In this document: in pieces, positions 1 to 64,000 of the stretch | Layout: the number at the start of each line of letters is the position of its first letter | How positions within the stretch are numbered: position 1 is the first letter of the stretch | Assembly (NCBI GenBank): GCA_025937835.1 | Contig: JAICQO010000004.1 | Coordinates: forward strand, 62,001-126,000 | Reading direction: 5' to 3' | From: Polyangiaceae bacterium | GTDB taxonomy: Bacteria > Myxococcota_A > Polyangia > Polyangiales > Polyangiaceae | Length of the DNA stretch: 64,000 nt | The notes under the pieces: model-generated | What the model was told of the DNA's origin: nothing | Database searches by the model: none | The model's input: only the letters and a program-made list of their open reading frames with translations | Program-made: the position numbers and the translations under genes

Positions 1-511
1 GGCAGCGCTCGCCGAGCTCGCGCGCCAGAACCTCGATCGCGCGGCTCTATCGGGCCGCGTGTTCGTGCGCGATCTGGACGCTCAGGGCCTGCCGCTCGAG
101 CTCCGCGGAAAGGCCGGCCTCGTCCTCAGCAATCCGCCGTTCTTCAACGACTCCGAGCACCGCGCGCCGCGGTCGGCCGCGCGCAAGGCGGCGCGGCTCG
201 GGGGCGTGGCGCCGGTCCTCCGCGCCGCGAGCCTCGCGCTGTCCGGGGACAAGGCGCGCGCCGCGTTCGTCTACCCCGCGCGGGGCCTCGAGGCGTTGCT
301 GACGGCCGCGCGCGCAGCGAGCCTCACCGCCAAGCGTCTGCGCTTCGTGCACGCCTACGAAAGCGAGCCCGCGCGGCTCGCGCTGGTGGAGCTCCGCCGA
401 GCCAAGCCCGGCGGGCTACTCGTAGAACCGCCGCTCGTCGAGTGGGAGCGCCCGGGTCGGCGAACCGCCGAGCTCTTGCGGCTCACGGCCGGAGCAAGCG
501 GTCGAAGCTGA
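1..511 (+). CDS. TrmN6-like tRNA (adenine-N6) methyltransferase, C-terminal part
   Basis: Partial gene entering from the left edge; the reading frame is open from base 2. The visible 169 residues contain the NPPF catalytic motif of N6-adenine methyltransferases (in SNPPFFND), followed by a His/Arg-rich loop and a C-terminal half (VHAYESEPARLALVELR) typical of the YfiC/TrmN6 family, which methylates A37 of tRNA1(Val). The SAM-binding GxG motif would lie outside the window. It converges with the minus-strand RNA methyltransferase gene and overlaps its 3' end by 29 bases. Confidence is good for the methyltransferase fold, moderate for the exact substrate. Confidence 0.8.
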   Translation, partial: AALAELARQNLDRAALSGRVFVRDLDAQGLPLELRGKAGLVLSNPPFFNDSEHRAPRSAARKAARLGGVAPVLRAASLALSGDKARAAFVYPARGLEALLTAARAASLTAKRLRFVHAYESEPARLALVELRRAKPGGLLVEPPLVEWERPGRRTAELLRLTAGASGRS

Positions 512-1031
512 TGGCCGCGGCGGCGCGCACGCTCAGGTGATTGTAGCCGTCGGGCCGCGGCGAGCGGATGGCTTCGAGCCGGTGCGTCGCGCGTTCGTAG
601 ACGCTGTCGGCGAGGCCCCAACCGGTGCCGAACACGAGCAAAACCGGTGGCCCGGGCTGCAAGAGCCGGCTACGAGCCGCGGAGTATTCGAGCAGCTCGC
701 CGCGCTCGGCGGCGCTCGTGGTCCAGACCTCCGGCTCCCCGAGGGCGCGGATCGCGTCCTCGAGATCGGGCACGATCGTGAGCAACTCGAGGGCCGGTGA
801 GCGATCCGGGATCCGGCGAGCGCCGGAGCCGCCGACCCAGTGCGCGCGGACGCGCTCGGCGAGCTCGCGCTGCGCGGCGATCGGGTGGATCACGAAGTAG
901 TCGCTGAGCCCGTAGCTGTGAGCGCTGCGGGCGATGTCGTGCAGATCCAGGTTGGTGATCGCCGTGGTGACCACGCTCTTCTGCCGATCGAGCACCGGGT
1001 AGTGCACGAGAGCGACCGCGACTCGCCTCAT
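483..1031 (-). CDS. TM1570-family RNA methyltransferase next to trmD
   Basis: 182 residues. The N-terminus (MRRVAVALVHYPVLDR) and the segment TTAITNLDLHDIARSAHSYG match the family of SPOUT-like RNA methyltransferases typified by Thermotoga TM1570, which sit directly downstream of trmD in many bacteria. A C-terminal VLLVFGTGWGL segment fits the trefoil-knot cofactor site. The start at 1031 forms an ATGA overlap with the trmD stop, so translational coupling is likely. A longer in-frame extension to 1544 is the shadow of trmD. The methylated RNA is unknown for the family. Confidence 0.85.
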   Translation of the reverse strand: MRRVAVALVHYPVLDRQKSVVTTAITNLDLHDIARSAHSYGLSDYFVIHPIAAQRELAERVRAHWVGGSGARRIPDRSPALELLTIVPDLEDAIRALGEPEVWTTSAAERGELLEYSAARSRLLQPGPPVLLVFGTGWGLADSVYERATHRLEAIRSPRPDGYNHLSVRAAAAISFDRLLRP

Positions 1032-1738
1032 TCTTCGTCGAGCTCCGGCCCCGAGAGCAGATCGGGGCGCCGTTCGCGCGTGCGCTCTAGGGACATCTGC
1101 CGTCGCCAGGCGGCGACCTTGCCGTGATCGCCCGAGGTCAGGATCGCCGGCACGCCGTGGCCGCGAAACTCCGCGGGGCGCGTGTATTGCGGGTACTCGA
1201 GCAGACCCGAGCAGGCGTCGCTGAACGACTCTTCGCCGATCGAGTCTTGGTTGCCGAGCACCCCCGGCGAGAGCCGGATCACCGCCTCGATCACGCACAT
1301 GGCCGGCAGCTCCCCGCCGGTCAGCACGAAGTCGCCGACCGAGATCTCCTGGTCCATGTACAGCCGCACCCGCTCGTCGAAGCCCTCGTAGCGGCCGCAC
1401 ACGATCACGAACGTCGACGCCTCGCCGAGCGACCGCGCCAGCTTCTGATCGAAGCGCGCGCCCTGGGGCGTCATCAAAATCCGCCGGTCGGCGCGCTCCA
1501 CGCCGAGCTTCTTCTCCGCGGCCTCGACAGCGTTCACGATGCAATCCGGGCGCATCACCATGCCGGAGCCGCCGCCGTACGGGGTGTCATCGACCGCGAG
1601 GTGCTTTCCGAGCCCGTGCTGCCGCAAGTTCTCGAACGTGACCTCGAGCTTCCCCGACTCGACGGCGCGGCCGACCAGGCTGGCGCGCAAGAAGCCCTCG
1701 AAGAGCTCGGGAAACAACGTGACGACCGCGACGCGCAT
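1028..1738 (-). CDS. trmD: tRNA (guanine37-N1)-methyltransferase TrmD
   Basis: About 236 residues, the usual TrmD length. It methylates N1 of G37 next to the anticodon, preventing frameshifts. Hallmarks are the N-terminus MRVAVVTLFPELFEGF, the DDTPYGGGSGMVM motif, the trefoil-knot SAM site CGRYEGFDERV, and GDFVLTGGE. The ATG at 1738 is preferred; a TTG two codons upstream (1744) would overlap the rimM stop. Third to last gene in the rpsP-khpA-rimM-trmD operon and overlapping the next gene by 4 bases. Confidence 0.97.
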   Translation of the reverse strand: MRVAVVTLFPELFEGFLRASLVGRAVESGKLEVTFENLRQHGLGKHLAVDDTPYGGGSGMVMRPDCIVNAVEAAEKKLGVERADRRILMTPQGARFDQKLARSLGEASTFVIVCGRYEGFDERVRLYMDQEISVGDFVLTGGELPAMCVIEAVIRLSPGVLGNQDSIGEESFSDACSGLLEYPQYTRPAEFRGHGVPAILTSGDHGKVAAWRRQMSLERTRERRPDLLSGPELDEE

Positions 1739-1740
1739 GC

Positions 1741-2262
1741 TCAAGCCAGGATCGCGTCCTCGGTCGCGAGCACGATCCGCGTCGCGTCGATCGACTCGAG
1801 GTACTCGGGCCGCAACACGACCTCGACGCAGCTGCCGTCCGGGCGCTCGACGATCAGCGAATCTACCGTCGGGTTGACCACGACCTCGACCGCGCGACCG
1901 AGCAGGCCCGACGGCGTCTCGACCGACGCGCCGATCAGGTCGACCAGGTACGGGCCGCTCTGTTCCGGTCCGCCCTGTGCGCGTTGGGCTTCGAGCGCGG
2001 CACGCTCGACCTCGATGCGTGCGCCGCGCAGCGCCTCCGCCGCCTCACGCGTGTCGACGCCCTCGAGCTTCAACAAGAACCCCTTGCCGGAGCCGGTGCA
2101 GCTCTCGACTCGATGCTGCAAGCGCTGTCCGTTGGTGAGCACGAGCTCGAGCGTGGTGGCGCCGGACAGCGCGGTGCTGCCCGGCCAGTGCGGGAGTACC
2201 TTCAGGACCCCCCGCAAGCCGTGCACCGACACGACGCGCGCGACCTCCAGCAGATCAGCCAT
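1741..2262 (-). CDS. rimM: 16S rRNA processing/30S maturation protein RimM
   Basis: 173 residues, family length. RimM binds ribosomal protein S19 and assists 30S head maturation. The N-terminal RimM barrel (LEVARVVSVHGLRGVLKV) and the C-terminal PRC-barrel (YLVDLIGASVETPSG) are both present. It lies between khpA and trmD, the standard order in bacteria, with only a few bases to trmD. Confidence 0.95.
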   Translation of the reverse strand: MADLLEVARVVSVHGLRGVLKVLPHWPGSTALSGATTLELVLTNGQRLQHRVESCTGSGKGFLLKLEGVDTREAAEALRGARIEVERAALEAQRAQGGPEQSGPYLVDLIGASVETPSGLLGRAVEVVVNPTVDSLIVERPDGSCVEVVLRPEYLESIDATRIVLATEDAILA

Positions 2263-2348
2263 CTACGCTCTCGAGCGTGCACGGCGCCCGGCGCGGCAGG
2301 GCCGGCTCAGACGCTCGTGCTCCGCTCGTGCCAAGACCGAGCTCTGAG

Positions 2349-2585
2349 CTAGTCGAGGATGTCGAGCTGCGCGCGCCGGCCGAGCTTGGTGGACGCAGCC
2401 ACCAGGATCGTGCGGATCGACTGCGCGGTCCGCCCGTCCTTGCCGATCACCTTGCCGATGTCGCCGGGCGCCACGCGCAGCTCGAGGATCGAGTTGTGGT
2501 CGCCGTCGATCTCGGTGACTTCCACGCCGTCCGGATCGTCGACGAGGGACTGGGCGATGGTCTCGATCAGATCTTTCAACGCCAT
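2349..2585 (-). CDS. khpA: KH-domain RNA-binding protein KhpA
   Basis: 78 residues containing a single type II KH domain with the nucleic-acid-binding loop GKVIGKDGRTAQ. KhpA proteins bind RNA, often with KhpB, and are encoded between rpsP and rimM in many bacteria, exactly as here. No extra domain is seen. Confidence 0.93.
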   Translation of the reverse strand: MALKDLIETIAQSLVDDPDGVEVTEIDGDHNSILELRVAPGDIGKVIGKDGRTAQSIRTILVAASTKLGRRAQLDILD

Positions 2586-2604
2586 CGTCAGCCTCCAGAG
2601 TGAT

Positions 2605-2856
2605 TCAGGACTTCGCTTCGGCGGCTACCGCCGGGTTCGCCTTCAGCAAACGCGCGAGCGTGTCGGACGGCAGCGCGCCCTTGCCCGTCCAGTAATCGAG
2701 CCGAGCACGATCGATCTGGAAGGGGCCGGCGGGATCGAACACGCCGATGTTCTCGATGTGACGGCCGTCGCGCGGGCTGCGGTGGTCGGTGACCACGATG
2801 CGGTAGAAGGGGACCTTTTTCGTGCCGTAGCGCGCGAGGCGAATGTGGACTGCCAT
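2605..2856 (-). CDS. rpsP: 30S ribosomal protein S16
   Basis: 83 residues starting MAVHIRLARYGTKKVPFYR, the conserved S16 N-terminus, with NIGVFDP and LDYWTGKGALPSD following. The ATG at 2856 is chosen over a longer frame to 2937 because it begins at the conserved residue and is preceded by a GAGGAG ribosome-binding site 4 to 5 bases away. First gene of the translation operon. Confidence 0.97.
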   Translation of the reverse strand: MAVHIRLARYGTKKVPFYRIVVTDHRSPRDGRHIENIGVFDPAGPFQIDRARLDYWTGKGALPSDTLARLLKANPAVAAEAKS

Positions 2857-2884
2857 GAGCTCCTCGGAATTTCGGAAGGGCGCG

Positions 2885-2913
2885 AGGCTAGCATCCACGG
2901 AACGCCGTGCCAG
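2885..2913 (-). promoter_or_regulatory. Candidate sigma-70 promoter of rpsP operon
   Basis: On the minus strand a CTGGCA box (2913-2908) and a TAGCCT box (2890-2885) are separated by 17 bases and lie about 30 bases before the rpsP start. Match to TTGACA/TATAAT is partial (4/6 and 3/6), so this is a suggestion only. Confidence 0.35.
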
Positions 2914-2988
2914 TAGTCGACCCCGCGGGAGCCCCAAGAAATTTGTCCGGAGCGGGCGGCTCAGCGTCGGCCCGGTGGCCGCCCCTGC

Positions 2989-3723
2989 TCAGGGCTTGGC
3001 GATGGACGTCGCGGCGGAGCGATCGGCGGTCGCAAAGGCCTCGATCACCTTGGTCAGCATCTCGAAGTGGCGGCTGGCGGTGACCAGGCTGGTCATGCCG
3101 GCGATCGCGGTCGAATTCGAGAGCTCGAGCGCGCCCACCTCGAGCTCGGCGGCCATTGGCTGCGCCCTGCCGGCTTCGGGCCGGGCCCGGAGCAGAACGT
3201 TGCCCTCTTTCTCTAGGCCAGCGGAGTTCGCGAACTGGAAGACCCCGAGCTTCGAGCCCGATTCCATGCCGTCGACCAGCAAGCTGCCGTCGGGGCCGAA
3301 GGTCACCTCTTTGCTGTCGGGCGGGACGCGGATCGGCTGGCGATTTTCGCCGAGGTAGGCGTGGCCGTCCGCCGTGGTGAGCGTTCCGTCTGCCGTCAAG
3401 CTCAGGTGCCCGGCGCGCGTGTAGCGTTCGCCTTGCGGGGTCCTCACGGCGAAGAATCCGTCGGGGCCGCGCAGCGCGACGTCCAGGCCGCGGTTGGTGG
3501 TGGTGATCTGGCCCGCGCTCAGGTCCGGGCGCACGTTGCGCACCACCGAGTAGTGGAGCGACTCGTCGGCGCCGCGCTGGGCGTTCGCGAGCGTTTCGCG
3601 GAACAGCTCGCGGTCGGCGCGGAAGCCCGGCGTCGAAGAGTTCGCGATGTTGTTGGCCGCGACGTCGAGGGCCGACGTCTGCCCGACCGCGCCCGATACC
3701 GCCGCCCAGATGCCAGTGCTCAT
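2989..3723 (-). CDS. flgF: Flagellar basal-body rod protein FlgF
   Basis: 244 residues, typical of the proximal rod protein FlgF. The N-terminus has the rod/hook signature MSTGIWAAVSGAVGQ...LDVAANNIANSSTPGFRAD, a central GLDVALRGPDGFFAVRTPQG segment, and a C-terminal helix (MLTKVIEAFATAD) of the Flg_bbr_C type. It is closer to FlgF than FlgG in length and in lacking the FlgG C-terminal sequence. It stands alone, 12 kb from flgG and without its usual neighbour, and has its own sigma-54 type promoter just upstream. Confidence 0.88.
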   Translation of the reverse strand: MSTGIWAAVSGAVGQTSALDVAANNIANSSTPGFRADRELFRETLANAQRGADESLHYSVVRNVRPDLSAGQITTTNRGLDVALRGPDGFFAVRTPQGERYTRAGHLSLTADGTLTTADGHAYLGENRQPIRVPPDSKEVTFGPDGSLLVDGMESGSKLGVFQFANSAGLEKEGNVLLRARPEAGRAQPMAAELEVGALELSNSTAIAGMTSLVTASRHFEMLTKVIEAFATADRSAATSIAKP

Positions 3724-3776
3724 GTCGCACTCTTGGGGGTTGAGTGGGTTGCGTGGATGATCACGGGCCCTGGTTA

Positions 3777-3792
3777 AGCAAGTGATGGGCCA
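3777..3792 (-). promoter_or_regulatory. Sigma-54 promoter of flgF
   Basis: Minus-strand sequence TGGCCCATCACTTGCT matches the -24/-12 consensus TGGCACGN4TTGCW with the invariant GG and GC exactly 10 bases apart. Predicted transcription start is near 3767, giving a leader of about 44 bases before flgF. Confidence 0.7.
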
Positions 3793-3877
3793 GCGTTCGC
3801 AGCCTGCCGTTCGGCTCCCGGCTTTCGCGGTTCCGGTGGAGAACGCACATCGGTGCGGAAGCCTGAGCGTCGGCTGA

Positions 3878-3892
3878 TTGACGCTTCGTCAA
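3878..3892. other. Perfect inverted repeat, possible operator or hairpin
   Basis: TTGACG-CTT-CGTCAA is a 6-bp perfect inverted repeat with a 3-base centre. It lies in the 268-base gap between flgF (minus) and the HDOD-like gene (plus), about 100 bases before the latter. Otherwise the gap holds only the flgF sigma-54 promoter. Function unknown. Confidence 0.3.
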
Positions 3893-3991
3893 GAACACGC
3901 CGCCGCCGTCCGTCGCGGCTCTGACTACGCGAAACAGAAATGCCCAACGAGGGCTGGCGTTTTGAGTTCTAGTCTTCACACTGAGAACCGG

Positions 3992-4327
3992 ATGCGCGTG
4001 AATCCCGACCAGCAACTCTCGCCGCGCCACACGGATTGTGAGGCGCGCAAGGAGCACCTGGTCGAGCTCGGGCCGATCCACGACCTGCTCAAAGCACTAA
4101 ACGATCCCTGTTGCAGCGGCACGCGGGTGACGACGCTCGTGTCGCACATCCCGCTGCTCGCGCACCGCTGCGTCCAGGCGCTGCTCGTGAAACGGCCCAC
4201 GCTGCGCGCGGCCTCCTTGAATCAAGCGCTGGCGCTGCTCGGCAATCGCGGGCTCGAGACGCAGCTGCTCCAGGTGCTCGAGGACCTGACGGTGCTGCGC
4301 TCCGAGCTCGACGCGGAAGCCGGTTGA
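3992..4327 (+). CDS. Short HDOD-like protein (half domain)
   Basis: 111 residues. The segment IHDLLKALNDPCCSGTRV followed by LVSHIPLLAHRCVQAL and SLNQALALLG reads like the N-terminal helical half of an HDOD domain, in which an entry-like helix is followed by the 'AixxLG' helix; no HD/GYP-like second half follows. HDOD proteins are signalling scaffolds. The ATG at 3992 is chosen because similarity begins after it; the upstream frame to 3878 looks random. It precedes the glucosaminidase gene by 36 bases. The assignment is by eye and is moderate to weak. Confidence 0.5.
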   Translation: MRVNPDQQLSPRHTDCEARKEHLVELGPIHDLLKALNDPCCSGTRVTTLVSHIPLLAHRCVQALLVKRPTLRAASLNQALALLGNRGLETQLLQVLEDLTVLRSELDAEAG

Positions 4328-4363
4328 GAGCCCGGCCCGGTTCTTGCTCCCACCGAGGTCGCC

Positions 4364-5167
4364 GTGACCTCCGCGATCGCCTCCCTCGGACTCGCCCAGC
4401 AGCTGCCGCTCGAACGGCAGAACACGGCCCCCGCGCGCGCTCCCCAGCGGCCAGGAGCCCCCGAGTTTTCGCTGGTGAATGCGGTCCGCACCCAGCTCAC
4501 CCCAGGTGAGGCCAAGAACGCGCTGGAAGGCGCGTGGCGCGACACCTTCGGCGAAACCCCGAGCCCCGAGACCTCCGCGATCCTGACGGCCCAGTGGGCG
4601 CACGAGACCGGCCGTGGCGGCTCGATGTTCAACTTCAACTTCGGCGGCATCAAGGGCGCAGGTCCCGGCGGCCACTCCGTGCTGCAGCGCACCAAAGAAG
4701 GCTACGGCGACACCGAGCGCACGATCAAGGACCGCTTCCGGGCCTACGGCAGCGCCGAAGAGGGCGCGCGCGATTACGTGAAGCTCCTGAACGCTCGCTT
4801 CCCGAAGGCGCTCGATGCCGCGCGCGCGGGCGACGCCGAGGGCTTCGTCCACGCCTTGAAGCAGCGCGGCTACTTCACGGGCGAAGAGTCGGCGTACGTG
4901 CGCAGCGTCACCAACCTGTCGCGCGAAATGTTGGGAACCGAGCTCAAACCGCTGCGGCAAATCGACCAGAGCACCCTGCTCGCTCGTGCGGATTTCCCGA
5001 GCGGGCGCGAGCTCGGCGCGAACGCGGTGGACCCGGCCGCGTTCGCTGCTGCCGCAAACGGCGAGTACGCGCCGTTCGTCGATTCGATGTCGATCGCCGA
5101 CGCGCTCGCGCGCTCGGCCCTCAGCATCACGCCCTTCTCCGACGATCGCCGCGAACGCGAGATCTGA
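4364..5167 (+). CDS. FlgJ-type beta-N-acetylglucosaminidase (peptidoglycan hydrolase)
   Basis: 267 residues, GTG start. A Pro/Ala-rich head of about 35 residues precedes a glucosaminidase-like domain: AILTAQWAHETGRGGSMF (catalytic Glu region), NFNFGGIKG, then RFRAYGSAEEGARDYVKLL and a GYFTGEESAYVRSV segment. This resembles the muramidase half of FlgJ, which opens the peptidoglycan layer for rod assembly. No Sec signal peptide is evident, consistent with export through the flagellar apparatus, as for FlgJ. The rod-binding half is encoded separately at 12016-12324. Confidence 0.8.
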   Translation: MTSAIASLGLAQQLPLERQNTAPARAPQRPGAPEFSLVNAVRTQLTPGEAKNALEGAWRDTFGETPSPETSAILTAQWAHETGRGGSMFNFNFGGIKGAGPGGHSVLQRTKEGYGDTERTIKDRFRAYGSAEEGARDYVKLLNARFPKALDAARAGDAEGFVHALKQRGYFTGEESAYVRSVTNLSREMLGTELKPLRQIDQSTLLARADFPSGRELGANAVDPAAFAAAANGEYAPFVDSMSIADALARSALSITPFSDDRREREI

Positions 5168-5328
5168 CGCTCGAGAGCCAGCGTTCCGCTCGTCGCTCGA
5201 TCGAGTAGCCCCGCGCCGTCGCTACCCCGAGAAACACCAATGCCCCCGGTCTCGCGCTTTCGTATCGGCGCTCGGCCAGGGGCATCACGCACCCTCGAGT
5301 CGGTTCACGGGCCACCGCCCGCGCCGCG

Positions 5329-5730
5329 CTATCTGTTGCGGCTCGCGGCGCCCTGCTTCTGCACTTCGGCCACTGCCACCGGCCACGCTTCGCGCAGCGG
5401 CGTGAGGACGCGAAGCACGTCGTCGATCATGGCCGGATCGGCCTTGATGCGCGCGCTCTGGATCCGATCGATGCAGAACTGGTAGACGCCCTGCAGGTTC
5501 TTGCAGAGGTCCGGCGATGCGTCGTGGTCGAGCGCGATTTCGAGCTCGTGGACGATGGCCTGGCTCTTCGAGAGCAGCTCGCGGGCGCGGGACAGCTCCT
5601 GCTTGGCGATGCAGGCCTTCGCGCCGTTCAAGAATCGGAAGATACCGTCGTAGAGGGCGATCAGGATCTGGCCCGGACTCGAGGTCTGGACCAGGACTTG
5701 TTTGTAGCGGTTGACGGCTGTTTCGAGCAT
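5329..5730 (-). CDS. fliS: Flagellin export chaperone FliS
   Basis: 133 residues, family length. FliS caps the C-terminal helix of flagellin in the cytoplasm. The YKQVLVQTSSPGQILIALYDGIFRFLNGA segment spans the conserved first two helices. Last gene of the csrA-fliC-fliD-fliS set. The 160 bases between it and the convergent glucosaminidase gene contain a 7-bp repeat pair (ATGCCCC/GGGGCAT) and nothing else evident. Confidence 0.93.
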   Translation of the reverse strand: MLETAVNRYKQVLVQTSSPGQILIALYDGIFRFLNGAKACIAKQELSRARELLSKSQAIVHELEIALDHDASPDLCKNLQGVYQFCIDRIQSARIKADPAMIDDVLRVLTPLREAWPVAVAEVQKQGAASRNR

Positions 5731-5766
5731 TGAAGTCTTTCGGGGCGACTACGTCGAGGCGCGCAA

Positions 5767-7086
5767 TCAGAAGCGGCCGATGTAGTTCATGAGGTTGTTG
5801 CTGGCGGCAACTTGGCTATCCATCGCCATAAACTGCTTGCGCAGCGCGTCGGCGTAACGGTTCAGCCGCTCGTTCTCGCGGTCAGCCTGGTCGTTCAGCG
5901 ATTTGGAGCGAGTCTCCAGCCCTTGCTGGCGAATCGCGATCGAGCCCTTCCCTCGCTCAGCGACCGAGGTCGCGAGCTCGTTAAGGAGATCCATCACTCC
6001 GCCCTTGGTGTCGGTGCCGGCGAGGACTTTCGAGACGCTGGTCGGGTCGGCGGCGAGAGCTTTCGAAAGCCTTTCCTCGTCCAGCTTCAGCGAGCCGTCG
6101 CTCTGAAAGTTCAAACCGATCGAAGCCACGGAGCTGTACGTCCCGGTATCGTTCATCGGGGTCAGGACCGCGTTGCTCATGCGGGTGAGGATGTTGCGCA
6201 GAGTGGAGTCACCGGCCAGGGCCGCAGTGTTTGCTTTCACGCTGCCCCATCCGGACGTGAGGTGGATCTTGGAGACCACGTTGTTGAACGCGTCCACCAC
6301 GCCCTTGAGCTTGTCTTTCAGCGCGGTCGGGTCGGACGAGACGTCGACGGTGATCGGTGTCGGCGACTCCTTCTTCAGCGCGAGTGTCACGCCTTCGATG
6401 GCTCCGGCAATCTGGTTGTCCGGACGCGTGACGGCCATGCCGTCGATCAGAACCTTGGAGTCGCAGGCAGCCTGGATCCGATTGTCGGCCTTGGCGAGGC
6501 CGAGCGTGGTGCCGTTCTCGACCATGGTGACGCCGTTCGCGTCTCCCGTGTCGAGGCCGCGGATCTGCAGGCGCTTTTCGCTGCCGCTGTTGAAGATCGA
6601 CGCGCTCAGCCGCAGGCCGGTCGCGTTGATCTTCGCGGAGATCTGCTCCATCGTGTCGGCGGGATCGAGCGTTATCTGCTTGGTCGTGCCGCCGACCGTG
6701 AAATCGATGGTGCCGCTCTGACCCATCGGCGTCGTGGAGGACGTCGATGGATCCGAGTAGCTCCGGTGGGCCTTGGCGAGCCTCTCGACGACTACGTCGA
6801 ACTGACCCGGCATGGCCAGGCCGTTCGCAGACACCGCGAGACCTGCTTCGTCGCTGACACTCGCCTTGGAGCCGGCCACGTCGCTGGCCTCTTGGAGACC
6901 CGCCGTGGCCGACTTCAACTTCGAGAGCAAACCCGACAGGTCACTCAGGGCCGTGACCGCGCTCTTCGCCTGACTCGCCTTGTTCCTCAGCTGCGACACG
7001 GGCTCGCTGCTGGCCTGGACCAAACTCTTGATGAGCGCTTCGGTGTCGAGACCGGAGCCGATGCCGCTGTTGATAGTGATGCCCAT
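5767..7086 (-). CDS. fliD: Flagellar filament cap protein FliD
   Basis: 439 residues. The N-terminus ITINSGIGSGLDTEALIKSL and the C-terminal half (TALKDKLKGVVDAFNNVVSKI; coiled helix NDQADRENERLNRYADALRKQF) are the hook-associated protein 2 domains. The C-terminal helices with a final MNYIGRF are typical. It promotes flagellin polymerisation at the filament tip. Lies between fliC and fliS. Confidence 0.95.
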   Translation of the reverse strand: MGITINSGIGSGLDTEALIKSLVQASSEPVSQLRNKASQAKSAVTALSDLSGLLSKLKSATAGLQEASDVAGSKASVSDEAGLAVSANGLAMPGQFDVVVERLAKAHRSYSDPSTSSTTPMGQSGTIDFTVGGTTKQITLDPADTMEQISAKINATGLRLSASIFNSGSEKRLQIRGLDTGDANGVTMVENGTTLGLAKADNRIQAACDSKVLIDGMAVTRPDNQIAGAIEGVTLALKKESPTPITVDVSSDPTALKDKLKGVVDAFNNVVSKIHLTSGWGSVKANTAALAGDSTLRNILTRMSNAVLTPMNDTGTYSSVASIGLNFQSDGSLKLDEERLSKALAADPTSVSKVLAGTDTKGGVMDLLNELATSVAERGKGSIAIRQQGLETRSKSLNDQADRENERLNRYADALRKQFMAMDSQVAASNNLMNYIGRF

Positions 7087-7142
7087 CTTGCAAACTCGCT
7101 TCTAGATCCAGGACTTCATGCGCTACACTCCACCGAACGCCA

Positions 7143-7169
7143 GGCGAGCCGGGACTACCCCGGCTCGCC
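7143..7169 (-). terminator. Strong hairpin between fliC and fliD
   Basis: An 11-bp perfect GC-rich stem (GGCGAGCCGGG / CCCGGCTCGCC) with a 5-base loop begins 16 bases after the fliC stop. There is no U-run, so it may act as an attenuator or 3' stabiliser that raises fliC over fliD output rather than as a full terminator. Confidence 0.65.
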
Positions 7170-7184
7170 CAGCACTAACTTGCG

Positions 7185-8009
7185 TTAGCGGAGGAGGCCC
7201 AGCGCGGTCTGCGGGATCTGGTTGGCCTGCGCCAAGACCGAGACACCCGCTTGCGTCAGCACCTGGTTCCGCGACATCTTCGCGGTCTCTTCGGCGACGT
7301 CCACGTCCACGATGCGCGAGTTCGCAGCGGACAGGTTCGTGCGCATCGTCTGGATGTTGCTGGTAGCAACCTGCAGACGGTTCATCGCGCTACCGAAGTT
7401 CGAACGCGAGTCGGACACGGTCTTGATCGCGTCGTCGATCGTCTTCAGCGACGAGAGCGCCGACGAAGCGCTGGTGCCGGACAGGCTGGCTGACGTGAGC
7501 GAGCTCAGGTTCAGCGCGCCGAAGTCGACCTTGATCTGATCGGACGTGGCGTTGTTCAGACCGACCTGGAACGTCACGCTCGAGGAAGACGAGCCCACCA
7601 GCTTGATGCCGTTGAACGACGTCGAGTCCTGGATACGGGTCACTTCGTCCTTGAGCAGACCGAACTCCTTGTCCAGGTAGCCGCGGTCCTTCTCACCCAG
7701 CGAGCCGTTCGAGGCTTGCATCGCCAGCTCGCGCATACGCCCGAGAATGCCGTGCACCTCGCCCAACGCGCCTTCAGCCGTCTGCGCCATGCTGATGCCG
7801 TCGGCCGCGTTGCGCTCGGCAACGGAGTACGAACGGATCTGCGACTTCATACCTTCGGAGATGGCGAGACCGGCCGCGTCATCCGCCGCCGAGTTGACCC
7901 GGAAACCGCTGGACAGCTTGGCGAAGCTGCCCATCAGTGCCTTCTGGCTACCAGCCAGTCGACCTTGGGCCTCGAGCGACGAAATGTTGGTTTGGATATT
8001 GATTGCCAT
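7185..8009 (-). CDS. fliC: Flagellin
   Basis: 274 residues. Both conserved ends are present: N-terminal D0/D1 (INIQTNISSLEAQGRL, LSSGFRVNSAADDAAGLAI, AQTAEGALGEV) and C-terminal D1/D0 (SRIVDVDVAEETAKMSRN, QALGLLR-like end). The central variable domain is almost absent, so this is a short flagellin, similar in size to Bacillus Hag. The ATG at 8009 is preceded by GGAG 12 bases away within a small hairpin. Confidence 0.97.
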   Translation of the reverse strand: MAINIQTNISSLEAQGRLAGSQKALMGSFAKLSSGFRVNSAADDAAGLAISEGMKSQIRSYSVAERNAADGISMAQTAEGALGEVHGILGRMRELAMQASNGSLGEKDRGYLDKEFGLLKDEVTRIQDSTSFNGIKLVGSSSSSVTFQVGLNNATSDQIKVDFGALNLSSLTSASLSGTSASSALSSLKTIDDAIKTVSDSRSNFGSAMNRLQVATSNIQTMRTNLSAANSRIVDVDVAEETAKMSRNQVLTQAGVSVLAQANQIPQTALGLLR

Positions 8010-8090
8010 GACTGAAACGAACTCCTTCTTGGAGACAGTTATCGAGAGCGAAATGCTCTCGTTGCAGGCCTTGTTGGCCTGTCAAAACTC
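8010..8090 (-). promoter_or_regulatory. Flagellin leader with three hairpins; possible CsrA target
   Basis: Reading toward fliC the 80 bases before the start contain three hairpins: CAGGCC-AACAA-GGCCTG (8081-8065), CGAGAGC-ATTTC-GCTCTCG (8061-8043), and CTCC-AAGAA-GGAG (8034-8022), the last holding the Shine-Dalgarno. The AAGGA at the Shine-Dalgarno resembles the core of CsrA sites. A weak sigma-28-like -10 (CTCGATAA, 8046-8039) with GCAA 15 bases upstream overlaps the second hairpin; if it is used, only the last hairpin is in the mRNA. Confidence 0.45.
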
Positions 8091-8570
8091 ATGAACGGGA
8101 GATGCGGCCGCGGCTTGAGACGAAAAGCGAAGATCTCGAAAACTTTTTCTTGACTGTCGACCGCGCCCCACAAATGCCCATTAGAGCCGCGCGCGGCCTA
8201 CACCGCACGCTCGACGGCGCGAGCTTCGAACTCTCGTTCATTGCTGCGATGAACGGCGCCGAGCGCTTTGCGTGTAATCACGACACGCGCGCACGAACAC
8301 CTCCGTCAGCGGACAGGCGAAGCTCGCGGGCGGTGCCCGGCAGCTTGCGTCTACCCGCTCGACTTCACGAGCGGTCAGCGCATCCCGGTATCTTTAGCTT
8401 CCACCACGCCCGGCGATTTTGGGTTTTGGCTTCGTTTTCGCTGCGCTCCGGTGCTCACGTACCCTCGTACGCTCCGCTCCGGTGCTCGCAAAAGCCTCGC
8501 CAAAACCGCAAACTTGCCGGGCGGGCGTTCCTTAAGGTTCTGGGCATGGCGGTCAGCGTCTTGACGCCGA
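8091..8570. other. Gene-free region between fliC and csrA
   Basis: 480 bases without a convincing gene. The plus-strand frame through it continues antisense into csrA and shows no family resemblance. It contains the imperfect palindromic element 8408-8522 and only a poor sigma-54 match (8164-8179). The fliC promoter should lie here or in the adjacent leader. Confidence 0.5.
8408..8522. repeat. Imperfect palindromic element (about 115 bp)
   Basis: Outer arms GCCCGGC (8408-8414) and GCCGGGC (8516-8522) continue inward as similar inverted sequences with a shared GGTTTTGGC core. The centre carries a direct repeat GCTCCGGTGCTC. The layout resembles intergenic REP- or MITE-like hairpins of proteobacterial genomes. 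Confidence 0.55.
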
Positions 8571-8870
8571 CTACGCCGACTGACTGGCGGTCTGCTCGGC
8601 GACCGGTTGCACGGCGCTTTCGCTGCCCTCGGGCTCGGCCGCGGGCTCGGCCTCTGCAGCGGCTGCCTGGGGCGGCAGCTCGAGGCCGCTTTCGGCTGCC
8701 GCGCGGTTCGCCTCGACGATCGCGTCGAAGACCTCTCCGCGCAGGATGGAGCAGTGGTTCGGGGCGCGAACCGCGATTTTGACGGACGTCCTCGACGTCT
8801 GGGTCACGATGATCTCGATTTCGTTCGAGATCACGATGCGCTGTCCTTTGCGTCGTGAGAAAACCAGCAT
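8571..8870 (-). CDS. csrA: Carbon storage regulator CsrA with C-terminal extension
   Basis: 99 residues. Residues 1-60 are CsrA (MLVFSRRKGQRIVI, with Arg6 and an LRGEVF motif carrying the Arg44 equivalent that contacts RNA GGA). The remaining 39 residues are a disordered Ala/Glu/Pro-rich tail absent from enteric CsrA. In Bacillus, FliW binds CsrA through C-terminal extension contacts, and fliW is present in this window. It sits between flgL and fliC, as in bacteria with FliW-CsrA-flagellin control. A GAGGGA ribosome-binding site precedes the ATG. Confidence 0.95.
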   Translation of the reverse strand: MLVFSRRKGQRIVISNEIEIIVTQTSRTSVKIAVRAPNHCSILRGEVFDAIVEANRAAAESGLELPPQAAAAEAEPAAEPEGSESAVQPVAEQTASQSA

Positions 8871-8955
8871 ACTTCCCTCTTTTGCAGGCTTCGTGCCGAA
8901 GTTCTTGGCTACGTGCCGAAGCGTCTGCGGATCTCGAGCCCGGACCTTTCGTTTA

Positions 8956-9834
8956 CTAGATCCGAGACAGAGAGCCCAGATTCAAGATCTGCTGAGAGAC
9001 CGCGACCGCGCGCTCGAGCGCTTGGGCGAAGGTGGTGGAGGCGGAATAGGCCTCGAACGGGTCGGCGGCGCCGAGCTCGTTCGTCTGCTTATCGAGGCCG
9101 CCCTGGGCGAACTCGAGGGCGCTGTCGGCGGACATGAGCCGGTCCAGCGTTAGGCCCACGCGGCTGCGCTCGGCCACGAGCTGCGTGTGGGTGTCGTCGA
9201 TCGTGTCGAGGGACGACTGAATGCCGGAGAGGTCGTTGCTCTGCAGCGCGGTGACGAGGTCATTCAAGACCGCGAATGCGTTCTGCCCGCCCGGCTTGTT
9301 GAAGGCGTTGGGGCCGCTCGGGCTCACGGCCACCGTCACGCCGCGCCCCACCTCAAGCATCTGAGATTCGTTGTTGCCGGCGTAGTTGCCGTTGGCGTCC
9401 CAGGGCAAGGTCGTGGTGTTCGTCCCGGCGAACAGGTAGCCGCGGCTGCCCTGGGTGTTGGCCAGGCGCACCATCTCTTCGCGCAGGCTCGCCACTTCCT
9501 GAGCGAGCGAGGCGCGGCCCTCGTCCGGTAGGGTGCTGTTCGCGCCCTGCATCGCCAGCTCCTTGACCCGGAGCATCAGGTCGCTCGCTTGACCGAGGGT
9601 GTTCTCGGCGTAGTCGATGTCGCCGCGCGCGGTGCTCATGCCCTCGCGGTACTCGGTGAGCTCCTGGCGCTGCGATTTCAGGCGCACGATCTGCGCCGCG
9701 GCCATCGGGTCGTCCGACGGGGCTCCGATGCGAGACCCGGTCAGCGCCTGCTCGGCGGCCTTGGCCTGCTTCGACGACAGCTGAGTCAAGACTCGCGTCA
9801 TCGAGTTGTATCGCATCATTTCGGTTACACGCAT
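8956..9834 (-). CDS. flgL: Hook-filament junction protein FlgL
   Basis: 292 residues from the ATG at 9834. The flagellin-like N-terminus (MRVTEMMRYNSMTRVLTQLSS, KRI-like GSRIGAPSDDP) and C-terminus (ALERAVAVSQQILNLGSLSRI) are those of HAP3. It follows flgK by 2 bases. The in-frame extension to 10473 is a shadow of flgK. Confidence 0.95.
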   Translation of the reverse strand: MRVTEMMRYNSMTRVLTQLSSKQAKAAEQALTGSRIGAPSDDPMAAAQIVRLKSQRQELTEYREGMSTARGDIDYAENTLGQASDLMLRVKELAMQGANSTLPDEGRASLAQEVASLREEMVRLANTQGSRGYLFAGTNTTTLPWDANGNYAGNNESQMLEVGRGVTVAVSPSGPNAFNKPGGQNAFAVLNDLVTALQSNDLSGIQSSLDTIDDTHTQLVAERSRVGLTLDRLMSADSALEFAQGGLDKQTNELGAADPFEAYSASTTFAQALERAVAVSQQILNLGSLSRI

Positions 9835-9836
9835 GG

Positions 9837-11228
9837 CTACAGCGCTCGCAGCAGGTCTTCGAGGAGACCATCGACGGTGGTGAGGACTTTGGAAGCGGCT
9901 TCGAAAGCGCGTTGATACTTGGTGAGCTGGACCATCTCCTCGTCGAGGGAGACGCCGCTCTGCGACTGGAACAGGTTCTCGATCTGGGCGTGCACGGCTT
10001 CGCGGTGCTCGGCGGTGTCCTGGGCGCGCTTGGCGCGCAAGCCGACGTCGGCGATCAGCGCGCCGTAGGCCGCGCCCGGAGACTGCGTGCCGCCGGCCAG
10101 GATCGGGCGGGTGCCCAGGCGAACGAGCTCGACCGCGTTGTCGGAGCCGCCGGGCAGCGAGCCTGCGGCGCCCGCGGCTGCCACGCGATCCGGCTGGCCG
10201 AGCACGTCGGCGTGGAGCTTGATCGAGCGCGAAGCGTTCTCCGCGCCCGGGCCCGGCCCGAGGTCGAAGATGTTGCGGCCGGCCTGGCCGTCGAGGCCGA
10301 CGCCCGCCGCGTGCTGCTGGTTGACGGCATCTCCGACACCCCAGACGAACTCGTCGAGCTGCGATTGAACCTTGAACAGGTCGACGTCGCGTGACTCCTT
10401 CAAGCCTCCGAGCGTGCCGCCCGTGAGGAAGCGAGTCACCTCGGACTTGGCGCCGCTGGCCGAGCTGCTCCACAGCCGTATCGCGCCGTTGTCGTCGAGA
10501 TCCAGCGAGAGCTGGTTGAAATTCGTGCCCTCGACCAGGGTCGCGCCGGCCGCGGAAACCACCGCGCGCCCCTCGCCGTCCTCGATCACGCGCACGTTCA
10601 CGAGCTCGCCCATGCTGCGCAGGAGCTCTTCGCGTTCCTGCAGCAAGTCGCTCGGATCACCGCCGCCGGAGCGGGCGATCATGATCTCTGCCTCGACGCG
10701 CGCCAGGTCCTTGGCGCGCTCGTTGACGTTCTTCACGGCATCCTGAGCCTGCGCGAACATTTCGTTGCGCTGGGTAGCCAGAGCGTTGGCGGTGTCGTTG
10801 GCGCGCTGGGCGAACGCCTCGGCCCGATCGAGCACGCTGATGCGCGTCGCCGGATCCGACGGGTTGGCGGCGAGCGACGAGAAGGACCCGAACATCTGGT
10901 CGAGGGCGTCGGACAGACCCGAACCCTGGAAATCGTTGAACAGCGCCTCGACCTGGCCCATCTGACGGCTCTGCTCTTTGGCGGAGGCACCGAGGCCGAT
11001 CGACTCGTAGACCTTGCGCTGCGTGAACAGGTCGGTGGCGCGGCGCATCCCGCCGACCTCGACCGTGCCGAACGCCTGCGTACCGAGCGCCTTCGTCTGA
11101 AGGATCGCCTCGCGGCGCACGTAGCCGGGCGTCGAGGCGTTGGCGATGTTCTGGCCCGTCACCGTCAGGCCGTAGGACTGCGCGATCAGCGCGTCGCGGG
11201 CGGTGTTGAGAACATTACCGAGTCCCAT
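9837..11228 (-). CDS. flgK: Hook-associated protein FlgK
   Basis: 463 residues. Opens MGLGNVLNTARDALIAQSYGLTVTGQNIANASTPGY, the rod/hook motif, and ends with EEMVQLTKYQRAFEAASKVLTTVDGLLEDLL, the HAP1 C-terminal helix. First hook-filament junction component; flgN lies immediately upstream, its likely chaperone. Confidence 0.97.
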   Translation of the reverse strand: MGLGNVLNTARDALIAQSYGLTVTGQNIANASTPGYVRREAILQTKALGTQAFGTVEVGGMRRATDLFTQRKVYESIGLGASAKEQSRQMGQVEALFNDFQGSGLSDALDQMFGSFSSLAANPSDPATRISVLDRAEAFAQRANDTANALATQRNEMFAQAQDAVKNVNERAKDLARVEAEIMIARSGGGDPSDLLQEREELLRSMGELVNVRVIEDGEGRAVVSAAGATLVEGTNFNQLSLDLDDNGAIRLWSSSASGAKSEVTRFLTGGTLGGLKESRDVDLFKVQSQLDEFVWGVGDAVNQQHAAGVGLDGQAGRNIFDLGPGPGAENASRSIKLHADVLGQPDRVAAAGAAGSLPGGSDNAVELVRLGTRPILAGGTQSPGAAYGALIADVGLRAKRAQDTAEHREAVHAQIENLFQSQSGVSLDEEMVQLTKYQRAFEAASKVLTTVDGLLEDLLRAL

Positions 11229-11229
11229 T

Positions 11230-11583
11230 TCAGCCTCGGATGTTCAGGCGGGCCGGCGCCTGTTGCGGGCGCTCGCTGCCGTAGCCTGCCTGCACCGTAC
11301 CGGTCGCCAGCTCGATGATGCCGCGCACGCAGTCCCGGGCGTTGACGAGCAGCAGCTGATTCATCAGAGCCCGCTCGCGGATCCGCTCGAGCAACGGCCC
11401 GTGCTGCTCTTTGGGCTTGCCGAGCGACCCGAGCTGGTTCGCGACCTCGAGCTTTTCCAAGCTCAGGCGGCCGACCGCTTCGTGGTCGAACTTCTTCAAC
11501 GCCTCGTGCTCGTCCATCAGCAACCGCTCGAGATCCTGGAGCCGCGTGGTCATCGCATCGGATTGAACGGAGAGCTGATTCAT
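11230..11583 (-). CDS. flgN: FlgN-like export chaperone for FlgK/FlgL
   Basis: 117 residues, mostly helical, with LLMDEHEALKKFDHEAVGRLSLEK and ANQLGSLGKPK resembling the FlgN family, and MNQLLLVNARDCVRGIIEL in the second half. The position directly before flgK and after flgM is the standard flgM-flgN-flgK order. FlgN delivers FlgK and FlgL to the export gate. Confidence 0.85.
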   Translation of the reverse strand: MNQLSVQSDAMTTRLQDLERLLMDEHEALKKFDHEAVGRLSLEKLEVANQLGSLGKPKEQHGPLLERIRERALMNQLLLVNARDCVRGIIELATGTVQAGYGSERPQQAPARLNIRG

Positions 11584-11608
11584 GGCGATTTCAGAGGTGC
11601 TTTCGGGT

Positions 11609-11890
11609 TCAGGAGTGATCGATCATCTTCTCGGCGACCTTGCGCAGGTCGATCTTGAAGCTGCCGTCCTCGAGCTTCTGCTTCAAGGCTTCGATCTTCG
11701 GCGTGTCGGGGCGCTGCTCGCTCTGCGCGAGCTCGCGAGCCCGACTCGAGATCTGCACGTCCGCAGCCGGCAACGGGCGAGCTGCCTCGACCGTCTGCGC
11801 CGCGGGGGTCGCGCCCGGCGCACCACCGACGCGCGTCACCGACATGCGCTGGTAAGCCGCGAAGGCTGGGTTTCCTTGGATAGGTTTCAT
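11609..11890 (-). CDS. flgM: Anti-sigma-28 factor FlgM
   Basis: 93 residues. The C-terminal half (DVQISSRARELAQSEQ, PKIEALKQKLEDGSFKIDLRKVAEKMI) matches the FlgM sigma-28-binding helices. FlgM holds FliA (36576-37301) until exported through a completed hook. The N-terminal 40 residues are low complexity. The 125 bases before it contain no clear promoter. Confidence 0.9.
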   Translation of the reverse strand: MKPIQGNPAFAAYQRMSVTRVGGAPGATPAAQTVEAARPLPAADVQISSRARELAQSEQRPDTPKIEALKQKLEDGSFKIDLRKVAEKMIDHS

Positions 11891-12015
11891 GTCTCTAGTT
11901 TCGGAGATCCTTCGAGCTCGGATCCACCGCGCTCAACCGGTGAACGGTGGCGGGAGAGAAACCTTGAGGAAGTTTTTTCGAAAGCTCGGTGCCGGGCGCT
12001 GCACCACAGAGATAA

Positions 12016-12324
12016 TTATCCGACATCATTGCCTTTATTTGCGTTTTCGCCGGGCAATGTTTGCTCGATCATTTTGGCGAGGCCGAGCCCGCCGGAGCCG
12101 ACGATCGCGTCCGCCATCGCGTCCACGATCATCGAGCCGTACATCGACGTACCCTTGCTGGAGTCGAGCTTCGTGGTCTTTTCCAGCGAGCTCAACATCC
12201 GCTTCAGCATCATGGCCTCGAACTGCTTGGCCGCCTGCTGGAGCCGCTCGGTTTGCTGCGGCTGCTGCTGCTGCTGCGCGGCGGGCGCGTCGAGCTCGGG
12301 CGCACCGGCGAGACTCACCTTCAT
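12016..12324 (-). CDS. flgJ: FlgJ rod-binding domain protein
   Basis: 102 residues corresponding only to the N-terminal rod-capping half of FlgJ: LQQAAKQFEAMMLKRMLSSLEKT, then YGSMIVDAMADAIVGSGGLGLAKMIEQ. A glutamine run (residues about 17-23) lies near the N-terminus. The muramidase half is missing here; a separate glucosaminidase at 4364-5167 could supply it. ATGA overlap with flgI. Confidence 0.88.
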   Translation of the reverse strand: MKVSLAGAPELDAPAAQQQQQPQQTERLQQAAKQFEAMMLKRMLSSLEKTTKLDSSKGTSMYGSMIVDAMADAIVGSGGLGLAKMIEQTLPGENANKGNDVG

Positions 12325-13448
12325 TGGACCACCACCTCGGCGCTCAGCGCGCCGGCGGCCTTCAGGGCTTGCAGGATGCTCGCGAGCTCGCGCGGCGTGA
12401 CGCCGAACGTGGACAGCGCCTGAGCGACGTCGGCGAGCGACGCGGCGCCCTTCAGGTAGGTGAGCGCGGGGGCCGGGGTCTTTTCAGCCACTTCCACGTC
12501 GGTCTTCTTCGTCACCTCGGTCTTGCCGCCAGAGAGCGGACCGGGCTGCGAGACCTCGCTGGTCTCCTTGATCGAGATCGTGATCCCGCCCTGGGCGATG
12601 GCTACCGGTGACAATCGAACGTCACCACCTGCGACGATCGTGCCAGTCCGTTCGTTGACGACGATGCGGGCGGACTGGACCGGTGTCATCTCGAGCTCGT
12701 TCAGCTTCGCGACCAGCTCCACCGGGCGGTCGCGGTACGACGCCGGGGAGAGCACCTCGATCGAGCCGGCGTCGATCGCCCGGGCTGCGCCGCGACCCAG
12801 GGACTGGTTCACGGCTTCGGCGACGCGCTGCGCGTTCTGAAAGTCGGGCGCGCGCAGCACCAGCGTCACCTTGTTGCCCATCACGAACTGCGTCGGGATC
12901 TCGCGTTCGACGAGCGCCCCGTTCGGGATGCGCGCGGTGGTGGTGTGGTTCTCCGTGACCGAGCCGCCGGACCCGCCAGCCGACATGCCGCCGAGGATCA
13001 GCGGGCCCTGCCCCACCGCGTAGGTCTTGCGATCGGCGCCGCGCAGCGGCGTCTGCAGGAGCACGCCGCCCTGCAGCGAGCGCGCGTTACCCATGGACGA
13101 GATGGTGATATCGAGCTTCGAGCCCGAGCGGTAAAACGGCGGGATGGTCGCGGTCACGACCACCGCGGCCACGTTGCGCAGACGGACCTGCTTGTTGTCG
13201 ACCTGCACGCCCAGGCGGCGCAAGAGCGAGCGCAGCGACTGCGCGGCAAACGGCGCCGAGGCGTCGTCGCCCGTGCCGTTCAGGCCGGTGACCACGCCGT
13301 AGCCGACGAGCTGGTTGTCGCGGGCGCCGAGCACGTCGCACATGTCTCGCAGGCGCTCGGCCCGCGCCGTGCGCGGAGCGAGCGCCACGAAGCAGACCAA
13401 CAGCGACAGCGCGAGCTTGAGGACCAGGGCAGAGGTGCGGGACGACAT
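12321..13448 (-). CDS. flgI: Flagellar P-ring protein FlgI
   Basis: 375 residues with a Sec signal peptide (hydrophobic LKLALSLLVCFVALAPRTARA) and the FlgI signatures RLRDMCDVLGARDNQLVGYGVVTGLNGTGDDA-like start and ARIVVNERTGTIVAGGDVRLSPVAIAQG-like region. Forms the periplasmic peptidoglycan-layer ring. Encoded between flgH and flgJ. Confidence 0.96.
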   Translation of the reverse strand: MSSRTSALVLKLALSLLVCFVALAPRTARAERLRDMCDVLGARDNQLVGYGVVTGLNGTGDDASAPFAAQSLRSLLRRLGVQVDNKQVRLRNVAAVVVTATIPPFYRSGSKLDITISSMGNARSLQGGVLLQTPLRGADRKTYAVGQGPLILGGMSAGGSGGSVTENHTTTARIPNGALVEREIPTQFVMGNKVTLVLRAPDFQNAQRVAEAVNQSLGRGAARAIDAGSIEVLSPASYRDRPVELVAKLNELEMTPVQSARIVVNERTGTIVAGGDVRLSPVAIAQGGITISIKETSEVSQPGPLSGGKTEVTKKTDVEVAEKTPAPALTYLKGAASLADVAQALSTFGVTPRELASILQALKAAGALSAEVVVQ

Positions 13449-13470
13449 GATTCTTGGTGATTCGGGCGGA

Positions 13471-14190
13471 TCAGAAGGGGTTGACGGCGTCGAGGATCTT
13501 GGTGAACCAGCCGCGCTCGACCTGGTCGTCGATGTCGCCGCGGCCGGTGAACTCGACCCGCGCGTCGGCGATGAGAGACGAGTCGATCGAGTTGTCGCCC
13601 TCGATATCGGAAGGACGAATCACGCCGGAGATGTAGAGGTGGTACTCCTCGTGGTTGATCATCACGACCTTGGTGCCCTCGACGAAGAGGTCGCCGTTCG
13701 GCATCTCCCCCTTCACCTGGACGCCGATCAGGCCGCGCAGCTTGCCGGCGCGCGAGGTCTGGCCCTCGCCGGCGAAATCCGAGGTGGCCGCGAGCGACAC
13801 GAGCTTCTCGGGATCGATGTTCGGGTAGGCCTTCTTGATCGCGGGAACCAGGCCGAGCAGCGAGCTCACGCCCGCTTCCCGATTGGTCTCCTTGCTGAGC
13901 TTGGTGCTCGCGCCGCCCTGGGCGTCGGCCTGCTCGTTGATGCGGATCTGCACGATGTCGCCGACGCGCAGCGCGCGCGTGTCCTCGAGGTAGCCGGCCT
14001 GGCCCTCGTTGTAGATCGAGCCGACGGCCGGGCGCGCGTCCTTCGCGGTCGCGGCGTAAGCGCCGGGCTCGTACTTGCGCTGTCGGGGCGTGAACGGCGC
14101 GATGTGTGAGGGGCCGCAGGCGAGCGATAGAGACGACAGCAGCGTCGTCACGAGCAGCGTGCGGCCGAGGCCGAGGGCGAGCTGTTTCAC
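13471..14190 (-). CDS. flgH: Flagellar L-ring lipoprotein FlgH
   Basis: 239 residues. GTG start overlapping the flgA stop (GTGA). Lipoprotein signal peptide with lipobox LSLAC at about residue 25, then the FlgH features RVGDIVQIRINEQADAQG and VKGEMPNGDLFVEGTKVVMIN. Forms the outer-membrane L ring, showing a Gram-negative envelope. Confidence 0.95.
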   Translation of the reverse strand: MKQLALGLGRTLLVTTLLSSLSLACGPSHIAPFTPRQRKYEPGAYAATAKDARPAVGSIYNEGQAGYLEDTRALRVGDIVQIRINEQADAQGGASTKLSKETNREAGVSSLLGLVPAIKKAYPNIDPEKLVSLAATSDFAGEGQTSRAGKLRGLIGVQVKGEMPNGDLFVEGTKVVMINHEEYHLYISGVIRPSDIEGDNSIDSSLIADARVEFTGRGDIDDQVERGWFTKILDAVNPF

Positions 14191-14729
14191 TCGGACACCA
14201 CCCGCGCGCTGTTCCTCGACTCGATGCGGGCCTTCAAGACCTTGCGGGTTTTGACGATCTGGAGCAGCACCACGTCGTCGATGTCTGCGTCCTCCATCGC
14301 CACCGCGATGGCGCCGATGCGCGTCGGCCCGCGCTCGATGTAGGCCGTGAGCTCCGCGCCGCGGTGGATGGCGTAGCTCGCCGCCTCGGCGCCGATCCTC
14401 AGGTTGGCCGTCACGGGCACCAGCATCGGTGACGCTCCGGGCGTCAGAATCTCGACGCTTACCGTAATTTTGACGGCGCCCTCTCGCTTGGGCAGCTTCG
14501 GCACGCGAGCGCGGCCGATTTCGGCGTCGCGCGCGACGGACAGCGAGCGCGTGCTCGTGAGCTTGTCGAGCTCGACGCCGGCCGGAAGCGCCGCAAGCAC
14601 CGCGGGCTCCAAACGCGAAACCACCTCGGCCGGAGCCCAGCGCTCTTTCGGAGCAGGCTCGGCCGCGGCAGGCGCGGCGACCGCGAAAGCCGCAGCCAAA
14701 AACAACCAGCGCAGCGTCTTCATCTTCAT
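14187..14729 (-). CDS. flgA: P-ring assembly chaperone FlgA
   Basis: About 180 residues with a clear signal peptide (TLRWLFLAAAFAVAAPAAAE). The C-terminal part has an SAF-like segment ending VRV-type (RKVLKARIESRNSARVVSE) and a GAEL...IERGPTRIGAIAVAMEDADIDDVVLL region fitting the FlgA fold, which helps P-ring assembly in the periplasm. The ATG at 14729 makes a one-base TGATG overlap with flgG; a GTG at 14732 is the alternative. Assignment leans on position between flgG and flgH. Confidence 0.85.
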   Translation of the reverse strand: MKMKTLRWLFLAAAFAVAAPAAAEPAPKERWAPAEVVSRLEPAVLAALPAGVELDKLTSTRSLSVARDAEIGRARVPKLPKREGAVKITVSVEILTPGASPMLVPVTANLRIGAEAASYAIHRGAELTAYIERGPTRIGAIAVAMEDADIDDVVLLQIVKTRKVLKARIESRNSARVVSE

Positions 14730-15514
14730 CACCGGATTTGCGTGGCGGCGCGCAACATGTCGTCGGCGGTGGTGATGACCTTCGAGTTGATTTCGTAGGC
14801 CCGTTGCGCCGAAATCATGCCGATCATCTCCTCGACGATCTCGACGTTGGCCTGCTCGAGCGAGCCCTGCAGCAGTGCTCCGCGGCCGTCCGCGCCCGGG
14901 TCGCCGATCTGAGCCTCGCCGCTGGCCTGAGTTGCCACCAGCAGGTTGTGACCAAGCGCGCTCAGGCCGGCCGGGTTCACGAAGTTCGCGATCGTGATCT
15001 TGCCGAGCTCGACCGGCGCTGACTCGTTGCCCACGGTCGCGCTGACGGTGCCGTCGGAGCCGATGGTGATGCCCGTCGCGCCTTCCGGGATGGTGATCGG
15101 CGGATCGAGGGGCAGGCCCTCGGCGTTGACGAGCTGACCGCTGGCGTCCATCTTGAACGCGCCGTTGCGCGTATATGCCGGATTTCCGTCGTTTTGTTGC
15201 ACGACGAAGAAGCCGTTGCCCTCGATCGAAACGTCGAGGGGGTTATTGGTGTTGAGCAGCGCGCCCTGCTCGAACGTCTTCGAGGTGCCGACCACGCGGA
15301 CACCGGTGCCGATCTGCAGGCCCGTCGGGTTCATGGTGGTCGCGCCGTTCGGCGCTCCGGGAGTCTTCAGCGTTTGATACAGAAGATCCTGGAACTCGAC
15401 CCGCTGCTTCTTGTAGCCAACGGTGTTCGCGTTCGCGATGTTGTTGGAAATGCCCTCGAGTTGCATCTCTTGGGCGCCCATGCCGGTGGCTGCGATATGA
15501 AGTGCTCTGAACAT
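14729..15514 (-). CDS. flgG: Distal rod protein FlgG
   Basis: 261 residues, exact FlgG size. MFRALHIAATGMGAQEMQLEGISNNIANANTVGYKK at the N-terminus, EFQDLLYQTLKTPGA next, and the C-terminus SNVEIVEEMI-like NVEIVEEMIGMISAQRAYEINSK. CCGGAG precedes the ATG. First gene of the minus-strand operon flgGAHIJ-flgMNKL, with a sigma-54 promoter immediately upstream. Confidence 0.97.
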   Translation of the reverse strand: MFRALHIAATGMGAQEMQLEGISNNIANANTVGYKKQRVEFQDLLYQTLKTPGAPNGATTMNPTGLQIGTGVRVVGTSKTFEQGALLNTNNPLDVSIEGNGFFVVQQNDGNPAYTRNGAFKMDASGQLVNAEGLPLDPPITIPEGATGITIGSDGTVSATVGNESAPVELGKITIANFVNPAGLSALGHNLLVATQASGEAQIGDPGADGRGALLQGSLEQANVEIVEEMIGMISAQRAYEINSKVITTADDMLRAATQIR

Positions 15515-15537
15515 CCGGGTCTCCGGATCGATTCAGT

Positions 15538-15554
15538 AGCAATGGTGATGCCAA
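15538..15554 (-). promoter_or_regulatory. Sigma-54 promoter of the flgG operon
   Basis: Minus-strand TTGGCATCACCATTGCT matches TGGCACGN4TTGCW with GG and GC 10 bases apart and a perfect TTGCT. Predicted start near 15528, leaving about 14 bases of leader that contain the ribosome-binding site. Confidence 0.78.
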
Positions 15555-15564
15555 GACCGAGCGG

Positions 15565-16197
15565 TCAGCCGGAACCGTCGTCTGCGGTGCTACCACCTGC
15601 GCCGCCATCGACCTCGGACACGCCCCCGGCACCTGCACCGCCGTCGGTCGCGCCAGACTCGCCGCCTGCGCCGCCGAACGCTTCGCCGCCTGCGCCGGAC
15701 TCACCGCCGAGCGACTCACCGCCCGCGCCGGACTCGCCGCCGAGCGACTCGCCGCCCGCGCCGCCGAACGCTTCGCCGCCTGCGCCGGACTCACCGCCGA
15801 GCGACTCGCCGCCCGCGCCGGACTCGCCCGACTCTCCAGCGCTGCCCGCTCCGCCGCCCATCGATTCGCCTGCGCTGCCGCCCGGCGCTTCCACGGCACC
15901 GCCAGCGCCCGCTTGGCCTGCTTGTCCGCCGGCTCCGGCGGCTCCCGCTGCTCCCGCTGCTCCACCCGGGCTCGCGCCGGCCGCGGAGGCGCCCGCGGCG
16001 TTGCCGCTGCCACCCGCGCTCGAGCCTCCGACTTCGGCAGGCGGCCCCGGCGGCACCTGACAGCCGCCGTCGATACACATCTCGCCGCTGTCGCAATCGG
16101 TGTTGCGCAGGCACTCGTCGGAGTCGAGGCACGACTGGGAGACGAGCCCCCCGAGCGCCAACAGCACGGCCCATTTCGAGGTTCGACGCCGCATCAC
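15565..16197 (-). CDS. Low-complexity lipoprotein with Cys-rich head
   Basis: 210 residues. Lipoprotein signal peptide (lipobox LVSQSC), then a short Cys-rich module (DECLRNTDCDSGEMCIDGGC) of the kind common in Myxococcota surface proteins, then about 150 residues of Gly/Ala/Ser/Glu repeats with period near 10 (GAGGESLGGES, GAGGEAFGGAG). Probably an outer-membrane-anchored extended surface protein. ATGA overlap with the upstream gene shows it is co-translated with the outer-membrane candidate. No function known; the repeats may vary in copy number between strains. Confidence 0.75.
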   Translation of the reverse strand: MMRRRTSKWAVLLALGGLVSQSCLDSDECLRNTDCDSGEMCIDGGCQVPPGPPAEVGGSSAGGSGNAAGASAAGASPGGAAGAAGAAGAGGQAGQAGAGGAVEAPGGSAGESMGGGAGSAGESGESGAGGESLGGESGAGGEAFGGAGGESLGGESGAGGESLGGESGAGGEAFGGAGGESGATDGGAGAGGVSEVDGGAGGSTADDGSG

Positions 16198-16721
16198 AGT
16201 CCGAGCCTCAGACCCGCCGAGAATAGCGCCCAGATCAGCGGTCCGTTCTGCGGAAGATCACTGCCGAGCGGCAGGACCGAGAGCGACGGTTCGAGGAAGA
16301 GCCCGGCGCGGCCCATCGGGATGATGAAGCGGGCGCCGGCGGTGCCGCCGAACAGCGTCTCAGGGACGATGGTTCCGGTGAGGCCCGCGTACGCGCCGAC
16401 CCCCTTCGTGGCCCAGCGCAGGTAGCGCGCTTCGGCGCCCAGGGTGCCACGCCCCTCGACCTCGACGAACGCGCGCAAGCCGTAGCCTTCGCTCTCGCCC
16501 TCGTCGGTTCTCAGATCGGCGCCCGCCACCAAGCGCAGCCGCGCGCGGCGCCATCCCAAGCTGCCGCCCTCGGGCGTCCCGCCCTCGAGCCCTTCGGCGA
16601 TCCCGAACTCGCCGTCGACGAGCCAGCCTTCCTGCGCGTGGCTGGGCGCCGCCAAGACCATGGCGCTTGCCAGCGTCGCGACGCTGACGCCGTATTTGAG
16701 CGTTCTGCGGGCAGGAGGCAT
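16194..16721 (-). CDS. Small outer-membrane protein candidate
   Basis: 175 residues. Cleavable signal peptide (SVATLASAMVLAAPSHAQ) followed by alternating segments that look like beta-strands (ARLRLVAGADLRT, YGLRAFVEVEGRGTLGAEARYLRW, GVGAYAGLTGTIVPETLFGG, AGLFLEPSLSVLPLG) and a final aromatic-poor AGLRLGL. This suggests a small 8-stranded barrel or autotransporter-type fold. Not recognised as a named family. Overlaps the lipoprotein gene and lies between flgG and the flagellar activator, so a flagellum-related envelope role is possible but unproven. Confidence 0.7.
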   Translation of the reverse strand: MPPARRTLKYGVSVATLASAMVLAAPSHAQEGWLVDGEFGIAEGLEGGTPEGGSLGWRRARLRLVAGADLRTDEGESEGYGLRAFVEVEGRGTLGAEARYLRWATKGVGAYAGLTGTIVPETLFGGTAGARFIIPMGRAGLFLEPSLSVLPLGSDLPQNGPLIWALFSAGLRLGL

Positions 16722-16762
16722 CGGGCCAGACCGGGAGCAAAGGCTAGGCCAGAGAGAGCAGC

Positions 16763-16887
16763 CTGTCAGCTATCAGCTGTCATCCATCAGCCGTTTGGAG
16801 GGCGGGATGAGTGAGCGTCCGGGGGGAAAGGGACCCCTTCGCTCGCGCACGATCCGATCTCCGAAGCTGACGGCTGTTAGCTGACAG
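16763..16887. repeat. Small element with 20-bp terminal inverted repeats
   Basis: CTGTCAGCTATCAGCTGTCA (16763-16782) faces a copy at 16868-16887 that is 18/20 identical in inverse orientation. The 85-base centre contains GGGG...CCCC. The size and ends resemble a MITE or REP-type element. It fills the 174-base gap between two minus-strand genes and could also act as a terminator for the activator gene. Confidence 0.6.
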
Positions 16888-16895
16888 CTACCCCA

Positions 16896-18038
16896 CTAGG
16901 CGGCGTTCGAGCCGATGCGCTTGCGCTTCAGCATCTCGACCAGCGTGGTGCGATTGAGACCCAAAAGCGCGGCGGCGCGGTTCTTGTTCCACGAAGTGCG
17001 CTCCAGCGCCTGGCGGATCAGGTTGTTCTCGAAAGCGTCCACGGCAGAGCGCAGATCGATGCCGCCCTGGGGAAGCTGCTGCGGGCCCCGCGGCTCGCTC
17101 GCGAGGCCACAGACCTTGGCGGGCAAATCCTTCGGCTCGACCTGGGGGCCGCGCGCCAGGAGCACCGCGCGCTCGATGGTGTTCTCGAGCTCGCGAACGT
17201 TGCCCGGCCAGGGGTAGTCGATCATCAGCTTCAGCGTCGATTGCGAGAAGCCGGTCAGGTCCGGACGGCCCATGCGCTCCCGCGCCTGAGCGAAGAAGTG
17301 CGCGGCGAGCAGCGCGACGTCGGTGGCGCGCTCGCGCAGCGGGGGCACGTGCACGTGGATCACGTTGAGCCGGTAGTAGAGATCTTCGCGGAATTTGCCC
17401 TCGGCCACCGCCTTCTCCAGGTCCACGTTGGTGGCGGCGACGATGCGCACGTCGGCTTTCACGGTGCGGGTGTCGCCGACGGGCGAGTACTCGCGCACCT
17501 GGAGGATGCGCAGCAACTTCACCTGCAGGCTGAGCGGGATTTCGCCGACCTCGTCGAGGAACAGCGTGCCGCCCTCGGCCATGGCGATTCTGCCCGGCTT
17601 GGTCGCGTGAGCGCCGGTGAACGCGCCCTTGGCGTGACCGAACAGCTCGCTCTCGAGCAGCGCCTCCGGGATGGCGCCGCAGTTGACGGCCACGAACGGA
17701 CGCGCAGCGCGCGGGCTGGACTCGTGCACGGCGCGGGCGACGAGCTCCTTACCGGTGCCGCTCTCACCCGTGACGAGGACGGTGCAGGCGGTGTGCGCGA
17801 CGCGATCGATGACTCGGTATACTTCCCGCAAGCCAATCGACTCACCGACGACGCTGCCCATGCTGCGCGGCGGCATCAGCGAGGGACGCATCGACACCCG
17901 AGGCACGGGCGCAGGTTCGATGTCTCCGCCAGCGCTGAGCTCCTTCTCGATCTCCGCCAGCTCCGCGTGCACGGCACGCAGACCCGACTGATCTTCTTCA
18001 TCGAACGCAGCGACCGGAAACTCCGAAGTGTGGGGCAT
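16896..18038 (-). CDS. FleQ-like sigma-54 enhancer-binding protein (flagellar master activator)
   Basis: 380 residues. A short 60-residue N-terminus without a receiver domain, then an AAA+ domain with Walker A GESGTGKE (91-98), the sigma-54-contacting GAFTGA loop (138-143), Walker [10 protein letters not shown], and an arginine-finger region, then a Fis-type HTH ([18 protein letters not shown]) resembling FleQ. GAFTGA is intact, so it should activate sigma-54 RNA polymerase. The ATG at 18038 has GGGAG nine bases upstream; a frame to 18107 is not needed. Divergent from flgB and close to the four sigma-54 promoters, so it is the probable flagellar regulator. Confidence 0.85.
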
Positions 18039-18164
18039 GTCAAAAATCTCCCGTAGACGACAGCCCCTTGACGCAAGTCTCGTTCCAACCCGAGAACCAA
18101 CCGCCAACTACTGGAATTAACTTAGATTTTTGTCATAACGACATCACCATAGACGCTACTACAG

Positions 18165-18178
18165 GGTCGAATTCGACC
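18165..18178. promoter_or_regulatory. Perfect 14-bp palindrome, candidate activator site
   Basis: GGTCGAATTCGACC is fully self-complementary. It lies 127 bases before the activator start and about 315 bases before the flgB promoter. Confidence 0.45.
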
Positions 18179-18193
18179 TTGCTGATTCAAGGT

Positions 18194-18205
18194 TTTCTCG
18201 AGAAA
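18194..18205. promoter_or_regulatory. Perfect 12-bp palindrome, candidate activator site
   Basis: TTTCTCGAGAAA is fully self-complementary and extends with one mismatch to GG...CC arms (18191-18208). Its centre is about 28 bases from that of the previous palindrome, but the sequences share only the TCGA core. Confidence 0.4.
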
Positions 18206-18479
18206 CCCGTTCAAGCCGACGTCAGCAGCTCGCCGACTCATGGGTAACTCGTGACCCGGGGGCGGGTCGTGCGCGAGGTGTTCGGTGAATGGGGGTGAGC
18301 GCCAACCACACCGCTCCCGTCTTGGCACCAGCAGATCACGATCTGCACGAGCGGCCAACACCAGAGAACCGGCGAGGCCGGCGCGGCCCGGTGTAAGCAA
18401 ACCAACGACGCGCGGCGCTGCCCGGCACCGGAATCCAAATAAGAACCTGCACACGAGCAGCTGCCACCCCCCAATAAAC

Positions 18480-18497
18480 TTGGCACGGCCCGTGCTC
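18480..18497 (+). promoter_or_regulatory. Sigma-54 promoter at flgB
   Basis: TTGGCACGGCCCGTGCTC matches TGGCACGN4TTGCW at all positions but one, with GG and GC 10 bases apart. The GC (-12) lies only 14 bases before the flgB GTG, which puts the transcript start at about the start codon. Confidence 0.72.
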
Positions 18498-18508
18498 AGG
18501 CCTTCGCC

Positions 18509-18907
18509 GTGAGCAACCTGTTCGCGAACATCGCCCCGCTGCAAGCGTCCCTGGACTACCACATGGACCGCCACAACGTGCTGTCGAGCAACATCGCGCA
18601 CGTCGATACGCCCGGCTACAAGCCGTCGGATCTGGCGCGGGTCGAGTCGGCGGAGTTCGCGAATGCCCTCGGCGTCGCAATGGACCGCACCAACGCGATG
18701 CACATGAACGCCGGCGCCGGCAGCATCGACCAGAACGGCATGGTGTTCAAGGACCTCAGCGCCGGCGCGGGCAACGACGGCAACTACGTGTCGCTCGACC
18801 GCGAAGCGGCGAAGCTCGCCGCCAACCATATCCGCTTCGACGTCGTCTCCTCGGTGGTCTCCGCGGAGCTCAGAAGCCTGGCCTTCGCCGCGCGCGACGC
18901 CAAATAA
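18509..18907 (+). CDS. flgB: Proximal rod protein FlgB
   Basis: 132 residues. LFANIAPLQASLDYHMDRHNVLSSNIAHVDTPGYKP is the FlgB N-terminal rod motif; the C-terminus (IRFDVVSSVVSAELRSL) is a rod helix. GTG start without a Shine-Dalgarno. First gene of the 18-kb plus-strand flagellar operon. Confidence 0.93.
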   Translation: MSNLFANIAPLQASLDYHMDRHNVLSSNIAHVDTPGYKPSDLARVESAEFANALGVAMDRTNAMHMNAGAGSIDQNGMVFKDLSAGAGNDGNYVSLDREAAKLAANHIRFDVVSSVVSAELRSLAFAARDAK

Positions 18908-18935
18908 CGCCTGAATCCAACGGAGAAACACCTAG

Positions 18936-19364
18936 ATGCTCGGAATCTTCAGCGCCATGGAAATCGCGGCCTCCGGCCTCACGGCAGAGCGCACGCGCAT
19001 GAACACGATCGCTTCGAACCTCGCCAACGCGCGCACGACGCGCACCGAGCAGGGCGGCCCGTACAAGCGCCTCGACCCCATCTTCGAGGCCAAGCCGATC
19101 GATCGGAACGGCGAAATCGGGGCCGCAAACGGCGTGTCGCTGGCCAACGTCGCGCGCATCGAGCAGGACCAGCGCCCGGGTACGATGGTGTACGAGCCGG
19201 GCCATCCGGACGCCAACGCCGAGGGCTACGTCGAGTACCCGAACGTCAACGCCGTCGAAGAGATGGTGAACATGATCACGGCCTCGCGCGCCTACGAAGC
19301 CGGCATCACCTCGATCGACACCGTGAAGCGCATGGCGCGCTCGGCCCTCGACATCGGCCGCTGA
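18936..19364 (+). CDS. flgC: Proximal rod protein FlgC
   Basis: 142 residues. Starts MLGIFSAMEIAASGLTAERTRMNTIASNLANARTT, the FlgC motif, and ends with VNAVEEMVNMITASRAYEAGI, the conserved C-terminal helix. GGAG lies 11 bases upstream of the ATG. Located between flgB and fliE as usual. Confidence 0.95.
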   Translation: MLGIFSAMEIAASGLTAERTRMNTIASNLANARTTRTEQGGPYKRLDPIFEAKPIDRNGEIGAANGVSLANVARIEQDQRPGTMVYEPGHPDANAEGYVEYPNVNAVEEMVNMITASRAYEAGITSIDTVKRMARSALDIGR

Positions 19365-19390
19365 TTTCCCTGAAACGAGGCTAAACGAGC

Positions 19391-19702
19391 ATGTCGCCCA
19401 TCGACGCATCCGGTTTTTCGATGATCATGCCCCGCGAGATCGCGGGGGTCGGCGAAGCCAAGTCCGCGATAGAACCGGCGCAGCCCGGGTTCGGCGACAT
19501 CCTCTCCGAGGCGATCGGCCAGACCAACCAGAACATCAACGCCGCGGCCGGCGCAGCCGAGGAATTTGCGGCGGGCCGCCGCGACGATATCCACGGCACG
19601 ATGCTCGCACTGAGCAAGGCGGACATCGAGCTGCATCTCGTCGGATCGGTCCGGAACAAGGTGATGGACGCGTTCTACGAGCTCTGGCGCATGCAGATGT
19701 GA
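19391..19702 (+). CDS. fliE: Hook-basal body adaptor FliE
   Basis: 103 residues. The C-terminal DIELHLVGSVRNKVMDAFYELWRMQM is the FliE signature. FliE joins the MS ring to the rod and is the first rod substrate exported. Confidence 0.93.
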   Translation: MSPIDASGFSMIMPREIAGVGEAKSAIEPAQPGFGDILSEAIGQTNQNINAAAGAAEEFAAGRRDDIHGTMLALSKADIELHLVGSVRNKVMDAFYELWRMQM

Positions 19703-19751
19703 GCCCGGCTGAAGCTCGGCACCCTCCCACCACGAATTCATCGCACCCCCA

Positions 19752-21410
19752 ATGGACAAGGCTCGCGCGTTTCTCGGCTCTCTCCTGAACTTCTGGAAGG
19801 GTCTTCCCACCGTCAAGCGCGTCGCGCTGGCCGTCGTAACTTTGACGGCGCTGTTCGGGGTGCTGGCAGTCGCCCACCTCGGCAATAAAATCCACTACGG
19901 GACTCTGTACTCGGAGCTCGAGCCGAACGACGCCGCCGCCATCGTCGAGAAGCTGAAAGCCCAGCAGATCCCTTACCAGCTCGAGCAGAGCGGCACCGCG
20001 ATCAAGGTCCCGGAAGAGCGCGTGGCCGCGCTCCGGCTCGAGCTCGCGGCGGGCGGCTTGCCCAAGGGCGGCGGCGTCGGCTTCGAAATCTTCGACCGCT
20101 CCCAGATCGGCGCGACCGAGTTCGAGCAGCAGGTCAGCCTGCGGCGCGCGCTCGAGGGTGAAATCTCCCGCTCGATCATGACCATCGACGGCGTGAAGGC
20201 CGCGCGCGTGCATCTGGTGGTGCCGGAGCGCCGCCTGTTCGTCTCCCGCGAAGAGCTCGCGTCGGCGTCGGTAGTGCTGACGCTCCGCAACTCGACCGAG
20301 TTCGGCAAGAAAGAGGTCGGCTCGATCGTCCACCTGGTGTCGGCAGCTGTACCGGGCCTGTCGCGTAACCGCGTGTCGGTCGTGAGCAGCGACGGCGTGA
20401 CGCTGCACCGTCCGAGCGATGACGGCAGCGGCATCGACTCCGAGAGCGAGTCGGAGCTCGGCCAGAACGTCGCGAGTAAGATGGAGAACGACGTGCGCGC
20501 ACAACTCGAGCGCGTGGTCGGCGCCGGCCAGGCCGACGTCCGCATCAACGTCGCCCTGGATCGCGAATCCAAGGAGCGCACCGAAGAGCATTTCGAGCCG
20601 ACCAAGAACTCCCTCCGCAGCGAGCACAAGGTGGAAGAGATGTCGGGCACCGGCGAAGCCGGCGTCGCGGGCGTCCCGGGCGCGCTCAGCAACCTGCCCG
20701 ATACTTCGGAGGAAGCTGCCGCAGCCACCACCACGACCGCCGCCGGCAACCTGGTGCGCCGCGTCCAGACCCGCAACTGGGAAGTGGACCGCGTGACGCA
20801 GAAAACCCTGACGCCCCGTGGCGGCATCCGCCGCGTCTCCGTGGCGGTGCTCTTGAACGGCAAGTACGTGAAGAAGGGCAACAAGCAGGTGTACGTCGCG
20901 CGCAGCGCGGAAGAGCTCGCGACCCTCGAGGCGGTGGTGAAGAGCGCCGTGGGCTTCGACGCTTCGCGCGGCGACGTCGTGCACCTCGCCAACGCCGAGT
21001 TTTCGCGCATCGACGAGGAGGTGCCCGTCCCTCCCACCGTCACCCCGATCTGGAAGCACAAATGGGCTCCGATCGCGGCCGGTGCCGCGGGCGGCCTGCT
21101 CCTGCTCTCGCTCGGAGTGCTGGCGATTCGCCGGCGCAGCAAGAAGAAGAAGGCCGAGCGGGACAAGCTCTTGGCGCTGCCCGACGGCGCGCTGGCGGCG
21201 GCCTTGCCCGCAGCCGACGACGTGGTGGCGGGCGAGCTCGCGGCGAGCCCGTCCTCCCCCGGTCTGCCGCGCGCCAGCGAGGACCTCACGGACCTGCGCG
21301 CCGCGGCGCTCGAGCTCGCCAATAAGGATCCGGCCAGCGCGGCCGTCGTGCTCCGGGCGTGGCTCCACGGTGAGGCTGCCCAAGCCCAAGCCGAAGCCGC
21401 GGCACAGTAA
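19752..21410 (+). CDS. fliF: Flagellar MS-ring protein FliF
   Basis: 552 residues, family length. First TM around 25-45 (VKRVALAVVTLTALFGVLAVA), ring-building motifs (YGTLYSELEPNDAAAIVEKL, LALRRALEGEIS-like SLRRALEGEISRSI), second TM near residue 440-460 (KWAPIAAGAAGGLLLLSLGVL). The C-terminal tail (LRAAALELANKDPASAAVVLRAWL) is the FliG-binding segment. Anchors the basal body in the inner membrane. Confidence 0.96.
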   Translation: MDKARAFLGSLLNFWKGLPTVKRVALAVVTLTALFGVLAVAHLGNKIHYGTLYSELEPNDAAAIVEKLKAQQIPYQLEQSGTAIKVPEERVAALRLELAAGGLPKGGGVGFEIFDRSQIGATEFEQQVSLRRALEGEISRSIMTIDGVKAARVHLVVPERRLFVSREELASASVVLTLRNSTEFGKKEVGSIVHLVSAAVPGLSRNRVSVVSSDGVTLHRPSDDGSGIDSESESELGQNVASKMENDVRAQLERVVGAGQADVRINVALDRESKERTEEHFEPTKNSLRSEHKVEEMSGTGEAGVAGVPGALSNLPDTSEEAAAATTTTAAGNLVRRVQTRNWEVDRVTQKTLTPRGGIRRVSVAVLLNGKYVKKGNKQVYVARSAEELATLEAVVKSAVGFDASRGDVVHLANAEFSRIDEEVPVPPTVTPIWKHKWAPIAAGAAGGLLLLSLGVLAIRRRSKKKKAERDKLLALPDGALAAALPAADDVVAGELAASPSSPGLPRASEDLTDLRAAALELANKDPASAAVVLRAWLHGEAAQAQAEAAAQ

Positions 21411-21427
21411 TCGCATCCCAACGATTC

Positions 21428-22420
21428 GTGAACTCGATCGTGGACCTGACCGGACCTCAAAAAGCCGTGCTGATGCTGCTCTCGCTCGACGAGGCGACGG
21501 CGGCTCCCATCACCAGTGAGCTCGACGCGGACGACCTGCGCAAACTGCAGCAAGTCGCCTCCACCATGCGCGCGGTACCCGCAGGGGCGCTGGCGCAGGT
21601 GTACGCGGAGTTCGTCGAACGCTCGCAGCAAGCGGTGGCCGTCCCGCGCGGCGGTGTCCGCTACTTGCGCCGGATCGCGACCCGCGCGCTCGGCGAGGCG
21701 CGCGCCCGCGAGATCTTCGCGGAGAACACGCAGTCGCCGCTGGATCGGCTGGCCAACGCCGATCCGGAGACCCTGGCGGGCGTGCTCGAGCACGAGCACC
21801 CGCAGCTCGTGGCGGCGATCCTGAGCCAGCTCCCGCCGGAGCGCTCCGCGACGATCGTCGAGAAGTTGAACGAGGAGCTCCAGACCAACGTGCTCGAGCG
21901 CCTGGCGACCATGACCGAGGTCCCGCAGCGGCTGCTCCAGGACGTGGCGCAGGCGCTCAGCGCGGAGCTGCCGGTGACGGACTCGGAGAGCGGCTCGACC
22001 GCCGTGAACGGCGTCGCGCAGACGGCGGCCATGGTGCGGCGCATGGGTCAAAAGCTCGGCGATGCGCTGCTCCAGCGGCTGTCCGGCGCGGACGAGACGC
22101 TCGCGGCCGAAATCCGCCGCGCCATGTACACCTTCGAGGACTTGAAGCTGCTCGACGCGCGCGGCCTGCGCTCGCTGCTCGAGGCGGTGCCCGCGGACCG
22201 GCTCACGCTCGCGCTCAAGACCTCGAGCGACAGCCTCAAGAACCACATCTTCAGCGCGATGTCGAAGCGCGCCGCCGAGCGCGTGCGCGAGGATCTGGAG
22301 ATGCTCGGCGGGGTGCGCCTCGCCGATGTCGAAGCGGCGCAGCAAGAGATCGTCGAGCAGTGCCTGAAGCTCGCCTCGGAAGGCGTGATCTCACTCGAGA
22401 ACTCCGATGCTGTGGTCTAA
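21428..22420 (+). CDS. fliG: Flagellar motor switch protein FliG
   Basis: 330 residues, the usual size. Contains the middle-domain EHPQ motif (LEHEHPQLVAAILSQLPPE), an armadillo segment (RMGQKLGDALLQRLSGADE), and the charged torque helix region (RAMYTFEDLKLLDARGLRSLL, AERVREDLEML). GTG start after fliF. Couples MotA to rotor rotation. Confidence 0.95.
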   Translation: MNSIVDLTGPQKAVLMLLSLDEATAAPITSELDADDLRKLQQVASTMRAVPAGALAQVYAEFVERSQQAVAVPRGGVRYLRRIATRALGEARAREIFAENTQSPLDRLANADPETLAGVLEHEHPQLVAAILSQLPPERSATIVEKLNEELQTNVLERLATMTEVPQRLLQDVAQALSAELPVTDSESGSTAVNGVAQTAAMVRRMGQKLGDALLQRLSGADETLAAEIRRAMYTFEDLKLLDARGLRSLLEAVPADRLTLALKTSSDSLKNHIFSAMSKRAAERVREDLEMLGGVRLADVEAAQQEIVEQCLKLASEGVISLENSDAVV

Positions 22421-23210
22421 CGGCGGCGGAAAACCTCCGGGAATGAAGCCGGCGGCCTTCGCCGACGTCACCCAGAAAAAGGGCTCGGGAAGGCCTCCTG
22501 CCTGGGTCACGAACGGCGCCAACAAAGCGCCGATCCCGCAGCGGGAGCCCGCGGCCGCGCCGCCGGAGCCGAAGTCGAATCCGCAGGCCTCGCCGAACCC
22601 GGCGGTGCCTCGCGCGCCGCGCGTGCCGATCGAAGCGCGCGGCTCGGCCTCGATGCGGCCGAATCCGCAGCACGCAGCGCCCCACTCGTCGCCGCGGACC
22701 TCGCTGATCGCGATGGAAATGGTCTCGCCGCTCGAGTCGCTGCGCGTGCCGGCGGCCGCCGTGGTGCAGGCCGAGCCGTCGCAGGAGATGATCGAGGGCT
22801 TCGCGAGCGCGATCGAGGCGCTCGCCGAGACGCGCCGAAAAGTGCTCTCCGACAGCACTCAGGACCTGGTCAAGCTGGCCGGCATGATCGCCAAGCGCGT
22901 GATCGGCCGCGAGGTCTCGGTCGATCCGAAGCTCGTGCTCGGGTTGGTTCAGGAAGGGCTCGACGCGCTCGGCCAATACGACCGGATCCAGGTGCGCCTC
23001 GGCCCCGATTTCGAGCCGGTGCAGCAAGATCTGACCAACAAGCTCCGCAGCCGCGGCGTCGAGTACGAGGTCCTGATCGACTCGGATTTGCCGCCCTACG
23101 GCTGCGTGGTCGAGACCGATCTCGGCCGCGTCGACGAGAGCATCGAAGCCCGCCTCGAACAGCTGTTTCGCGGCCTCATCACCGAATCCGACAACCCGCC
23201 CACGGTGTAA
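22407..23210 (+). CDS. fliH: Flagellar export ATPase regulator FliH
   Basis: 267 residues. A Pro/Ala-rich N-terminus of about 110 residues precedes the FliH C-terminal domain (QEMIEGFASAIEALAETRRKVL, LVKLAGMIAKRVIGREVSVDP, YGCVVETDLGRVDESIEARL). FliH binds and restrains FliI. The chosen ATG overlaps fliG by 14 bases; an ATG at 22443 is an alternative. Confidence 0.88.
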   Translation: MLWSNGGGKPPGMKPAAFADVTQKKGSGRPPAWVTNGANKAPIPQREPAAAPPEPKSNPQASPNPAVPRAPRVPIEARGSASMRPNPQHAAPHSSPRTSLIAMEMVSPLESLRVPAAAVVQAEPSQEMIEGFASAIEALAETRRKVLSDSTQDLVKLAGMIAKRVIGREVSVDPKLVLGLVQEGLDALGQYDRIQVRLGPDFEPVQQDLTNKLRSRGVEYEVLIDSDLPPYGCVVETDLGRVDESIEARLEQLFRGLITESDNPPTV

Positions 23211-23215
23211 TCGCC

Positions 23216-24532
23216 TTGCTCGACCGCCTGCTCCAACGCTCGAAGACCGCGCCCCTCCACACCCCGACCGGCGTCGTGCTCGAAGTCGTGGGCATGATCG
23301 TCGAGGTGGGCGGGCTGCGCGCTGCCGTCGGCGAGACGCTGCTCGTGCGCATGGACGCCGAGACCGTGCTCGAGGTGGAGGTGGTCGGGTTCCGGAACGG
23401 GCGGCTGCTCACCACGCCGCTCGGTCCGATCGCTGGCGTACGGCCCGGCGCGCCCGTGACTCCCACTCAACGCGGCGCGATGGTGCCGGTCGGCCCGCAT
23501 CTGCTCGGCCGGGTGCTCGACGCGTTCGGGCAGCCCGTGGACGGCATGCCGCTGCCGACCGCAGATCGCTCGGTACCGCTGCGCGCGCCGCCTCCCCCGC
23601 CCTTCGCGCGCAAGCCGATCAAGACGCCGTTCAGCACCGGCGTGCGCGCGATCGACGGGCTGATGCCGATGGGCGTCGGCCAGCGCATGGGCATCTTCGC
23701 GGGCACCGGCGTGGGCAAGAGCACGCTGCTCGGCATGATTTGCCGCTCTTCCAGCGCCGACGTGAACGTGATCGCGCTGATCGGCGAGCGAGGCCGCGAG
23801 CTCAACGATTTCGTCCGTAACTCGCTCGGTGCCGAAGGCCTGGCGCGTTCGGTGGTGGTGTCCGCGACGAGCGATCAACCGCCGCTCGTGCGAGCCCGCG
23901 GCGCAGAGACCGCGACGGCGATCGCCGAATATTTCCGGGATCAGGGCAAGAGCGTGCTGTTGATGATGGACTCGGTGACGCGCTACGCCATGGCGCTGCG
24001 CGAGGCCGCGCTCGCAGCCGGAGAGCCGCCCGCCACCAAGGGCTATCCGCCGTCCGTTTTCGCCGCGTTGCCGCGCCTGCTCGAACGCGCCGGAACCAGC
24101 GGCGGCGACGGCGTGATCACGGCGCTCTACGCCGTGCTGGTCGAGGGTGACGACATGCAGGACCCGATCTCGGACACGGTCCGCGGTATCCTGGATGGCC
24201 ACATCGTGATGTCGCGCGCGCTCGGCGAACGCGGCCATTTCCCCGCGATCGACGCGCTCGCCAGCCTATCGCGTCTGGCCACCGAAATCGCCAGCGACTC
24301 CGAGCGCCGGGCCGCGATCGCGATCCGCGACCTGATGGCCGCCTACCGCGAGGCACAGGATTTGATTCAGGTCGGCGCCTACGTGGCGGGCAGCGACCCG
24401 CGCGTCGATACCGCGATCCAGGCCGTGCCGCAGATCGAAGCCTTCTTGAAGCAGCGCACCGTAGACAAGAGCACGCTGCAAGAGACTCACGCTCGCATGT
24501 ATGCGCTCGAGCGCGCGTTCGCGCGCAAGTGA
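23216..24532 (+). CDS. fliI: Flagellar export ATPase FliI
   Basis: 438 residues. Walker A GTGVGKST in the expected context (GIFAGTGVGKSTLLGM), Walker B LLMMDSVTRYAMA, and catalytic Glu in GERGRELNDF. N-terminal barrel starts at GVVLEVVGMIVEV. TTG start just after fliH. Energises flagellar type III export. Confidence 0.96.
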   Translation: MLDRLLQRSKTAPLHTPTGVVLEVVGMIVEVGGLRAAVGETLLVRMDAETVLEVEVVGFRNGRLLTTPLGPIAGVRPGAPVTPTQRGAMVPVGPHLLGRVLDAFGQPVDGMPLPTADRSVPLRAPPPPPFARKPIKTPFSTGVRAIDGLMPMGVGQRMGIFAGTGVGKSTLLGMICRSSSADVNVIALIGERGRELNDFVRNSLGAEGLARSVVVSATSDQPPLVRARGAETATAIAEYFRDQGKSVLLMMDSVTRYAMALREAALAAGEPPATKGYPPSVFAALPRLLERAGTSGGDGVITALYAVLVEGDDMQDPISDTVRGILDGHIVMSRALGERGHFPAIDALASLSRLATEIASDSERRAAIAIRDLMAAYREAQDLIQVGAYVAGSDPRVDTAIQAVPQIEAFLKQRTVDKSTLQETHARMYALERAFARK

Positions 24533-24568
24533 GCCGCGTGAGTCCTCCGCCCTAGTTAGCAGTTCGAC

Positions 24569-25021
24569 ATGACCAAAAGACAAAAGCGCGTCCAGAAGAT
24601 CCTCGAAATCCGCGAAAAACACCTGGATCAGAGCGCCAATCACTTGACGAAGGCGCGCAACCTCGCGGAGCAGGCCGAGCGCGCGCTCGAGGAACAGCAG
24701 CGCCGCACGCAAGAAGCCCTGAAAGAGCGCGAGGAAATGGCCCAACGCCCCGTGACCGCCCACGAGTGGATCGACTCGGAATCCTGGCGGATGCGTCTGG
24801 GTAACCAGGAGCGCGTGCTCAGCGAAAAGGCGGCCCGCGCCCAGGTGGTGGTCCAGAAGGCACACGAGGAGATGCTCGTCGCCCGCACCGAGGTGAAGAA
24901 GATCGAGACCTGGAAGGAAAACCTGATCCAGACCGAGCTCCAGGTCACCGAGCGCAAAGACCGCCGCGCCGAGGACGAATTCGCCGCCCTGCGCGCCCGC
25001 ATGACCAAGGAAGGCAAATGA
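24569..25021 (+). CDS. fliJ: FliJ-like export chaperone (coiled coil)
   Basis: 150 residues, almost entirely helical and charged (ILEIREKHLDQSANHLTKARNLAEQAERAL, WKENLIQTELQVTERKDRRAEDEF), like FliJ, the central stalk-like export protein. Position between fliI and the fliK-like gene supports this. Sequence itself is not diagnostic. Confidence 0.8.
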   Translation: MTKRQKRVQKILEIREKHLDQSANHLTKARNLAEQAERALEEQQRRTQEALKEREEMAQRPVTAHEWIDSESWRMRLGNQERVLSEKAARAQVVVQKAHEEMLVARTEVKKIETWKENLIQTELQVTERKDRRAEDEFAALRARMTKEGK

Positions 25022-25644
25022 ACACCGAAGGCCCTTCGGCGGTGACTCCCGTGCTCGCCTCCTTCGAAGAGCCGCGCCAGAACCGGGCGTCGCGGATCGA
25101 GCTCGATCGCTGGGCAGCCACACTCGCCGCTTCTCTCGCACAGCAGCTGCCACCGCCCCGGCCGATCGAGCCCGAAACGACAGCATCTTGGCGACGAAGC
25201 GTCGGCGCTTTGACGTCGGGGTCCGAGGCGACCCTGGATGGCGCGCGCCGCGCGCTCGAACAATCGGGCGTAAACGGCGTCGCAGACGCGGAAGCCGCGG
25301 CGCATCCCGAGCGCGTCCACTTCAGCACGCAGGTGGCTGGTCTAGGCGAAATCACCGTGATGGTCGACCGATCAGCCGGCGGAGTGCGCGTGATCATCGG
25401 TGTGGATGACGCCAATGCGGCGACGCTGATCGACCCCGAAAGGCTGCGACTACAAGGAGCGCTGTTGGCTGCCGGTGTAGGAGTCGAATCAATCCGCGTC
25501 GTGCAGAGAGACGGGCGCGGCACACAGATTGCTTCAGGTAAGGCCAACGTGTCCCGCGATCAATCGCAGGTTTCAGACAACCTCTCAGCCGACGACGAGC
25601 GCCGCAAGCGCTCGCGCAGTCGCAAGGTGAACCTCGTCGGATGA
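25018..25644 (+). CDS. Reduced FliK-like hook-length protein
   Basis: 208 residues. ATGA overlap with fliJ and with flgD. The central segment (VAGLGEITVMVDRSAGGVRVIIGVDDANAATLI) and following AALLAAGVGVESIRVV have the beta-alpha pattern of the FliK C-terminal domain (substrate-specificity switch). The rest is Ala/Arg-rich and unrecognisable. FliK proteins normally exceed 350 residues, so if right, its ruler is short. Assigned mainly from position between fliJ and flgD. Confidence 0.6.
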   Translation: MNTEGPSAVTPVLASFEEPRQNRASRIELDRWAATLAASLAQQLPPPRPIEPETTASWRRSVGALTSGSEATLDGARRALEQSGVNGVADAEAAAHPERVHFSTQVAGLGEITVMVDRSAGGVRVIIGVDDANAATLIDPERLRLQGALLAAGVGVESIRVVQRDGRGTQIASGKANVSRDQSQVSDNLSADDERRKRSRSRKVNLVG

Positions 25645-26333
25645 CTTCCGCTATCGACAACAACTCAGGCGCAACCGCCGCCAGCTTCAGTCAATCGCTC
25701 ACCTCCCAGACCGGTGGTCAAGCGATGGGTCGTGATGCCTTCCTGAAGCTTCTGGTCGCACAGCTCAAGCATCAGGATCCGCTCAAACCGCAGGACAACA
25801 CCCAGTTCGTCGCCGAGCTCGCGCAGTTCTCGTCGCTCGAGCAGACGATGGGTATCAACGAGCGCCTCGACTTGCTGTCCGTGCAATCGCGCGGCCTGCA
25901 AAACGCCGAGGTCGTGAGCCTGGTCGGCAAGCAAGCCACCGTGCGGGGCTCGAAGCTGACACTCGACGGCAAGGGCACCGGCGCCTCGGTGAGCTTCACT
26001 CTGCCGGCTCAGGCCGCCTCCACCACTCTCACGATCCGCGACCAGTCCGGTCGCACCGTCAAAACCATGGACCTCGGCGCTCGCTCCGAGGGCAACACGC
26101 GCATCCAGTGGGATGGCAAGAGCGACGCTGGCCAAGTCCAGCCCGCCGGCACCTACGTGGTCGAGGTCAAGGCCGAGACCGAAGATGGCGCGCCTATTGC
26201 AGCATCCCAGGAGACGACCGGCACCGTTGCCGCCGTCTCGTTCGACAAGGGCTACCCCGTTCTGCATCTCAGCAACGGCACTGACGTCCCGGTCTCCGAC
26301 CTGCTCCGCGTCGATTCGCCACCCAACCCGTAA
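25641..26333 (+). CDS. flgD: Hook-cap protein FlgD
   Basis: 230 residues. N-terminal LGRDAFL-type MGRDAFLKLLVAQLKHQDPL and FVAELAQFSSLEQ are FlgD motifs; a Fn3/FlgD Ig-like fold follows (TTLTIRDQSGRTVKTMDLG, WDGKSDAGQVQPAGTY). Directs hook assembly. Confidence 0.96.
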   Translation: MTSAIDNNSGATAASFSQSLTSQTGGQAMGRDAFLKLLVAQLKHQDPLKPQDNTQFVAELAQFSSLEQTMGINERLDLLSVQSRGLQNAEVVSLVGKQATVRGSKLTLDGKGTGASVSFTLPAQAASTTLTIRDQSGRTVKTMDLGARSEGNTRIQWDGKSDAGQVQPAGTYVVEVKAETEDGAPIAASQETTGTVAAVSFDKGYPVLHLSNGTDVPVSDLLRVDSPPNP

Positions 26334-26366
26334 CACCCGTTTACACCGTACACACCCGAGGAACTC

Positions 26367-27662
26367 ATGGTACTGCGCGCAATGTTTGCTGGCGCTAGCG
26401 GCCTCCGCGCCGAGGGCGAAGCCCTAGGCGTCGCGGGCGACAACATCGCCAACGTCAACACCGTCGGCTTCAAAGCCCAGCGTGCCATCTTCCAGGATGT
26501 GCTCGGCCGCTCGATCCTCGCGGGCGGCGGCTCTTCTCAGCCGGGCGCCGGCGTGCGGATGGCGGACGTGCAGCAGCTGTTCACGCAGGGCGGTCTGGCG
26601 AATACGGGTGTCGCCACCGACCTCGCGTTGAACGGCGAAGGCTTCTTCACGGTCAAGGGTACGGTCGACGGCGTCACCTCGAACTTCTACTCGCGAGCGG
26701 GTCAGTTCACGATCAACACGGAAGGCTTCCTGGTGAACCCGAGCGGCCTCGAGCTCCAGGGGTACCTCGCCAACGCCGACGGAAGCTACCAATCGTCGGT
26801 GTCTTCGCTGCAAGCGCCGACCTCGGCGATCCAGCCCCACGCCACGGAGCGTATGGACGTAACGGCGAACCTCGACGCGGCCGCGGTGCCGCCGACCGAC
26901 GCCTGGGACCCGCAAGATCCGGCGAACACCTCGAATTTCTCGACGTCGATGACGGTCTACGACTCGCTCGGCAACGCCCACCCGGTGGACGTCTACTTCG
27001 TGAAGACCGGCGCGAACAGCTGGGACTACCACGCGCTCGCTTCCGGAGACGAGCTGAACCCCGCGGTTCCGGGGCAAAACGTGGAGATCGGCGCGGGTGA
27101 CCTGGCCTTCACCACCAACGGCGAGCTCGACGCCTTCAACGAGACGACGCCGATTGCGGCGAACTTCGCGAACGCCACCGGCGGTCAGGCGATCCGCCTG
27201 AACTTCGGCAGGGATATCACGAGCGGCGGCACGGGCCTCGACGGCATCACGCAGTTCGCGGCACCCTCCAGCGTTTCCAGCCAAAATCAGGACGGTTACT
27301 CGTCCGGCGACTTCGCGGGTGTGGCCGTGGACGGCCGCGGCATCGTGTCGGGCCTGTACACGAACGGCGAGCGAATTCCGATTGGCCAGCTCGCGATCGC
27401 CAAGTTCCGCTCCAACGACGGTCTGGCGCGCGCCGGCCAAAACCTGTGGATCGAGACTCGTCAGAGCGGCGCCGCAGCCCTGGGCGTCGCCGGAGCCGGC
27501 GGACGCGGTGCGGTCTCGTCGGGCGCCCTCGAGAGCTCCAACGTGGACATCGCCGAGGAGTTCATCGGGCTGATCCAGCACCAGCGGTCGTTCTCGGCGA
27601 ACTCGAAGACCATCACCACCGCCGACGAGATGCTCCAGGAGCTGATCAGCATCAAGCGCTGA
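26367..27662 (+). CDS. flgE: Flagellar hook protein FlgE
   Basis: 431 residues. Starts MVLRAMFAGASGLRAEGEALGVAGDNIANVNTVGFK; ends ALESSNVDIAEEFIGLIQHQRSFSANSKTITTADEM, both diagnostic of hook protein. Central D1/D2 domains (TSMTVYDSLGNAHPVDVYFVK) are typical. GAGGA precedes the ATG. Confidence 0.97.
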   Translation: MVLRAMFAGASGLRAEGEALGVAGDNIANVNTVGFKAQRAIFQDVLGRSILAGGGSSQPGAGVRMADVQQLFTQGGLANTGVATDLALNGEGFFTVKGTVDGVTSNFYSRAGQFTINTEGFLVNPSGLELQGYLANADGSYQSSVSSLQAPTSAIQPHATERMDVTANLDAAAVPPTDAWDPQDPANTSNFSTSMTVYDSLGNAHPVDVYFVKTGANSWDYHALASGDELNPAVPGQNVEIGAGDLAFTTNGELDAFNETTPIAANFANATGGQAIRLNFGRDITSGGTGLDGITQFAAPSSVSSQNQDGYSSGDFAGVAVDGRGIVSGLYTNGERIPIGQLAIAKFRSNDGLARAGQNLWIETRQSGAAALGVAGAGGRGAVSSGALESSNVDIAEEFIGLIQHQRSFSANSKTITTADEMLQELISIKR

Positions 27663-27691
27663 CGCTGACCGGCCGTAGTGGAGTCATCCCC

Positions 27692-28222
27692 ATGAGCGAA
27701 GAAAAACCCGCCGCCCCCAAGAAGGGCGGCTCCAAAGTCATCGTCATTGCCCTCACCGCGATTCTGGTCGCGGGCGCAGCCGTCGCCGGCACCATGTTCG
27801 GTCCGAAAATGCTCGGCGCCAAGACCGCCCAGGCGCAGGAAGACGGCTCGCATGCCAAGGGCAAGAGCAAGGGCAAGAAGCAGCACGAAGAGGCCGAGGA
27901 CCTCGTGCCCACGGCTATTTACAACTTTCAAGCGATCGTCGTGGACCTGCACGACAACGAGGGTGCGATCCACCACCTGAAGGTGGGCCTCACCGTCGAG
28001 AGCGCGCTCGAGAACGCCAAAGTGGCCGAGGAGGCGCTGAAGCAGTACCAGCCCCGCGGTCGCGAAGCCGCGATCGCCTTCTTGCGCTCCCGCGAGTGGG
28101 ACGAGATCACGAGCTCCAAGATGTTCGAGCCCCTGAAGAAGGAGCTCAGCGAAAAAGTCATTGAAGCCATGGGTGAAGAGCGCGTTTCTCGTGTCGTGAT
28201 CACGGACTTCGTCGCCCAATGA
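27692..28222 (+). CDS. fliL: Flagellar basal body-associated protein FliL
   Basis: 176 residues. One TM (VIVIALTAILVAGAAVAGTMFG) and a periplasmic SPFH-like domain with NFQAIVVDLHDNEGAIHHLKVGLTVES and the C-terminal VSRVVITDFVAQ, typical of FliL. The ATG at 27692 is used; the upstream extension overlaps flgE. Supports stators. Confidence 0.92.
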   Translation: MSEEKPAAPKKGGSKVIVIALTAILVAGAAVAGTMFGPKMLGAKTAQAQEDGSHAKGKSKGKKQHEEAEDLVPTAIYNFQAIVVDLHDNEGAIHHLKVGLTVESALENAKVAEEALKQYQPRGREAAIAFLRSREWDEITSSKMFEPLKKELSEKVIEAMGEERVSRVVITDFVAQ

Positions 28223-29160
28223 GCCGCACCCGAGCCGTTTCGTCTGCCTTTCCGGAGCCGCGTGTGCGACCCTCGGCCTGGCCCGTGAAGAACGAAGCCG
28301 AAGCGGTGAAGGCCCTGGATCTGACGGGGCGAGAGCGCCACCTCCGGTCGGCGATGGAAGCCATGACCCGGATCGGCGAGCGCTTCGCGCGGGCGTCGCG
28401 CCGCTCGCTACCGTTCCTGGCGCGCCGCCGCGATCGCTTGATCGCGAGCTCCGTGTCGCTGTCCGGCGAGGCCGCCTCGCAAAGCGCGGGCATCGGGCCG
28501 GCCTATGAAGTTTTGTGCGAGTCCGCCGAGGGCGCCGCCTGGGGCGCGATCTGGCTGAACGCACCTGCGCTCGGGATCTTGCTCGAAGGCACCCTGGGCG
28601 CCAAAGAGGGCACCACGGTGATCGCCCTCGGCGCCGATCTGACGGCCGCGCAGCGCGCGGTGGTCGGGCGCATCGCCAAGGTGATCGCCCAGGATTTGAT
28701 GGATGTGCTCAAGGCGGAGGCCGGCCTCGAGTTGAAGCTCGGCCTCGCCTGCTCACGCCGGCGCGGTGAAGGGCTCGAGAACGCGAGCCGCGACGGTCTG
28801 CGCGTCGATTGCACGATCGACGGCGACTCTTCCGGTGCCATCATCGGCGTCGCGATCGGGGCCGAGGCGCTCGAATCGGCCGCGAAAAAGCGCGACGACG
28901 ACAGCGGCATCGAGGTCGGAAACCCGATCATGGAGCAGGCCGTCGAGGAGATCCCGGTCGATATCTCGGCCGAGCTCGGGCGCGTGACGATGGGCCTGCG
29001 GCGCGTGCTGTCGCTCAAGGTAGGACAGGTACTGCGGCTGCCGACAGCCACCGACGACATGGTCGTGGTGCGGGTCGGCGGCGTCGCCAAGTTCCATGGT
29101 GTTCCGGTCGTCTCGCGAGGTCAGCTCGCGATCGAGATCCGAGCTCGGCACGAAGAATGA
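28219..29160 (+). CDS. fliM: Divergent motor switch protein FliM
   Basis: 313 residues. The middle CheC-like part is recognisable (LDLTGRERHLRSAMEAMTRIGERFARASRRSL; LTAAQRAVVGRIAKVIAQDLMDVL) and the C-terminal SpoA domain is clear (IPVDISAELGRVTMGLRRVLSLKVGQVLRLP). The N-terminal LSQxEIDxLL-type CheY-binding motif is missing, and the GGKG-type turn reads LGAKEG. Position between fliL and fliN and the SpoA domain support FliM. ATGA overlap with fliL. A rotor without direct CheY control is implied if the start is correct. Confidence 0.82.
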   Translation: MSRTRAVSSAFPEPRVRPSAWPVKNEAEAVKALDLTGRERHLRSAMEAMTRIGERFARASRRSLPFLARRRDRLIASSVSLSGEAASQSAGIGPAYEVLCESAEGAAWGAIWLNAPALGILLEGTLGAKEGTTVIALGADLTAAQRAVVGRIAKVIAQDLMDVLKAEAGLELKLGLACSRRRGEGLENASRDGLRVDCTIDGDSSGAIIGVAIGAEALESAAKKRDDDSGIEVGNPIMEQAVEEIPVDISAELGRVTMGLRRVLSLKVGQVLRLPTATDDMVVVRVGGVAKFHGVPVVSRGQLAIEIRARHEE

Positions 29161-29175
29161 ATAGGCGTTCGGATC

Positions 29176-29559
29176 ATGACCGATCCGAACCGCCATCCAC
29201 ATAGTCAGAATCCGCGACCGTCGTCGCCGCCGCAGCGCCCGAGCCTGGCAGAGGCCATCGGGCTCTCGGGCGGGGGGCAGCCCGGCCGCAACGATTCGAC
29301 GTCCAAGAGCCTCGAAGCCCTCGGCTTCGTGATGGACGTGCCCGTCGAGCTCACCGTCGAGATCGGCCGCAAGAACCTCAAAATTGCCGACGTTTTGCGG
29401 CTCGGTCCGGGCTCGGTCGTCGAGCTCACCAAAGACAACGGCGAGCCCCTCGACGTGTACGTCAACAATCGCCTGGTGGCCCGCGGTGAAGCCGTGGTCG
29501 TCGGCGAACGCTACGGCGTGCGGCTGACCGAGGTCTTGGTCGGCGATCGGGAGGCGTGA
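29176..29559 (+). CDS. fliN: Motor switch protein FliN
   Basis: 127 residues with a SpoA domain: LGFVMDVPVELTVEIGRKNLKIADVLRLGPGSVVEL and VNNRLVARGEAVVVGERYGVRLTEVL. The first 50 residues are Pro/Ser-rich linker. Forms the lower C-ring. Confidence 0.96.
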   Translation: MTDPNRHPHSQNPRPSSPPQRPSLAEAIGLSGGGQPGRNDSTSKSLEALGFVMDVPVELTVEIGRKNLKIADVLRLGPGSVVELTKDNGEPLDVYVNNRLVARGEAVVVGERYGVRLTEVLVGDREA

Positions 29560-29560
29560 A

Positions 29561-30370
29561 GTGAAGCGTGCGACGGCAGTTCTGCTGACGCTCCTCGTCA
29601 GTGTCTTGACATGGGACGCCTCCGCGGCGGCCGGCCCGGCTCCGAGCGCGAACTCACCCGCGCCGAGCCCGACCTGGCTGCGCCCCGCGGCTCCGTCCAA
29701 GGCCGCGCCGGCGCCGGCTGCCCCGAGCGCCCCCGGGTTCTCGTTCGGCAAGTACGCGGCGCTGCTGCTGGTGGTCGGTCTGGGCGGCTATGCGCTGTAT
29801 GCGAAGCGCAAGAAGGCCGCGCAGAACCCGCTCAAGGGCTCGGGCGGCCTGCGCGTGATCGAGAGCGCGCGGCTCGGCCCGAAAGCGGCGCTGGTGACGG
29901 CGGTCGTCGGCCGCCGCGTGATCTTGCTCGGTGTCACCGAACAGAGCGTCTCCAAGCTCGGCTGGCTTTCCCCCAGCGGCGAGAGCCCCGACGAGGAAGA
30001 AGACCTCGACGGCGACGTGGAACCCGCTCTGGAGCGAGACGAGCCGTCCGAGATGCCCGTGGTGGCCCCTGCGCGCCCCGTCCTGGCGCGCGAAGAGGCA
30101 CCCCGCGCCAAGGTGCGCCCCTCGGACGGAAGCTTCGCCTCGCGGCTCCGGAGCGCCCTTGGCACTACCGCCCCGGCCACGGCGGATGACGCTCTGGCCA
30201 CTTCCGCCCAGCTTACCCGCGACGTGGTCGATGTCGGCCGCGGCCGCCGCCGAGCGCGTTCGGCGAACCAGGAGGCGGCTCGCCCCGCGGTGCGCAGCGA
30301 TGAGGCGATGATCGACGTCGAAGCCCAGGCCGCCGGCCTGATCCGCCGCCTGAAGGGCAAGAACCAATAA
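29561..30370 (+). CDS. fliO: Flagellar biosynthesis protein FliO
   Basis: 269 residues; signal-like hydrophobic N-terminus, Pro/Ala linker, a TM (FGKYAALLLVVGLGGYALYAKRKK), and a FliO-like cytoplasmic segment (GGLRVIESARLGPKAALVTAVVGRRVILLGVTEQSVSKL). A long Glu/Ala tail follows, longer than typical FliO. Position before fliP agrees. Accessory for FliP assembly. Confidence 0.88.
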   Translation: MKRATAVLLTLLVSVLTWDASAAAGPAPSANSPAPSPTWLRPAAPSKAAPAPAAPSAPGFSFGKYAALLLVVGLGGYALYAKRKKAAQNPLKGSGGLRVIESARLGPKAALVTAVVGRRVILLGVTEQSVSKLGWLSPSGESPDEEEDLDGDVEPALERDEPSEMPVVAPARPVLAREEAPRAKVRPSDGSFASRLRSALGTTAPATADDALATSAQLTRDVVDVGRGRRRARSANQEAARPAVRSDEAMIDVEAQAAGLIRRLKGKNQ

Positions 30371-31044
30371 TGCCTGTTTCGCAAATGACGCAGGCCGCGA
30401 ACCTGATCGAAAATCAGTCGCTCGCGCCCTCGCTCAAGGTCCTGCTCCTCCTCACGCTGCTCGGCCTTTTGCCGGCGCTGATCCTGACGGCGACGTCGTT
30501 CCTTCGGACGGTGGTGGTGCTGAGCTTCCTGCGCATCGGCATGGGCACCGCGCAAACGCCGCCGAACCAGGTGATGATCGGGATCGCGCTGTTCCTGACG
30601 CTGTTCACGATGTCGCCCGTGATCAGCCAGATCAAGGACGTCGCCTACGAGCCCTACCAACGCGGTGAGCTCACCGAAATCCAGGCAATCGAGCGCGGCA
30701 TGGTCCCCGTCAAGCGCTTCATGTTGCGCCAGACGCGCGAGGAAGATCTGCGGATGTTCCACGCCGCCACCAACACGCCGATCCCACAGACCCCGGATGA
30801 AGTCTCGATCACGATGGCCCTGCCGGCCTTCGCGATCTCGGAGCTTACCACCGGGTTTCAGATGGGAGTCGTGATCCTGCTGCCGTTCCTGGTAGTGGAT
30901 CTGGCAGTCGCCTCGCTCTTGATGAGCATGGGCATGATCATGGTCCCGCCCGCCACGCTCAGCTTGCCAATCAAGCTCTTGCTGTTCGTGCTCGTGGATG
31001 GCTGGAACCTCGTAACTGGCTCGATTTTGAGGAGTTTCTTGTGA
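30370..31044 (+). CDS. fliP: Flagellar export gate protein FliP
   Basis: 224 residues. Four TMs; PALILTATSFLRTVVVLSFLRIGMGTAQTPPNQVMIG and MGMIMVPPATLSLPIKLLLFVLVDGWNL are FliP signatures. Lacks the long cleaved signal peptide of enteric FliP. Confidence 0.97.
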   Translation: MPVSQMTQAANLIENQSLAPSLKVLLLLTLLGLLPALILTATSFLRTVVVLSFLRIGMGTAQTPPNQVMIGIALFLTLFTMSPVISQIKDVAYEPYQRGELTEIQAIERGMVPVKRFMLRQTREEDLRMFHAATNTPIPQTPDEVSITMALPAFAISELTTGFQMGVVILLPFLVVDLAVASLLMSMGMIMVPPATLSLPIKLLLFVLVDGWNLVTGSILRSFL

Positions 31045-31310
31045 CGACCGACGGTGCAGTGGATCTGATGCGCGCGGCCATGATCGCCGCCGCCAAAGTC
31101 GCAGGGCCGATGGTGTTCGTGGCCCTGGTGGTGGGGTTGCTGATCGGCATCCTGCAGGCGGCGACGCAAGTCAACGAGGCCAGCGTCAGCTTCGTGACCA
31201 AGCTGATCGCGGTGGGGGCTACCACCGTAGCGCTCGGCTCGTGGACGCTGAACCAGCTCGTGGACTACACGGCCCGCACCCTGGGCTCGATCGCCAACGT
31301 GATCCGCTGA
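31041..31310 (+). CDS. fliQ: Flagellar export gate protein FliQ
   Basis: 89 residues, two TMs, with MVFVALVVGLLIGILQAATQVNEASVSFVTKLIAV matching FliQ. ATG-equivalent GTG overlaps the fliP stop. Confidence 0.96.
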   Translation: MTTDGAVDLMRAAMIAAAKVAGPMVFVALVVGLLIGILQAATQVNEASVSFVTKLIAVGATTVALGSWTLNQLVDYTARTLGSIANVIR

Positions 31311-31339
31311 GTGCTCTGAGTCTGGCCGATCCCACCGTC

Positions 31340-32140
31340 ATGCCCGTCGTCGAAGCCCTGAATCCGCTCGAGCGGCTGCTGATCCCGGAGGTTTTCCGGT
31401 TTTTGCTGGAGCTGACGCGGATTGCGGGCGTGATCGTGATCGTGCCGCTCGCTTGGAGCGCCGCGCCGGTGCGGTTCCGGATCGCGCTGACGCTGCTGCT
31501 CGGCGTGGTGGTTCACGGGATGACCGAGACGTCCCCGGAGTTCCACGGCCCGCTCGACGCCGCGCTGGCGGTCATCACCGAGTTCAGCCTGGGGCTCGCG
31601 TTCGGCTTCATCGTGAAGCTCGCCCTGTCGATCGGCGAGATCGTGGGCGACATCGTCACACCCTCGATGGGCCTCGGCGCCGCGCAGATCTTCGACCCGC
31701 TGAGCAACGTCACGCACGCGGTGATCACCACCATGCTGCGCTATTTCACGACCTTGGTGGCGCTGCTGCTCGGGCTCCACCGCGTCGTGCTGGGCGGGCT
31801 GCTCGAGAGCTTCCGGATCCTGCCCGTGGCGGGCCTGTGGGACGTCTCCAAGGGCTGGCCGACGATCTTGCTGCTGTCCGCCGAGCTCCTCGAGTGCAGC
31901 GTGCGGATCGCGCTCCCGATCCTGGCCGTGCTGTTCATCACCAACCTGGCGCTGGCCTTCGTGGCCCGCGCGGCCCCGCAAATTCAGGTGTTCAGCGTGG
32001 GCTTCGCCTTCACCATCGCGATCGGCGTGTTGATCCTGGTGCTCGTCCTGCCGGACCTCACTTACCAGCTCGGCGCTGACTTTTCTCACGTCGGGCGGCG
32101 GCTCGAGACGCTGCTTTCCGCGATCGGAGCGACCCAGTGA
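31340..32140 (+). CDS. fliR: Flagellar export gate protein FliR
   Basis: 266 residues, about six TMs. Contains RFLLELTRIAGVIVIVPLAWSAAPVRFRIALTLLL, IGEIVGDIVTPSMGLGAAQIFDP, and ILPVAGLWDVSKGW, as in FliR. The ATG at 31340 is chosen; an upstream frame from 31241 is fliQ shadow. fliQ ends 29 bases before. Confidence 0.94.
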   Translation: MPVVEALNPLERLLIPEVFRFLLELTRIAGVIVIVPLAWSAAPVRFRIALTLLLGVVVHGMTETSPEFHGPLDAALAVITEFSLGLAFGFIVKLALSIGEIVGDIVTPSMGLGAAQIFDPLSNVTHAVITTMLRYFTTLVALLLGLHRVVLGGLLESFRILPVAGLWDVSKGWPTILLLSAELLECSVRIALPILAVLFITNLALAFVARAAPQIQVFSVGFAFTIAIGVLILVLVLPDLTYQLGADFSHVGRRLETLLSAIGATQ

Positions 32141-33240
32141 GCGACGCCGACGCGGATGACAAAACAGAGGCGGCCACACCAGAAAAGCTCAATAACGCCC
32201 GCGACGAAGGCCAGTTCCCCCGCTCGAAAGACGCCCCATCCGTGGGCGCCTCGTTGGCCGTGCTGCTGGCGCTGATCACGATGCGCGACGAATACGGCTC
32301 GATCCTCGGCGAGTTCGCGCGCCGCCACTTCGCTCACCCCTACGACCTGGTCAATGGCCAGCTGTCGAACGTCGCGAGCGACGTCGGCGGCATGATCCTC
32401 AAGCTGGTTCTGCCCCCGGCGGCGCTGGCCGTGTTCGTGAGCATCGCGATCGGCATCGCCGAAGCGGGTTGGAAGCCGATGCTCGAGCTGGCGATGCCCA
32501 AATGGGAGCGCATCGACCCGACCAGCAAGATCATGCACATGCTGAACCCCAAGGCCCAGGCGGCCACGGCCGCGATCAGCGTCGCCCGCGTGGGGGTGAT
32601 CGGCTACATCAGCTACTACCTGCTGAGCGACGCGTTTCCGCACATGTCGCGGCTGATGCGCGCCGAGCTTTCGGCGGGGGTCGTCGAAGTTTTGACGGTA
32701 GCGGCACGTTTCGCGCTGTGGGCCACCTTCGCACTCTTCATGCTCGCCGCTGTGGACTACATCCACAGCTTCTACACCCACCACAAGAACCTGCGCATGA
32801 CGAAGCAGGAAATAAAGGACGAGCACATCCAGAGCGAAGGTGATCCGCGCACCAAGGCCAAGCAGCGCGCCCGGGCCCGCGAGAACCTGCGCCGCGGCTT
32901 GATGAAGGAGGTCCCGACCGCCGACGTGGTGCTTGCGAACCCGACCCACATCTCGATCGCGCTTCGCTACCGCGCCAAGGAGGGCGCTCCGGTGGTGGTA
33001 GCCAAGGGCTACGACGAGATCGCGCTGTTCATCCGCAAGATCGCCAAGGATCACAACATCCCCGTGATCGAGAACAAGCCGCTCGCGCGCGCCCTGGACA
33101 AGAGCGCGAAGAAGGGCAAGCCCATCCCGGTCGAGATGTATGCGGCTGTCGCCGAAGTGCTGGCCTTCGTCTACCGCTTGAGAAACCGCGGCGCACCGCG
33201 GCCCCGGCCCGCCGCGCCCCGTCCGATGGCACGGAACTAG
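32137..33240 (+). CDS. flhB: Export switch protein FlhB
   Basis: 367 residues. N-terminal KTEAATPEKLNNARDEGQFPRSKD and the C-terminal autocleavage site NPTH (VVLANPTHISIALRY) are present, so the substrate-specificity switch should work. Four TMs in the middle. Confidence 0.97.
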   Translation: MSDADADDKTEAATPEKLNNARDEGQFPRSKDAPSVGASLAVLLALITMRDEYGSILGEFARRHFAHPYDLVNGQLSNVASDVGGMILKLVLPPAALAVFVSIAIGIAEAGWKPMLELAMPKWERIDPTSKIMHMLNPKAQAATAAISVARVGVIGYISYYLLSDAFPHMSRLMRAELSAGVVEVLTVAARFALWATFALFMLAAVDYIHSFYTHHKNLRMTKQEIKDEHIQSEGDPRTKAKQRARARENLRRGLMKEVPTADVVLANPTHISIALRYRAKEGAPVVVAKGYDEIALFIRKIAKDHNIPVIENKPLARALDKSAKKGKPIPVEMYAAVAEVLAFVYRLRNRGAPRPRPAAPRPMARN

Positions 33241-33254
33241 CTTAGCCGTGGTCC

Positions 33255-35351
33255 GTGAGCACCACGGACACCACCAAGTCGGCAGCACACGCCGGCGACA
33301 TCGTCGTACCCCTGGCGATGGTCGGCATCGTGTTGATGATGGTGCTGCCGCTGCCCGCGTTCCTCGTGGACGCGATGCTGGCCCTCAGCCTGGCGGTGTC
33401 GATCGGCGTGTTCTTGATCGGCCTGTTCATGGAGCAGCCGCTCCAGTTCAGCTCGTTTCCCGCGGTGATCCTGGTCGCCACCCTGCTCCGGTTGGCGCTG
33501 AACATCGCCACCACCCGCCTGATTTTGCTGCACGGCCACGAGGGGCACTCCTCCGCCGGCCGGGTCGTCGAGACCTTCGGCAAGCTGGTGATCGAGGGCA
33601 ACGTCGTCGTCGGCCTGGTGGTGTTCTTGATCTTGGTGGTGATCAACTTCGTCGTGATCACCAAGGGCGCCGGCCGCGTCGCGGAAGTCGCGGCCCGCTT
33701 CGCCCTCGACGGTATGCCCGGCAAGCAGATGGCGATCGACGCCGATCTGAACGGCGGCATGATTAGCTCCGAGGTCGCCCGCGATCGCCGCAAGGCGGTC
33801 GAGCGCGAAGCCGACTTTTTCGGCTCGATGGACGGCGCGAGCAAGTTCGTGAAGGGCGACGCCATCGCCAGCGTGCTGATCACGGCCATCAACCTGCTGG
33901 GCGGCCTGCTCCTGGGCCTCGCCGCCGGCATGCCGGTCAAGGCGGCGATCGAGACCTTCTCGGTGTTGAGCGTCGGTGATGCGCTGGTGTCGCAGATGCC
34001 GGCGCTGTTGATTTCGACCGCCGCCGGTGTGGTCGTGACCCGCTCGGCGACCGGCGACCAGCTCGGCCGCGCCCTGCGCGTGCAGATGTTGGGGAGTCGA
34101 AAAGCCGTCGTCGTGACCGCCGGTGTGATGACGCTGTTCGCGTTTTTGCCCGGCATGCCGATGCTGCCGTTCCTGGCGCTGGCGGGCGGCCTGGGCCTCG
34201 CGATCCGCGCCATGAAAAACGACCCGCCCGAGCCGGCGACGGGTGAAGCGGGCAGCCCGAATGCGCCGGGCGCCGCCGGCGCGGGACCCCGCCCGGACTC
34301 GCCCGAAGACATCGACTCTTCCCTGCCCCTCGACGTGCTCTCGCTCGAGGTCGGGTACGAGCTCGTCCACGCGGTGGACCCGTCGATGGGCGGCACGCTG
34401 GTCGAGCGCATCGCGGCGCTGCGCAAGCAAATCGCCCTGGATATGGGCGTCGTGATCCCGCCGGTGCACATCCGCGACCACCTGGAGCTCGAGCCCAATC
34501 AGTACCGCGTGCTCTTGCTCGGCGCCGAAATCGCCCGCGGCTCGATGCGCGTCGGGCGCCTGCTCGCACTGGACGCTTCGGGCAGCGCGCCGTCGATCGA
34601 CGGCGAAGCCACGAAAGATCCGGCGTTCGGCACGCCCGCCCGCTGGATCTCGGTGCGCGACCGCGATCTGGCCGAAGCCCTCGGCTACACGGTCGTGGAT
34701 CACGCCACGGTGATCGCGACGCACCTCGCGGAGGTCGTCCGCAACAACGCCCACAACATCCTCGGTCGTGCGGAGCTGGAGCACATCTTCGGCGTCTTCT
34801 CTCGCAGCACCCCGAAGCTCGTCGAAGAGCTGGTACCGAACTTGCTCTCATTCGCTGAAGTGTTGAAGGTCCTCCGCAACCTGCTCCGTGAAGGCATCTC
34901 GATCCGAGATATCCGTACGATCACGGAGAGCCTGATCGAGCTCGCGCCGAGCACGCGCGACGCCGAGCAGTTGACGGAGCTCGTCCGCCAGCGCCTGTCG
35001 CGTCAGATTTCCAACGCCTTCAAGGGCCACGACGGCTCGATTCAGACGCTGGTCCTCGACCCGGCCGTCGAAGAGATGTTCCGCCGTTCGCTGCGCGAGA
35101 TCGCGGCCGGCACCGGTGGCGCGCTCGACCCCGAGATGGCCCGCCGCCTCGGCCTGTCGCTCGAGGCCGCGATGAAACGCCTGCAAATGACCGGTCGCGC
35201 CGCGTGCGTGATCACCAGCCCCGATATCCGCCGCTACCTCCGCGCCTTCGCGGAGCGTCGTTGTCCGTCCCTCTCGGTGTTGTCGTTCCGCGAGCTCGAA
35301 GCGGACGCCACCATTCGACCTTTCGAAACCGTGTCCCTGAACGCCGCCTGA
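33255..35351 (+). CDS. flhA: Export gate protein FlhA
   Basis: 698 residues, GTG start. About eight N-terminal TMs, the FHIPEP signature (DRRKAVEREADFFGSMDGASKFVKGDAIAS), then the cytoplasmic nonamer-ring domain to the end (RAELEHIFGVFSRSTPKLVEELVPNLLSF). Largest export gate component. Confidence 0.97.
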   Translation: MSTTDTTKSAAHAGDIVVPLAMVGIVLMMVLPLPAFLVDAMLALSLAVSIGVFLIGLFMEQPLQFSSFPAVILVATLLRLALNIATTRLILLHGHEGHSSAGRVVETFGKLVIEGNVVVGLVVFLILVVINFVVITKGAGRVAEVAARFALDGMPGKQMAIDADLNGGMISSEVARDRRKAVEREADFFGSMDGASKFVKGDAIASVLITAINLLGGLLLGLAAGMPVKAAIETFSVLSVGDALVSQMPALLISTAAGVVVTRSATGDQLGRALRVQMLGSRKAVVVTAGVMTLFAFLPGMPMLPFLALAGGLGLAIRAMKNDPPEPATGEAGSPNAPGAAGAGPRPDSPEDIDSSLPLDVLSLEVGYELVHAVDPSMGGTLVERIAALRKQIALDMGVVIPPVHIRDHLELEPNQYRVLLLGAEIARGSMRVGRLLALDASGSAPSIDGEATKDPAFGTPARWISVRDRDLAEALGYTVVDHATVIATHLAEVVRNNAHNILGRAELEHIFGVFSRSTPKLVEELVPNLLSFAEVLKVLRNLLREGISIRDIRTITESLIELAPSTRDAEQLTELVRQRLSRQISNAFKGHDGSIQTLVLDPAVEEMFRRSLREIAAGTGGALDPEMARRLGLSLEAAMKRLQMTGRAACVITSPDIRRYLRAFAERRCPSLSVLSFRELEADATIRPFETVSLNAA

Positions 35352-35373
35352 AAACGGCTTGGAGCTCTACCCC

Positions 35374-36543
35374 GTGCAATACCAGACCTTCCGCGGTTCC
35401 AACGTCAACGAAGCCCTCGCCGCCGTGCGCGCCGCATTCGGGCCCGAAGCCGTCATCGATTCGACGCGCTACGTGACGAACGGCCGACGGGGTGCGATGG
35501 GGCATTCGTACGTCGAGGTGAGTGCTGCGCCGCCCGTCGAGGTGAAGGCGCCGTTCGCCGCAGCGCTCACTGCGCCGATGCCCGCGGCTGCCCCGGCGCG
35601 TTCCAGCGCGGCGCGCACGGCCTCGAGCACGCGCACGATCCCCTTCGCTCAGGCCGTGAACCCGGTCCACGAAGAGCGGCGCTCGGATCCGTCGCTCGGC
35701 TTCGACGCCGGCGCCATCGAGCAGGAGCTCCGCGCCCTCCGCGCTCTGGTCGACGAGCTGACCGCCGGCCGCACGCCGCGCGACCAGGCCCTGACCCAGC
35801 TCCGCGCCTACGGCATCGAGGGCGACTACGCCCGGCAAATCCTCAAGGGCAAGGGCCGCACCCCGAGCGCGCCGAGCGAGCTCCGCGGCTTCCTGCGTAG
35901 CGCGCTGGCCTCCGAGCTCAAGGTCGTCTCGGGCCTCCTCGAGACCAGCGGCCCGCGCTTGCTCGCCTGCGTCGGGCCCACCGGCGCCGGCAAGACCACG
36001 ACGCTGGCCAAGCTCGCGGCGCGCGCGCGGCTCGACCTCGGCGTCTCGGTCGGCGTGATCTCGCTCGACACGCACCGCGTCGGCGCCTCCGAGCAATGGA
36101 AGCGCTACGCGCGCTTGCTCGGCATCCCCTTCCACGTCGCGACCGACGCGGCGAGCTTCGCCCGCGCCGAAGCCGAGATCGACTGCGAGCTCTTGCTCGT
36201 GGACACCCCCGGACGCAGCCCCTCGGACGAGACCGACTCCTGGATGCTGCCCGAGTGCCTGGAGCGCGTCACCGAGCGCGAGATCGCCGTGCTCGCGGTG
36301 CTGCCGGCCTGGCTGACCGCCCGCGACGCCTCGCGCGTGCTCAACACCTACAAAACCCCGGCCCCCGCGGCCGTGGTCCTCACCAAGCTGGACGAAGCCA
36401 GCACGGTCGGCGGCGTTCTCCAGGCCGCGGCCGCCGGCGAGCTGCCGATCGCGTTCCTGTGCGGCGGCCCCCGCGTCCCCGACGACCTCGCGGACGCGCG
36501 CGTCGAATCCGTGCTCGACGCAGTCTTCGGCAAGCCCTCCTGA
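35374..36543 (+). CDS. flhF: SRP-type GTPase FlhF
   Basis: 389 residues. Opens MQYQTFRGSNVNEALAAVRAAFGPEAVID, the FlhF start pattern; the GTG at 35374 is chosen for this reason and because TTGGAG lies nine bases before it, although a TTG at 35359 is possible. NG domain: GPTGAGKTTTLAKLA, DTHRVGASEQW, VDTPGR, TKLDEASTVGG. FlhF sets flagellar site in polar flagellates, so a polar flagellum is suggested. No FlhG gene follows. Confidence 0.95.
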   Translation: MQYQTFRGSNVNEALAAVRAAFGPEAVIDSTRYVTNGRRGAMGHSYVEVSAAPPVEVKAPFAAALTAPMPAAAPARSSAARTASSTRTIPFAQAVNPVHEERRSDPSLGFDAGAIEQELRALRALVDELTAGRTPRDQALTQLRAYGIEGDYARQILKGKGRTPSAPSELRGFLRSALASELKVVSGLLETSGPRLLACVGPTGAGKTTTLAKLAARARLDLGVSVGVISLDTHRVGASEQWKRYARLLGIPFHVATDAASFARAEAEIDCELLLVDTPGRSPSDETDSWMLPECLERVTEREIAVLAVLPAWLTARDASRVLNTYKTPAPAAVVLTKLDEASTVGGVLQAAAAGELPIAFLCGGPRVPDDLADARVESVLDAVFGKPS

Positions 36544-36575
36544 AAGTCGACCCCTTGAACCTCGTCCCGAACACG

Positions 36576-37301
36576 ATGAACGACATCGCCCGCACGAGCC
36601 CGAACGAACAGAAGCTCTACGAGCGCTACATGCCGCTCGTGCGGCGGATTGCGATGCGCGTCGTTCGTTCCCTGCCCTCCAACATCTCGCTCGACGATCT
36701 GCTCTCCGCCGGCTGGGTTGGCCTGTCCGAGGCCCTGACCCGGCGCACGGCGACCATGAACGAGGAGCAATTCGAGGCCTACGCCTCGCACCGCGTCCGC
36801 GGCGCAATCCTCGATCACCTCAGGATGCTCGACCCGCTGTCGCGCAAGCTCCGCGGCGCGTCACGCAAGATCACCGAGGTCACCGGCACGCTCTCTGGCC
36901 GGCTCGGTCGCGCGCCGACCGAAGAAGAGATCGCCGGCGAGCTCGGCGTACCGCTCGAGGAGTACCATCAGCTGCTCGGCGACATCGCCAACGGCGGCCT
37001 GGCTCGGCTCGAGATCAGCGCCGTCGATTCGCCGGTCCACGACTCCACCCCGGAGTCATTGACGGCCCGCCGCGAGCTCGTCGATCACATCGCCTCCGCG
37101 CTCGAATCCTTGCCGGAGCGGCTGCGCATCGTGCTCGCCCTCCACTACCAAGAAGAGTGCAGCTTCCGCGAGATCGGCGAGGTGCTCGGCGTCACGGAGT
37201 CACGCATTTGCCAGCTCCACGCCGAAGCCATCCACCGCGTCCGCGCCCAGATGAGCTCCCTGCCACCCCCTGCCCCCAAGCCACGTGCTGTAAAGGGGTG
37301 A
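36576..37301 (+). CDS. fliA: Flagellar sigma-28 factor FliA
   Basis: 241 residues. Sigma regions 2 (YMPLVRRIAMRVVRSLPSNISLDDLLSAGWVGLSEAL), 3 (LSGRLGRAPTEEEIAGELG), and 4 (LPERLRIVLALHYQEECSFREIGEVLGVTESRICQLHAEAIHRVR) are complete. The ATG at 36576 is chosen; the longer frame from 36096 is flhF shadow. FlgM in the window is its antagonist. Confidence 0.95.
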   Translation: MNDIARTSPNEQKLYERYMPLVRRIAMRVVRSLPSNISLDDLLSAGWVGLSEALTRRTATMNEEQFEAYASHRVRGAILDHLRMLDPLSRKLRGASRKITEVTGTLSGRLGRAPTEEEIAGELGVPLEEYHQLLGDIANGGLARLEISAVDSPVHDSTPESLTARRELVDHIASALESLPERLRIVLALHYQEECSFREIGEVLGVTESRICQLHAEAIHRVRAQMSSLPPPAPKPRAVKG

Positions 37302-37319
37302 GCGGCGGAGGGAGAGGGG

Positions 37320-37426
37320 TGCAACAGGAAGGCGGGAAGTTGGGAAGATCAGAGTTTTTTGGGGTTCCCCAATCCAATCTCTTTTAGTCTGAACTTCCTC
37401 GTCTCCCGGCTTTCCTGTCGATTTCA
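37320..37426. repeat. Tandem hairpin repeat, copy 1
   Basis: 107 bases. Ends pair as ACAGGAAGGCGGGAAG with CTCCCGGCTTTCCTGT; the centre pairs TTGGGG-TT-CCCCAA. It is offset by 119 bases from copy 2, which differs by point changes and small indels. Confidence 0.75.
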
Positions 37427-37438
37427 GGGGTTTTGGGA

Positions 37439-37545
37439 TGCAACAGGAAGGCGGGGAGTTGGGAAGATCAGAGTTTTTTTGGGTTTCCCAACCCAATCTC
37501 TTTCAGTCTGAACTTCCTCGCTTCTCGGCTTCCTGTTGAATTTCA
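37439..37545. repeat. Tandem hairpin repeat, copy 2
   Basis: 107 bases, close copy of the previous repeat. Its central hairpin is TTGGG-TTT-CCCAA, so both arms have one fewer G/C than copy 1 while pairing is preserved. Confidence 0.75.
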
Positions 37546-37672
37546 TACTGCGCTTTGTCGTTGGCGGTGGGATCGGGTCGCACTTGTTTGGCGGCACGCG
37601 TTCAAGGTTTCTTGGCGTCCACCGTTCACTGCTCGATAGCCATTTTCAGACGCGGATCTCGCGAAATATCAG

Positions 37673-37688
37673 TGGCACGAGCGTTGCA
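37673..37688 (+). promoter_or_regulatory. Consensus sigma-54 promoter of fliW
   Basis: TGGCACGAGCGTTGCA matches TGGCACGN4TTGCW at every defined position. Predicted start near 37699, giving a leader of about 60 bases for fliW. Confidence 0.88.
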
Positions 37689-37757
37689 CCGAATCACCCG
37701 AGTCCCCGCGATGCGGGACCAATCCACATCAGCATCGCTATCTAGGAGCAAGCAAAC

Positions 37758-38234
37758 ATGATCGTGAATACCCGGCGCTTTGGCGAAATCGAAATCGAAC
37801 CCCGTGAGGTCGTGCACTTCCCGGTGGGAATTGCTGGTTTCCCCGAGGAGCGCGCGTTCATCCTGGTCCGTACCAAGGAGACGGGGTCCATCGCCTGGCT
37901 GCAGTCGGTGCGCACTCCGGGCCTGGCGCTGCCGCTCGTGTCGGCGCACCTGTTCGGTGAAGCCTATCCCGACGTCAACTACCTGCCGATCGCGGAGAGC
38001 GCCGGCATCGGCTCGAGCCTCGAAGAGCTGGCCATGATGGTGGTCCTCAGCGCTCCACAAGGCGCGCCCGCGACCGTCAATCTGCTGGCTCCGATCGTCA
38101 TCAACACCGAGAGCCGCATCGGCGGCCAGCTGTTCCTCGACGGGACCTCGTTCGGCACGCGGGAGATGTTCGTGATCCCCGACGCGGCGAAGTCGTCGTC
38201 CGCGGCGCAGCCGCAGATGAGCGCGACCGGCTGA
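37758..38234 (+). CDS. fliW: Flagellar assembly factor FliW (CsrA antagonist)
   Basis: 158 residues. MIVNTRRFGEIEIEPREVVHFPVGIAGFPEERAFILV and DVNYLPI...VVLSAPQGAPATVNLLAPIVINTESRIGGQLFLD are the FliW fold. FliW binds either flagellin or CsrA; when flagellin is exported, FliW is freed to bind CsrA and relieve its block on flagellin translation. TAGGAG precedes the ATG. Own sigma-54 promoter upstream. Confidence 0.96.
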   Translation: MIVNTRRFGEIEIEPREVVHFPVGIAGFPEERAFILVRTKETGSIAWLQSVRTPGLALPLVSAHLFGEAYPDVNYLPIAESAGIGSSLEELAMMVVLSAPQGAPATVNLLAPIVINTESRIGGQLFLDGTSFGTREMFVIPDAAKSSSAAQPQMSATG

Positions 38235-38294
38235 GCCTCGGGCGCGGGTCCTTACCGCGTCCAGCCCAGGATTTGCTCGCTCCGAAGGTCAACG

Positions 38295-40097
38295 ATGCCT
38301 GTGTCCATCGACGAACGGCTCTGGCCACCCCTGAAAGGGGTCGACGAGAGCCGTCCGTCCGATGACGCCGCCAAGAGCAGCATGGCGGCGCTCGTCGCGC
38401 GCGTGGTCGGGGCAAAGCCCTTTCCCGAGACCGCGCGCCGCCTGGCAGACATGACGCGCATGCCGCTCGCGCGCATCAGCAACGCCGTGCGCATTCTGGA
38501 GACCGATCCGGGGCTCTCGGCGCGGCTGCTCCGGCTCGTCAACTCGCCGGGCTACGCGCTGCGAATGCGCTGCACGTCGCTGCGCCACGCCGCGGCGCTG
38601 GTCGGGCTCGAGCGACTGAACCACATCTCGACCACGGCGGCCGTGCTCGACATGTTCGGCGACAACACCGAGGTGTCGGCGCGGATCCTCGACCATTCCA
38701 CGGTCGTAGGCGCCTTCTGCCGTTACTTTGCCGTGAGCTTTTCGCTGCCCGCCGAAGAGCTCTTCACGTGCGGCTTCTTGCACGACATCGGCAAGCTGTT
38801 TCTGCTGGAGGCCGAGGGCGATGCGTACGCCGCGCTCCTCAGCCAGAGCTCGGCCGATTCGCACGAGCGCGAGCGCGAGCTCTACGGCTTCGACCACGCG
38901 AACCTCGGCGCGCACGTGCTCCACGCCTGGAACATCCCCGATCCCGTTCCGCTGATCGTGGCCTGGCACCACAGCCGCTCGCCGTTCGAAGGCCCCCCCG
39001 AGATCAGCGCGATGATCGAGACGCTCCGGCTCTCCGACGAGATCGCCGAGCTGATGGGTACCCTCTCCGACGGGCGCGCGATCCGCCGCATCGCCGAGAG
39101 CGAGGCCGCCCAGCGCCTGAACCTGGGTGAGCAGCAACTCACCGAGATCTGGCCCGAGCTCAGGACGCTGCGCTCTCACTGCCGCGCTCAGCGCAACAAC
39201 AACGAGACCAAGTTCGTGGACGTGACCTCGATTCGCCCGAGCGCCTCGCTGCCGCCACCGAGCGTGCCCCCGCAGAGCTCGCTGCGCCCGGACCAGCACT
39301 GCGGCATCTGCTCCGAGCCCGGCCCGAGCAGCACCTGCTCGGCCTGCGACGACAACGTTTGCGCGAAGCACCTGCACGCCCCCGACGGCTGGTGTGACCG
39401 CTGCATGGCCGACTTCACCACGACCCGCGGCGCGCTCGGGATCGGCTTGCCGCTGACGCTCGGCATCACGGCTGCGTTCGCGAGCCTGCTGCTCGGCGCG
39501 GTGTTCGGCGCCGTCGAAAACGGCGTCCCCCAGACGCTGCGCGTGCTCTTGGCTCCGGTGTTGGCGCTCGGCCTGTCGGCGGTGTTCCTCGGCACGGGCC
39601 AGCGTTGGATCGTGCGCGGTCGCTTCCTCAAGCAGCGCAAGCGCCGCGACCGAGAGACTCTGGCGGCACCAGAAGCCGCGCCGTCAGCCGAACGGGCCAG
39701 AGAAGCGCGGCTCACCACCCGCATCCCCGGGGTACCCGCCGTGCTCAGCGTGCCGCCCTCGGCGTTCGACGATCCGTCGCTGCGCGCCTTGCCGCAACAT
39801 CCGCTGCCTCCGCCCGCGCGCGCAGCGCTGCTCGGCAGCAGCTCGCCACCGGCGGAGCTCGCGCCAGAGCCGCCGCTCAGCGTCCTTCCCGAACCCCCGC
39901 CGTACGTGCCCACGCTGGCGCCAGCGGCCCCGCCCCCACCGCTCCAGCCCGCGACCGCGCTGGCACCACTTTCATCCCCGCCGGAGCGGGTCGAGCGGCT
40001 GCCCCTCGAGGCGCCGCGCGCCGTGTACCTCGCCGGCACGCGCATGCCGCGGCGCGGCCGCCGTCTCGACCGCGGTCAGCGCCGACGCGACTCATGA
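38295..40097 (+). CDS. HDOD protein with zinc module, two TMs and Pro-rich tail
   Basis: 600 residues. HDOD domain at about 35-275 with an HD pair (GFLHDIGK, 160-167) and WHH (224-226). Residues 336-370 form a compact Cys/His module (Cys336, Cys339, Cys348, Cys351, Cys356, His359/361, Cys367, Cys370), like a B-box or double zinc ribbon. TMs near 381-406 and 416-434, then Arg/Lys-rich and Pro/Ala/Leu-rich tail. Other HDOD proteins act in signalling and polar flagellar control. This combination is unfamiliar to me. It lies between fliW and flbD in the flagellar block. Ends in an ATGA overlap. Confidence 0.8.
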   Translation: MPVSIDERLWPPLKGVDESRPSDDAAKSSMAALVARVVGAKPFPETARRLADMTRMPLARISNAVRILETDPGLSARLLRLVNSPGYALRMRCTSLRHAAALVGLERLNHISTTAAVLDMFGDNTEVSARILDHSTVVGAFCRYFAVSFSLPAEELFTCGFLHDIGKLFLLEAEGDAYAALLSQSSADSHERERELYGFDHANLGAHVLHAWNIPDPVPLIVAWHHSRSPFEGPPEISAMIETLRLSDEIAELMGTLSDGRAIRRIAESEAAQRLNLGEQQLTEIWPELRTLRSHCRAQRNNNETKFVDVTSIRPSASLPPPSVPPQSSLRPDQHCGICSEPGPSSTCSACDDNVCAKHLHAPDGWCDRCMADFTTTRGALGIGLPLTLGITAAFASLLLGAVFGAVENGVPQTLRVLLAPVLALGLSAVFLGTGQRWIVRGRFLKQRKRRDRETLAAPEAAPSAERAREARLTTRIPGVPAVLSVPPSAFDDPSLRALPQHPLPPPARAALLGSSSPPAELAPEPPLSVLPEPPPYVPTLAPAAPPPPLQPATALAPLSSPPERVERLPLEAPRAVYLAGTRMPRRGRRLDRGQRRRDS

Positions 40098-40285
40098 GCG
40101 CCGGGCTGTCGCAGGTCGTCGCACCTCGGCCGCCAGCAGGGCCAGCGTCAAGCGCCGGAGCCCAGCGTCAAATCGGCGACGCTCGCACGACTCCCCACCG
40201 TTCTCTCGAGCGCGCGGCGCTGCTCTCCGATCTTTTCCCCGCGGCGAAAGCCGCGGCACGTCACTTGCTTGGTGTGCGCTCGTGA
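40094..40285 (+). CDS. Unrecognised 63-residue protein
   Basis: 63 residues; its start overlaps the HDOD gene stop (ATGA) and its stop overlaps the flbD GTG (GTGA), the same 4-base pattern seen at real junctions in this operon. Predicted product is basic (Arg/Ala/Pro-rich), with a C-terminal helix (RAALLSDLFPAAKAAARHLLG). No homology can be claimed. Coding potential rests on the two overlaps. Confidence 0.55.
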   Translation: MSAGLSQVVAPRPPAGPASSAGAQRQIGDARTTPHRSLERAALLSDLFPAAKAAARHLLGVRS

Positions 40286-40518
40286 TCTGCGTCACCCGTA
40301 TCAAAGGCCAGCTTGCGGCAGTCAATCCGGATCTGATCGAAACCGTCGAGTCGAATCCGGACACGACGATCTGCTTCGTCAGCGGCGAGAAGTTGCTGGT
40401 TCAGGAAACGCTGGAAGAGATCGTCGAGCGAGTGCACGACTACCGGCGCAGCCTGCTCGAGAACTACTCGATCAACCCCGAACGCCACACCACCGGCTCG
40501 CGCCGCCCGAGGAGCTGA
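40282..40518 (+). CDS. flbD: FlbD family flagellar protein
   Basis: 78 residues. MICVTRIKGQLAAVNPDLIETVESNPDTTICFVSGEKLLVQET is the small FlbD family found before motA in many flagellar operons (Gram-positive, spirochaetes and deltaproteobacteria). It is unrelated to the Caulobacter FlbD activator. Function poorly known. GTG start overlaps the 63-residue gene. Confidence 0.92.
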   Translation: MICVTRIKGQLAAVNPDLIETVESNPDTTICFVSGEKLLVQETLEEIVERVHDYRRSLLENYSINPERHTTGSRRPRS

Positions 40519-40519
40519 G

Positions 40520-41323
40520 ATGGACAAGGCGTCAGTCATCGGTCTCGGCCTCGGTCTCGGCGCAATCCTCGGCGGAAACGCGCTCGAGGGCGGTCACCTC
40601 TCGTCGCTGCTGCAGCCGACCGCGGCGATGATCGTGATCGGCGGCACGCTCGGCGCGACGTTGATCGGCTTCCCGCTCTCGACATTCGTCACCGCTTGCA
40701 AAGCCTTCAAGGACGTCTTCCTCGGTGGCAAAGAGAACGACACCGGCGCGCTGATCCAGGAAATCACCGGTTTTGCGCTGAAGGCCCGGCGCGACGGCAT
40801 CCTGTCCCTCGAAGATCAGCTGCCGGACGTGAAGCATCCGTTCCTGCGACGCGCGCTGGTGATGGCCGTGGACGGCCTCGACTCCAAGTCGATGCGCGAG
40901 AACCTCGAGGGCATGCTCGATCGCCTCGACGAAGAGGGCGAGCTGCCGGCCAAGGTCTGGGAGTCCGCGGGCGGCTACGCGCCCACGATCGGCATCATCG
41001 GCGCCGTGATGGGCCTGATTCACGTGATGCAGAACCTGTCCGACGTCGGCGCGGTCGGCGCCGGCATCGCCGTCGCGTTCGTCGCGACGATCTACGGCGT
41101 CGGCCTGGCGAACCTGGTGTTCCTGCCCGCCGCCGGCAAGCTCAAGCTCCACCACAAGAGCGAGATCGCTCGGCTGAACCTGATGATGGAAGGCGCCCTG
41201 GCCATCCAAGAAGGCCAGAACCCGAACCTGATCGCCGAAAAGCTCTCGAACCTCGGCGCGTCCGAGGAGTCGAGCAAGAAGGGCGACGGAGCTCCGCGCG
41301 GTGTCCCGGCGGAGGCGCGCTGA
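40520..41323 (+). CDS. motA: Flagellar stator protein MotA
   Basis: 267 residues, four TMs. GLGLGLGAILGGNALEGG, cytoplasmic loop with charged residues (ARRDGILSLEDQLPDVKHPFLRRALVMAVDG), and conserved prolines in the C-terminal TMs (GGYAPTIGIIGAVMGLIHVM, ATIYGVGLANLVFLPAAGKLK). GAGGAG ribosome-binding site. Confidence 0.96.
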   Translation: MDKASVIGLGLGLGAILGGNALEGGHLSSLLQPTAAMIVIGGTLGATLIGFPLSTFVTACKAFKDVFLGGKENDTGALIQEITGFALKARRDGILSLEDQLPDVKHPFLRRALVMAVDGLDSKSMRENLEGMLDRLDEEGELPAKVWESAGGYAPTIGIIGAVMGLIHVMQNLSDVGAVGAGIAVAFVATIYGVGLANLVFLPAAGKLKLHHKSEIARLNLMMEGALAIQEGQNPNLIAEKLSNLGASEESSKKGDGAPRGVPAEAR

Positions 41324-41327
41324 AATC

Positions 41328-42155
41328 GTGGCGAGAAAGCGAAAGCACCCAGAGCACGTCAACCACGAACGCTGGCTCGTCTCCTACGCCGACTTCATCA
41401 CCCTGCTGTTCGCGTTCTTCGTCGTCATGTTCGCGGTGTCGCAGGTCGACACCAACAAGGTGGGCCGGTTCTCGGAGTCGGTGCGCGCGGCTTCGAAATG
41501 GCAACTCTTCGACGATCAAGCCACCGCCCCGGTCAGCCCGATCAACAAGACGATCGGCAACGATAGCGAGACGATCGTGCTCGAGGACCAGAAGCAGCAG
41601 GGCCGCGATCTTGCGATTCTGATCAAGGAGATCCTGCAAGAGAGCATGGCCAGCGGTCGCATGAGCGTGATCAAGGGCCCCGACGGCGTGATCATCCGGC
41701 TCAACGACACCGCCTATTTTCCGTCCGGTCAGGCGGCTCTCCGCGCCGATCACCTGAAGGATCTCGAGGCGCTCGCGAAGATGCTGTTGCGGCTGCCGAA
41801 CCACGTCAGAATCGAGGGCCACACCGATCCCCGCCCGATCGCGACCGCGATTTTCCCGTCGAATTGGGAGCTCTCGGCGGCGCGCGCCGCCTCGATGCTG
41901 CGCTTCCTGTCTTCGGCCGGCGTGCCGGAAGAGCGCCTCGCGATCGTGGGCTACGCCGACCGCCGGCCGATCGTCAGCAACGAAACCGAGGACGGTCGCA
42001 AAAAGAACCGGCGGGTAGACATCGTGCTCCTGCGCGCGCCGACCGATCCCGCGCCTGCCCCCGACACGCAATCCGAGACCGAGACGGCGCCCGAGCCCGA
42101 GTCAGAACCAGCGCCGAAGCCCCGACCGGCCGCTGCGCCCGCGAAGGCCCGGTAG
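41328..42155 (+). CDS. motB: Flagellar stator protein MotB
   Basis: 275 residues. Single TM with the proton-binding Asp22 (SYADFITLLFAFFVVMFAVS), then an OmpA-like peptidoglycan-binding domain (NHVRIEGHTDPRPI, SAARAASMLRFLSSAGVPEERL, NRRVDIVLL) and an acidic Pro/Glu tail. GTG at 41328 with GGAGG upstream is chosen over an overlapping ATG-less extension. Proton rather than sodium type is not decided from sequence. Confidence 0.95.
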   Translation: MARKRKHPEHVNHERWLVSYADFITLLFAFFVVMFAVSQVDTNKVGRFSESVRAASKWQLFDDQATAPVSPINKTIGNDSETIVLEDQKQQGRDLAILIKEILQESMASGRMSVIKGPDGVIIRLNDTAYFPSGQAALRADHLKDLEALAKMLLRLPNHVRIEGHTDPRPIATAIFPSNWELSAARAASMLRFLSSAGVPEERLAIVGYADRRPIVSNETEDGRKKNRRVDIVLLRAPTDPAPAPDTQSETETAPEPESEPAPKPRPAAAPAKAR

Positions 42156-42272
42156 CACACCGGACCACATCTCTCGCACCGCTCGCGTACGCGCGGCCGA
42201 GACCGCCGAGACCGCCGAGCTGGTTCCCCCAAAATACCGCTCGAAGGCCGAGCGGCGAAAGACTACGCTCGC

Positions 42273-42542
42273 ATGGTGTCGTCCCCGCGCGACGCCCTGC
42301 TCGGCATCGTAAAAGATCTACTGGCGCCACTGATCCGTGCGGACGGTGGAGAGCTCTACGTGGTCAAGGTCGACGATCACGGTATCGCGCTGCACCTTGC
42401 CGGTCGCTTCTCCGGCTGCCCCGGCAATACGTTGGTGCGCCGTCGCGTGATCGAGCCCGTGCTGCTGTCCGCCGTACCCGGCGCGCAGATCGTGATCACG
42501 AGTGGCGTGCTGGTGCCGGCAAGCGCGGAGCGGATCGACTAG
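42273..42542 (+). CDS. NifU C-terminal domain-like protein lacking one cysteine
   Basis: 89 residues. LLAPLIRADGGELYVVKVDDHGIALHLAGRFSGCPGNT resembles the Fe-S scaffold NifU/NfuA domain, with the DGG and the Cys-x-x-Cys loop. The first Cys is Phe46, leaving only Cys49, so normal cluster binding is doubtful. It lies after motB and ends before a terminator. A ferredoxin-like or regulatory role is only a guess. Confidence 0.75.
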   Translation: MVSSPRDALLGIVKDLLAPLIRADGGELYVVKVDDHGIALHLAGRFSGCPGNTLVRRRVIEPVLLSAVPGAQIVITSGVLVPASAERID

Positions 42543-42620
42543 CCAGCGGGGCGTTGGGGTTCGGGCGCGATGCGCCCCCGCGGAGGATTTCGGTGGGGTG
42601 GGCGGGCGGGACGTTAAATA

Positions 42621-42660
42621 GAAAACGGCGGGAGGCCTGAGGGGGCGTCCCGCCGTTTTC
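42621..42660. terminator. Bidirectional intrinsic terminator
   Basis: Stem GAAAACGGCGGGA (42621-42633) / TCCCGCCGTTTTC (42648-42660): 13 bp perfect, flanked by A/T on both sides. It lies between the convergent NifU-like gene (plus) and the secreted protein (minus), closing the flagellar block. Confidence 0.9.
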
Positions 42661-42678
42661 GAGAAGCAGAGAAGAGCG

Positions 42679-43524
42679 TTACTTCTTCTTCTTCTTGTTC
42701 TTGTCTTTGTCCTTGTTCGGGTCCGGCGGGGGCTCGGGCGCCTTGGTGACGTTGACGACCTCGGCGTCGAGCGCTTTCACGTCTTGGACCTTGTTCTTGC
42801 GGTAGCTCGCGAGGTTCTCGTAAACGCGACGCTCGGAGTAGATCATGGCCAGGATGTCGCCGCGATCGACGGCGCGGATCACCTTGTCCGGATCACGCCA
42901 CTCCGCCTCGTTCATGGCGGGGCCCTTCTTGGGATCGGCCTTGGTGAGCTTCGGCGCAACGCCGAAGCGCTTGGTGAGCACCTTCACCGCTTCGTCGAAA
43001 TTGGCGCCGAGGGTCCCGCCCTCCTTCAGCTTGTGCTCGTCGTAGATCTTCCACAGCGAGTCGTTGAAGAAGAAGAAATAGCGCTGAGTTCCGCTGCGCA
43101 GCGTGAGCGAGGCCATGCTCTCCCCGTTCTTGTAGCTGTACTCGCCCTTGAGCGCGGTGTAGTCGACGCCGGTGGGCGTATCTCCGAAGTCCACCCGGCT
43201 GCGACGGAGCACGCCCTTGCGGTTCCGGAGCTCTTCGTTGACCGCGTCCAGGTCCGGCCCGGGCTGCGCCTTGCGCAGTAGCGGCAGCATCTCCTTGTCG
43301 ATCGCCTGGTCGTACACCTTGGCCAGGCCCTCGAGCGTCAGACCCCAGCGCAGCCCTTCCGGCGCCAACATCACGCTTTTCGCGATCGTTCCCGGCCCGC
43401 CTGCGGATTTGGCTTTGGCGTCCTTCGACGGATTGTCCTTGGCGAGCGCCGTGTCTTCGACCAAAACCAGGCCCAGGGCACTAGCGACCAGGGCGGAAAC
43501 GGCGGCGAATCGAATGAGCTTCAT
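42679..43524 (-). CDS. Secreted hypothetical protein
   Basis: 281 residues. Signal peptide (MKLIRFAAVSALVASALGLVLVEDTALA), a domain with alternating predicted strands (VDYTALKGEYSYKNGESMASLTL, QRYFFFFNDSLWKIYDEHKL), and a Lys/Asp-rich tail. ATG at 43524 with GGAGG six bases upstream. No family recognised. Transcribed away from the next gene. Confidence 0.75.
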   Translation of the reverse strand: MKLIRFAAVSALVASALGLVLVEDTALAKDNPSKDAKAKSAGGPGTIAKSVMLAPEGLRWGLTLEGLAKVYDQAIDKEMLPLLRKAQPGPDLDAVNEELRNRKGVLRRSRVDFGDTPTGVDYTALKGEYSYKNGESMASLTLRSGTQRYFFFFNDSLWKIYDEHKLKEGGTLGANFDEAVKVLTKRFGVAPKLTKADPKKGPAMNEAEWRDPDKVIRAVDRGDILAMIYSERRVYENLASYRKNKVQDVKALDAEVVNVTKAPEPPPDPNKDKDKNKKKKK

Positions 43525-43626
43525 CAAAATCCTCCACTCTCGGATCGGGCGGCGGGGAGAGCGCGCGAAAAGTACTCCGCAGGGTCGCGCATCTCAAGCA
43601 AGGTCCGCAGCTTTGGACGTGAAGTG

Positions 43627-44241
43627 ATGGAAGAAAAGTCACCGCGCTCGCAGCCTGCCGCCGTTTCTCGCCTCCCGACAAAAATCGGCCGGCGGGGCAG
43701 GCAGCTCGGCCGGACCCTGGCGCTGGCCCTGGTTCTGGGAGCCTCGGCGCCGGCCTGCACCCCCGCTTCGAACGAGGAGGCGTGGACCGCGAGTGACGTG
43801 ATTTACGCGAGGCACGACGCTCAGCTCTTCGATGACCTGTTTCGGCCGGAGCTGTTCGGGGTGGAACACACGGTCGAGCCTCCGGAGCGCGACCCGCGTC
43901 TGACCGAGCGCGCCGTGGTCGCCGACTCGGTGTCCCAGGCCAAGGTGATCACCGTGACGCGCGGCGGCGTACAGAGCGGTTCCAGCTACACGATCGTGCT
44001 GCGCCCCGAGCCGAAGCCGCTCGCCGGCCGCAAGCTGCCGGAGACGGTGACGCTGGTCATCTTCCGCTCCAACCCGACCTTCGCCTGGCTCGACGCGGCA
44101 GGGCAGAGCTGGGTCGGCACGCGCGTGGTGCTGTTCGCGCGAGTCTTCATGGATGGGCTCCACTACCACGCCACGACCGACACCGAGCCCGTGCGGAAGG
44201 CCATCGAGCAAGCGACGGTTTTGCACAGCCTCGTGCAGTAA
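43627..44241 (+). CDS. Putative lipoprotein of unknown function
   Basis: About 204 residues. N-terminal LALALVLGASAPAC fits a lipobox preceded by an Arg-rich stretch, so it is probably exported and lipidated. The rest (SYTIVLRPEPKPLAGRKLPETVTLVIFRSNPTFAWLD) has strand-like segments but no recognised family. Divergent from the previous gene with about 100 bases between. Confidence 0.65.
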   Translation: MEEKSPRSQPAAVSRLPTKIGRRGRQLGRTLALALVLGASAPACTPASNEEAWTASDVIYARHDAQLFDDLFRPELFGVEHTVEPPERDPRLTERAVVADSVSQAKVITVTRGGVQSGSSYTIVLRPEPKPLAGRKLPETVTLVIFRSNPTFAWLDAAGQSWVGTRVVLFARVFMDGLHYHATTDTEPVRKAIEQATVLHSLVQ

Positions 44242-44263
44242 CAGCAGACCCGAGCCCTCCGTC

Positions 44264-44283
44264 CGACGGCGTCGTTGCCGTCG
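44264..44283 (+). terminator. Hairpin after the lipoprotein gene
   Basis: CGACGGC-GTCGTT-GCCGTCG gives a 7-bp stem 22 bases after the stop codon, with no U-run. Possible weak or Rho-assisted terminator. Confidence 0.4.
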
Positions 44284-44369
44284 CTGGACGAAGGGGGGGG
44301 CGGCGTGGTTTCCTTCGAGGGCTCGCAGACCGAGGTCCGCCGAACTCTAGGAAAAAAGCGCCCGTGCAC

Positions 44370-45209
44370 ATGTATTTTCGTTCCAGCTCCGTCGAGATCA
44401 AGTCCGCGCGCGAAATCGACGCGATGCGGGAGGTGGGCCGGCTCGCTGGAGAAACGCTGAGCCTGATTGGCGCTCACGTGAAGCCCGGTGTGACGACCGA
44501 CGAGCTCAATCGCATCGCCCACGAAGACACGCTGAAGAAGGGCGCGCGCCCCGCACCCTTGAATTACCGCGGCTCCGCCGGCGATACGCCGTTCCCCAAG
44601 AGCATCTGCACCTCGGTGAACGAGGTCGTGTGTCACGGCATCCCCGGACCCTACGCGCTCAAAGAAGGCGACATCGTCAACGTGGACATCACGCACCTGT
44701 ACAAGGGCTTCCACGGCGATACGTCCGCGACGTTCTACGTCGGACGCAAGATCAGCAAGAAGGCACAGCTCGTCACGGAGGTCGCGCGGCGTTGTCTGGA
44801 TCTGGCGATCGCGGAGGTGCGTCCCGGCGCGCGGCTCGGTGACATCGGCGCGGCGATCCAGGAGTTCGCCGAGCCTCGCGGCTGCTCGGTGGTTCGCGAT
44901 TTCGTCGGTCACGGCATCGGCCGCAAGTTCCACGACGAGCCCAAAGTCAGCCACGTCGGCGAGCGAGGCAAAGGGCTACGTCTCAAAGCGGGCATGACCT
45001 TCACCATCGAACCGATGATCAATACCGGGGGCTGGGAGGTGGAGATCTTGGACGACGATTGGACGGCCGTGACGCGCGACGGGTCGCTCTCGGCTCAGTT
45101 CGAACACACAATCCTCGTCACCGACTCGGGGGCCGAGATCCTCACTGTGCGACCTTCCAAGCTGGAAAACAGTGAGATTTTCGATAGTTACTTCGACAGC
45201 AACCCCTGA
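44370..45209 (+). CDS. map: Methionine aminopeptidase, type I
   Basis: 279 residues from the ATG at 44370 (a GTG at 44364 is the alternative). Metal ligands are all present in context: NVDITHLYKGFHGDTSATF (two Asp), VGHGIGRKFHDEPKV (His), FTIEPMIN (Glu), FEHTILVT (Glu). The substrate His is in VCHGIPGPYAL. Removes N-terminal Met. Confidence 0.96.
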   Translation: MYFRSSSVEIKSAREIDAMREVGRLAGETLSLIGAHVKPGVTTDELNRIAHEDTLKKGARPAPLNYRGSAGDTPFPKSICTSVNEVVCHGIPGPYALKEGDIVNVDITHLYKGFHGDTSATFYVGRKISKKAQLVTEVARRCLDLAIAEVRPGARLGDIGAAIQEFAEPRGCSVVRDFVGHGIGRKFHDEPKVSHVGERGKGLRLKAGMTFTIEPMINTGGWEVEILDDDWTAVTRDGSLSAQFEHTILVTDSGAEILTVRPSKLENSEIFDSYFDSNP

Positions 45210-45252
45210 AACCGGCCCGAAGTCCAGACGGCGTCATTGAAGTGAAGTCAGC

Positions 45253-45282
45253 TTGACGTAGCCAGCCGGAGCCGACTACGTT
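45253..45282 (+). promoter_or_regulatory. Possible promoter of the Fic-fold gene
   Basis: TTGACG and TACGTT with an 18-base spacer, about 85 bases before the ATG at 45369. Only a partial match. Confidence 0.25.
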
Positions 45283-45368
45283 GCGCCGGGGCTGTGCCCC
45301 AGGGACACCGGTCCCGCCCGCGACTTCGAAGCAAGCCGCGCCCGCGGGCCGGGGCTGCTTTCGGTTCG

Positions 45369-47423
45369 ATGTCGGCTCGGAAATCAAAGAAATCGCTTAG
45401 GAAACCTGCTGCGAAGCCGGCTCGGAAGGGCCGCGCCTCGAGCAAGCGCCCTGCTCGCTCCCCGGCCAAGGCGTCGAAGAAGAAAGCTTCTACGACCGCC
45501 CGGCCGGCTCGTGCTGCCAAAAAGGCGCCCCCCAAGGCGGCCAAGAAGGTAGCCAAGGTAGCCAAAGCAGCCCAGAAGAAGGCGCAGGCCCAGAAGCAGA
45601 AGCTCGAGAAGCAGAAGAAGCTCCTCGCGCAGAAGGCCAAGGAGCAAGCGCAGCGCGACAAGGCACGGGCCAAGGCCGAGCTCGAAAAGCAACGCGAGAA
45701 AGAGCGCGCCGCCCGGGAGAAGGCCAAGGCCCTCGCCGAGAAGGAACGCGAAAAGCAGCGCGTCGCCAAGGAGAAGGCCAAAGCCCTCGCCGAGAAGGAG
45801 CGTGAGCGCCAGCGCGTCCTCAAAGAGAAGGAAAAGGCGCGCCTCGAGAAGGAGCGCGAGAAGCAGCGCCTGCTCAAGGAAAAGGAGAAGGCCCGCGAGC
45901 AGCAGGAAAAGGAGCGCGCCAAGGCCGCCGCCCTGAAGGCCCGCGAGGAAGAGCGCGAGCGCAAGAAGAAGGAAGCCGCCGACGAGCGCGCCCGCAAGAT
46001 CCAGGAGCGCGACGCGGCTCGCGAAGCAGCGCGCAAGCAGAAGGAAGAAGAGCGCGCGCGACGTGATGCCGAGCGCGAGGCCTACCGCAAGGCGAAAGAG
46101 GCCGAGCGCGAGCGGCTGCGCGCCGAGCGCGAAGCGGCGCGACGCGCCCTCGAGGGCAAGGTCGCCCGAGCCAGCAAGCGCCTCGCGAAAGACGGCTCGA
46201 GCCGCGGCGGTGCTTCGAACCGCGTCTATCGGCCGGATGCGATCCCGAATCAGTCGGGTACCACGCGCCGCACGACGGATGCCGTGTTCCGCCCGCTCGG
46301 CGTGCGCCCGATCGTCGTCTCCCCGCTCTCGAGCGAAGAGCTCGCCCACGCGGATCTATCGGCGCCGCCCGGCAATCCGGACCACGTGCGTCCGACTCCC
46401 CCGCCCCCCGTGCCGCTCAGCGTGGAGGAGCGCTACCAGTCGATCACCGAGCGGCTCGGCCGCGCCGACGCCGCGTTCCAGCGGGAATACCGCGAGAACT
46501 TCGACATGTCGTGGATCTACCACGACAGCGCGCTCGAAGGCGTCGTCTACACCTTCCAGGAGCTCAAGGCCGCGGTGGATCCTTCGGTCCCGATCGTGCC
46601 GGATTCCAGCCTGCAGCCCGCCTGCGAAGAGATCCGTCGCCATCGCGCGGCGATCGAGCTGGTGCGCGACCTGGCCGAGCGCAAGCGTGTCCCGATCAAC
46701 GTGGACATGGTGAAGAAGCTCTACGTCACCCTCCATCCGGAAGAGGGCGACGTGAAGACGGTCAAGTACCGGAAGGACATCCCCCAGCACCGGCTGTACT
46801 TCCACGAGTACGTTCCGCCCGACAAGATCGCCTACCGCGTGCGGCAGATCGTCGACTGGCTGAACGGGCCGGAGCCCAAGAAGATGAAGAACCCGCTGCG
46901 CGTCGCGGCGCGGGTTCACTACGACCTGGTGCGCGTGTTCCCGTTCCAGACGGACAGCGGCAAGGTCTCGCGCCTGTTGATGAACCTGATCTTGATGCGC
47001 TCGGGTTACCCACCCGCCATCATCCACTCGACCGAGCGCCAGAAGTACTACGAGGCGCTCAAGGGTCAGCTCCCGATCATCATCAACATGACGCTCGATG
47101 CGATCTCGAACGCTCTCGCCAGCATCGAGAAGCACCTCGACGAGCACGAGACGCGCTCCAAATCCGGAGGTGCCGCCTCGACGGCCACCCCGTCCGCGCC
47201 GGGAACGCCGGCCGCCGCGCAGGCCGCGGGCCCCGAGGTATCGGACGTCCCCGACGAGCCGGACGCCGCTCGCGACACGGACGACGAGGACGACTCCGAC
47301 GACCTAGCCGCAACCGCGGACAACTCGGACACTTCGGACACTTCGGACACCGCCGAGCCCGCAGACGATGCGGACGACGCGGACGCGCCGGACAGCTCCG
47401 ACACGCCCGAAGCCTCGGAATAG
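45369..47423 (+). CDS. Coiled-coil protein with degenerate Fic domain (pseudo-Fic)
   Basis: 684 residues. Residues 1-90 Lys/Ala-rich; 90-290 a highly charged Lys/Glu/Arg coiled coil; about 370-600 a Fic fold: inhibition-like motif SALEG with Glu390, a flap (HEYVPPDKIAYRVRQIVDWL), and the helix VHYDLVRVFPF through RLLMNLILMRSGYPPAII, very like human FICD and other Fic AMPylases around the active site. The catalytic motif HPFxDGNGR reads FPFQTDSGK: His is Phe524 and the Asp, Gly, Asn and Arg positions are changed. An acidic Asp/Ser/Ala tail follows. Catalysis as an AMPylase is therefore unlikely. Upstream M at 45294 is out of family. Confidence 0.82.
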   Translation: MSARKSKKSLRKPAAKPARKGRASSKRPARSPAKASKKKASTTARPARAAKKAPPKAAKKVAKVAKAAQKKAQAQKQKLEKQKKLLAQKAKEQAQRDKARAKAELEKQREKERAAREKAKALAEKEREKQRVAKEKAKALAEKERERQRVLKEKEKARLEKEREKQRLLKEKEKAREQQEKERAKAAALKAREEERERKKKEAADERARKIQERDAAREAARKQKEEERARRDAEREAYRKAKEAERERLRAEREAARRALEGKVARASKRLAKDGSSRGGASNRVYRPDAIPNQSGTTRRTTDAVFRPLGVRPIVVSPLSSEELAHADLSAPPGNPDHVRPTPPPPVPLSVEERYQSITERLGRADAAFQREYRENFDMSWIYHDSALEGVVYTFQELKAAVDPSVPIVPDSSLQPACEEIRRHRAAIELVRDLAERKRVPINVDMVKKLYVTLHPEEGDVKTVKYRKDIPQHRLYFHEYVPPDKIAYRVRQIVDWLNGPEPKKMKNPLRVAARVHYDLVRVFPFQTDSGKVSRLLMNLILMRSGYPPAIIHSTERQKYYEALKGQLPIIINMTLDAISNALASIEKHLDEHETRSKSGGAASTATPSAPGTPAAAQAAGPEVSDVPDEPDAARDTDDEDDSDDLAATADNSDTSDTSDTAEPADDADDADAPDSSDTPEASE

Positions 47424-47444
47424 CCTGCTCGCGCGTCGGTGCCG

Positions 47445-48880
47445 TCAGTCAGCGCCGGCCGCGATCGCGTCCCAGCCCGTGGCCTGAGCGAGCTTGGCGA
47501 TCGCGACGTTGTAATCGAAGGTCGCGGTCATCAAGGCGAAGCGCCGGAGCGCGTACTCTTTGGCGGGATCGACGATGTCTTTGTCCTCGAAGGTGCCGAC
47601 GTCGATGCCTTGTTGCACCTGGAGCAGCCAGCGCTTGGCGAGAGCTACCGAGCGGCCATAAGCGGCCAAGCGATTCTCGGCGTCCACCGCCTCGCGAAAC
47701 GCCTGTTCGACCTCGACCCCTACCCCGCCGAGAGCGTAGCGCTGGGTCGCGCGGATCTCTTCGAGCTCGGCCTCGGCCTGGGCGAGCCGCGCCGTGGCCG
47801 GCAGGAAGTCGAGCTTGTATCGCATCACGAGCGCCGCGCCGTAGCTCTGGCCGTGACCCGGATCGATCGTGAACGGGTTTCGCTGATCGGTGACCCTCGG
47901 CGCGTTGGCGTAGCGCGCGGACAGACCGAGCCCGAAATCCGGAAACAGCTTGGCGCGCGCGACGCGCAGCTGCGCCTCTTTCGCGAGGATGCCGGCCCGC
48001 GCCATGTTGATCTCCGGGCGGTGAACGCGCGCCGCCGACAGGTAGTGCGCGAGCGGACCGAGCCGGTGCGCGAGTAGCTTCAGCGGCACATCGGGCACCG
48101 CGAGCGGTCCGTTGACACCCGTGAGGAAGCGCAGACCCGACAGCGCGTAGAGCTGCTGCTTTCGGGCCTCGCTCTCGCGGGCGTTCAGATCTTCACGCTG
48201 GAGCTGGAGCTTGATCAGGTCGATCTCGTCCGAGTCTCCGTCCGCCACTTTCTCTTCCAGCGGAGCGAGGTACTTGTCGATGCGCGCTTCGGCCTCGCGC
48301 ACCAGCACGAGGGCGTCCTTCGCGAGCTGCGCACCGTAGAAGGCGCGGCGCACCGCGAGCAGCACCTCGTTCTTTTCCTTCTTGAGCTCCTGCTCGCCCA
48401 CCTTGACGTTGGCGTCGGCGGCGTCCCACGTGTTGGTGATCTTGCCGAAGGTCCAGAGCGGCACGACCCCGTCGAGGCCGACCTGCCAGGCCAGGCCCAT
48501 GTCCGACTTGATCGGGACGTCCGAGTCGGGGCTGTACACCGAAGTGCCGCGCACGGTCGGAGCGAGCGCGAGCCCCGCGGTCAGGTTGAACTCGCTGAAC
48601 GGCTGGGTGTGCGCCTGAAAGCGCTGGGCGCGCTTGTAAGCGAGCTTGGCCCGCGCCTCGTGGACCTTCGGGTAGTTCTTGGCTGCGAGCGCGAGGCAGC
48701 GGCTCAGGGTGTAGGTCGTAGCGCTCGCGGCTTTCGGCGCCGCTGAGGCCTCCGCGCGGTCGTCCCCGCTCTCTTCCGCCGGGTCTTCGGCGAGGGCGGG
48801 GGATCCGCCCGACAGCGCGGCGAGCACCAACAGAGCACACCACGACACCCGCCGGAGGGCCGTGAGCGATCGCGCGTTCA

Positions 48881-48881
<1 letters not shown>
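47445..48881 (-). CDS. TolC-like outer-membrane efflux protein
   Basis: 478 residues. Signal peptide, then two OEP repeats with coiled-coil segments (TTYTLSRCLALAAKNYPKVHEARAKLAYKRAQRF, ADANVKVGEQELKKEKNEVLLAVRRAFYGAQLAKDAL; SAARVHRPEINMARAGILAKEAQLRVARAKLFPD). Role is presumably as outer-membrane channel for an exporter encoded elsewhere, as no inner-membrane partner is next to it. Start overlaps the regulator stop by one base, so it belongs to the response-regulator operon. Confidence 0.87.
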
Positions 48882-50358
<1,477 letters not shown>

Positions 50359-50362
<4 letters not shown>

Positions 50363-51441
50363 TCCGGACCTCGCTCGGGAGGGTGGGAGGGCGGCGCGCC
50401 ACGTTGCGCCGCGGCGGCGGACGGCTGCGGTCGATCACCCGGGTCGCCGAGCTGCGGCGTGTAGAGCTGGCCCTGCTGCTGGTAGACGGAGAGCCGGCCC
50501 GCGCCGTCACGCTTGGCGTGGTGCATCGCCGTGTCGGCCGCGCGGAGCAGCTGGTCTTTGCTGCGCACGTCGCGCGACGGGTAGAGGGCGATCCCGACCG
50601 AGACGCCGATCGGTTGACCGGAGGCCTCGAGCGCGCGCTGTTCGCCGAGCTCGCGGAACAGGCGCTCGGCGACGGTGGTGGCGCCTGCGAAATGCGTGCT
50701 CGGCAGCAGCACCAGGAACTCGTCCGCGCCGAACCGCGCGACGACGTCCACCTCGCGCACGCTCTTTTTCAGGGCCTCTGCCACCTTCTGGATCACGCGA
50801 TCGCCCGCGGCTCGCCCGCTGGCTTCGTTGTGAGAACGCAGGTTGTCGATGTCCACTACCATGCACGCCAAGGGGTCGTGATATCGCTCGGCCCTCTTGA
50901 ACTCCTCGTTCAAACGAGCGTGCAAGTAACGGTAGTTGAAGAGCCCCGTCAATGGATCGAACAAGCTGAGCTGTTCGAGCCGGGCCCGCGCGTCGGCCAC
51001 GTGATCGTAGAGCCGCTTGATCCGCAGCATCGACTCGACGCGGGCGATCAGCTCCTCCTGGTCGAAGGGCTTGCACACGTAGTCGTCGGCGCCGATGCGC
51101 AGGCCTTCGACCCGGCTGGCGCTGTCGGTGCGCACGGTCAGGAGCACCACGGGCAAGAAACCGTGGCTGGTCATGCCCTTGATCAGCCGGCACGCCTCGA
51201 GGCCGGTCAGCCGCGGCATCAGCACGTCGAGCAGGACCAGATCCACCGAGCCCTTTGCCACGCGCTCGACCGCGGCCTGGCCGTCCGCGACGGTGTCCAC
51301 CCTGAACCCCCGTGCGGTAAGCACGGCCTCCAGAGCTTCGCGCGTCAGACGGTCGTCGTCCGCCACTACCAGTTGCGAGTCGGAAAGCGGTCGCACCGAC
51401 TGCGACAAGCCCGACGAACTCGGAGGATCACTCTCCGCCAC
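50359..51441 (-). CDS. Response regulator with GGDEF-like domain (GADEF)
   Basis: 360 residues. N-terminal receiver (VVADDDRLTRE; phospho-Asp in LLDVLMPRLTG), then a GGDEF domain (LFDPLTGLFNYRYLHARL; DIDNLRSHNEASGRAAGD). The signature loop is GADEF rather than GGDEF, and an RxxD inhibitory site (REVD) precedes it with the usual 5-residue spacing. Activity as a diguanylate cyclase is uncertain; c-di-GMP binding through the RxxD site is possible. A Pro/Ala-rich tail of 50 residues follows. Confidence 0.88.
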
Positions 51442-51545
51442 GGCCCCTCAGAGTAGTCGAACGACAGCCGGTTGACGACCGCCGCGTGCGCGCGAAGAAA
51501 CCGCTTTCGCAGCGCGTGTGGGAGCCCCTCGGTGCTGCTCCGCCA

Positions 51546-52757
51546 TCAGTACTGGTGGGTGACGGCGGCCGCCTCGGCCGTCGTACGCCGACCCGCTGCG
51601 GCCAGGTACAGCTCGTCGAGAGCGAGGGTGACCGTGAAATAGCCGCGTGCATCGTGGCTGTAGAACGGTTGGCGGCGTTGGCCGTCGGCGCCGAGCTGGC
51701 CGGTGAGGTTCGAGTATCCGATCGCGAGGGCCAGCTGCTTCGTCACGTCGTAGCCGAGCTCGACGTTGAACAGGGTCGAGACTCCGTAGCGCGGGGCGTC
51801 CTCGCGGGCCTCGACCTCGGCGCAGCCGGTGACGACCACCCCGCAGACCTCGACGCGGTCGTCCAGCGCGCGGCGATGAGCGTAGCGCAGACCGAGCTCC
51901 GTATACAGCGTGAGGTCGCGCACGACCTCGACCTCGGCCTGCGCCGAAATCGCGGCCTGGTGCAGGGGAAACGCGCTGCCGGAGATTTGGTCGCTCGGCA
52001 GCGAGCGGCCGTCCGGGCCGAGGCGCACGCGGTCCACGTCGTCGCTCGTTGGTACGCTGCTGCTCACGAACTGGTAGACGTAGCGCGCGTTCGCGCCCAG
52101 CAACGCTTTCGGCAGGAAGCTCGCGCCGTCACCGCGCAGCGGGACGAGCTGCTCGACACCGCCGCCCGCGCCGAGCCCCAGGATCTTGCCGTTCGACGCG
52201 CTCACCTTCGAGGTCGGGAGGATCAGCTGCGGCGCACGGAGGATCAGGTCGGTGGTGGCACCGGGTGAATCATTGACGCGCCGGACGTACGCAAGCCAGA
52301 GCTCGGCATCCGTGAACGTCCACTCGCCGCGCTCGGTCGTCGAATCGCTGTCCGTGAACTCACGCACCAGCGCGATATCGCCGCGCGCGCTCAGGCTCTC
52401 GGTCTCGACGTCGTGGAAGTAGTAGCGGGGCCGGAAACCGAACGTCATCTCGTAGACGGGGTTCTGGCTCTGGTAATCCTGCCCGACGCCCAACGAATCG
52501 GCGCTCGCGGCGTTGTCCCAGTACAGCGTGCTCGCACGAAACGGGACGCGCGGTGCATCGCTGTCTTCCGATGCTGCGGGAACGGTCGTGACGCCCGAGT
52601 CGATGACGGCAGACTCGGCCACGGGTCTGGCTTCTGCTTCCGAGGGCGTCTGAGCGGCTAACGCCGCCGCGGGGCTCAGGCTCGCGAGCGCGAACCCGGA
52701 CCGAGCGAGCCAAACGCGAGCTGCCAGCATCGCGCAGAGGCTAGCGCGTTTTTTCAC
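51546..52757 (-). CDS. Outer-membrane beta-barrel candidate
   Basis: 403 residues. Signal-like hydrophobic N-terminus, then repeated amphipathic strands ending with aromatic residues (MTFGFRPRYYFHDVETESLSARGDIALVREF, AELWLAYVRR, YVYQFVSS, LTLYTELGLRYAHRR, VELGYDVTKQLALAIGYSNLTG). Probably a transport or assembly barrel. No family named. The final strand (FTVTLALDELYLAA) does not end in the usual aromatic residue. Confidence 0.7.
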   Translation of the reverse strand: MKKRASLCAMLAARVWLARSGFALASLSPAAALAAQTPSEAEARPVAESAVIDSGVTTVPAASEDSDAPRVPFRASTLYWDNAASADSLGVGQDYQSQNPVYEMTFGFRPRYYFHDVETESLSARGDIALVREFTDSDSTTERGEWTFTDAELWLAYVRRVNDSPGATTDLILRAPQLILPTSKVSASNGKILGLGAGGGVEQLVPLRGDGASFLPKALLGANARYVYQFVSSSVPTSDDVDRVRLGPDGRSLPSDQISGSAFPLHQAAISAQAEVEVVRDLTLYTELGLRYAHRRALDDRVEVCGVVVTGCAEVEAREDAPRYGVSTLFNVELGYDVTKQLALAIGYSNLTGQLGADGQRRQPFYSHDARGYFTVTLALDELYLAAAGRRTTAEAAAVTHQY

Positions 52758-52825
52758 GGCGGGGACAGCCCTGACGGGTGGAAGCGCTGGTCGGCGGCGG
52801 CGAGTCGGGCTAAGCGTCGGTCCCC

Positions 52826-53188
52826 ATGTCGCAGCCCCTCCCCGCCACCGAGATCACGGCGCTCCTCGGCCGCGGCACGCACTTCGAGGGCAAGTTGCAC
52901 TTCGCCGGGCGTGTGCGGATCGACGGCAGCTTCCGGGGAGAAATTCGCACGGAGGACGTGCTGGTGATCGGCGACGGCGCGGAGATCGACGCAACGATCG
53001 AGGCGGGGACCGTCATCATCAAGGGCGGAAGTTTGACGGGCTCGGTCGTCGCCACCGAGGCCATCGAGCTTTACGTGCCCGCTCGCGTGAACGGGACGCT
53101 CCGGGCGCCCGAGATCTTCATGGATAAGGGCGTGCAGTTCTCCGGCACCTGCACCATCGAGCCGGTGCGGGCCAGCGGGCCGGCGTAA
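52826..53188 (+). CDS. Bactofilin
   Basis: 120 residues. Repetitive beta-helix pattern (GTHFEGKLHFAGRVRIDGSFRGEI, DVLVIGDGAEIDATIEAGTVIIKG, GSVVATEAIELYVPARVNGTL) of bactofilins, polymer-forming cytoskeletal proteins common in Myxococcota, short Pro-rich ends. Confidence 0.93.
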   Translation: MSQPLPATEITALLGRGTHFEGKLHFAGRVRIDGSFRGEIRTEDVLVIGDGAEIDATIEAGTVIIKGGSLTGSVVATEAIELYVPARVNGTLRAPEIFMDKGVQFSGTCTIEPVRASGPA

Positions 53189-53211
53189 CAGCAGCGAGAC
53201 GCTGGGTCGCA

Positions 53212-53240
53212 ACACTTGCTCGGATCGAGCGAGCAAGTGT
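53212..53240 (+). terminator. Intrinsic terminator after bactofilin
   Basis: ACACTTGCTCG / CGAGCAAGTGT, an 11-bp perfect stem with a 7-base loop, followed by CGCCGTTTTG. 24 bases after the stop codon. Confidence 0.8.
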
Positions 53241-53401
53241 CGCCGTTTTGCGTCACCGAGGCGCTGAGTTCGCAGCGCGGTAACACCGCAATCTCGCGAT
53301 CTCCCGGGATTGACGCGGGTTTCGCGAGCGCTAGATGATGCTCGGGTCTCCGGCCGGAGGGCGGCACGCAGCGTGCATCTGGAGAGACCAAGGTGACGCG
53401 A

Positions 53402-53998
53402 ATGAATCGGCGCTCAGCGATCTTGTTGGCTCTCGGTGCGGCAACGGCAGCTCTCACTCCCGCAGGGGATGCTCACGCGGAGGGCTCGAAGAGCCGCAAG
53501 GTAGAGCGCTACGAGGTCGCCAGCAAAGGCGCACGGGCCGGCGCTGCGCGCACGGTCGTGGAAGCGCCGCGCGAGGTCGTGCGCTCGGTCGTCACCGACT
53601 ACAACCGTTACACCGACTTCATCACGCGCTTCCGCTCGGCGAAGATCGTGGGGAAATCTGGGGACAAGACGGACGTCTACCTACAGGTGCCGATCATGAA
53701 CGGCACGGTGAAGATCTGGGCCGTCGTGCGCTTCGATCCCCCGAAGCAGGTCGGCAATGATCTCGTGATCACGAGCAGGATGTTGAAGGGCAACGTCAAG
53801 CGGTTGGATGCGAACTGGCGCATCAAGCAACTCGACGCGCAGCGCAGTGAGTTGGCGCTCGAGCTCACGATCGTCCCGGCTCTGCCGGTTCCGGATTCCT
53901 TGGTGATGCCGGAGGTTCGCTATGCCGCCGCCAAGGCCGTGAGCGGCTCGCGCGACGAAGCCGAGCGCCGCCGCGCCAAGGGTGGCGAGCAGTCGTAA
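53402..53998 (+). CDS. Exported SRPBCC/START-like protein
   Basis: 198 residues from the ATG at 53402 (AAGGTG upstream; GTG at 53393 also possible). N-terminus MNRRSAILLALGAATAALTP...AHA is signal-like with a twin Arg. The body (VEAPREVVRSVVTDYNRYTDFITRFRSAKIVGKSG, LVITSRMLKGNVKRLDANWRI) matches SRPBCC polyketide cyclase/lipid-binding folds, often involved in lipid binding. Confidence 0.75.
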   Translation: MNRRSAILLALGAATAALTPAGDAHAEGSKSRKVERYEVASKGARAGAARTVVEAPREVVRSVVTDYNRYTDFITRFRSAKIVGKSGDKTDVYLQVPIMNGTVKIWAVVRFDPPKQVGNDLVITSRMLKGNVKRLDANWRIKQLDAQRSELALELTIVPALPVPDSLVMPEVRYAAAKAVSGSRDEAERRRAKGGEQS

Positions 53999-54075
53999 GC
54001 ACTGGTGTCGGTTTCGATACCACCTGAGACTGGCAGCACGATGACTGAGTGCTGACATCCGGCCGGCGAGGGCGA

Positions 54076-54091
54076 TAGTCTGCCTAGACTA
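54076..54091. promoter_or_regulatory. Inverted repeat before the PASTA gene
   Basis: TAGTCT-GCCT-AGACTA, a perfect 6-bp inverted repeat 7 bases before the ATG at 54099. Could be an operator or fold over the ribosome-binding site. Confidence 0.3.
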
Positions 54092-54098
54092 GAACGCC

Positions 54099-54806
54099 AT
54101 GCATGCTTCGACCGTGATCCTCGTCGCCTTCCTCACCTCGGTGCTCACGTCGACGGGCACCGTGTATCTCGTCGAACGGCTGAATCTGTTCGAGAAGCCC
54201 GCCGTCGAACAAAGTGCGGTGCCGAACGTGCGCGGGCTCCCGGAGGCCGAGGCGCGCGCGAACCTCGAAGCAGCGGGCTTCATCGCGCTGATGGGCCAGC
54301 GCGAGCTGACGCCCGACGCGAAGCCCGGCACGGTGCTGCGGCAGTCGGTGCCCGGTGGGCAGCCGCTGCCGAAAGGGCACCAGGTCACGCTGACGATCGC
54401 CGACGCGCTGCCCAAAGTGCCGAACGTCGCAGGACTCGGCACGGCCGAAGCGCGGATCTTGTTGGAGAAGGACGGCTTCAAGCTGGAGGTCGGTGAGCCG
54501 CTCGCCGATGCCACGGTGGAGGCGGGAAAGATCGTGAAGCAGGGGCCGGCCGCGGAAACTCCGTACGAGAAGGGCAAGAGCGTGCTCGTGCAGGTGTCGA
54601 GCGGGCCGGGCGAGCTCGAGGTGCCCAAGCTGACCGGCCTCGGCTTGAACAAGGCCAAAGAGCAGCTCGAAAAGCTCGGTTTCAAGCCGCAGGTGCGCTG
54701 GGTCTCGCAGGCGGAGACGGCCACCTTCGCCGTGCTCGGTCAAAAGCCGCCCGCCGGCGAAAAGGCCAAGACCGGCGCCGACATCGAGCTCGTGGTCAAC
54801 CGCTGA
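54099..54806 (+). CDS. PASTA-domain membrane protein
   Basis: 235 residues. N-terminal TM (TVILVAFLTSVLTSTGTVYLV) and three PASTA repeats (VPNVRGLPEAEARANLEAAGF, VPNVAGLGTAEARILLEKDGF, VPKLTGLGLNKAKEQLEKLGF). PASTA domains bind peptidoglycan or other ligands; here without a kinase. Periplasmic anchor likely. Confidence 0.9.
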   Translation: MHASTVILVAFLTSVLTSTGTVYLVERLNLFEKPAVEQSAVPNVRGLPEAEARANLEAAGFIALMGQRELTPDAKPGTVLRQSVPGGQPLPKGHQVTLTIADALPKVPNVAGLGTAEARILLEKDGFKLEVGEPLADATVEAGKIVKQGPAAETPYEKGKSVLVQVSSGPGELEVPKLTGLGLNKAKEQLEKLGFKPQVRWVSQAETATFAVLGQKPPAGEKAKTGADIELVVNR

Positions 54807-54828
54807 GCCGCGACTACAGTCAGGCGCC

Positions 54829-57666
54829 ATGCCCGGCGCCCGCCCGATGAACCCGAGCTCGGCGTGGATGCTCGCGCCGAGCGAGCGTCACGCCGAAGCG
54901 CTGGTGATCGCCGGAGCCAGCGCTTCGAGCCTGCCCGCGTGGTTGAACGAGCTCGCCTCGGAGCGCGCGCCGGACCTGACCGCGACGACGCCGGAAATCC
55001 GGCGCTTGCTGACGGCGCGGCTCTTGGGCCTGCACAGCTCGCGGGCGCGCGGGGTCGACGACGCGCTCGGCGCGCTGCGGCGGGCACGCACGCGGACGAG
55101 CAGTCTGCGCGCCACCAACACGGAACGCGGCGCCTGGCTCGCGAAAACACTCGAAGCCGCGGACGCCGAGCTCCGGCTGCGCCAGCTGAGAGACGATCGG
55201 GACGGCACCTGGCTCGCCGCCGAGTTACTGAAGTCGGAGCCCGAGCGGGTGCGCGCTCGTGGCCGAGAGCTGAAGTTGGTGGGGTTCACGCGCTGGGACC
55301 GCGCGACGCTCACGCTGTTCGAAACGTTGCACGCCGCGCTCGGGGCAACCGGCGGGGGCGCGAGCATCGAGCTGCCGCTGCCGAGCGAAGGGCCGCTCGC
55401 GGATGCGTGCGGGCAGGTCTTTGCCGAGCTCGAAGCGCGCTGGGCGACGCGGCCCACGGCCCCGGCGTTGCTCCCCCAACGCGAGCGCCGTCAGGGCACG
55501 CCGCGGCTCATCGCGGCGCACGACGCGCCGAGTGAAGCGCGCGCCGTGGTGCGCGCCGTGCTCGAAGCGCTCCAGGGCGGCGCCGCGCTCGATGCGATCG
55601 CGATCGCTCCGGTCGAGCTGTCCGAGAGCGTCCTCGAGCCGCTGCGCTTCGAGCTCGAAAAGGCCCGGCTTCCCTTCGTGGAGCCGCGCGGACGGCCCCC
55701 CCTCGCCTCGCCCCGCGCGCACCGCGCGCTCGAGCTGCTCCGGCTCGCGGCCGGCCCCCTCTCGCGCGACGCGCTGATCGACGTCTTGCGCACGCCCGGG
55801 TTGAAGCTCGGCCGCTGGTTTTCGGACACGAACCCGAGCGAGCTGTGCTCCGAGCTCGCCAAGCTGCCGCTACGCGTGGATCGAACGGGCGACGAGCTGC
55901 TGCGTGATCTCGGCGATCGGCTGGCCGAGCTCGAGCGCGAAGAGCGGCCGTCGGCTTCCAGGCTGCGCCCCGCCGAGCGCGCGCTCGCGGCCTTCCTCGC
56001 GGAGCTCGCTGCCGTCGGCGAGCCGGCGCCGCGCACGCTGCACGCTCGCCGCGCCGCGAAACTGTTCGACGAGCTCGGCCTGAGCGAGCCGGCTCTGCCC
56101 GTGATCCGCGACGCCATCGCGCGCAGCGTCCAGAAGCGCCCCGAGCTGTTGTTCGCGCTCGGCCAGGACAGCCGCGCCAACCGCGCGATCCAGGCGGCGC
56201 TCGAGCGCACGCGCGCCGCGGCGTTGGCCCTCGGCGCGACGGAAGCGGTGGCGCTCGAGGTGTACGTCGGAGAGCTCGACCAGGCGCTCGAGGGCTCGAC
56301 GCCGCTCTCCGGAGCGGCGCGGGCCGGCGCCGTGCGCATCGCGCGCCCGGTGGACCTGGCTGGGCTCGAGCTCGACGCCGTGGTGTTGTGTCGCGCGAGC
56401 GACGCCGCGCTCGACCGCAACCCGGCCCCGAACGCCGTGCTCGGCGAGCGCTTCGGCGCGCTGTTGCCGAAGGACGAGCGCCCGCCGACCGTGTTCGCGG
56501 AGCACCGCTTCGAGCTCGTGGCCGTGGCCTCCGTGCTGAGCGGCGCGCGGCAGCTCTCGGTGAGCTACGCCACGCACGAAGGGGAATCGTCGCTCGGGCC
56601 GAGCCGGCTCGTGATGTGGCTCGAGAGCCGCGGCGCCCTGCTGCGCCGCGAGCCGATGTCGCTGCTCGCCCGCGGCGCGGGACGCACGATCCGCGCCCCG
56701 GTGCCGTCTCCGAGCGCGCTGCGCCGGGCCGAGATCGAGGCCGAGCGGCAGCGCTATTTCTTCGCAGCCGATCCGGAAGCGGCAGCCGGCCCTTACAGCG
56801 GCCGCACGCAGGACCTCGCGGCGTATCTGGGGGGCGACAGCGGGCGGCCAATCGCCGTGACCGCGCTCGAACGCGCCCTGCGCTGCCGGTTCCTCGGCTT
56901 CATGGGCAGCGTGCTGCGCGCCAACCGCGACGATCCGGTCGGGGACGCGATCAGCGCGCGCGAGCGCGGCAGTTTGTTACACGCGGCGCTGGCGGCTGCC
57001 CTCGACGCGACGCGCAGCCGGCTGGGCGTGGACACGCCCGCGGAGCTGCTCGCAGCCGGCATGGAAGCAGCTCGCGTCACGCTCGAGACGAAGGGCCGCG
57101 GTGCGCTCCGGCGCGCAGGGCTCGCCGCGACGCTGCTCGACGTGCGGGCGATCCTCCGCGTCAGCTTCGCCGCCGACGACGGCGTGGCGTTCGCCGAAGC
57201 CGAGCTCGGATTCGGGCCCGGCTCGACCTGGCAGCCGCTCGAGCTCGACTCGCTACACGTATCCGGTCGCATCGATCGCATCGACGCCTCCGGCGATCGC
57301 CGGCGGGTCCGCGTCATCGACTACAAGACACGGCTCGGCAGCAAGGGCGACGGCTCCACCGAGCTCCAACCCTGGCTCTACGCCGAGAAGGTGGCGCGAG
57401 AGTGGGGCGCGGAGCACACCTCGTTCGCGTATTTCGGCTTGAACCAGCGCACACCCGCGCTGCGCGTCGTCTACGAGGGGCCGCCGAACGGCGAGGAGAT
57501 CCGGACTGCGTTCGAGCGCGCGGAGACGATCGCGCAGGAGCTTGGCGCGGGCCGCGTCGAGCCACTGCCGAAGCAGAAGGGCTTCTGCACGCGCTGCCTC
57601 GCCCGCGACGCCTGCCGCCGGCCGCTGTCCGCGCCCGATCCGGGCCCCGAGCGGGGCGAGCCGTGA
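54829..57666 (+). CDS. AddB-like nuclease subunit
   Basis: 945 residues. C-terminal PD-(D/E)xK nuclease (SGRIDRIDASGDRRRVRVIDYKTR) flanked by Cys residues (ALRCRFLGFMGS; FCTRCLARDAC) that fit the AddB iron-sulphur site. The N-terminal helicase-like region (MLAPSERHAEALVIAGAS) lacks an obvious Walker A motif. Pairs with the next gene for double-strand break end processing. Confidence 0.8.
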   Translation: MPGARPMNPSSAWMLAPSERHAEALVIAGASASSLPAWLNELASERAPDLTATTPEIRRLLTARLLGLHSSRARGVDDALGALRRARTRTSSLRATNTERGAWLAKTLEAADAELRLRQLRDDRDGTWLAAELLKSEPERVRARGRELKLVGFTRWDRATLTLFETLHAALGATGGGASIELPLPSEGPLADACGQVFAELEARWATRPTAPALLPQRERRQGTPRLIAAHDAPSEARAVVRAVLEALQGGAALDAIAIAPVELSESVLEPLRFELEKARLPFVEPRGRPPLASPRAHRALELLRLAAGPLSRDALIDVLRTPGLKLGRWFSDTNPSELCSELAKLPLRVDRTGDELLRDLGDRLAELEREERPSASRLRPAERALAAFLAELAAVGEPAPRTLHARRAAKLFDELGLSEPALPVIRDAIARSVQKRPELLFALGQDSRANRAIQAALERTRAAALALGATEAVALEVYVGELDQALEGSTPLSGAARAGAVRIARPVDLAGLELDAVVLCRASDAALDRNPAPNAVLGERFGALLPKDERPPTVFAEHRFELVAVASVLSGARQLSVSYATHEGESSLGPSRLVMWLESRGALLRREPMSLLARGAGRTIRAPVPSPSALRRAEIEAERQRYFFAADPEAAAGPYSGRTQDLAAYLGGDSGRPIAVTALERALRCRFLGFMGSVLRANRDDPVGDAISARERGSLLHAALAAALDATRSRLGVDTPAELLAAGMEAARVTLETKGRGALRRAGLAATLLDVRAILRVSFAADDGVAFAEAELGFGPGSTWQPLELDSLHVSGRIDRIDASGDRRRVRVIDYKTRLGSKGDGSTELQPWLYAEKVAREWGAEHTSFAYFGLNQRTPALRVVYEGPPNGEEIRTAFERAETIAQELGAGRVEPLPKQKGFCTRCLARDACRRPLSAPDPGPERGEP

Positions 57667-60600
57667 CTTCCGCTACCGATCCGACGGCGCTCGCGCTCGA
57701 GCACAACGCGGTGATCGCCGCGAGCGCCGGCACCGGCAAGACGCACCTGCTCACGAACCTGTACCTGGCGCTGGTGCTCGGGCTCGGGCCGGATGAAAAG
57801 CGCGTCGCCGCGGAGCGCATCGCCGCCACGACCTTTTCGCGTGCTGCCGCGCGCGAGATCCGCGAGCGGCTCGAGCAGCGCCTCGCGGTCCTTGCTGGCG
57901 AGGCGCGCGTAGAAGGCGTGATCGGCAAGGATGCAGCGCTCGGCAGGCTCGCGGAAGCCCGCGGCCTCTCGGACCGCGAGCTCTCGGGCCGGGCCAAGCG
58001 GGCGCTCGAAGACCTGCCGAGGGCGTTCATCGACACGCTGCACGGCCTGGCCACGCGGCTCGTGCGTACCCACGCGCTCGAGCTCGAGCTGTCACCGGGA
58101 TTCACGATCTTGGACGAGAGCGCGGCCTTCGAGGACTCGGAGACCGCGCTCGACGAAGTCCTGTCACAGGCCCTCGACGAGGGCGGCGACACTGGGCGCG
58201 CCGCGCTCGCGCTGATCGACTCGTGTCACGGGCTCGAGGGCACGCGCAGCGCGCTGCTCGGCCTGTTCAGCCTGCTCGACGAGGAAGGGCTCGGCGCCGA
58301 CGAGCTCGCGCCGCCGTCGCACGTCGCGGAAGCCGGAGAGCTCGCGAGCAGCATGCGCGACGCCGCGCGCGCCGTCCTCGGGCATGGCCGCTCGCACCCC
58401 CTCGCCGCCGCAGCCGACGAAGTGCTCGCCGCGCTCGCCGAGCCCGTGGATGCAGCTCGGCTCGAGCGCGGGCTCGGCGCGCTGCTCGGCGAGCGCCGTC
58501 CCAAGCTCGAAAAGTATCCGGGCGGTCCCGAGCTCGTGTCGCTGCTCGACTCGGTGCCGGCGGCGGCCTCGAGCAAGAACCGCGGGGAGCAGCTGGCGCT
58601 CGCGGCGCGCTTCGTCGCGCGCGCACCGGAGCTCGCCGCCGAGAGCCGCGGTATCGCGGCGCTGATCGGGCGCATCCAGCAAGACCGGCGCAAGCGCCGC
58701 ATCGAAAAGAACCAGCTCGGCTTCGGCGACGTGCTGTGGCTCGCGCGCGAGGTGCTGCTCCACCGCCCGGACCTGCAGGTGGAAGCCGCCGAGGCGCTCG
58801 ACGCCCTGCTGGTCGATGAGTTCCAGGACACGAGCCGCGTGCAGCGCGATCTGCTGATGCTGCTCCGGCAGACGCCGGAGGCCGCGCGCAGGCGCGCGCC
58901 GGGCAGCTTGCCCGAAGCGAGCTCGCTCGAGCCTCGCGGCCTCGTCGTGGTCGGCGATCGCAAGCAGTCGATCTACGCCTTCCGCGGCGCGGACGTGTCG
59001 GTGTACGCGCGGCTCGCAGCCGAGCTCGCCGGGGAGCCGGCAGCGCGCGCCCTCGATCTGCGCGGAGTGCGGGCCGCCGAGAACCCCGTGGCGCGCTTCT
59101 CGGCGCTGTCCGAAAATTTTCGCTCGGCGCCCGGGATCTTGAGCTTCGTGAACGCCGTGGCGCGCCGCGACTTCACCGAAACGCCGCGCCGCGCCTTCGA
59201 GATCCGCTACACGGAGCCGGAGGCGCTGCTCCCGGGCCGCCCGGACGCGGCGCCGGGCCGGGTGACGCTGATCGACGCCCAGCCGGTCCCGCGCGCCGAA
59301 GATCCGCTGTTGTCCCGCGCCGAGGGCGCGCTGCTCTCGGCTTTCACCATCGCCGGCTTCTGCGCGCGCTCGCACGCCGAAGGCACCCCGCTCGCGAACA
59401 TCGCCGTGTTGTCACGCCGGCGCGCCATGTTGCCGCTGCTCGAGATCGCGCTCGATCGCTTCCAGATCCCGTTCGTGGTCGCGGGCCGTGCGCTCTACGC
59501 AACCTCCGAGGTCCGCGATCTCGCGGCGCTGCTGCGCGTGGCGCTCGATCCGCACGACCGTCACGCGCTGGTGGTGGTCGCGAGGAGCCCGCTCGGCGGC
59601 ATCTCCGATCCCGGCCTGGTCGAGCTCAGCGAGCCTGGACGCGGGCTGCTCCCGGCGTGGCGCTGGGACCCGGACCGCGTGAGTGACCCGGGTGACCGCG
59701 GACTCGTGGCCGAGCTCAAGCAACGCCTGCTCGAGCTCGCGGACGTGGGCCCGCGCTTGTCGCCGCGCGACGCGCTGTCGTTCGCCGTCGAGCGCTTCGA
59801 GCTCGAATCCGTGCTCGGCAGAGAGGCGCGCGGACCGGGCCGGTTCGGCAACGTCGGACGGCTGCTCGAGATCGCCGCGCGGCACGGCGGCAACTTGCCG
59901 CGCTTCTCGCGCTGGCTCGAGCGGCAGATCAGCCTCGAGGTGGACGAGAGCGAAGCGGCCGTGTTCTCCGAGGGCGACGACGCGGTGCGCCTGCTCACCG
60001 TGCACGGCAGCAAGGGGCTCGCCTTCGAGGTGACGGTGCTGGCCGACGCCGACGCGCACGAGGTGCCGCACAGCGCTCCGCTCTCGTTGCTCAGGAACGA
60101 CGACGGCTCGATCGAGCTCGTGGTGCGGCACCGCGGCCCCGACGGCGCCGAGTACACGCGGCTGATGGGGCGCGCCGCCGCCGATGCCCGCGAGCGCGCC
60201 CTCGCCGAACGCCAGCGCTTGTCGTACGTCGCGCTGACGCGAGCGCGGCGCGAGCTCGTGATCGTGCTGCCGCAAAAGCCGCGCTCGAACACGCTCGCGC
60301 TGAGCATCCAGGACGTGCTGGCGAGCGGCGCGCTCGACGGCGAGCCGGCGCTCGTGCGCGTGCCCGGCGCGGAGCTGCTCGAAGCGCCGCCGCGCCCTAC
60401 ACCAGCAGCCGAGTCCTCGCTGCCCGTACCCGAGCGGCCCCTCGAGCCGAGCTTCCGCGCCGCCGCGGTCGGTGTCACCGCCCTCGCCGATTTTTCGATC
60501 TGCGCGCGGCGCTTTCAGCTCTTGCACGTGCTCGGCATCGACGAGCCGACGTTCTCCGACGCGCGGGGCGACGGCGCCGACGACGCGCGCGCGCTCGGCA

Positions 60601-61274
60601 GCGCCGCGCACCGCGTGCTCGAGCGCTTCCCGCTGGAGCGCTTCGGGACGCAGATCCCGCTCGACGAGCTGAGGCTTTTGCTCGAGCGCGAGGGCCTCGA
60701 CCCGGAGCTCGAAGCCACGCGCCGCACCGCGAGCGGCATCGCGGCTTTCCTCGGCGGGCACTACGCGGCGAGCCTCGTCGAGCCCGGCACGCGCGTGCAC
60801 CGCGAGATCGAGCTCACCGAGCTGGTCGATGCGAGCGATCGCGACAAGCCGCAGCTCGAGCTGTTCGCGCGCGCCGTGGAGCGCAAGGCTCTGATCAAGG
60901 CCACCCTCGACCTGGTCGTGGAGCGCGGCGACGGCCGCCTCGAGGTGGTCGACTACAAGCGTACCCGCGGGGGTGACGACCGGCGCTACGCGCTCCAGCT
61001 CGCGGCCTACGCCAGCGTGTGCCGGGCCCGGTTCGGGGCGAGCAGCCTGCGCGTCGGCCTCGTGCACCTGCTCGCCGACGCGCCCGAGCCCGACTGGTTC
61101 GCGCCCGAGTCGGCCGAGCTCGGCGGGCTGGTCAGCGATCTGGTCCGCCGCCGCTACTCCGGCGACTTCCCCCCGGTCCCGGCGGCCCGCTGCAAGGACG
61201 CGCGCTGCGGCTTCCTTTTGGCCTGCCACCCCACGGCTCAGCGGGAGCGCTCGCGCAACCCGGTCGAAAACTGA
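57663..61274 (+). CDS. AddA/RecB-like helicase-nuclease
   Basis: 1203 residues. GTGA overlap with the AddB-like gene. UvrD-type motifs: ASAGTGKTH (I), DALLVDEFQDT (II), GDRKQSIYAFRGAD (III), VHGSKGLAFEV (V), YVALTRARRELV (VI), and a C-terminal nuclease (DLVVERGDGRLEVVDYKRTR). ATP-driven DNA helicase with exonuclease for recombination. The in-frame extension to 56388 is antisense-like shadow of AddB. Confidence 0.87.
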   Translation: MTSATDPTALALEHNAVIAASAGTGKTHLLTNLYLALVLGLGPDEKRVAAERIAATTFSRAAAREIRERLEQRLAVLAGEARVEGVIGKDAALGRLAEARGLSDRELSGRAKRALEDLPRAFIDTLHGLATRLVRTHALELELSPGFTILDESAAFEDSETALDEVLSQALDEGGDTGRAALALIDSCHGLEGTRSALLGLFSLLDEEGLGADELAPPSHVAEAGELASSMRDAARAVLGHGRSHPLAAAADEVLAALAEPVDAARLERGLGALLGERRPKLEKYPGGPELVSLLDSVPAAASSKNRGEQLALAARFVARAPELAAESRGIAALIGRIQQDRRKRRIEKNQLGFGDVLWLAREVLLHRPDLQVEAAEALDALLVDEFQDTSRVQRDLLMLLRQTPEAARRRAPGSLPEASSLEPRGLVVVGDRKQSIYAFRGADVSVYARLAAELAGEPAARALDLRGVRAAENPVARFSALSENFRSAPGILSFVNAVARRDFTETPRRAFEIRYTEPEALLPGRPDAAPGRVTLIDAQPVPRAEDPLLSRAEGALLSAFTIAGFCARSHAEGTPLANIAVLSRRRAMLPLLEIALDRFQIPFVVAGRALYATSEVRDLAALLRVALDPHDRHALVVVARSPLGGISDPGLVELSEPGRGLLPAWRWDPDRVSDPGDRGLVAELKQRLLELADVGPRLSPRDALSFAVERFELESVLGREARGPGRFGNVGRLLEIAARHGGNLPRFSRWLERQISLEVDESEAAVFSEGDDAVRLLTVHGSKGLAFEVTVLADADAHEVPHSAPLSLLRNDDGSIELVVRHRGPDGAEYTRLMGRAAADARERALAERQRLSYVALTRARRELVIVLPQKPRSNTLALSIQDVLASGALDGEPALVRVPGAELLEAPPRPTPAAESSLPVPERPLEPSFRAAAVGVTALADFSICARRFQLLHVLGIDEPTFSDARGDGADDARALGSAAHRVLERFPLERFGTQIPLDELRLLLEREGLDPELEATRRTASGIAAFLGGHYAASLVEPGTRVHREIELTELVDASDRDKPQLELFARAVERKALIKATLDLVVERGDGRLEVVDYKRTRGGDDRRYALQLAAYASVCRARFGASSLRVGLVHLLADAPEPDWFAPESAELGGLVSDLVRRRYSGDFPPVPAARCKDARCGFLLACHPTAQRERSRNPVEN

Positions 61275-61343
61275 AGGTCGCGCTCCGAGGGCCGCATCGG
61301 AAACTCTTCGCCCGAAATAATGCGCCGCGTCACCCGAAGGCGC

Positions 61344-61371
61344 CTGACACGGGCGAGAAGTGCCATATACT
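61344..61371 (+). promoter_or_regulatory. Sigma-70 promoter of gltB
   Basis: CTGACA (61344-61349), 16-base spacer, TATACT (61366-61371). Transcription would start near 61378. A hairpin GGGCGC-CAAA-GCGCCC (61433-61448) lies in the roughly 86-base leader. Confidence 0.65.
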
Positions 61372-61463
61372 AGCCGGCCGGCGCCCGCGCTGCGCCAAAC
61401 CCCTACAGCTCGACCCTTCCACCTACACAACAGGGCGCCAAAGCGCCCGACACCAGGGACAGA

Positions 61464-64000
61464 ATGCCGTATCCGCCTCGCCAGGGCCTGTATGATCCTC
61501 GATTCGAACACGATGCCTGTGGCACGGGGTTCGTGGCCAACATCAAGGGCGAGGCATCGCACGACATCGTCAAGAAGGGCGTCGACATCCTCTTGAACCT
61601 GGTCCACCGCGGCGCTTGCGGTTGTGACCCCCTCACCGGCGACGGCGCCGGCATCGTGCTGCAAGTTCCGCACGCCTTCCTGAAGCGTGAGTGCGCGGCG
61701 CTCGAGATCGATTTGCCCGAGCCCGGTCGCTACGCCGTCGGCAATGTCTTTTTGCCTCGCAACAAAAAGGAGCGTTTGCGCTGCCAGCAAATGCTCGAAG
61801 ACAAGATCTTCGGCACGGGGCAAAAGCTGCTCGGTTGGCGCGACGTGCGCGTGAACGAGTCGGCCCTCGGTCCGATGGCCCGGGCCACGGTGCCCGTGAT
61901 CCGCCAGGTCTTCATCGGTTCGACCACCGAAGATCAGCAGGCCTTCGAGCGCAAGCTGTTCGTGATCCGCAAGTGGGCCGAGCGCGCGGTGCGCGAGAGC
62001 TCGATCGCCAGCAAGGGCATGTTCTACGTGCCGAGCCTGTCGTCGCGCACGATCGTCTACAAGGGTCTGCTCCTCGCGGAGCAGCTCACGGGCTTCTACG
62101 TCGAGCTCGAGGACACGGCGATGGTGAGCGCGCTGGCGATGGTGCACCAGCGCTTCAGCACCAACACCTTCCCGACCTGGGAGCTCGCGCAGCCGTTCCG
62201 CGTGCTCGCGCACAACGGCGAGATCAACACCGTGCGCGGCAACGCCGCGTGGATGAGCGCTCGCGAGCAGCTGTTCGACGACACCGACGTGTTCGGCGAG
62301 GACATCCAGCACATCCTGCCGATCATCCAGCCCGGCGGCAGCGACTCCGCGCAGCTCGACAACGTGGCCGAGCTGCTCTTGCACGGCGGCCGCTCGCTGC
62401 CGCACGTGATGATGATGCTGGTGCCGGAGGCCTGGCAGAACGACAAGCTGATGCCGCAGCACAAGCGCGACTTTTACGAGTACCACTCGTGTCTGGTCGA
62501 GCCGTGGGACGGCCCGGCCGCGCTCGCGTTCACCGACGGCAAGCGCATCGGCGGGATCTTGGACCGGAACGGCCTGCGCCCCGCGCGCTGGACCGAGACC
62601 ACGGACGGGCTGGTGGTGCTCGCCTCCGAAACCGGCGTGCTCGACTTCGCCCCCGAGAAGGTCAAGCGCCGCGGAAGGCTAGAGCCGGGCCGCATGTTCC
62701 TGGTCGACACCGAGCGCGGCCGCATCGTCGAAGACGAGGAAATCAAGGACGAGATCTGCAAGCGCAAGCCGTACGGCAAGTGGATCAAGGAGAACAAGAT
62801 CGCACTGGACGAGATCGAGGCCTCTCCGCCGTCCGCCACGCGCCGCGAGGTCACGAACCTGGTCGAACGTCAGAAGCTGTTCGGCTACACGCAAGAAGAT
62901 CTGCGGCTCTTGCTCGCCCCGATGGGCGAGAAGGGTGAAGAGGCCGTCGGCTCGATGGGCACGGACACGCCGCTCGCGGTGCTCTCCGACGAGCCGATCC
63001 CGCTCTTCAACTATTTCAAGCAGCAGTTCGCCCAGGTCACGAACCCCGCGATCGATCCGATCCGCGAGGAGCTGGTGATGAGCCTCAAGGCTTACATCGG
63101 CGGCGAGGGCAACCTGCTGAACGAGCTGCCCGATCACGCGCAGATGCTCGAGCTCGAGGGGCCGATCCTCACCAACGCCGACATCGCCAAGCTGCGCGAG
63201 ACGCCGCTCCAACAGGTGCGCGTGCCCCCGTCGCTGCCGATGCTGTACCCGGTGGCGGAGGGCGCCGAGGGCCTGAAAGAGGCGCTCGACGAGCTGTGCC
63301 GCCGCGCCTCGCAAGCGGTGCTCGACGGTCACGGGCTGGTGATCCTGAGCGACCGCGGCGCGAGCCGCGACTACGCGCCCGTGCCGAGCCTGCTCGCGAC
63401 CGGCGCCGTGCATCACCACCTGATGCGCAACGGCACGCGCATGCGCATCGGCATCATCGTGGAGACCGGCGAGGCGCGCGAGGTGCACCACTTCTGTCTG
63501 CTCGCCGGCTACGGCGCGGGTGCGGTGAACCCGTACGTCGCGCTCGAGACGCTCGACGCGATGGCCGCCGACGGCGGCTACGGCGCGCTGAAGGACGGCG
63601 AGACGGCCAAGAAGAAGTACATCAAGGCCATCAACAAGGGCTTGCTCAAGGTGATGAGCAAGATGGGCATCAGCACCCTGCAGAGCTATCAGGGCGCGCA
63701 GATCTTCGAAGCCATCGGCCTTTCCGCCGACGTGATCGACCGCTATTTCACGGGCACCGCCAGCCGGATCTCGGGCATCGATCTGGACGTGATCGCCGAA
63801 GAGTGCCGGCGCCGGCACGAGCGCGCGTTCCCGTCGGTCACGAGCGGAAAGCCCATGCTCGACCTCGGCGGCCAGTACCACTACCGCGCGCAGGGCGAGC
63901 GGCACCTGTGGAACCCGACCACCGTGGCCCGCCTGCAGCACGCCGTGCGGCAGGAGGACATCAAGAGCTACAAGGAATACTCGGACTACATCAACGACCA
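61464..64000 (+). CDS. gltB: Glutamate synthase large subunit (N-terminal part)
   Basis: Partial at the window end; 845 residues are visible. Opens with a propeptide followed by the Ntn-nucleophile Cys19 (EHDACGTGFVANIKGEASHDIV). Glutamine amidotransferase features (LVHRGACGCDPLTGDGAG; NTNTFPTWELAQPFR-like NTFPTWELAQP; HNGEINTVRGN) are followed by the central domain (NPAIDPIREELVMSL) and the start of the FMN synthase domain. Makes two glutamates from glutamine and 2-oxoglutarate; GltD would follow outside the window. Confidence 0.96.
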   Translation, partial: MPYPPRQGLYDPRFEHDACGTGFVANIKGEASHDIVKKGVDILLNLVHRGACGCDPLTGDGAGIVLQVPHAFLKRECAALEIDLPEPGRYAVGNVFLPRNKKERLRCQQMLEDKIFGTGQKLLGWRDVRVNESALGPMARATVPVIRQVFIGSTTEDQQAFERKLFVIRKWAERAVRESSIASKGMFYVPSLSSRTIVYKGLLLAEQLTGFYVELEDTAMVSALAMVHQRFSTNTFPTWELAQPFRVLAHNGEINTVRGNAAWMSAREQLFDDTDVFGEDIQHILPIIQPGGSDSAQLDNVAELLLHGGRSLPHVMMMLVPEAWQNDKLMPQHKRDFYEYHSCLVEPWDGPAALAFTDGKRIGGILDRNGLRPARWTETTDGLVVLASETGVLDFAPEKVKRRGRLEPGRMFLVDTERGRIVEDEEIKDEICKRKPYGKWIKENKIALDEIEASPPSATRREVTNLVERQKLFGYTQEDLRLLLAPMGEKGEEAVGSMGTDTPLAVLSDEPIPLFNYFKQQFAQVTNPAIDPIREELVMSLKAYIGGEGNLLNELPDHAQMLELEGPILTNADIAKLRETPLQQVRVPPSLPMLYPVAEGAEGLKEALDELCRRASQAVLDGHGLVILSDRGASRDYAPVPSLLATGAVHHHLMRNGTRMRIGIIVETGEAREVHHFCLLAGYGAGAVNPYVALETLDAMAADGGYGALKDGETAKKKYIKAINKGLLKVMSKMGISTLQSYQGAQIFEAIGLSADVIDRYFTGTASRISGIDLDVIAEECRRRHERAFPSVTSGKPMLDLGGQYHYRAQGERHLWNPTTVARLQHAVRQEDIKSYKEYSDYIND

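Follow-up and report, generated by a model that had tools for sequence, protein, structure and literature searches.

We have analysed a 64,000-nt stretch of DNA (the window) and consider it quite probable that it encodes a lineage-specific form of the flagellin-homeostasis switch of Bacillus and Campylobacter, in which the recognition loop of the flagellin message would read A-N-G-A. A switch acting on the fliC leader is supported because csrA, fliW and a hairpin over the Shine-Dalgarno sequence (SD) are jointly present or absent, because Asn55 of CsrA is invariant, and because sister families carry CsrA and FliW as a fused protein. We further propose, as a tentative reading to which we give slightly less than an even chance, that the RNA code of CsrA has changed in the clade of the window. 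On this proposal CsrA would read an A-N-G-A loop that leaves the first G of GGA unconstrained, both hairpins of the leaders would have changed accordingly, another family of the class would have departed from GGA a second time (ANGAA), and the sisters that kept GGA would have joined CsrA to FliW.

Genomic context of csrA, fliC and fliW

The three components of the partner switch, CsrA, FliW and flagellin, are all encoded in the window genome, a 6.9-Mb draft with one CsrA match, one FliW match and one flagellin match at E <= 1e-10. Both regulators are members of their Pfam families (CsrA, PF02599, 63.1 bits at a gathering cut-off of 27; FliW, PF02623, 79 bits at a cut-off of 25). The CsrA scores below the NCBIfam equivalog cut-offs (54.6 against 70.1 bits for TIGR00202 and 50.8 against 73 for NF002469), and judged by its sequence it is a divergent CsrA. 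FliW scores under the cut-offs of all six NCBIfam FliW models that it matched.

Table 1. Features of the csrA-fliC and fliA-fliW regions of the window
Feature	Position	Strand	Description
fliC	7185-8009	-	flagellin, 274 aa
Hairpin H3	8022-8034	-	CTCC-AAGAA-GGAG over the SD; ANGAN pentaloop; proposed CsrA site
Hairpin H2	8043-8061	-	CGAGAGC-ATTTC-GCTCTCG; sequence variable, hairpin kept in part of the relatives
Hairpin H1	8065-8081	-	CAGGCC-AACAA-GGCCTG; at the place of the upstream CsrA-type hairpin of relatives
sigma28-like fliC promoter	8094-8119	-	CTCAAG (8119-8114), 15 nt, CCGTT (8098-8094)
Dispersed GC-rich repeat	8439-8485		between csrA and the fliC promoter
csrA	8571-8870	-	99 aa; Pfam CsrA domain at residues 1-52
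fliA (sigma28)	36096-37301	+	adjoins fliW; FliA homology at residues 168-388 of a 401-aa frame
fliW	37758-38234	+	158 aa
HDIG-domain frame	38295-40097		600 aa; directly 3' of fliW

A sequence-only reading of this DNA had described csrA as lying immediately upstream of fliC, its product as having a 39-residue C-terminal extension, and fliW as part of the same locus. The first two genes are indeed neighbours, with 561 nt between the csrA stop and the fliC ATG, and 39 residues follow residue 60 of the 99 residues of CsrA. The placing of fliW holds in so far as the gene is encoded within the window; the fliW-fliA pair is about 29 kb away from csrA-fliC, and fliW is on the strand opposite to csrA. 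The gap between csrA and fliC holds the dispersed repeat and fliC's own sigma28-like promoter. Because the repeat, which has 11 genome copies at up to two mismatches (0 for a reversed control), lies between csrA and the promoter, fliC is expected to have its own transcript. A 226-aa frame on the plus strand (8102-8782) overlaps csrA and the fliC leader and was set aside. A FliS frame lies downstream of fliC, and around csrA-fliC are frames that we take to be FliD, FlgL and FlgK. The homology of the fliA frame is confined to its inner part, and the true start may be internal or the protein may have an N-terminal extension.

The leader of the fliC message

The RNA from position 8091 folds into H1, H2 and H3 with an MFE of -30.6, compared with a shuffled mean of -20.4 (z -3.18), and only one of 200 shuffles was equally good; the three hairpins that had been proposed for the fliC leader are thus borne out. 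One of them had been said to hold the SD with AAGGA. The SD, AAGGAG, does lie in H3, but its GGAG forms the 3' arm of the stem, leaving AAGAA as the loop. Between promoter and start codon (83 nt) there is a single GGA, that of the SD, and GGA is absent from the three hairpin loops of the window leader (AACAA, ATTTC and AAGAA). A hairpin over the flagellin SD is present here, with a loop that lacks GGA, and is conserved in relatives; a putative second CsrA-type site lies upstream in many of them. At that upstream place the AACAA loop of H1 in the window matches neither ANGA nor GGA, which counts against the switch reading. The spacing from the SD to the ATG is 12 nt in the window (8010-8021); the other 44 leaders that match CTC[CT]-N5-GG[AG]G have 4-10 nt, for the most part 6-8. 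Loop and spacing together make the window a less than ideal representative of its clade.

The H2-type hairpin was tested leader by leader, and 20 of 45 leaders beat 95% of their shuffles, with 16 distinct inner stems among those 20. A MAFFT alignment of 17 of 20 chosen leaders (G109_L072, G022_a and G022_L096 were left out) misplaced this variable middle hairpin, and RNAalifold and pair counting were dropped for that reason. In an Rfam search of window positions 7900-9000 at E up to 10, the three matches were all far below their gathering scores, so that this interval holds no described RNA family.

The promoter is presumably recognized by sigma28, a label that we base on the sigma28 consensus and on the presence of fliA. 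Its pattern, TCAAG-N14-16-CCGTT, occurs in 22 of the 76 leaders from genomes with separate CsrA and FliW proteins (split genomes; 0.02 expected in shuffles), in 6 of the 22 leaders from genomes without CsrA, and in 0 of the 29 leaders from genomes in which the two proteins are fused.

Co-occurrence of CsrA, FliW and the SD hairpin

To survey the order, we drew 144 genomes evenly from a larger group and looked in them for CsrA, FliW and flagellin, which were found in 40, 41 and 61 genomes, respectively. CsrA and FliW occur together in 39 of the 144, and there are three exceptions: G096 has CsrA only (1380 contigs), G086 has FliW only (970 contigs), and G060 has FliW as two fragments and no CsrA match. 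We collected 127 flagellin leaders (30 + 97) from 58 of the 61 flagellin-bearing genomes, leaving out G044, G060 and G082. The genomes were grouped as split (27, with leaders for 26), fused (13), and lacking CsrA (19 with leaders, including G086 with its FliW).

A strict SD hairpin, of either ANGA or GGA type, is present in 23 of 26 split and 10 of 13 fusion genomes, that is, in 33 of the 39 CsrA-bearing genomes with leaders, and in 4 of the 19 genomes without CsrA; the chance rate is 1.5% per shuffled leader. The Fisher test for this difference (p 4e-6) overstates it and is indicative only, as the genomes are related and are drafts, some with more than 1000 contigs. Under the strict rule, no SD hairpin was found in the fusion genomes G010, G081 and G083. 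The four positives without CsrA are G086, G040 (84% complete), G110 (86%) and G128 (83%), and two leaders of G040 are identical over 330 nt to those of the fusion genome G002. The strict hairpin was found in none of the 12 flagellin genomes that are at least 90% complete and have neither CsrA nor FliW. All 12 match PF00771, a flagellar export family that includes injectisome proteins too. This match was seen in 18 of the 20 genomes without CsrA that were searched (near full-length in 12 of the 20), and on the contig of the flagellin in G100, G110, G122, G129, G056 and G064. Accordingly, in at least some lineages a flagellar export apparatus persists in the absence of CsrA, FliW and the strict hairpin. 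Flagellin with no CsrA or FliW found and no strict SD hairpin was observed in G100, G129, G122, G056, G064, G009 and others. These genomes are possible natural knock-outs of the switch.

When a loop-blind pattern is added to the strict rule, 26 split, 10 fusion and 6 no-CsrA genomes are positive. One of the two added no-CsrA genomes, G061, has the pattern 25 nt from the start, probably by chance. The other, G074 (L053; 98% complete), keeps CUCU-CGGAA-GGAG with no CsrA or FliW match found, which would reflect a recent loss or a missed gene. Counted by leader, 31 of the 76 split leaders have an SD-proximal ANGAN pentaloop hairpin, where shuffles would give 0.7, and 25 of the 29 fusion leaders have an SD-proximal ANGGAN hexaloop, where shuffles would give 0.4; a motif hairpin of any kind occurs in 3 of 22 no-CsrA leaders. 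The strict rule or CTC[CT]-N5-GG[AG]G is matched by 51 of the 76 split leaders; the 25 without are often those of second flagellins, as if CsrA controlled the main flagellins only. The groups differ only weakly in folding energy (median z -1.68 for split, -1.38 for fusion and -1.01 for no CsrA).

Loop sequence of the leader hairpins

Loop letters were read in leaders in which any five letters separate CTC[CT] from GG[AG]G at most 38 nt from the start. The pattern was matched by 45 leaders of 24 genomes (split genomes and G086), and all 45 read A-N-G-A-N, the five positions being A45; A27, T6, C5, G7; G45; A45; and A37, C3, G5. The seven paralogues of G066 cover all four letters at loop position 2. 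The sole other matches among the 127 leaders are in G074 and G061, which have no CsrA, and neither reads A-N-G-A. A search for CTCCANGANGGAG-N4-9-ATG in 22 chosen genomes gave 30 matches, 25 of which start a flagellin; the reversed pattern gave 4 matches. The site of the window, with its spacing of 12, falls outside these matches.

The clade is not uniform, because four split genomes (G112, G113, G042 and G080) have one or more flagellins with a GGA loop at the SD. The sister families have AnGGA at the SD, as in CUC-AAGGAG-GAG, and often NGGAN upstream, as in GGGUC-GGGAU-GACCC, and more distant Myxococcota have GGGC-ACGGAC-GCCC and UUC-ACGGAG-GAA. Another departure from GGA was seen in f16, a family of the class (L284, L285, L336-L340, L344), with GGGC-ACGAAC-GCCC and UCC-ACGAA-GGA. 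Its members G222 and G253 are mixed, with an ANGA loop at the SD and a GGA loop upstream.

Pairs of hairpins were called by an automatic rule that considered only hairpins with GGA or ANGA in the loop. Both hairpins were found in 73 leaders, of which 28 are GA/GA, 32 are GGA/GGA and 13 are mixed, the mixed count retaining some doubtful hairpins. When one leader per genome is taken (the first), the SD and upstream loop types agree in 40 of 49, a figure inflated by shared ancestry; on the tree the split clade is one event. A single protein that reads both hairpins would yield such an agreement. In the open-access literature, searched by titles and abstract starts, we found neither an ANGA CsrA site nor a CsrA-FliW fusion; this is weak evidence, as subscription papers were mostly uncovered.

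Sequence features of CsrA

All 27 split CsrAs, that of the window among them, have Asn55, the known FliW-contact residue, as do 12 of 13 fusions, 6 of 6 f16 proteins and 18 of 19 other outgroups; the outgroups G427 and G201 gave no CsrA and were excluded from the residue counts. The CsrA of the split clade also deviates at residues close to the RNA. Leu4 is found in 4 of 27 split CsrAs, 12 of 13 fusions, 6 of 6 f16 proteins and 18 of 19 others; Thr5 in 8 of 27, 13 of 13, 6 of 6 and 17 of 19; and Gln29 in 1 of 27, 0 of 13, 4 of 6 and 15 of 19, respectively. Leu43 occurs in 20 of 27 split CsrAs, 4 of 13 fusions and 1 of 19 others, and Gly45 (25 of 27 split, 8 of 13 fusions) is non-discriminating. 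Thr5 and Gln29 contact the stem in RsmE (PMC4005645). The ANGA loops might stem from changes in the CsrA pocket, which fit the clade of the window, but f16 has ANGA with conventional residues. Since f16 keeps the conventional residues at positions 4, 5 and mostly 29, the changes in protein and loop are not tied one to one.

Fusion of CsrA and FliW

In 13 genomes CsrA, a linker and FliW are encoded in a single frame of 198-246 aa, which was also verified by a Pfam scan in four of them. With the exception of G022, these comprise every sampled CsrA-bearing genome of the order outside the family of the window. Of 377 genomes sampled across the phylum, 107 matched; the whole-length single-frame proteins among the matches listed came from six genomes, all of this order. 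In a named collection, 39 of the best 80 of 420 stretches encoding a relative were examined for an open frame; the ten best of the 39 are fusions and the other 29 are not. Fusion loci are L169-L178, and also L003-L011 and L014-L017, and the 13 genomes and 10 MAG loci overlap.

In a tree of FliW domains (51 rows), one branch (support 100/99) sets the 13 fusions apart, and a different branch (100/97) does so for the 26 split FliWs of the order. Because several outgroups and split genomes have csrA and fliW side by side in the same orientation, we infer one read-through of an ancestral csrA-fliW pair as the simplest origin of the fusions. An AlphaFold2 model of one fusion has two folded domains (mean pLDDT 78.7, pTM 0.63) and says nothing firm on their docking; its best PDB matches are FliW structures (5dmd and 5dmb), and the CsrA matches are weaker (E ~2e-3). 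With the fusions, a titration among three proteins becomes one between two. They are a simple reagent for asking how repression is relieved by flagellin and whether the 1:1:1 stoichiometry described in Bacillus is important.

Discussion

In the proposed switch, sigma28 would transcribe fliC from the putative promoter just 5' of the three hairpins, so that the message would carry all of them. A CsrA dimer would bind H3, the stem containing the SD, and block translation, and in many relatives the upstream hairpin may be a second CsrA contact. The recognition element in the clade would be the loop A-N-G-A and not A-N-G-G-A. When the hook is complete and flagellin is exported, FliW would be released from flagellin and, on homology and the invariant Asn55, is predicted to bind CsrA near residues 51-55 and free the message, and cytoplasmic flagellin would recapture FliW and close the loop. 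The alternation of FliW between CsrA and flagellin finds indirect support in the sister-family fusions. Partner switching with a hairpin-rich leader, as the sequence-only reading had it, is thus supported by the co-occurrence, Asn55 and the fusions; its proposed tail contact is not supported.

The CsrA-FliW-flaA system of C. jejuni is alike in its sigma28-dependent flagellin message, in FliW as the CsrA antagonist, in N55, and in a leader with two hairpins, of which the second covers the SD (PMC4894983, PMC7829508). On the other hand, its loops are ANGGA, whereas most leaders of the window clade natively have AAGA, AUGA or ACGA, and the Campylobacter picture of two GGA loops is not literal in the window. 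In C. jejuni, mutants of the flaA leader, including GGA to UGA in the loop of the upstream hairpin SL1, raised the Kd 4-10 fold and FlaA 2-3 fold (PMC4894983). The Hag-FliW-CsrA system of B. subtilis shares the components, N55 and the freeing of FliW by flagellin export (PMC6529632, PMC7652899, PMC13407953). There, fliW and csrA are translationally coupled, whereas they lie far apart on opposite strands in the window and are fused in the sister families. The canonical A(N)GGAX site of CsrA/RsmE is likewise a loop closed by base pairs near the SD (PMC4005645). Hydrogen bonds from the protein backbone read its core, which is described as not substitutable, with AGGGA and AAGGA pentaloops as good targets (PMC4005645), and GGA was 100% conserved in SELEX (PMC7652899), whereas the window clade frees the first G.

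A conventional CsrA has to be weighed, which would bind the GGA of the SD AAGGAG once H3 opens and for which ANGA would merely be a stable pentaloop that holds the stem. AAGGAG does contain A-A-G-G-A, a GGA occluded in structure is reported as a lower-affinity target and not a dead one (PMC4005645), and the f16 proteins combine ANGA loops with pocket residues of conventional appearance. However, this reading leaves unexplained why the loop varies at its second letter but never at letters 1, 3 and 4, and why ANGA also appears in upstream hairpins that have no GGA, as the GA/GA leaders illustrate; we consider it doubtful. H3 might also be an attenuator that works independently of protein by sequestering the SD, perhaps tuned by temperature or ribosomes, with CsrA and FliW acting elsewhere. 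The pairing CUCC:GGAG hides the SD by itself, the fold beats its shuffles, and G074 retains its hairpin. We nevertheless regard such an attenuator as very unlikely, considering that the strict hairpin is missing in the 12 genomes of at least 90% completeness without CsrA and FliW and that the sister families carry an AnGGA hairpin at the same place.

The contact between the two regulators was also open to another interpretation, as the sequence-only reading had suggested that the Ala/Glu/Pro-rich tail of CsrA is the surface that binds FliW. C-termini tend to be longer in CsrAs that co-occur with FliW (PMC7366521, PMC7829508), and in the fusions FliW occupies the place of the tail. When the tails past residue 60 were compared across the 27 split CsrAs, however, length (9-90) and composition (12-59% Ala+Glu+Pro) were not conserved and no shared sequence was evident, whereas the invariant Asn55 precedes the tail. 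Moreover, the last 15 residues of C. jejuni CsrA are dispensable for FliW binding, in which V51 and N55 matter (PMC7829508). A tail contact is, in our view, unlikely.

If the ANGA loops are indeed read by CsrA, this clade would represent a natural change in an RNA code that is read through the backbone, for which the GGA form of the sister families is a ready control.

Follow-up and report, generated by a model that had tools for sequence, protein, structure and literature searches.

Fic proteins are known as patchily distributed toxins, effectors and AMPylases, and several proteins combine the Fic fold with an altered catalytic motif and a presumed or demonstrated function other than AMPylation: Doc, AnkX, BepC, C. 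fetus Fic2 and AvrB. The motif His is retained in Doc, AnkX, Fic2 and BepC; in AvrB the motif is missing, but this protein is a plant-pathogen effector. To our knowledge, none of these proteins is a class-wide single-copy core gene product. Fic proteins with degenerated motifs have been considered likely to have new functions, as in the phosphocholination catalysed by AnkX and the kinase activity of Doc (PMC3667792). C. fetus Fic2 has a degenerate motif and yet still requires its His (PMC5651007), and Doc clade D2 is a natural clade in which the catalytic His has changed to Gln (Khater and Mohanty 2015, PMC4454073). In canonical Fics the gatekeeper Glu pairs with the motif arginine R2, displacing the gamma-phosphate (PMC3667792, PMC12974487).

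The window analysed here, a 64,000-nt stretch of DNA from a Polyangiaceae bacterium, carries a gene for a 684-aa protein that we refer to as pseudo-Fic (Table 1). The open reading frame is real and its frame is correct; the ATG at 45369 is backed by the relatives, the N-termini of which read Met followed by a basic stretch. This is the sole Fic-family match in the 6.9-Mb draft genome. Upstream of the Fic core, the linker motif RVYRPDAIPNQSGTTRR has its Y, IPNQ and GT invariant in 13 near relatives.

Table 1. Layout of the pseudo-Fic gene, in window coordinates, with the evidence for each feature.
Feature	Coordinates	Strand	Evidence
Complete CDS, 684-aa pseudo-Fic	45369..47423	+	ORF, Pfam match, start of relatives
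Disordered Lys/Ala/Pro-rich basic tail, residues 1-58, length varying among relatives	45369..45542	+	Composition, AlphaFold2
One continuous, highly charged single alpha-helix (predicted), residues 59-272	45543..46184	+	a/d composition, AlphaFold2
Mostly low-confidence linker carrying motif RVYRPDAIPNQSGTTRR, residues 273-348	46185..46412	+	Alignment of relatives, AlphaFold2
Fic-fold core, residues 349-601, common to the whole pseudo-Fic family	46413..47171	+	Pfam, AlphaFold2, FICD match
Inhibitory-helix equivalent WIYHDSALEG, residues 382-391	46512..46541	+	Residue scoring over homologues
YRKDIPQHRLYFHE at the Fic flap position, residues 467-480	46767..46808	+	Alignment
Former catalytic motif FPFQTDSGKVSR, residues 524-535	46938..46973	+	Homologue comparison
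ERQKYYEAL, aligned with the FICD segment after the active-site helix, residues 556-564	47034..47060	+	FICD alignment
Disordered acidic tail, closest relatives only, residues 602-684	47172..47420	+	Composition, AlphaFold2

In good agreement with the preliminary description of this locus, which had called the C-terminal half Fic-like, residues 443-542 match Pfam PF02661 (Fic) at 39.8 bits (E 8e-10; cut-off 24), and the AlphaFold2 model of the core, computed with 65 relatives in the input, reaches a pLDDT of 91.8 and a pTM of 0.90. The best solved structures for the core are those of FICD (Z 26.6, rmsd 2.5 over 237 residues, 24% identity), and a sequence-profile comparison likewise matches FICD with an E value of 2.7e-27. 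Profile and predicted fold thus class the window protein among the Fic-domain proteins, whereas its motif sets it apart from the Fic AMPylases.

The canonical HPFx(D/E)GNGRxxR motif is replaced in the window protein by FPFQTDSGKVSR (F524-P-F-Q-T-D-S-G-K-V-S-R535), in which Pro, Gly and R2 (Arg535) are retained and the His, the acid, the Asn and R1 are missing. The earlier reading, according to which the His and the phosphate and metal contacts are gone, is borne out. The altered motif is also conserved in homologues, a check that the same description had proposed: all 80 named loci read [FY]PFxxDSG[KTR]xxR, and in a set of 75 sequences covering the class and the phylum an aromatic residue (F, Y or W) takes the place of the general-base His in 73, the two exceptions being His in L037 and Ser in L040. 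The GN.R part of the motif occurs in none of the 75. In L037 (genome G054) the remainder of the canonical motif is missing around the His (HPFARHSGKLAR). Divergent pseudo-Fics from the phylum outside Polyangia read, for example, FPFDERTGVVGR, YPFRRNPGTTAR, WPFDMRSGTAGR and WPFEKHSAAVAR. Close relatives with an intact motif had been named as the sign of decay or of a sequencing error; HxFx(D/E)GNGR is absent from every one of the ~155 homologous sequences inspected (partly overlapping sets). Since the general-base position is rarely His in the homologues, the site has evidently ceased to need one, and with the residues of the normal chemistry missing from the protein and its homologues alike, pseudo-Fic would not be expected to AMPylate in the usual way, as had been suggested.

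The rest of the pocket is strongly constrained. The gatekeeper Glu390 is kept in 73 of 74 homologues (one has Asp) and is followed by a retained Gly391; Arg468, shared with canonical Fics, is present in 74/74, and Arg535, Arg557 and Tyr560 are each present in 75/75. His517 in the preceding helix, Pro525, Gly531 and Leu564 are likewise retained as in canonical Fics, and position 561 is Tyr or Phe across the homologues, Tyr561 being the residue shared with canonical Fics. The segment following the active site is, as proposed, Fic-like, with Arg557, Tyr560, Tyr561 and Leu564 all as in canonical Fics. Alongside these stand new near-invariant residues: Trp382 (70/74) and His385 (72/74), both specific to the pseudo-Fic family, as well as Tyr477 (74/75) and Asn539 (73/75). 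The inhibitory motif, previously described as surviving in the form SALEG, has survived in part: its Glu and Gly are kept, but at the -4 position, where the canonical (S/T)xxxE(G/N) motif has Ser or Thr, pseudo-Fic has Asp386, and this position is Asp or Glu in 74/74 homologues.

In the flap region the sequence, by contrast with the earlier claim, is not that of canonical Fics. The usual flap sequence is absent throughout, and its place is taken by a different conserved sequence, YRKDIPQHRLYFHEY, for which neither AlphaFold model shows beta-hairpin strands (local confidence there is only ~52-72). Within Polyangia the segment is nearly fixed as YRKDxPxHRLYFHE, including a conserved HR..FHE; Arg468 and Tyr477 are near-invariant phylum-wide, whereas the His and Arg residues of the segment are not kept outside Polyangia and family f36. 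Taken as a whole, the residue pattern read from the alignments is that of a constrained ligand pocket stripped of its former chemistry.

Compared with FICD/HYPE and class II Fic AMPylases (PDB 6i7g, 6i7h, 3cuc), with which the fold is common, pseudo-Fic shares the Glu and Gly of the inhibitory helix, R2, the Arg at the start of the flap and the Arg/Tyr/Tyr/Leu set after the active-site helix. Unlike these proteins, it has no catalytic His, acid, Asn or R1, carries Asp/Glu for Ser/Thr at -4, and is encoded by a vertically inherited core gene; it also differs from FICD in its flap sequence, for which a hairpin is not predicted (in a region of low model confidence), and in having no TPR or membrane part. 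AvrB is a structural match as well, at Z 12.2. Doc clade D2 resembles pseudo-Fic in having lost the catalytic His, but these Doc proteins retain the acid, Asn, Lys and Arg (Qx[FY]x[DE][GV]NKR), whereas the pseudo-Fic motif is wholly replaced in a class II Fic-like fold.

The window protein had been described as bearing a 200-residue Lys/Glu/Arg coiled coil. We reject this assignment for residues 59-272, since even in the best heptad register just 11% of a/d positions are hydrophobic (versus 7% elsewhere) and AlphaFold2 predicts one unbroken helix (pLDDT mostly 52-83); after it the model places the linker, then the Fic core, and finally a tail without order. Residues 1-85 have a net charge of +32; in residues 86-280, charged side chains make up 61% and large hydrophobic ones just 9%, and residues of opposite charge are over-represented at spacings i+3 and i+1. 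Composition and model together identify this 214-residue segment as a predicted charged single alpha-helix. A 54-bp tandem repeat (4.2 copies, 45668-45894) lies within the DNA encoding it, which would fit helix growth through repeat expansion; helix length differs greatly among relatives.

The N-terminal extension ranges from 4 to 593 residues in relatives and is usually strongly basic, the basic tail reaching a net charge of up to ~+130 in Polyangiaceae. The acidic tail (residues 596-684, net -24) is limited to the closest relatives. Many members of the order are proteins of ~217-330 aa with the same Fic core and little or no N-terminal extension. As far as the alignments indicate, the charged extension is a late, lineage-specific addition, and neither it nor the acidic tail defines the family. 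Given that the core is kept with little or no extension in much of the order, the conserved job sits in the ~220 residues of the core, and the earlier proposal of a structural or nucleic-acid-linked role, which was read from the charged helix and the acidic tail, is not supported, as many relatives have these parts in a short form or lack them.

Among Polyangia genomes that are at least 90% complete, 207 of 212 have the gene, representing 120 of 122 genera (A2 profile, E <= 1e-20); it is nearly always a single copy and is retained even in a 1.6-Mb Polyangia genome. An initial search of relatives had found homologues in 55/59, with core identities of 43-74% and a few detected through weaker Fic matches only. 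The 80 named loci, from among 248 relatives in a contig profile search, include Sorangium, Polyangium, Minicystis and Labilithrix, names from which the class was taken to be Polyangia and the phylum Myxococcota, and all 80 bear myxobacterial or deltaproteobacterial titles. In an even sample of the wider phylum, 112 of 282 genomes matched at E <= 1e-10, some of the weakest matches being canonical Fics; elsewhere in the phylum the pseudo-Fic takes a divergent form. Our search of plasmids and phages yielded only Fic-family matches, the best plasmid rows carrying plain Fic annotations and no more than ~31% identity.

Canonical class II Fics (IHPFVDGNGR) occur as separate, patchy genes in some of the genomes that bear pseudo-Fic, and the window's genome has none. 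In a careful tree all pseudo-Fics fall on one side of a single branch (branch support 98/98), apart from the canonical Fics of the same genomes, once L221 is set aside, a canonical Fic whose frame is broken. The same single branch is recovered with the motif masked (SH-aLRT 99; computed without L221 and four long or partial rows). Note that these trees include only 6-9 canonical rows, all from the same phylum, and that their root is not fixed. One origin of the changed active site is the simplest reading of these sequences. By its distribution and phylogeny pseudo-Fic is an ancient, vertically inherited, single-copy Fic-fold family, and with catalytic residues lost clade-wide from a strongly constrained fold it is, at the level of sequence, a conserved pseudoenzyme family.

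The surroundings of the gene vary among lineages, and pseudo-Fic is fused to no other domain. In the window a gene for a type I methionine aminopeptidase precedes it, and a TolC-type gene runs towards it from the other side; we rejected both as partners, the pairing being confined to the window's own family. The exception to this variability is a stand-alone ribA (GTP cyclohydrolase II). A comparison of the positions of the two profiles places it next to pseudo-Fic, in the same orientation, in 36 genomes belonging to four families: 15/18 in f26, 4/4 in f54, at least four in f34 (all those checked by position), and 13/15 in f16, a Polyangia family. The neighbour was identified as RibA by NCBIfam subfamily PRK00393 and TIGR00505, both above cut-off. 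In f16 the candidate starts of ribA lie ~2-30 nt past the pseudo-Fic stop or overlap it, and ribA lies directly downstream both in this family (L188, L189, L215, L252-L261) and in f26/f34/f54 (L194, L196, L198, L199, L202-L210). In G272 it is upstream of pseudo-Fic instead, which indicates that the gene pair outlived a local rearrangement. Genomes of 4-13 Mb have two or three PF00925 matches each, so chance adjacency should be rare. As f26, f54 and f34 share an ancestor, the ribA link is independently supported by two deep lineages.

In most Polyangia families, including that of the window, ribA is not adjacent. The window's genome (G000) has its own stand-alone RibA on another contig, C139; its contig C125 has another PF00925 match, of lower score, within a ~400-aa frame, and the same pair occurs in many relatives. 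Two f16 genomes (G271, G364) keep pseudo-Fic and have no stand-alone ribA. Rfam searches at gathering scores found no FMN riboswitch near the pseudo-Fic/ribA pairs.

Further neighbourhoods were noted by eye, each restricted to one lineage. In f36/f47, where ribA is not adjacent, a branched-chain aminotransferase-like gene lies just upstream on the same strand at three of six loci (L192, L201, L213); in f13-f20 (L183, L186, L189, L191) pseudo-Fic is divergent from rsmH-ftsL-ftsI-like genes, the start of the cell-division cluster; and DUF4390-like/NtrY-like genes are neighbours in order families f2-f12. Within the window itself, MotA- and MotB/OmpA-type genes stand side by side at 40520-42152, upstream of the pseudo-Fic region. 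An Rfam match to 6S RNA at L210:10609-10799 is unrelated to pseudo-Fic.

The swapped set of conserved residues, the single-copy conservation and the ribA neighbour together suggest that pseudo-Fic probably has a housekeeping job different from AMPylation. Our preferred, still tentative, explanation is that it binds a ligand and does not AMPylate, its most likely role being that of a regulatory partner within flavin/GTP metabolism that acts on RibA. The AMPylation machinery would have been lost in a single event close to the base of the Myxococcota lineages sampled, and the pocket rebuilt; presumably closed by a Glu390-Arg535 salt bridge, this pocket may, with no AMPylation taking place, accept a ligand resembling a nucleotide or a flavin, and the outcome would be a ligand-responsive regulatory action, most likely on GTP cyclohydrolase II. 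GFRP and GTP cyclohydrolase I offer an analogy only: the likeness lies in the proposed role of a small regulatory partner of a GTP cyclohydrolase, GFRP having a fold other than Fic and GTP cyclohydrolase I as its partner. In the window's lineage, the basic tail and the long helix could perhaps anchor pseudo-Fic to a polyanion such as nucleic acid. Nearly as likely as a ligand-binding regulator, though doubtful in its own right, is a repurposed enzyme, with the pocket rebuilt around His385/Asp386/Glu390, Arg468, Tyr477 and Arg535 for another reaction on a small molecule or a protein; a phosphohydrolase or a transferase acting in the flavin pathway would be an example. The new near-invariant His, Asp/Glu and Tyr phylum-wide, the H-R-x-Y-x-H of Polyangia, the core-gene status and the operon-like ribA link in f16 are all consistent with such a conversion. 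However, only Polyangia and f36 keep the flap His and Arg residues, which leaves the phylum as a whole short of a complete new catalytic set. New activities have been ascribed to Fic-fold proteins whose active centre deviates (PMC3667792), and the ARAPDP phosphatase is unassigned in many bacteria (PMC12051542).

The preliminary description had offered a binding scaffold or an unrelated enzyme. The Glu/Arg gate and the new near-invariant residues speak against a bare scaffold and favour either the binding of a ligand or a new reaction; a protein-interaction scaffold in which the charged helix and acidic tail do the work on a passive Fic platform seems unlikely to us, despite the large charged extensions and the continuous helix in Polyangiaceae, since the extension is short or missing in many relatives while the core keeps 46-74% identity across the order, and a passive platform leaves the pocket residues unexplained. 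Slightly less credible again is a binder or eraser of AMPylated proteins in which Glu390 is kept to position a hydrolytic water, as in FICD-type deAMPylation. It would account for the invariant Glu/Arg2 pair and for FICD being the closest solved structure, and both FICD and EfFic require the gatekeeper Glu in order to deAMPylate (PMC8373988). Yet FICD's general acid His363 and its Mg2+ site (PMC8373988) are both lost in pseudo-Fic, which makes this chemistry less likely, and canonical Fics, the potential suppliers of substrate, occur only patchily among these genomes, the window's own having none. The loss of the catalytic motif is also what one would see after decay, after an error in sequencing, or in a toxin-antitoxin Fic surviving as an inactive remnant. 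Class-wide conservation rules out the first two, and with a single branch in the tree, presence in a 1.6-Mb genome and no conserved small antitoxin gene found beside pseudo-Fic across the loci compared, we regard this whole group of explanations as extremely improbable. A Fic/Doc toxin-antitoxin module was rejected on the same lack of a conserved small partner and on a distribution (207/212 genomes) that is not patchy.

Degenerate-motif Fics are already known; this class-wide family with the whole motif replaced is undescribed in the literature searched, which covered few subscription journals and yielded no paper on such a Fic protein in Myxococcota or on a Fic associated with ribA. Annotation pipelines would probably label pseudo-Fic simply as a Fic family protein. 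What the family presents is a Fic fold that has become a vertically inherited core gene of a whole class, its chemistry removed and new conserved residues in its place. It is conceivable, if rather doubtful, that a single early conversion in Myxococcota turned an ancestral Fic AMPylase into a dedicated, near-essential component of flavin synthesis, either a regulatory subunit of GTP cyclohydrolase II that senses nucleotides or flavins or a rebuilt enzyme. If the ribA link is functional, the Fic fold would gain a role in vitamin metabolism that lends itself to a concrete test by binding and kinetics, and a role in flavin synthesis, if true, would be a use of the fold absent from the literature searched. 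The pseudo-Fic family also constitutes a natural experiment in the retention of the Glu/Arg gate after the loss of catalysis.
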